Part shown: positions 1 to 10,558 of the stretch, piece after piece
Numbering within the stretch: position 1 is the stretch's first letter
How the letters are laid out: the number at the start of each line of letters is the position of its first letter
Origin: an uncultured Christensenellaceae bacterium
GTDB lineage: Bacteria; Bacillota; Clostridia; Christensenellales; UBA3700
Length of the DNA stretch: 10,558 nucleotides
Direction: 5' to 3'
Assembly (NCBI GenBank): GCA_902373595.1
Contig: CABKMX010000016.1
Location: 1-10,558 of the forward strand
Program-made: the position numbers and the translations under genes
Notes under the pieces: generated by a model
What the model was told of the DNA's origin: nothing
The model's database searches: none
What the model saw: the letters and a program-made list of their open reading frames with translations, nothing else

Positions 1-206
1 TCGAAGAACAGGTGGAACGCATAAAATTCTTTATGGTCGGGATAAATCCCGTATCCGGCAAAGCCGCCGCCGAGCCCGTTCGATCTCTCGTGCATGACCG
101 CGATCGAGTCGATCATACGTCTGCCGCTCATCGGCTTGCCGCTTCTGTCTATCACCGCCGATACCGCGCACCCGGACGGGTTGCGGTACTGTCCCTCTTT
201 TAGCAT
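1..206 (-). CDS. Class II glutamine amidotransferase subunit (GltB1-like), 5' part only
   Basis: This is the first 68 codons of a gene that runs off the left edge. The protein resembles the stand-alone class II (Ntn-type) glutamine amidotransferase subunits of archaeal-type glutamate synthase, which release ammonia from glutamine and pass it to a synthase partner. A short leader of 12 residues precedes Cys13 in the context SGCAVSAVIDRSGK. This Cys would become the N-terminal nucleophile after propeptide removal. The block MHERSNGLGGGFAGYGIYP (about residues 37-55) is typical of the clostridial family members. The start is fixed by AGGAGG 5 nt upstream. The stop codon of glnN lies just before that site and only 9 bases separate the genes, so translation is probably coupled. 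The pairing with glnN fits a nitrogen-assimilation operon. The family call comes from memory of homologues; the C-terminal part is not visible. Confidence 0.85.
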   Translation of the reverse strand, partial: MLKEGQYRNPSGCAVSAVIDRSGKPMSGRRMIDSIAVMHERSNGLGGGFAGYGIYPDHKEFYAFHLFF

Positions 207-215
207 TTTTCCTCC

Positions 216-2297
216 TCAGACTCCGAACAGCAACTCGCCGTATGTGGGATACGGCCACATCTCTTTCGGGGTCTTCATCTCCGCGCAGTCGACGATCACG
301 CGCATCTCGTGCATCAGGGGCAGGACCTTATGCGCATAGAACGCCGACTGCTCCGCCGCGCCTTGGACGTTTTTCGCCTCGGCGAGCGCCTGCGAAAGCT
401 CCTCCGCCTTTGCGCACATGCCGTCAGTCAGCTCGGACAGCTCTGTCGCGAGCGCCTCTTCCGTCGCACAGTTTGCGCCGGGCAATATCTTTTTGGCGGC
501 GACGGCGTCGCACAGCGTGCGCACATAGTTCAACACCGCCGGATAGATGTCGCGCCTGACCATCTCGACGGCGGTCAAGCCCTCGATCGCGACGCTCTTG
601 CAATAGTTGTCCAGCATGATCTCGGTGCGGGTGACTACCTCGCGCTTTGACATAACGCCCATGCGCTCAAACAGATCCACGCTCTTTTCGCCCGCGAACA
701 GCGGCAGCGCCTCGGACGTGTCGGCAAGGTCGGACAGACCTCTTCTCTTCGCCTCCCTCTTCCACTCGTCCGAGTAGCTGTTGCCGTTGAAGATGATGCG
801 CTTGTGCTCTCTGACCGTCTTGACGACGAGGTCGTGCACCGCGGAGTTGAAGTCGTCCGCCTTTTCGAGCACGTCGGCAAAGCGTTTGAGCACGTCCGCA
901 ACGATGGTGTTGATGACGATGTTGGGACCGGCGAGCGAGAAGGACGAGCCGACCATGCGGAACTCGAACTTGTTGCCGGTGAACGCGAACGGCGACGTGC
1001 GGTTGCGGTCGGTGGTGTCCTTGGGCAGGTCGGGCAGAGTGTCCACGCCGAGCTTCATCACTCCGCGCTTTTTGCCCGCATATTTTTCGTCGCGCTCGAG
1101 CGCGTCGAGCACTTCGCCGAGCTCTTCGCCGACATACACGGACACGATCGCCGGCGGAGCTTCGTTCGCGCCGAGCCTGTGGTCGTTGCCGGCGCCGGCG
1201 ACGGACAGCCTGAGCAAGTCCTGATACTCGTCGACCGCGGCGATGACCGCCGAGAAGAAGAGCAAAAAGCGGCTGTTTTCGGCGGGCGTGCTGCCCGGGT
1301 CGAGCAGATTCACTCCCCTGTCGGTGCTCATCGACCAATTGTTGTGTTTGCCGCTGCCGTTGATGCCGGCGAACGGCTTTTCGTGCAGCAGGCAAGCAAG
1401 CCCCCTCTTGTCGGCGATCCTCTTCATCATCTCCATGATCAATTGATTTTGGTCGTTGGCGAGGTTTGACGACGCGAACAGCGGCGCCAACTCGTGCTGC
1501 GCGGGCGCGACCTCGTTGTGTTCGGTCTTGGCGAAGATGCCCAGCTTCCACAACTCCTCGTCCAGCTCTTTCATGAAGTCGAAGACGCGCGACTTGATCG
1601 CGCCGAAGTAGTGATCCTCCATCTCCTGCCCCTTGGGCGGACGCGCGCCGAACAGCGTGCGCCCGGTATAGACGAGGTCCTTGCGGCGGAGATAGTCCTT
1701 TTTGTCGATGAGGAAGTACTCCTGCTCCGCGCCGACGGTGGAAAAGACCTGCTTTGCCTCGGTGCCGAACAGTTTGAGTATGCGCAGCGCCTCACGGCTC
1801 AGCGCCTTCATGCTTTTGAGCAGAGGCGTCTTTTTGTCGAGCACCTCTCCGCTGTACGAAAAGAACGCGCTGGGCACATACAGCGTGCCGTCCTTGACGA
1901 ACGCAAACGAGGTGGGATCCCACGCGGTGTAGCCCCTCGCCTCGAACGTCGCCCTGACTCCGCCCGAGGGGAAGCTGGACGCGTCCGGTTCGCCCATCAC
2001 CAATTCCTTGCCCGAAAACTCCATGATCGCCTTGCCGTCCCTGCCGGGCGAGACAAAGGAATCGTGTTTTTCGGCGGTGATGCCCGTCATCGGCTGGAAC
2101 CAGTGGGTGAAGTGGGTCGCGCCCTTTTCGACCGCCCAATCCTTCATCGCGTTGGCGACGACGCTCGCGACGCCGGGGTCGAGCGGCGTGCCGTCCTCGA
2201 TCGTGCTCACCAGCGACTTGTAGACGTCTTTGGGCAGTTTGTCGCGCATCACGGCAATGCCGAACACGTTTTCGCCGAAGATCTCGTTTGCTTTCAT
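216..2297 (-). CDS. glnN: Glutamine synthetase type III
   Basis: The 693-residue protein catalyses ATP-dependent formation of glutamine from glutamate and ammonia in the cytoplasm. Its length is that of GSIII (about 700 residues), not GSI (about 450). Family hallmarks are the N-terminal ENVFGIAVM stretch, [12 protein letters not shown] followed by TAEKHDSF at about residues 61-81, the [11 protein letters not shown] metal and substrate segment, and [11 protein letters not shown] around residues 313-323, where glutamate binds. The C terminus [14 protein letters not shown] is also typical. The ATG is preceded by GGAGGTG at a normal distance and no in-frame alternative fits better. The gene is first in its transcription unit, behind a consensus promoter and a leader with terminator-like and antiterminator-like hairpins. 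It is followed after 9 bases by an amidotransferase gene. No truncation or missing motif is seen. Confidence 0.97.
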
Positions 2298-2311
2298 AAA
2301 ACACCTCCAAA

Positions 2312-2356
2312 TGAAAAAGGCGCCGCGACCGTCTTATGACGATTCGCAACGCCTTT
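2312..2356 (-). terminator. Attenuator-type terminator hairpin in the glnN leader
   Basis: In the leader RNA a 12-bp stem forms between AAAGGCGTTGCG (plus positions 2356-2345) and CGCGGCGCCTTT (2327-2316), counting two G-U pairs. A second stem, TCGTC with GACGG around an ATAA loop, closes the interior. The 3' arm runs into a short U tract (UUUUU, then C and AUUU). The hairpin starts about 23 nt after the predicted transcription start and ends only 8 nt before the ribosome binding site, so it can only act as an attenuator or as a barrier to initiation. The U tract is short, so termination would be partial. Confidence 0.65.
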
Positions 2357-2361
2357 GTTGC
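2346..2361 (-). promoter_or_regulatory. Candidate antiterminator hairpin, ANTAR-like hexaloop
   Basis: The leader RNA contains GCAAC-AAAGGC-GUUGC, a 5-bp perfect stem with a six-base loop. Its loop and 3' arm are the same bases as the 5' arm of the terminator hairpin, so the two structures exclude each other. The loop has A at position 1 and G at position 4, the two bases that ANTAR-domain antiterminators recognise in hexaloops. ANTAR regulators are known to control nitrogen genes in Bacillota. The usual first hairpin of the two-hairpin ANTAR motif is not visible in the roughly 20 nt upstream, which weakens the assignment. Confidence 0.4.
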
Positions 2362-2385
2362 CTTTGTTATTTATTTTATGTGGAT

Positions 2386-2414
2386 ATTATATCCTTACTC
2401 TTTTTGTTTGTCAA
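2386..2414 (-). promoter_or_regulatory. Consensus sigma-A promoter of glnN
   Basis: TTGACA (2414-2409) and TATAAT (2391-2386) are both perfect and separated by exactly 17 bp. The DNA upstream is rich in A tracts, which could serve as an UP element. Predicted transcription starts near 2379, giving a leader of about 80 nt before the glnN ATG. Confidence 0.9.
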
Positions 2415-2454
2415 GCGAATTTTTACGCTTTTTTTTGCGCATTTTACCGCAAAA

Positions 2455-3789
2455 TCAATCCTCTATTCGCGCCGTCTTGCCCCAAGGCGGATTGACGCCT
2501 TCGTTGTTGATCAGCCACAGCACCGGGACTCCGTTTGCCGCGCTCTCCGGAGGGAAGGGTGCATATCCGTCCGTCAACATTATTATGCACGCAGGCGGCT
2601 TGTCCGCCATGCGTCTTTTCACATACTCAAAGACGACGCCGAAGTCCGTACCGCCTCCGCCGACGGGCTTTATCCCCTTCAATTCGCCGACGTCGGAGAA
2701 GGGCTGCGGCTCGGAGACAGCGGCGTCGAAGAAGCCGAGCCACCCCTTGAGTTTGCCGTCAAAGCAATCGATTGCGCCCTTGACCTCGGAGTAGGCGGTG
2801 GTGACCATATCGTCCGACATGGAGCCGGACGTATCGATCATGAACAAAATATCTTCCGCATACTCGTCTCTGTCGTTGAACGCCGGCAAAAAGAAGGGGC
2901 TTTCGGCGAATCTCGCGTCGGGCGGCGCAAACGAATAGTCGTTGATCTCCTCTTGAACGAAGTCGCTGAGCACGCTTCGCCAATCCGTCTTGGGCGACTT
3001 CAGCTCTTTGAGAAGCCTTCGCGCGAACAGCGGCAACATACCGTTTCGGTTGGACGGGTCGCGCACCGAGATTGCCTCGCAGGCGTCGCGGAACCGCTTT
3101 ACCCACACGTCTTCGAGCGCGGCGTCGTCGACCGTTCCCCAGCGCGTATGGTCGTCCCATTGTCTGTCCGAACCGCCTCTGCCGTTTCCGACGCGCCTGC
3201 CGATCTTGCCGCCGTTTGTGCTGCCGTTTTTGTCGTTTTTGGCATTGTCTCTGCCGCCGCTCGCCTCGTCGCCCTCGCCGACGCTCTCCGCGCCCGAGCC
3301 GGATGCAACTCGCCGCCCCCTGCCCCCGTCGCCTCTCTTTATGAGCATGTCATAGACCTGCTCGGCGGTGAATTTGTATCCCTCCTCACCGTTCGGAGCG
3401 ACGTGCATTGACGGGCCGTATTTCTTCAACGTGATTGACTTGATGTCCATGCCGTGCTCGAGCATGATGTTGGAGTTGACGACGATATCGCACGCGACGT
3501 TGAAGACGTCGTGATCTCTGTCCTCTTTTCGCAGGCAGTGTCTGAGCACGCAGTGCATCACCTCGTGCGTCATCACAAAGTCGAGCTCGCAATCGTCCAG
3601 CTCGTCGAGAAACTCGGGGCAAAAGTACATTCTCACTCCGTCCGTCGCGGCGGTGCCGCAATTCTCGTCGAGCGCGAATTTCATATGCATCATCAGCACG
3701 CCGAAAAAGCCCTGCTTTGTCAGCAACCGCATGCGCGCCAACAGCAGTCTCTTGACGTACCCTCTCTTTTTCTCTTCAGACACTTCCAT
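2455..3789 (-). CDS. HExxH metallopeptidase with C-terminal VWA-like domain (DUF2201/COG3864 type)
   Basis: The 444-residue protein has two domains. The N-terminal part (about 1-150) carries H75-EVMH-79 followed by CVLRH, a zinc-metallopeptidase motif, with ACDIVVN at 99-105 as the likely region of the third ligand. A low-complexity Gly/Ser/charged linker spans about 150-215. The C-terminal part (about 310-440) is VWA-like: DTSGSMS at 319-325, GGGGTDF with Thr381, and TDG with Asp407 form a complete MIDAS metal site. No signal peptide or membrane segment is seen, so it is probably cytoplasmic. Its ATG lies inside the end of the MoxR gene (14-nt overlap, different frame), so translation is likely coupled. 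Proteins of this family commonly pair with MoxR ATPases. Whether it cleaves peptides here, and which, is unknown. No clear terminator follows the stop codon, so some read-through into glnN is possible. Confidence 0.88.
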   Translation of the reverse strand: MEVSEEKKRGYVKRLLLARMRLLTKQGFFGVLMMHMKFALDENCGTAATDGVRMYFCPEFLDELDDCELDFVMTHEVMHCVLRHCLRKEDRDHDVFNVACDIVVNSNIMLEHGMDIKSITLKKYGPSMHVAPNGEEGYKFTAEQVYDMLIKRGDGGRGRRVASGSGAESVGEGDEASGGRDNAKNDKNGSTNGGKIGRRVGNGRGGSDRQWDDHTRWGTVDDAALEDVWVKRFRDACEAISVRDPSNRNGMLPLFARRLLKELKSPKTDWRSVLSDFVQEEINDYSFAPPDARFAESPFFLPAFNDRDEYAEDILFMIDTSGSMSDDMVTTAYSEVKGAIDCFDGKLKGWLGFFDAAVSEPQPFSDVGELKGIKPVGGGGTDFGVVFEYVKRRMADKPPACIIMLTDGYAPFPPESAANGVPVLWLINNEGVNPPWGKTARIED

Positions 3790-4891
3790 TGAGCAAGCTT
3801 CCCGTGGTGCGCATCCACCTGACGAACTCGTCGATTTTCATCAATTTGTCGCGATAGCCCGGCTCGAGGTACATATAGTCCTTCATCAAGACGGCGGAAA
3901 AGTCGGGCGGCAGCATGGAGGCATAGCGTATCGAATTGGCGATGCGCGTCAATTCGTTTTTGTGTTCGCGCGCATAGGCGGTCATCGACGAAATCAGCGC
4001 ATAGAGCGCGTCCGACGTCTTGGGCGGAGCGGGTTTTTTGCCGTCAAAGATATCCTCGATGTCGGGAAGGTCGGCGAACACTCTCGACCACGAGCGAAAC
4101 TCGACCGCGGTGCCCGAGCCCACCAAACCGGCAATCAGCGGATACATCTCGTCGATGCCGGAATTTACCGTTTTCATGAGGTCGCTGACCATCTCCCATG
4201 TACGCGGAGTGGGGAACGCAAGCTCTTCGCTCGCCGGGTCGAACTTCATCAAATAGTCGACGTGGAAGGACAAAAATCCCAGCACTTTCGCGTCGACGCC
4301 CTTTCCAATCGCCCACTTTTTCCACTCCGAGAAGCTGCCGTCGACCTCGATATGCATGAGACGGTTGGCGAGCGCCTTGGGCATCTTGAACGCAACCGCT
4401 CTGTCCGTCGTCCTGTTTCCGGCGGCGATGACGATGCAATTGTCGGGCAGGCGGTGCTCGCCTATGACCCTGTCCAGCGTGATTTGATATGCGGCTGCTT
4501 GGACGGATTGCGGCGCGGACGACAGCTCGTCCAAGAACAATATGTTGACGACGTCGTCCGACTCGTCCATCGCGAAGATTTTCGGTTTGAGCCAGACGGC
4601 AAGCGTCTTGTCCGCGTTGGCTGTCGGGATGCCGCGAAGGTCGATGGGATTGAACAGCAAAAGCCTGACGTCGGTGACGTCGACGCGCTTTCCTGTGCGG
4701 CGGCGTATGACGTCGGCAATCTGCCTCACCGCCTGCGACTTGCCTATGCCGGGCGGTCCCCAAAGCATCACGGACGGCATTGTCTTGACGGGCGCGTTCG
4801 CCGCAATCAGCGCGCAATACGCATCGCTCAACTGTTTTACGAGGGCGTTGACCGTCATTGACGGCACGCCGGCAAGTTTGATGTCATTCAT
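3776..4891 (-). CDS. MoxR-family AAA+ ATPase
   Basis: A 371-residue AAA+ protein. Walker A is GPPGIGKS (45-52). Walker B is NILFLDEL (116-123) with D121-E122. Sensor 1 is Asn159 in AAGNR, ANRL with Arg177 is the probable arginine finger region, and FPTPR with Arg230 is the sensor-2 site. MoxR ATPases form rings that remodel target complexes together with VWA-domain partners (RavA-ViaA, CbbQ-CbbO and NorQ-NorD are studied examples). The next gene encodes such a partner. The start ATG overlaps the helicase stop by 8 nt (ATGAATGA). The short GGGAG upstream is a weak ribosome binding site, which suits translational coupling. All nucleotide-binding motifs look intact. The substrate is unknown; the operon suggests the helicase or what it is bound to. 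Confidence 0.93.
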   Translation of the reverse strand: MNDIKLAGVPSMTVNALVKQLSDAYCALIAANAPVKTMPSVMLWGPPGIGKSQAVRQIADVIRRRTGKRVDVTDVRLLLFNPIDLRGIPTANADKTLAVWLKPKIFAMDESDDVVNILFLDELSSAPQSVQAAAYQITLDRVIGEHRLPDNCIVIAAGNRTTDRAVAFKMPKALANRLMHIEVDGSFSEWKKWAIGKGVDAKVLGFLSFHVDYLMKFDPASEELAFPTPRTWEMVSDLMKTVNSGIDEMYPLIAGLVGSGTAVEFRSWSRVFADLPDIEDIFDGKKPAPPKTSDALYALISSMTAYAREHKNELTRIANSIRYASMLPPDFSAVLMKDYMYLEPGYRDKLMKIDEFVRWMRTTGSLLNGSV

Positions 4892-7800
4892 CTTGATTCA
4901 CTCCCAATTTTTCGTCTATTTTCGCGAGCTGTTTTTTCAGCTCTTCGATCTGTTCGGCATAGCTGTCGAACTTGGCGAGCTCATAGCGGATATCCCTCTC
5001 TCGCTCCTCCAATTCGCGCAATACTTTTTGGTGTCTTTTCAGCTCGTCCCCGATGCCGTCCAACGCGTTGTCGAGGCGCTTCAAGATGCCTATGTCCGCG
5101 TCGCCGAGCTCGACGTAATGCCTGTCCATGCGCTTGAGCCACACGTACGGTTTTTCGGGAATCATGTTGGCAGGCAGAATCAACTCGAATCCGCAATAGT
5201 CGCACAGCGTCGTCTCCTCCGTCGCCCACGCGTACGCTCTGACCGCATTGCCGATGCTTTCACGCAGCGCGCGCCTCTTCTCCGTCTCCTCCTTTTTGTC
5301 GGCTCCGGCGGCGAACACGCTTTCCCTCAATCGCATATCGCGCACATATTCGAGGTCTTGAGCGCACGCCTCCGTCTTTATCCTTTGGGCGCCGATTTTC
5401 TCCGGCAGGTCCGCCAATTCCTGCTCCATATTCAGCCTTGCCTCGACCGAATTGCGCCGGAGCATCAAACATCTCGACAGCTCGTTTGCGGTCTCGACCC
5501 TCTTTTTGACCAGCGGATTGCCGACGGCAATCGCCTTGACTTCGGCGTAATTGAGCACGATGCTGTCAATGTCCGAACTGCTTCGCGCGTCGAGCGAGCC
5601 GGACAGCAGCGCGGCGATGAATCGCTGTTTGGTCTCGAGCAATTGCCACGAATAGGCGTCGAAGCTGCCCTCGGTGATATAGCGATGTATAAACACCTTG
5701 GCGTTGGTGTTGCCCTGCCGCAAAATTCTGCCCTCGCGCTGGGTCATGTCCGCCGGTCTCCACGGCACGTCGAGGTGATGGAGGGCGATCAGCTTGTCCT
5801 GAATGTTGACCCCAAGCCCCAATTTGAACGTCGAGCCGATCAATATGCGTATGTCTCCGCTCCTGACCCGTTCGAACAATTCTTCGCGCTTTTTCTCCGT
5901 GTTCGCGGTATGGATGTAGGCGATGTCTCGCCTGTCCACGCCGTAATCGACAAGCAGTCTCGCGAGCTCGTCGTAGATGTTGAATTCGTCCTTCGGCGTC
6001 GAGATGTCGCAAAAGACGAGCTGCGTGCTCTTGGCGGCGGCGGTCCTGCGATAGATGACGGCGACGTTCTCGGCGCATCTGGCGACCTTTGACTGATACG
6101 AAAAGGACGCCTTGGGATTGACCAATCTGATGTCGAGCGCCGCTTTTCTTCCGTCCGTCGTAATCTTGAGCATGTTGTCCTCGGTACGTTCGACGTTGCG
6201 CGAACGGACAGCGTCGGCGCGTTCGGACAGCTCTTCGAGATACGCCTTGAACTCGTCCGTCCTTGCGACATTTGCGTCCGTATAGCCGTCGAACGAGGGG
6301 ATATGCGCGCTCGAGTCGACCGCATGGAAGTCGGCAATCGACGACAGCAGCGTCGTCAGCTCGGGCAGGTTGTGGAACTTGGCGAACCTCGTCGCAAGTC
6401 TGTACGAGCTGGTGTCCACGTCGATTTCGAACTCCGTCGTCTTTTCGGCGAACATGCCCACCCAGCTGTCGAAGTTTTGCAGGTCGAGCATCGCCAGCTC
6501 GCCGCTCTGCAGATAGTTTTGCATGACATATACGTCGGTGACGGAGTTGGTGATGGGCGTGCCCGTAGCCATGACGACGCCCTTGCCGTCGTGCCTCCTC
6601 TGCACCGCGCGCACCTTGTCCAGCATATCGGCGCACCTCTTCGACCCGGCGGAGCTTATGCCCAGCACCGATTCGATCTTCGTCTCGATGGGGACGTTTT
6701 TGAAGTTGTGCGCCTCGTCGACAAAGAGCCTGTCTATCCCGAGGTCGTCGAAGCAGATTGACTTGTCCTCCTCGACTTTCGCCGCCTCTTCGGACAGCTT
6801 TTTCTTGACCGTCTCCAGTTTGCGCCTGAGCGCGGACGTCGCTTCTCCTTGGTCGATCTCTTCTTGAATCTCGTCTCTTTGCGCCCTGAGCTCGTCCAAT
6901 CGGAAATCCTTTGACACGGGTATCTGCTCAAAACAGCTGTAGGCCATCACGATTCCGTCATAATCGTTGTCGCGTATGTTTTGCAAGACCTGTTCTCGCT
7001 TTTGCGGCGTAAACGTCTTGGGCTCCACGCACAATATCTTCGCCGAGGGGTACATCTGCCGGAAGATGTCCTGCCATTGTCCCACGATGTTGTTTGGGAC
7101 GACATACAAGTTCTTTTTGGACAATCCCATTCGCCTGAGTTCCTGCCCCGCGGCGATCATGACGAACGTCTTGCCGGCTCCGACGTCATGTGCGAGCAGC
7201 ACGTTCGGCGTAAAGATTATCCTTGCGACCGCGTCCTTTTGGTAGGGATAGAGCCTGATCGACGGATCCATTCCCGGGAAGTTCAAAAAGGCCCCGTCAA
7301 ACTTTCTGCGCCTCACACATCCGTACTTGTTCTCAAAGATCTCGACGAGCCTCTCCCTTCGCCCCGGCTCCGCCCATATCCACTTTTCAAACGCTTGCGC
7401 AATCTCCCCCTGCTTTTCGAGCGCGGCAATCGTCTCCTTTTTGTTGAGTATCCTCTTCGTACCCGTCGGGCTCGTCGGACACGAGATCTCGTCGGTGACG
7501 ACGATGTTTTTCATGTTGAGCGTCTTTTCGAGGATATACATTCCCTCCATTCTCGCCGTGCCGTACGTATGGGTCACGGCGACGCTTCCGTGATAGCGGC
7601 TCTTTTGGGGGATCTCCCACGTGCCGATCATCTCGTCGTGTTTTGTCTGCCACATCCGCCGCATTTGTTCTTTCTCTGCCTCGTTCGCCTCCTTGTACCC
7701 CGACGGCTCGCCGAAGAGGAAAAAGATGAAGTCGTCGACGATGTCGGTCGGCAGCCACGGCGACCCGAGCGCGGCATGGATGTCTTTCGCCGTCGCCGCG

Positions 7801-8420
7801 GCAGGCAGCACCTCTTCGATTGCGGCGACGTTGTCGGCAAAATAGCCGCAATATTGCTCGTTCGCCTCTCTCGCGATTCTCAACTTGCGCATCAAGTTGC
7901 CCGACAAGTACTCTTCCGTCGTCTCCCAGCCCTTGTAGAAAGTCTCCTGCCACGTCTCGGGATTTTGCAGAATTGCGCCCTTGAGCTCGCCTATGACCGC
8001 CTTGTAATCCCTGCCCGTGACCGACGCGATATACTCGATGTCCACCCTGCCCAAGTTGCTCAAACTCGCAATCAAACCGTCCGCGCAGCTGTCGAAATGC
8101 ACGCCGAAAGTCCTGTCGTCCGTGTCGAACACGTTGACCCAATCGACGGGCAAATCCGTGCAAGTGACCTCTTTTGCATGAGCCTCTCTCCGTTCTCTCT
8201 CCTCTTGCTCCTCCCTCTCTCTTTCGAGCCGTTCGCGCTCCTCTTTCTCCTTTTGAGCGCGAGCGCGCTCGGCGTCCTCCGCGAACTTGAGACCGTCCAC
8301 CTCCCGTCTCAGCTCCGCCAGCAATTCCGCCTTTTCGTCGGGAAAAAGATCGGGATCCCCGAGCCTCGAAATCAGCGCGTCAATCCTCTCTTTTGCTTGA
8401 GCTATGAATTCTTTATCCAT
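4884..8420 (-). CDS. SNF2-like superfamily 2 helicase, methylase-less relative of N12-class methylase-helicases
   Basis: A 1178-residue cytoplasmic protein. Residues about 10-90 are Glu/Arg-rich and look like a coiled coil. Residues about 90-390 contain SPWLPTDIVDDFIFFLFG near Trp222 and THTYGTARMEG near Tyr286, which match the pre-helicase region I recall from large mobile-element and phage methylase-helicase proteins (COG4646). The helicase core has VGAGKT (413-418), VVPNNIVGQW, DEAH (568-571), ATGTPITNS, STFKLGLGVNIQ and QREGRILRQG (894-903), the full SF2 set. Residues 1073-1076 form a single CxxC (CDYC). The last 100 residues look like a second coiled coil. No methylase motif such as NPPY is visible. 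The ATG follows AGGAGG by 5 nt. It is the first gene of a three-gene overlapping operon with the MoxR and metallopeptidase-VWA genes. DNA translocation or remodelling is inferred from family; true strand separation may not occur. Confidence 0.87.
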   Translation of the reverse strand: MDKEFIAQAKERIDALISRLGDPDLFPDEKAELLAELRREVDGLKFAEDAERARAQKEKEERERLEREREEQEERERREAHAKEVTCTDLPVDWVNVFDTDDRTFGVHFDSCADGLIASLSNLGRVDIEYIASVTGRDYKAVIGELKGAILQNPETWQETFYKGWETTEEYLSGNLMRKLRIAREANEQYCGYFADNVAAIEEVLPAAATAKDIHAALGSPWLPTDIVDDFIFFLFGEPSGYKEANEAEKEQMRRMWQTKHDEMIGTWEIPQKSRYHGSVAVTHTYGTARMEGMYILEKTLNMKNIVVTDEISCPTSPTGTKRILNKKETIAALEKQGEIAQAFEKWIWAEPGRRERLVEIFENKYGCVRRRKFDGAFLNFPGMDPSIRLYPYQKDAVARIIFTPNVLLAHDVGAGKTFVMIAAGQELRRMGLSKKNLYVVPNNIVGQWQDIFRQMYPSAKILCVEPKTFTPQKREQVLQNIRDNDYDGIVMAYSCFEQIPVSKDFRLDELRAQRDEIQEEIDQGEATSALRRKLETVKKKLSEEAAKVEEDKSICFDDLGIDRLFVDEAHNFKNVPIETKIESVLGISSAGSKRCADMLDKVRAVQRRHDGKGVVMATGTPITNSVTDVYVMQNYLQSGELAMLDLQNFDSWVGMFAEKTTEFEIDVDTSSYRLATRFAKFHNLPELTTLLSSIADFHAVDSSAHIPSFDGYTDANVARTDEFKAYLEELSERADAVRSRNVERTEDNMLKITTDGRKAALDIRLVNPKASFSYQSKVARCAENVAVIYRRTAAAKSTQLVFCDISTPKDEFNIYDELARLLVDYGVDRRDIAYIHTANTEKKREELFERVRSGDIRILIGSTFKLGLGVNIQDKLIALHHLDVPWRPADMTQREGRILRQGNTNAKVFIHRYITEGSFDAYSWQLLETKQRFIAALLSGSLDARSSSDIDSIVLNYAEVKAIAVGNPLVKKRVETANELSRCLMLRRNSVEARLNMEQELADLPEKIGAQRIKTEACAQDLEYVRDMRLRESVFAAGADKKEETEKRRALRESIGNAVRAYAWATEETTLCDYCGFELILPANMIPEKPYVWLKRMDRHYVELGDADIGILKRLDNALDGIGDELKRHQKVLRELEERERDIRYELAKFDSYAEQIEELKKQLAKIDEKLGVNQDE

Positions 8421-8508
8421 GCGTTCCTCCTGTTTCGCCTCCCCATAATTGTATCAAAACGATGGTACCGTTCTCGTCGCATGAATCTCAATATCACTTC
8501 CGCCGAAT

Positions 8509-8537
8509 ATGATATGATAACCCAACATTATTGTCAA
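8509..8537 (-). promoter_or_regulatory. Promoter of the helicase-MoxR-VWA operon
   Basis: TTGACA (8537-8532), a 17-bp spacer, then TATCAT (8514-8509), one mismatch from consensus. Transcription would start near 8502, giving a leader of about 80 nt ending in the AGGAGG of the helicase gene. No strong operator palindrome is seen in the leader. Confidence 0.75.
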
Positions 8538-8539
8538 GC

Positions 8540-8561
8540 AAAAATCGAGGGCTTTGCCCCG
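8540..8561 (-). terminator. Weak intrinsic terminator before the helicase promoter
   Basis: On the minus strand CGGGG pairs with CCTCG (one G-U) around a six-base loop CAAAGC, or alternatively GGGC pairs with GCCC around AAA. One A then UUUUU follow. The stem is only about 5 bp, so efficiency is uncertain. It sits directly before the -35 box of the helicase promoter, where it could insulate the operon. Confidence 0.4.
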
Positions 8562-8680
8562 CCGCGCGGCTTGACGACGAGTTTGCGGCGCGCAAAGAAT
8601 CCGTGCGATATTGCGCGTCGAGTCAAAACATTGTTGTTGTTTTGGGGAGTTGAAAAGACTACGATAGCTTCCTATCGCCT
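8540..8680 (-). ncRNA. Candidate structured small RNA upstream of the helicase operon
   Basis: This segment lies between the promoter at 8712-8685 and a hairpin with a U5 tract at 8561-8540. The predicted RNA, about 140 nt, begins with a CGATAG/CTATCG stem closed by GAAG. It then has CAAAAC/GTTTTG around a 9-nt loop, CGCGCAA/TTGCGCG around about 16 nt, a GCCGCGCGGC palindrome, and the terminal hairpin. No start codon opens more than two codons behind a plausible ribosome binding site. I recognise no known RNA family (not SRP RNA, 6S, T-box or RNase P by eye). It could instead be an untranslated leader that reads into the helicase gene. Confidence 0.35.
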
Positions 8681-8684
8681 ACGA

Positions 8685-8712
8685 TGATAACACATTTCCC
8701 CGCTTCTGTCAA
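8685..8712 (-). promoter_or_regulatory. Extended -10 promoter within the intergenic region
   Basis: TTGACA (8712-8707), a 16-bp spacer, and TATCAT (8690-8685) preceded by TGT, which makes an extended -10 element. The predicted start, near 8679, falls at the 5' edge of the first hairpin of the candidate small RNA. No protein-coding gene begins close behind it. Confidence 0.65.
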
Positions 8713-8752
8713 GACCGCATTTCAAAAAATTTCCGTCGTCTTTGAAAGCTTG

Positions 8753-8790
8753 GGCGCAGCGCACGGGTCCGCCATCCCCTGCGCTGCGCC
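8753..8790 (-). repeat. Perfect 11-bp inverted repeat
   Basis: GGCGCAGCGCA (8753-8763) and TGCGCTGCGCC (8780-8790) are exact complements around a 16-nt loop. In the minus-strand transcript this follows the ten-codon ORF by about 40 nt. A second inverted repeat, TTTCAAA/TTTGAAA (8720-8747), follows and holds a U6 run, but that run is too far from the GC-rich stem for a classic terminator. The hairpin may be a 3' end, a processing signal or part of a leader RNA. Confidence 0.6.
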
Positions 8791-8829
8791 GCAATCGCTT
8801 TGTCTTTGGTCAAGCCGTACGCTTTGCGC

Positions 8830-8862
8830 CTATTTGACGCCGCGCCGTCGTATCGTCTTCAT
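8830..8862 (-). CDS. Ten-codon ORF with strong promoter and ribosome binding site, possible leader peptide
   Basis: The reading frame encodes MKTIRRRGVK and stops at TAG. It starts 5 nt after GGAGGAGGG, one of the strongest ribosome binding sites in the window, and about 27 nt after the start predicted from a TTGACA/TATACT promoter. It contains three arginine codons in a row (CGA, CGG, CGC). An 11-bp hairpin follows about 40 nt downstream. The layout resembles a regulatory leader peptide, but no amino-acid biosynthesis gene follows; the next gene is the helicase 410 bp away. It may alternatively be the remnant 5' end of a gene destroyed by a frameshift, since an adjacent frame stays open for about 39 codons after it. 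Confidence 0.35.
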   Translation of the reverse strand: MKTIRRRGVK

Positions 8863-8895
8863 ACTCGCCCTCCTCCGATCTTTGTCCGCACTTCA

Positions 8896-8924
8896 AGTAT
8901 ACAACGGGTTTTGCCGCATGTCAA
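8896..8924 (-). promoter_or_regulatory. Near-consensus promoter ahead of the ten-codon ORF
   Basis: TTGACA (8924-8919), a 17-bp spacer and TATACT (8901-8896), one mismatch. The predicted start is near 8889. It is the first of three TTGACA promoters, all on the minus strand, spaced through the 584 bp before the helicase gene. Confidence 0.8.
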
Positions 8925-9004
8925 GACGGAGTGTTCATATTTCTTCTTTTGAGCGTTCGATGTCCCGTGATTGTCCCATTGGCAAAAAAGTCTCTTTACC
9001 GCGC

Positions 9005-9694
9005 TCAATTCATGCGCTGTCCGACATAGATTGCCCTGCACTCGTCGAGGGCGACGCACCCCAGGACGCCGCTCAAATATACGCCCGTGTCCAAATGCAC
9101 TTTGCAATAGTCGGCGATGTTCGGGCTGTCTGTCTTTGCGCCTTTGCGCGGATAGAAGACGATTTCGTCTCTGTTCGTCAAATACCTGACGGGCGTATGC
9201 CCGAACAGCACGCATTTGCTCTCTTCGGGCAGTACGTCTTTGTCTTTGAAGCGGCGGTCGTAGACGAGTTGTTCGCCCGTCGCCTTTGACGGGTGCAACG
9301 CCTTTCCGTCAATGATGGGCACGCCGGCGTGCACGCCGATGAAGTTTTGCCCTTCCGCATAAAACGGCAGCGAATCAATTGCGTCCACCGTCTCCCAATC
9401 GAGCAACCGCCCGTCCTCGAACCGATTGCGCAGCTTGTCGAGCACCGTGTCGTAATCTTGCGCCTCAGCCATCAACGCGCGATAGTGTTTTACGAAGTCG
9501 TATTCGTGATTGCCGGCGATGCAGATTGCGTTCGGCATCGAAAACAACAGTTTGGCAAGACGCACGCCGTCCGGTCCCTTGTCGAGGATGTCGCCCAGCA
9601 CAAACAACCTGTCTCCGCCGCCGAATTTGATCTTGTCCATCAGGCGGCAGAACAGCTCATAGTGTCCGTGTATGTCCGAAATGCAATACTCCAT
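9005..9694 (-). CDS. Calcineurin-like metallophosphoesterase, Ser/Thr phosphatase or ApaH/PrpE type
   Basis: A 229-residue protein with all motifs of the PPP-type metallophosphoesterases: DIHGH (7-11), GDILDKGP (34-41), GNHE (61-64), HAG (122-124), GHT (165-167), and a C-terminal LDTG (201-204). These residues bind two metal ions and the phosphate. Relatives hydrolyse phosphoserine or phosphothreonine, or bis(5'-nucleosyl) tetraphosphates; the sequence alone does not decide which. It is probably cytoplasmic, as no signal peptide is seen. The ATG chosen is the only one that keeps the first metal motif. It has no ribosome binding site and lies exactly 6 bases after a TATAAT box, so the mRNA is probably leaderless. 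The gene stands alone, and no clear terminator follows its stop. Confidence 0.92.
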   Translation of the reverse strand: MEYCISDIHGHYELFCRLMDKIKFGGGDRLFVLGDILDKGPDGVRLAKLLFSMPNAICIAGNHEYDFVKHYRALMAEAQDYDTVLDKLRNRFEDGRLLDWETVDAIDSLPFYAEGQNFIGVHAGVPIIDGKALHPSKATGEQLVYDRRFKDKDVLPEESKCVLFGHTPVRYLTNRDEIVFYPRKGAKTDSPNIADYCKVHLDTGVYLSGVLGCVALDECRAIYVGQRMN

Positions 9695-9700
9695 ACGTCG

Positions 9701-9729
9701 ATTATATCACATCTCTTCAACGGTGTCAT
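9701..9729 (-). promoter_or_regulatory. Extended -10 promoter giving a leaderless phosphoesterase mRNA
   Basis: ATGACA (9729-9724), a 17-bp spacer and a perfect TATAAT (9706-9701) preceded by TGA, an extended -10. Only the six bases CGACGT separate TATAAT from the ATG, so the A of the start codon falls at the expected +1. No Shine-Dalgarno sequence is present. Confidence 0.8.
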
Positions 9730-9737
9730 TCCCTGCC

Positions 9738-9827
9738 GCGGCTTTCGCGCTTCGCGCTCCGCTCGAGCACGAATCCCTGCACACTGCCGTGCGCGAGTGA
9801 TCCGTTACGTTTTCCTTATGGCGCGCC
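9738..9827. repeat. tRNA-tail palindromic repeat, copy 1 (left-truncated)
   Basis: This copy shares the core GCTCGAGCACGAATCCCTGC (9761-9780) and the CACTGCCGTGCGCGAG that follows it with the other two copies, apart from one base (A for G at 9781). Its right end is TTTCCTTATGGCGCGCCA. The left end lacks the GGCGCGCC terminus, and its sequence before the core has drifted (GCTTTCGCGCTTCGCGC). It almost touches the -35 box of the phosphoesterase promoter at 9724-9729. The left boundary is approximate. Confidence 0.8.
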
Positions 9828-9965
9828 ACACAAATAGGGATGCGATGTTTGGAAATGTGGATTTTCTGCCTCTTCCTTTTCAATACTTTTGTCTTTGAAA
9901 CAACTTTCGTTTTCTGTAGTGAAACAAAAGTCGCATTCTTTTTTTTTGCCTTGTCTTTTCGTTAC
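9828..9965. other. Spacer between repeat copies 1 and 2, no gene seen
   Basis: An AT-rich stretch without a supportable gene. It contains ACTTTTGT (9885-9892) and its exact complement ACAAAAGT (9924-9931), and a run of nine T at 9939-9947. Its first bases (ACACAAATAGGGAT) align with those of the next spacer (ACGCAAAAAGGGAT), so the repeat unit extends a little beyond the GGCGCGCC end. Confidence 0.6.
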
Positions 9966-10081
9966 GGCGCGCCATAGGAGGCTTGCCCCGCAAGAGGGCA
10001 AAGCTCTTCGCTTCGCTCGAGCACGAATCCCTGCGCACTGCCGTGCGCGAGGTCTTCGGCCTTGTTTCCTTATGGCGCGCC
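9966..10081. repeat. tRNA-tail palindromic repeat, copy 2 (complete)
   Basis: A 116-bp element bounded by GGCGCGCCATAGGA on the left and TCCTTATGGCGCGCC on the right, imperfect terminal inverted repeats. Inside are a GCTTGCCC...GGGCAAAGC hairpin, a CTTCGCTTCGCTCGAGC segment, the shared CGAATCCCT core, and a GCGCAC/GTGCGC hairpin with loop TGCC. The ends equal the 3' terminal 15-17 bases of the adjacent tRNA-Arg gene. It is nearly identical in its first 90 bases to copy 3. Confidence 0.9.
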
Positions 10082-10085
10082 ACGC

Positions 10086-10112
10086 AAAAAGGGATACGGT
10101 GATGCCGTATCC
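10086..10112 (-). terminator. Minus-strand terminator between repeat copies 2 and 3
   Basis: GGATACGG and CCGTATCC form a perfect 8-bp stem with a 5-nt loop, followed on the minus strand by C and UUUUU. It would stop transcripts coming from the tRNA side. The rest of the spacer (10113-10199) is T-rich on the plus strand and holds no gene. Confidence 0.65.
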
Positions 10113-10199
10113 GAACTTCGCTTTTCTGTCCTTTCGCTGTCTTTGTATTTGCCGAATTCTTTCTTTGTTTTTTCTGCCTTTCAATGTTCTGTAATATTC

Positions 10200-10312
10200 G
10201 GCGCGCCATAAGGAGGCTTGCCCCGCAAGGGGGCAAAGCTCTTCGCTTCGCTCGAGCACGAATCCCTGCGCACTGCCGTGCGCGAGGTCTTCGCGTACAT
10301 TTATGGCGCGCC
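10200..10312. repeat. tRNA-tail palindromic repeat, copy 3 (complete)
   Basis: A 113-bp element from GGCGCGCCATAAGGAGG to ATTTATGGCGCGCC, with a perfect 12-bp terminal inverted repeat (GGCGCGCCATAA). It has the same internal hairpins and core as copy 2. The G-rich arm reads GGGGGC instead of GAGGGC, which extends the stem with GCCCC. Its right end abuts the terminator of tRNA-Arg. Confidence 0.9.
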
Positions 10313-10341
10313 AAAAAGCCCCCGCTTTCGACGGGGGCTTT
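10313..10341 (-). terminator. Strong terminator of tRNA-Arg
   Basis: An 11-bp perfect stem AAAAGCCCCCG/CGGGGGCTTTT with a 7-nt loop begins at the last base of the tRNA CCA and ends in UUUUU on the minus strand. The flanking GGCGCGCC on both sides extends the palindrome to about 19 bp with one bulge. The stem is symmetric enough to work in the other direction as well. Confidence 0.9.
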
Positions 10342-10418
10342 TGGCGCGCCATAAGGAACTCGAATCCCTAACCTTTGGTTCCGTAGACCAACGCTCTATC
10401 CAATTGAGCTAATGGCGC
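10342..10418 (-). tRNA. tRNA-Arg (anticodon ACG), CCA encoded
   Basis: A 77-nt cloverleaf: acceptor GCGCCAT/ATGGCGC, D arm GCTC/GAGC, anticodon stem TTGGT/ACCAA with loop CTACGGA (anticodon ACG, read as ICG), 5-nt variable loop, T arm AGGGA/TCCTT with loop TTCGAGT, discriminator G and encoded CCA. All stems pair, with one G-U in the T stem. It reads CGU, CGC and CGA codons. Its last bases CCTTATGGCGCGCCA recur as the ends of the neighbouring repeats. Confidence 0.97.
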
Positions 10419-10458
10419 ATATGCTCGGGGTCGCGTTATCTCGCCCGATTGCTTACTT

Positions 10459-10487
10459 ATTATAGTGTGCTCGACACGCAAAGTCAA
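10459..10487 (-). promoter_or_regulatory. Promoter of tRNA-Arg
   Basis: TTGACT (10487-10482), a 17-bp spacer and a perfect TATAAT (10464-10459). Transcription would start near 10452, leaving a 5' leader of about 34 nt to be removed by RNase P. Confidence 0.88.
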
Positions 10488-10558
10488 ACGTTTTGCGCAA
10501 AAATTGCGAAATTGTCATCTTTGGCCGCCATTGCCGCTTGAAGTTCCCACTGCTTTTG
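10484..10558 (-). CDS. Possible C-terminal end of an unknown protein
   Basis: One minus-strand frame is open from the window edge for 24 codons and ends in TGA inside the -35 box of the tRNA promoter. The peptide ends AAMAAKDDNFAIFAQNV, with a composition plausible for a real C terminus. It is too short to recognise, and an open frame of this length could occur by chance. Confidence 0.35.
   Translation of the reverse strand, partial: QKQWELQAAMAAKDDNFAIFAQNV

Follow-up and report, generated by a model that had tools for sequence, protein, structure and literature searches.

Architecture of the three-gene run

A stretch of DNA from an uncultured Christensenellaceae bacterium (10,558 nt, hereafter the window) carries three overlapping genes on its minus strand, and the question is what a machine assembled from a SNF2-like ATPase, a MoxR-type AAA+ ATPase and a protein with both an HExxH motif and a VWA domain might do. 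The reading frames run in the order SNF2-like (8420..4884), MoxR (4891..3776) and HExxH-VWA (3789..2455), with an 8-nt overlap between the SNF2 stop and the MoxR start (4884..4891) and a 14-nt overlap between the MoxR end and the VWA start (3776..3789). An earlier note, made from the letters alone, had described these frames and overlaps and an intact HEVMH zinc site, and all of this was confirmed; the ATPase, MIDAS and HExxH motifs are intact. The SNF2/MoxR overlap was found in 18 of the 19 tabulated triads and the MoxR/VWA overlap in 15 of them (starts were taken as the longest frame, without refinement), and this recurrence argues that the overlaps did not arise by chance; the 8-nt overlap is likely to reflect translational coupling. 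The dN/dS values were 0.07-0.20 between the window and a 98%-identical strain.

A scan of both strands retrieved five promoter-like sites, against 0.6 expected. The site nearest to the SNF2 gene (TTGACA-17-TATCAT, 8509..8537) and two further ones upstream of it (8684-8712 and 8896-8924) lie on the minus strand with 11/12 matches each. The earlier idea of one shared promoter is uncertain: three promoter-like sites precede the SNF2 gene (from 8924, 8712 and 8537). The next gene after the VWA gene, glnA, has its own promoter-like site (2414-2386, 12/12 matches), so the operon probably stops at the VWA gene.

Domains and relatives of the three proteins

The first gene (4884..8420) encodes a free-standing, DarB-related SF2 ATPase of the SNF2 family (1178 aa), with Pfam matches to SNF2-rel_dom (6e-12) and Helicase_C (1.5e-9) and no methylase domain by Pfam. 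The DarB-like family phrog_10089 matched residues 111-1175 with 811 bits. Walker A (about 7167-7184), DEAH (about 6708-6719) and motif VI, QREGR (about 5727-5741), are all on the minus strand, and the residues of motifs I, II, III, V and VI did not vary across an alignment of 14 homologues, of which 10 belong to triads and 4 are solo. The protein had been assigned to a family of conjugative elements and phages; this holds at the level of a broad DarB-like phage and plasmid group, but in the SNF2 tree the free-standing SNF2s formed a clade separate from the methylase-fused polyvalent proteins of mobile elements (the tree omits six polyvalent rows, L018, L020, L021, L022, L023 and L031, as well as L037, the near-duplicate triads L048 and L076 and some further SNF2 loci). 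PMC5512222 places DarB-type SNF2 ATPases, as parts of polyvalent proteins, in genomic conflict. The triad protein shares with these a homologous ATPase from about residue 111 to near its end, whereas it is free-standing, without the methylase fusion, and has MoxR and VWA partners. The helicases of DISARM (DrmD), BREX and Zorya are of the same SNF2 superfamily, but their models matched weakly: the NCBIfam DrmD model gave 46.6 bits against a curated cut-off of 610, and no other DISARM, BREX or Zorya component was present in the window. Membership of a described defence system was rejected, since the PADLOC matches on the window triad were limited to cross-matches of SNF2 and AAA below family level, with none for the VWA protein.

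The MoxR-type ATPase (3776..4891, minus strand; 371 aa) was over the cut-offs of Pfam AAA, AAA_3 and AAA_5, and matched phrog_1297 (ATPase) with 325 bits (8.7e-97); the bpMoxR model scored 13.9 bits, short of its cut-off (27). Its Walker A (about 4736-4759) and Walker B (about 4526-4540) lie on the minus strand, and the Walker and sensor residues were invariant across 15 aligned homologues.

The third protein (2455..3789, minus strand; 444 aa) matched DUF2201_N (5e-36), VWA-like DUF2201 (6e-15) and phrog_1314 (260 bits, 7.5e-77). Its C-terminal VWA domain (residues about 307-444, 2455..2871) contains the MIDAS DxSxS at about 2821-2835 and reaches residue 444, the protein end, so that there is no effector C-terminal to it. 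A fold search with the whole protein probed the VWA domain alone, and therefore the N-terminal domain (residues 1-154, 3328..3789) was modelled separately, with a pLDDT of 93.8. The HEVMH zinc site first read from the letters proved to be real, and it lies within this confidently modelled domain (residues 75-79, about 3553-3567). When the domain was searched with Foldseek, the first 13 of 21 rows were zinc peptidases or zincin-like proteins, with a best E of 0.02 and scores as weak as those that models often give when nothing matches clearly; Spartan (6mdx), Wss1 and selecase were among the likenesses. In the models, then, the protein combines a VWA fold with a zincin-like fold in which the HExxH active-site helix sits, and it may act as a protease. 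Across 55 sequences H75, H79, R87 and D101 were invariant and E76 was kept in at least 90%; HExxH was present in every one of the 19 tabulated triads, and 49 of 50 homologues from phages, plasmids or viral contigs (near-duplicates included) also had it. Two MoxR/VWA pairs without an adjacent SNF2 (L043 and L044) carry HQxxH instead. A general link between loss of the peptidase glutamate and absence of SNF2 was rejected, because SNF2-less viral pairs retain HExxH. No nuclease domain was seen in any of the three proteins.

The MoxR/zincin-VWA pair is also a phage module (phrog_1297 and phrog_1314), found there without SNF2. It is carried by jumbo phages (PMC7824862) and corresponds to N4 genes 24-25 (PMC4193335), and the role proposed for it in phages is virion assembly. 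The phage and window pairs have both proteins and the domain order in common, with HExxH and MIDAS retained in nearly all those examined, whereas the window pair belongs to a cellular operon and is partnered with SNF2. Among 54 viral-contig MoxR loci SNF2 was present at one only, and there an inserted element interrupts the triad.

Distribution, inheritance and gene neighbourhood

A close homologue of the VWA protein was present in 25 genomes. In 22 of them the full triad stands in the same order, the SNF2 being broken in one of these; two others lacked an adjacent SNF2, and in one the locus was ended by a contig edge. The pairwise divergences of SNF2, MoxR and VWA were correlated with each other (r 0.90-0.945, 18 genomes) and less so with those of RpoB (r 0.44-0.63), and once the RpoB distance had been removed the co-divergence was still 0.89-0.93 (18 genomes). 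These comparisons used partial RpoB from 18 of 19 genomes, G480 having no RpoB match, and the trees and correlations exclude L045 and three further triads. The expected recurrence was thus borne out: the triad occurs in the same order in distant Firmicutes genomes, at variable loci, and its proteins co-diverge. Its distribution is patchy, with 1/46 genomes in the family, 14/396 in the order and 8/291 in the class, 2/198 in the class of G002 and 5/392 in the phylum of G002. This pattern rules out a housekeeping or core locus, and the SNF2 neighbour is not unique to one genome. At one locus (L046) RpoB is 59% identical to that of the window and groups with L047/L048, whereas the SNF2 groups with L071, inside the SNF2 clade of the window, a disagreement that indicates a cross-class transfer.

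The triad is missing next to glnA in three close relatives, and synteny with them stops at 2431..2436 (minus strand). This point has the VWA stop on one side and the promoter-like site of glnA on the other, and we take it as roughly the left boundary of the foreign block. A calcineurin-like phosphoesterase gene (9005..9694, minus strand) was likewise not detected in these three relatives and was possibly carried in alongside the triad. The patchy spread, the mostly different neighbours and the absence beside glnA in close relatives identify the triad as an accessory, horizontally mobile cassette.

In the window the neighbours of the triad are glnA, the phosphoesterase gene and tRNA-Arg, and no phage structural gene was recognised. 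A second phosphoesterase copy (69% identical) occurs elsewhere in G001, and a 47%-identical phosphoesterase gene precedes the triad of L049. Runs of flanking genes were common to close relatives (L047/L048, L073-L076 and L050/L051); the distant L049 and L078 have three flank genes in common, at 38-52% identity and in a different arrangement, and four locus pairs gave one weak flank match each. Pfam recognised no integrase, relaxase, transfer or capsid gene among 42 hand-picked triad neighbours, two of which (L050:6696-7139 and L050:5196-6644) are false frames over the VWA gene; 28 of 40 triad neighbours matched Pfam, mostly as ordinary metabolic, translation or cell-wall genes. On the lack of integrase, relaxase and capsid genes in this set, cargo of a visible mobile element was rejected. 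A recombinase lies close to the solo SNF2 of L057.

The earlier note had suggested looking for defence islands or integrative elements near the triads. Type III CRISPR genes adjoin one triad and restriction-type genes lie near another, but PADLOC counts were alike in neighbours and controls. For 60 neighbour proteins from 10 loci, the matches listed (25 of 35 matched families) included Cas10, Csm6, a methylase, mREase_II (of an unplaced locus) and two PDC-S01 candidates, whereas 60 control proteins gave mad3 (3), IetA (1) and mad8 (1) and no CRISPR or restriction genes. These counts are too small for a test, the kinds alone differ, and the two sets were differently chosen (60 hand-picked frames of 202 for the neighbours; for the control, 60 frames out of 68 that had been picked evenly in 11 of 12 regions). 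The IetA-like match in L078 was discounted as a defence neighbour, since IetA was also matched in the control.

Relation to known systems and candidate functions

The combination of MoxR-vWA with a third partner has precedents in conflict systems, according to PMC7159879 and PMC12839542; the former sets out VMAP, iSTAND, FtsH and beta-propeller classes, and the latter an iSTAND type with a peptidase-fused vWA. The ternary systems consist of MoxR, vWA and one conserved partner, with predicted complex remodelling and peptidase fusions to vWA, and their core pair is present in the triad. The triad differs in that its third partner is SNF2, not VMAP, iSTAND, FtsH or a beta-propeller; its peptidase is an N-terminal zincin with the active site kept; and the effector found C-terminal to vWA in the VMAP class is lacking. 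It was seen in Firmicutes, while PMC7159879 stresses multicellular bacteria. No description of the triad was found in the openly licensed literature searched.

We favour, with a probability of roughly 0.45, a horizontally moving machine that is a ternary variant of the MoxR-vWA systems, in which a DarB-type SNF2 is the third partner and the action passes from SNF2 to zincin. SNF2 would bind dsDNA, move along it and engage a DNA-bound situation, with foreign or distressed DNA as the likeliest case, and would then pass a client on to the vWA protein. Docked via the vWA MIDAS, the MoxR ring would remodel this client or the predicted complex. This remodelling would expose or unlock the N-terminal zincin, which would cut a DNA-associated or regulatory protein, its putative substrate. 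A defence role is plausible, and the setting may be genome conflict, where the machine would either ward off invading elements or control them. The similar PADLOC counts in neighbours and controls, the mostly ordinary Pfam neighbours, the lack of a recognised nuclease domain and the missing C-terminal effector speak against this reading. More tentatively, the triad could be a fifth MoxR-vWA ternary immune class, in which DNA tracking by SNF2 senses an invader and licenses MoxR-vWA to fire the zinc protease, built from a free-standing DarB-type motor and a phage-shared MoxR/protease pair and spread through gut Firmicutes as a cassette; no fast-changing sensor domain was demonstrated in the triad proteins. 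If the machine works in this manner, a compact cassette of three genes joins a dsDNA motor to a protease that is gated by a chaperone, and such a link from sensing to proteolysis would be new for MoxR-vWA systems within the openly licensed literature searched. The triad would also bear on what pairs of the N4 gene 24-25 type do, which are core genes in N4-like phages, by providing a cellular relative whose partner is defined.

Other readings share part of this evidence. SprT/Spartan and Wss1 act in crosslink repair, and the likeness of the zincin model to Spartan (6mdx) and Wss1, as well as to selecase, would suit an accessory, non-immune system for DNA-protein clearance or repair. Here SNF2 would strip off tightly bound or crosslinked proteins or stall where it meets them, MoxR-vWA would undo their fold, and degradation would fall to the zincin. 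The mostly ordinary gene neighbours and the purifying selection seen across four close pairs (dN/dS 0.03-0.20) are consistent with this reading, which we consider unlikely. The phage and plasmid relatives of SNF2 and of the MoxR/zincin-VWA pair point instead to a captured mobile-element module that the host retains but that works for the element, helping in antirestriction or transfer as DarB and N4-like proteins would. However, the near absence of SNF2 from the viral-contig MoxR loci (1/54, the split triad), the separation of the free-standing clade from the polyvalent SNF2s and the lack of transfer, integrase or capsid genes in the 42 scanned neighbours make this reading quite improbable. 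MoxR-vWA could also be a maturation chaperone comparable to RavA-ViaA or NorQ-NorD, which would mature or activate SNF2 or a metal enzyme, with HExxH serving for processing only; this would agree with the behaviour of studied MoxR-VWA pairs (PMC13036017, PMC9976466). This function appears very doubtful for the triad, beside which no metabolic client enzyme recurs in distant loci, and whose regular partner is a DNA motor.

Gene order and distribution of the triad

The triad lies on the minus strand of the window and encodes a SNF2-family ATPase of 1178 aa (8420..4884), a MoxR-type AAA+ ATPase of 371 aa (4891..3776) and a VWA protein of 444 aa (3789..2455), in which an N-terminal HExxH domain (DUF2201_N; the zincin) is joined to a C-terminal VWA domain (DUF2201). 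Successive frames share 8 nt (SNF2/MoxR) and 14 nt (MoxR/VWA). Whole genomes were searched for VWA homologues (E <= 1e-30) in overlapping genome sets. Homologues were found in 1/46 genomes of the family, 14/396 of the order and 8/291 of the class of G001, a strain with 98% identity to the window over 9.8 kb (MAG CALWGZ01, titled Christensenellaceae); in 2/198 genomes of the class and 5/392 of the phylum of G002 (titled Erysipelotrichaceae); and in 1/9 genomes of the family of G480, which makes 25 different genomes over all sets. The earlier note had proposed a search for the three families in this order, and 22 of the 25 VWA-positive genomes carried SNF2, MoxR and VWA in that order. These 22 include G478 (locus L045), where an in-frame stop breaks SNF2, and G985, where the contig ends within the VWA gene. 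Two of the others (G045 and G356) carry MoxR-VWA without an adjacent SNF2, and in G462 the contig ends directly before MoxR. An additional triad, in G003, was picked up as a relative by a DNA scan. With gene starts taken from the longest frame, SNF2 and MoxR overlap in 18 of 19 tabulated triads, and MoxR and VWA in 15 of 19. The three genes thus form one unit.

Co-inheritance and transfer

Among 18 genomes, the pairwise distances of SNF2, MoxR and VWA were mutually correlated (0.90-0.945), and they stayed so once RpoB distance was removed (0.89-0.93); the correlation of each protein with RpoB, measured over ~380 residues, was 0.44-0.63. At locus L046, RpoB is 59% identical to that of the window and clusters with L047 and L048 in the RpoB tree. 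Its VWA protein is likewise 59% identical to the window's, a value matching those of L041 and L071, whose RpoB identities are 73-75%, and its SNF2 branches next to L071, inside the window's clade. The triad is inherited and transferred as one unit. The dN/dS values of its genes, 0.03-0.20 in four close pairs, indicate purifying selection.

Close relatives have runs of flanking genes in common. The distant loci L049 and L078 have three in common, arranged differently, and four further locus pairs gave one weak match each. Downstream of the triad lies the gene of a type III glutamine synthetase (glnA, 2297..216, minus), preceded by its own promoter-like site, a perfect match. The three relatives closest in glnA (81-88% identity) are syntenic with G001 over >8 kb, glnA included, and this synteny breaks off at window ~2431-2436, downstream of the VWA stop and upstream of the promoter-like site of glnA. 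Neither the triad nor the phosphoesterase gene upstream of it was found in these three incomplete draft genomes.

Relatives on phages, plasmids and other elements

The SNF2 protein matched a DarB-like phage family at 811 bits. Of the records with SNF2-like sequence, 119 are from phages and 2047 from plasmids; >=80% of the query is covered in 27 and 482 of them, respectively. In a tree of 34 rows, whose root was not independently fixed, the free-standing SNF2s (17 from triads and 4 solo) split from the polyvalent (DarB-like, methylase-fused), plasmid and phage versions with a branch support of 100/100, and within the free-standing side the triads and the solo L057 form a 100/100 group. A PHP-domain gene lies directly upstream of the solo SNF2 in all three loci of the sister clade (L052 7565-13654, L053 7301-11596, L054 8573-12609), which is another setting for a free-standing SNF2; the gene that comes next in L052 encodes a gyrB-type topoisomerase.

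MoxR and VWA matched phage families at 8.7e-97 and 7.5e-77, respectively. Their homologues adjoin each other in Erwinia phage Pastis (Schitoviridae) and on Synechocystis and Thermus plasmids, and are ~4 kb apart in phage G. A VWA relative was present at 45 of 54 viral-contig MoxR loci by profile (23 by tblastn), and SNF2 at one, L107, on the same contig as locus L004. Here, the serine-recombinase gene of a mobile element terminates within the triad's SNF2 gene, at the motif VI codons (L004 ~5216-7231 and 7066). The snf2 genes of other elements are reported integration sites of Tn1806-like elements (PMC12942858), and genes of this kind may repeatedly serve as landing sites. HExxH was retained in 49 of 50 homologues, near-duplicates included; five of the 50 are from plasmids and named phages, the others from viral contigs. 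The phage zincin-VWA family phrog_1314 and several phage records are labeled HNH endonuclease, a label that looks wrong because the relatives have HExxH and MIDAS motifs. For jumbo phages, a MoxR and metallopeptidase-vWA pair was proposed to act in virion assembly (PMC7824862), and genes 24 and 25 of N4 are described as core genes in N4-like phages (PMC4193335).

Neighbouring genes, proposed roles and flanking signals

PADLOC was run at a threshold of 1e-15 on 60 neighbour proteins from 10 triad loci. Among the 25 of 35 families listed, the matches comprised at least Cas10, Csm6, one methylase, one mREase_II and two PDC-S01 candidates; Cas10 and Csm6 adjoin the L046 triad, and the methylase, with a specificity subunit, lies near that of L049. 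With 60 control proteins taken elsewhere in genomes that carry a triad, the matches were mad3 (3), IetA (1) and mad8 (1). As to defence biology, which the earlier note had raised as a possibility, CRISPR and restriction genes occurred on the triad side only (60 vs 60 proteins, matches listed); the raw counts were like those of the control. The kinds of matches favour conflict biology, and they are too thin to count as defence evidence. vWA-MoxR-VMAP genes have been observed near type III CRISPR loci (PMC10910872).

In two distant genomes a calcineurin-like phosphoesterase gene lies upstream of the triad (window 9694..9005, minus; L049 7254-7943; 47% identity), possibly as an optional fourth gene. 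Three loci have an additional AAA+ ATPase gene ahead of the triad in the same orientation: L041 (2732-4837), L071 (15790-17874) and L078 (15381-16523). Those of L041 and L071 are related (42% over 207 aa).

SNF2 ATPases are credited with dsDNA translocation, and DarB with protecting phage DNA in cis (PMC5512222). MoxR-vWA pairs were proposed to capture and remodel clients and, in ternary systems, to restructure a complex with the third component (PMC7159879), and in iSTAND types variable peptidases fused to vWA are kept inactive until triggered (PMC12839542). From such described systems we infer complex formation, activity and substrate of the triad proteins: the SNF2 ATPase would take the machine to DNA, the MoxR-vWA pair would do the remodelling, and the zincin would do the cutting. 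The triad differs from the four described MoxR-vWA ternary classes (PMC7159879) in that their third component is never SNF2, although a SNF2-clade helicase is named there among the rare effectors of VMAP systems. No account of a SNF2-MoxR-zincin-VWA triad was found in searches of an open-licence library.

Upstream of SNF2 (window 8421-9004), three TTGACA promoter-like sites with 17-nt spacers stand in tandem, with a terminator-like hairpin (8561-8546) ahead of the last; together they possibly mark a small RNA or leader ahead of the operon. The glnA leader (window 2300-2385, minus) has a strong hairpin with a U run after it (fold z-score -5.0), located between the promoter-like site and the start codon, and this might be an attenuator of the type III glutamine synthetase. 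Farther upstream of the triad, adjoining a tRNA-Arg gene (10418..10342, minus), a ~83-nt repeat occurs in three copies spaced ~240 nt (9722-10354), and similar repeats are also present in the 98% strain.
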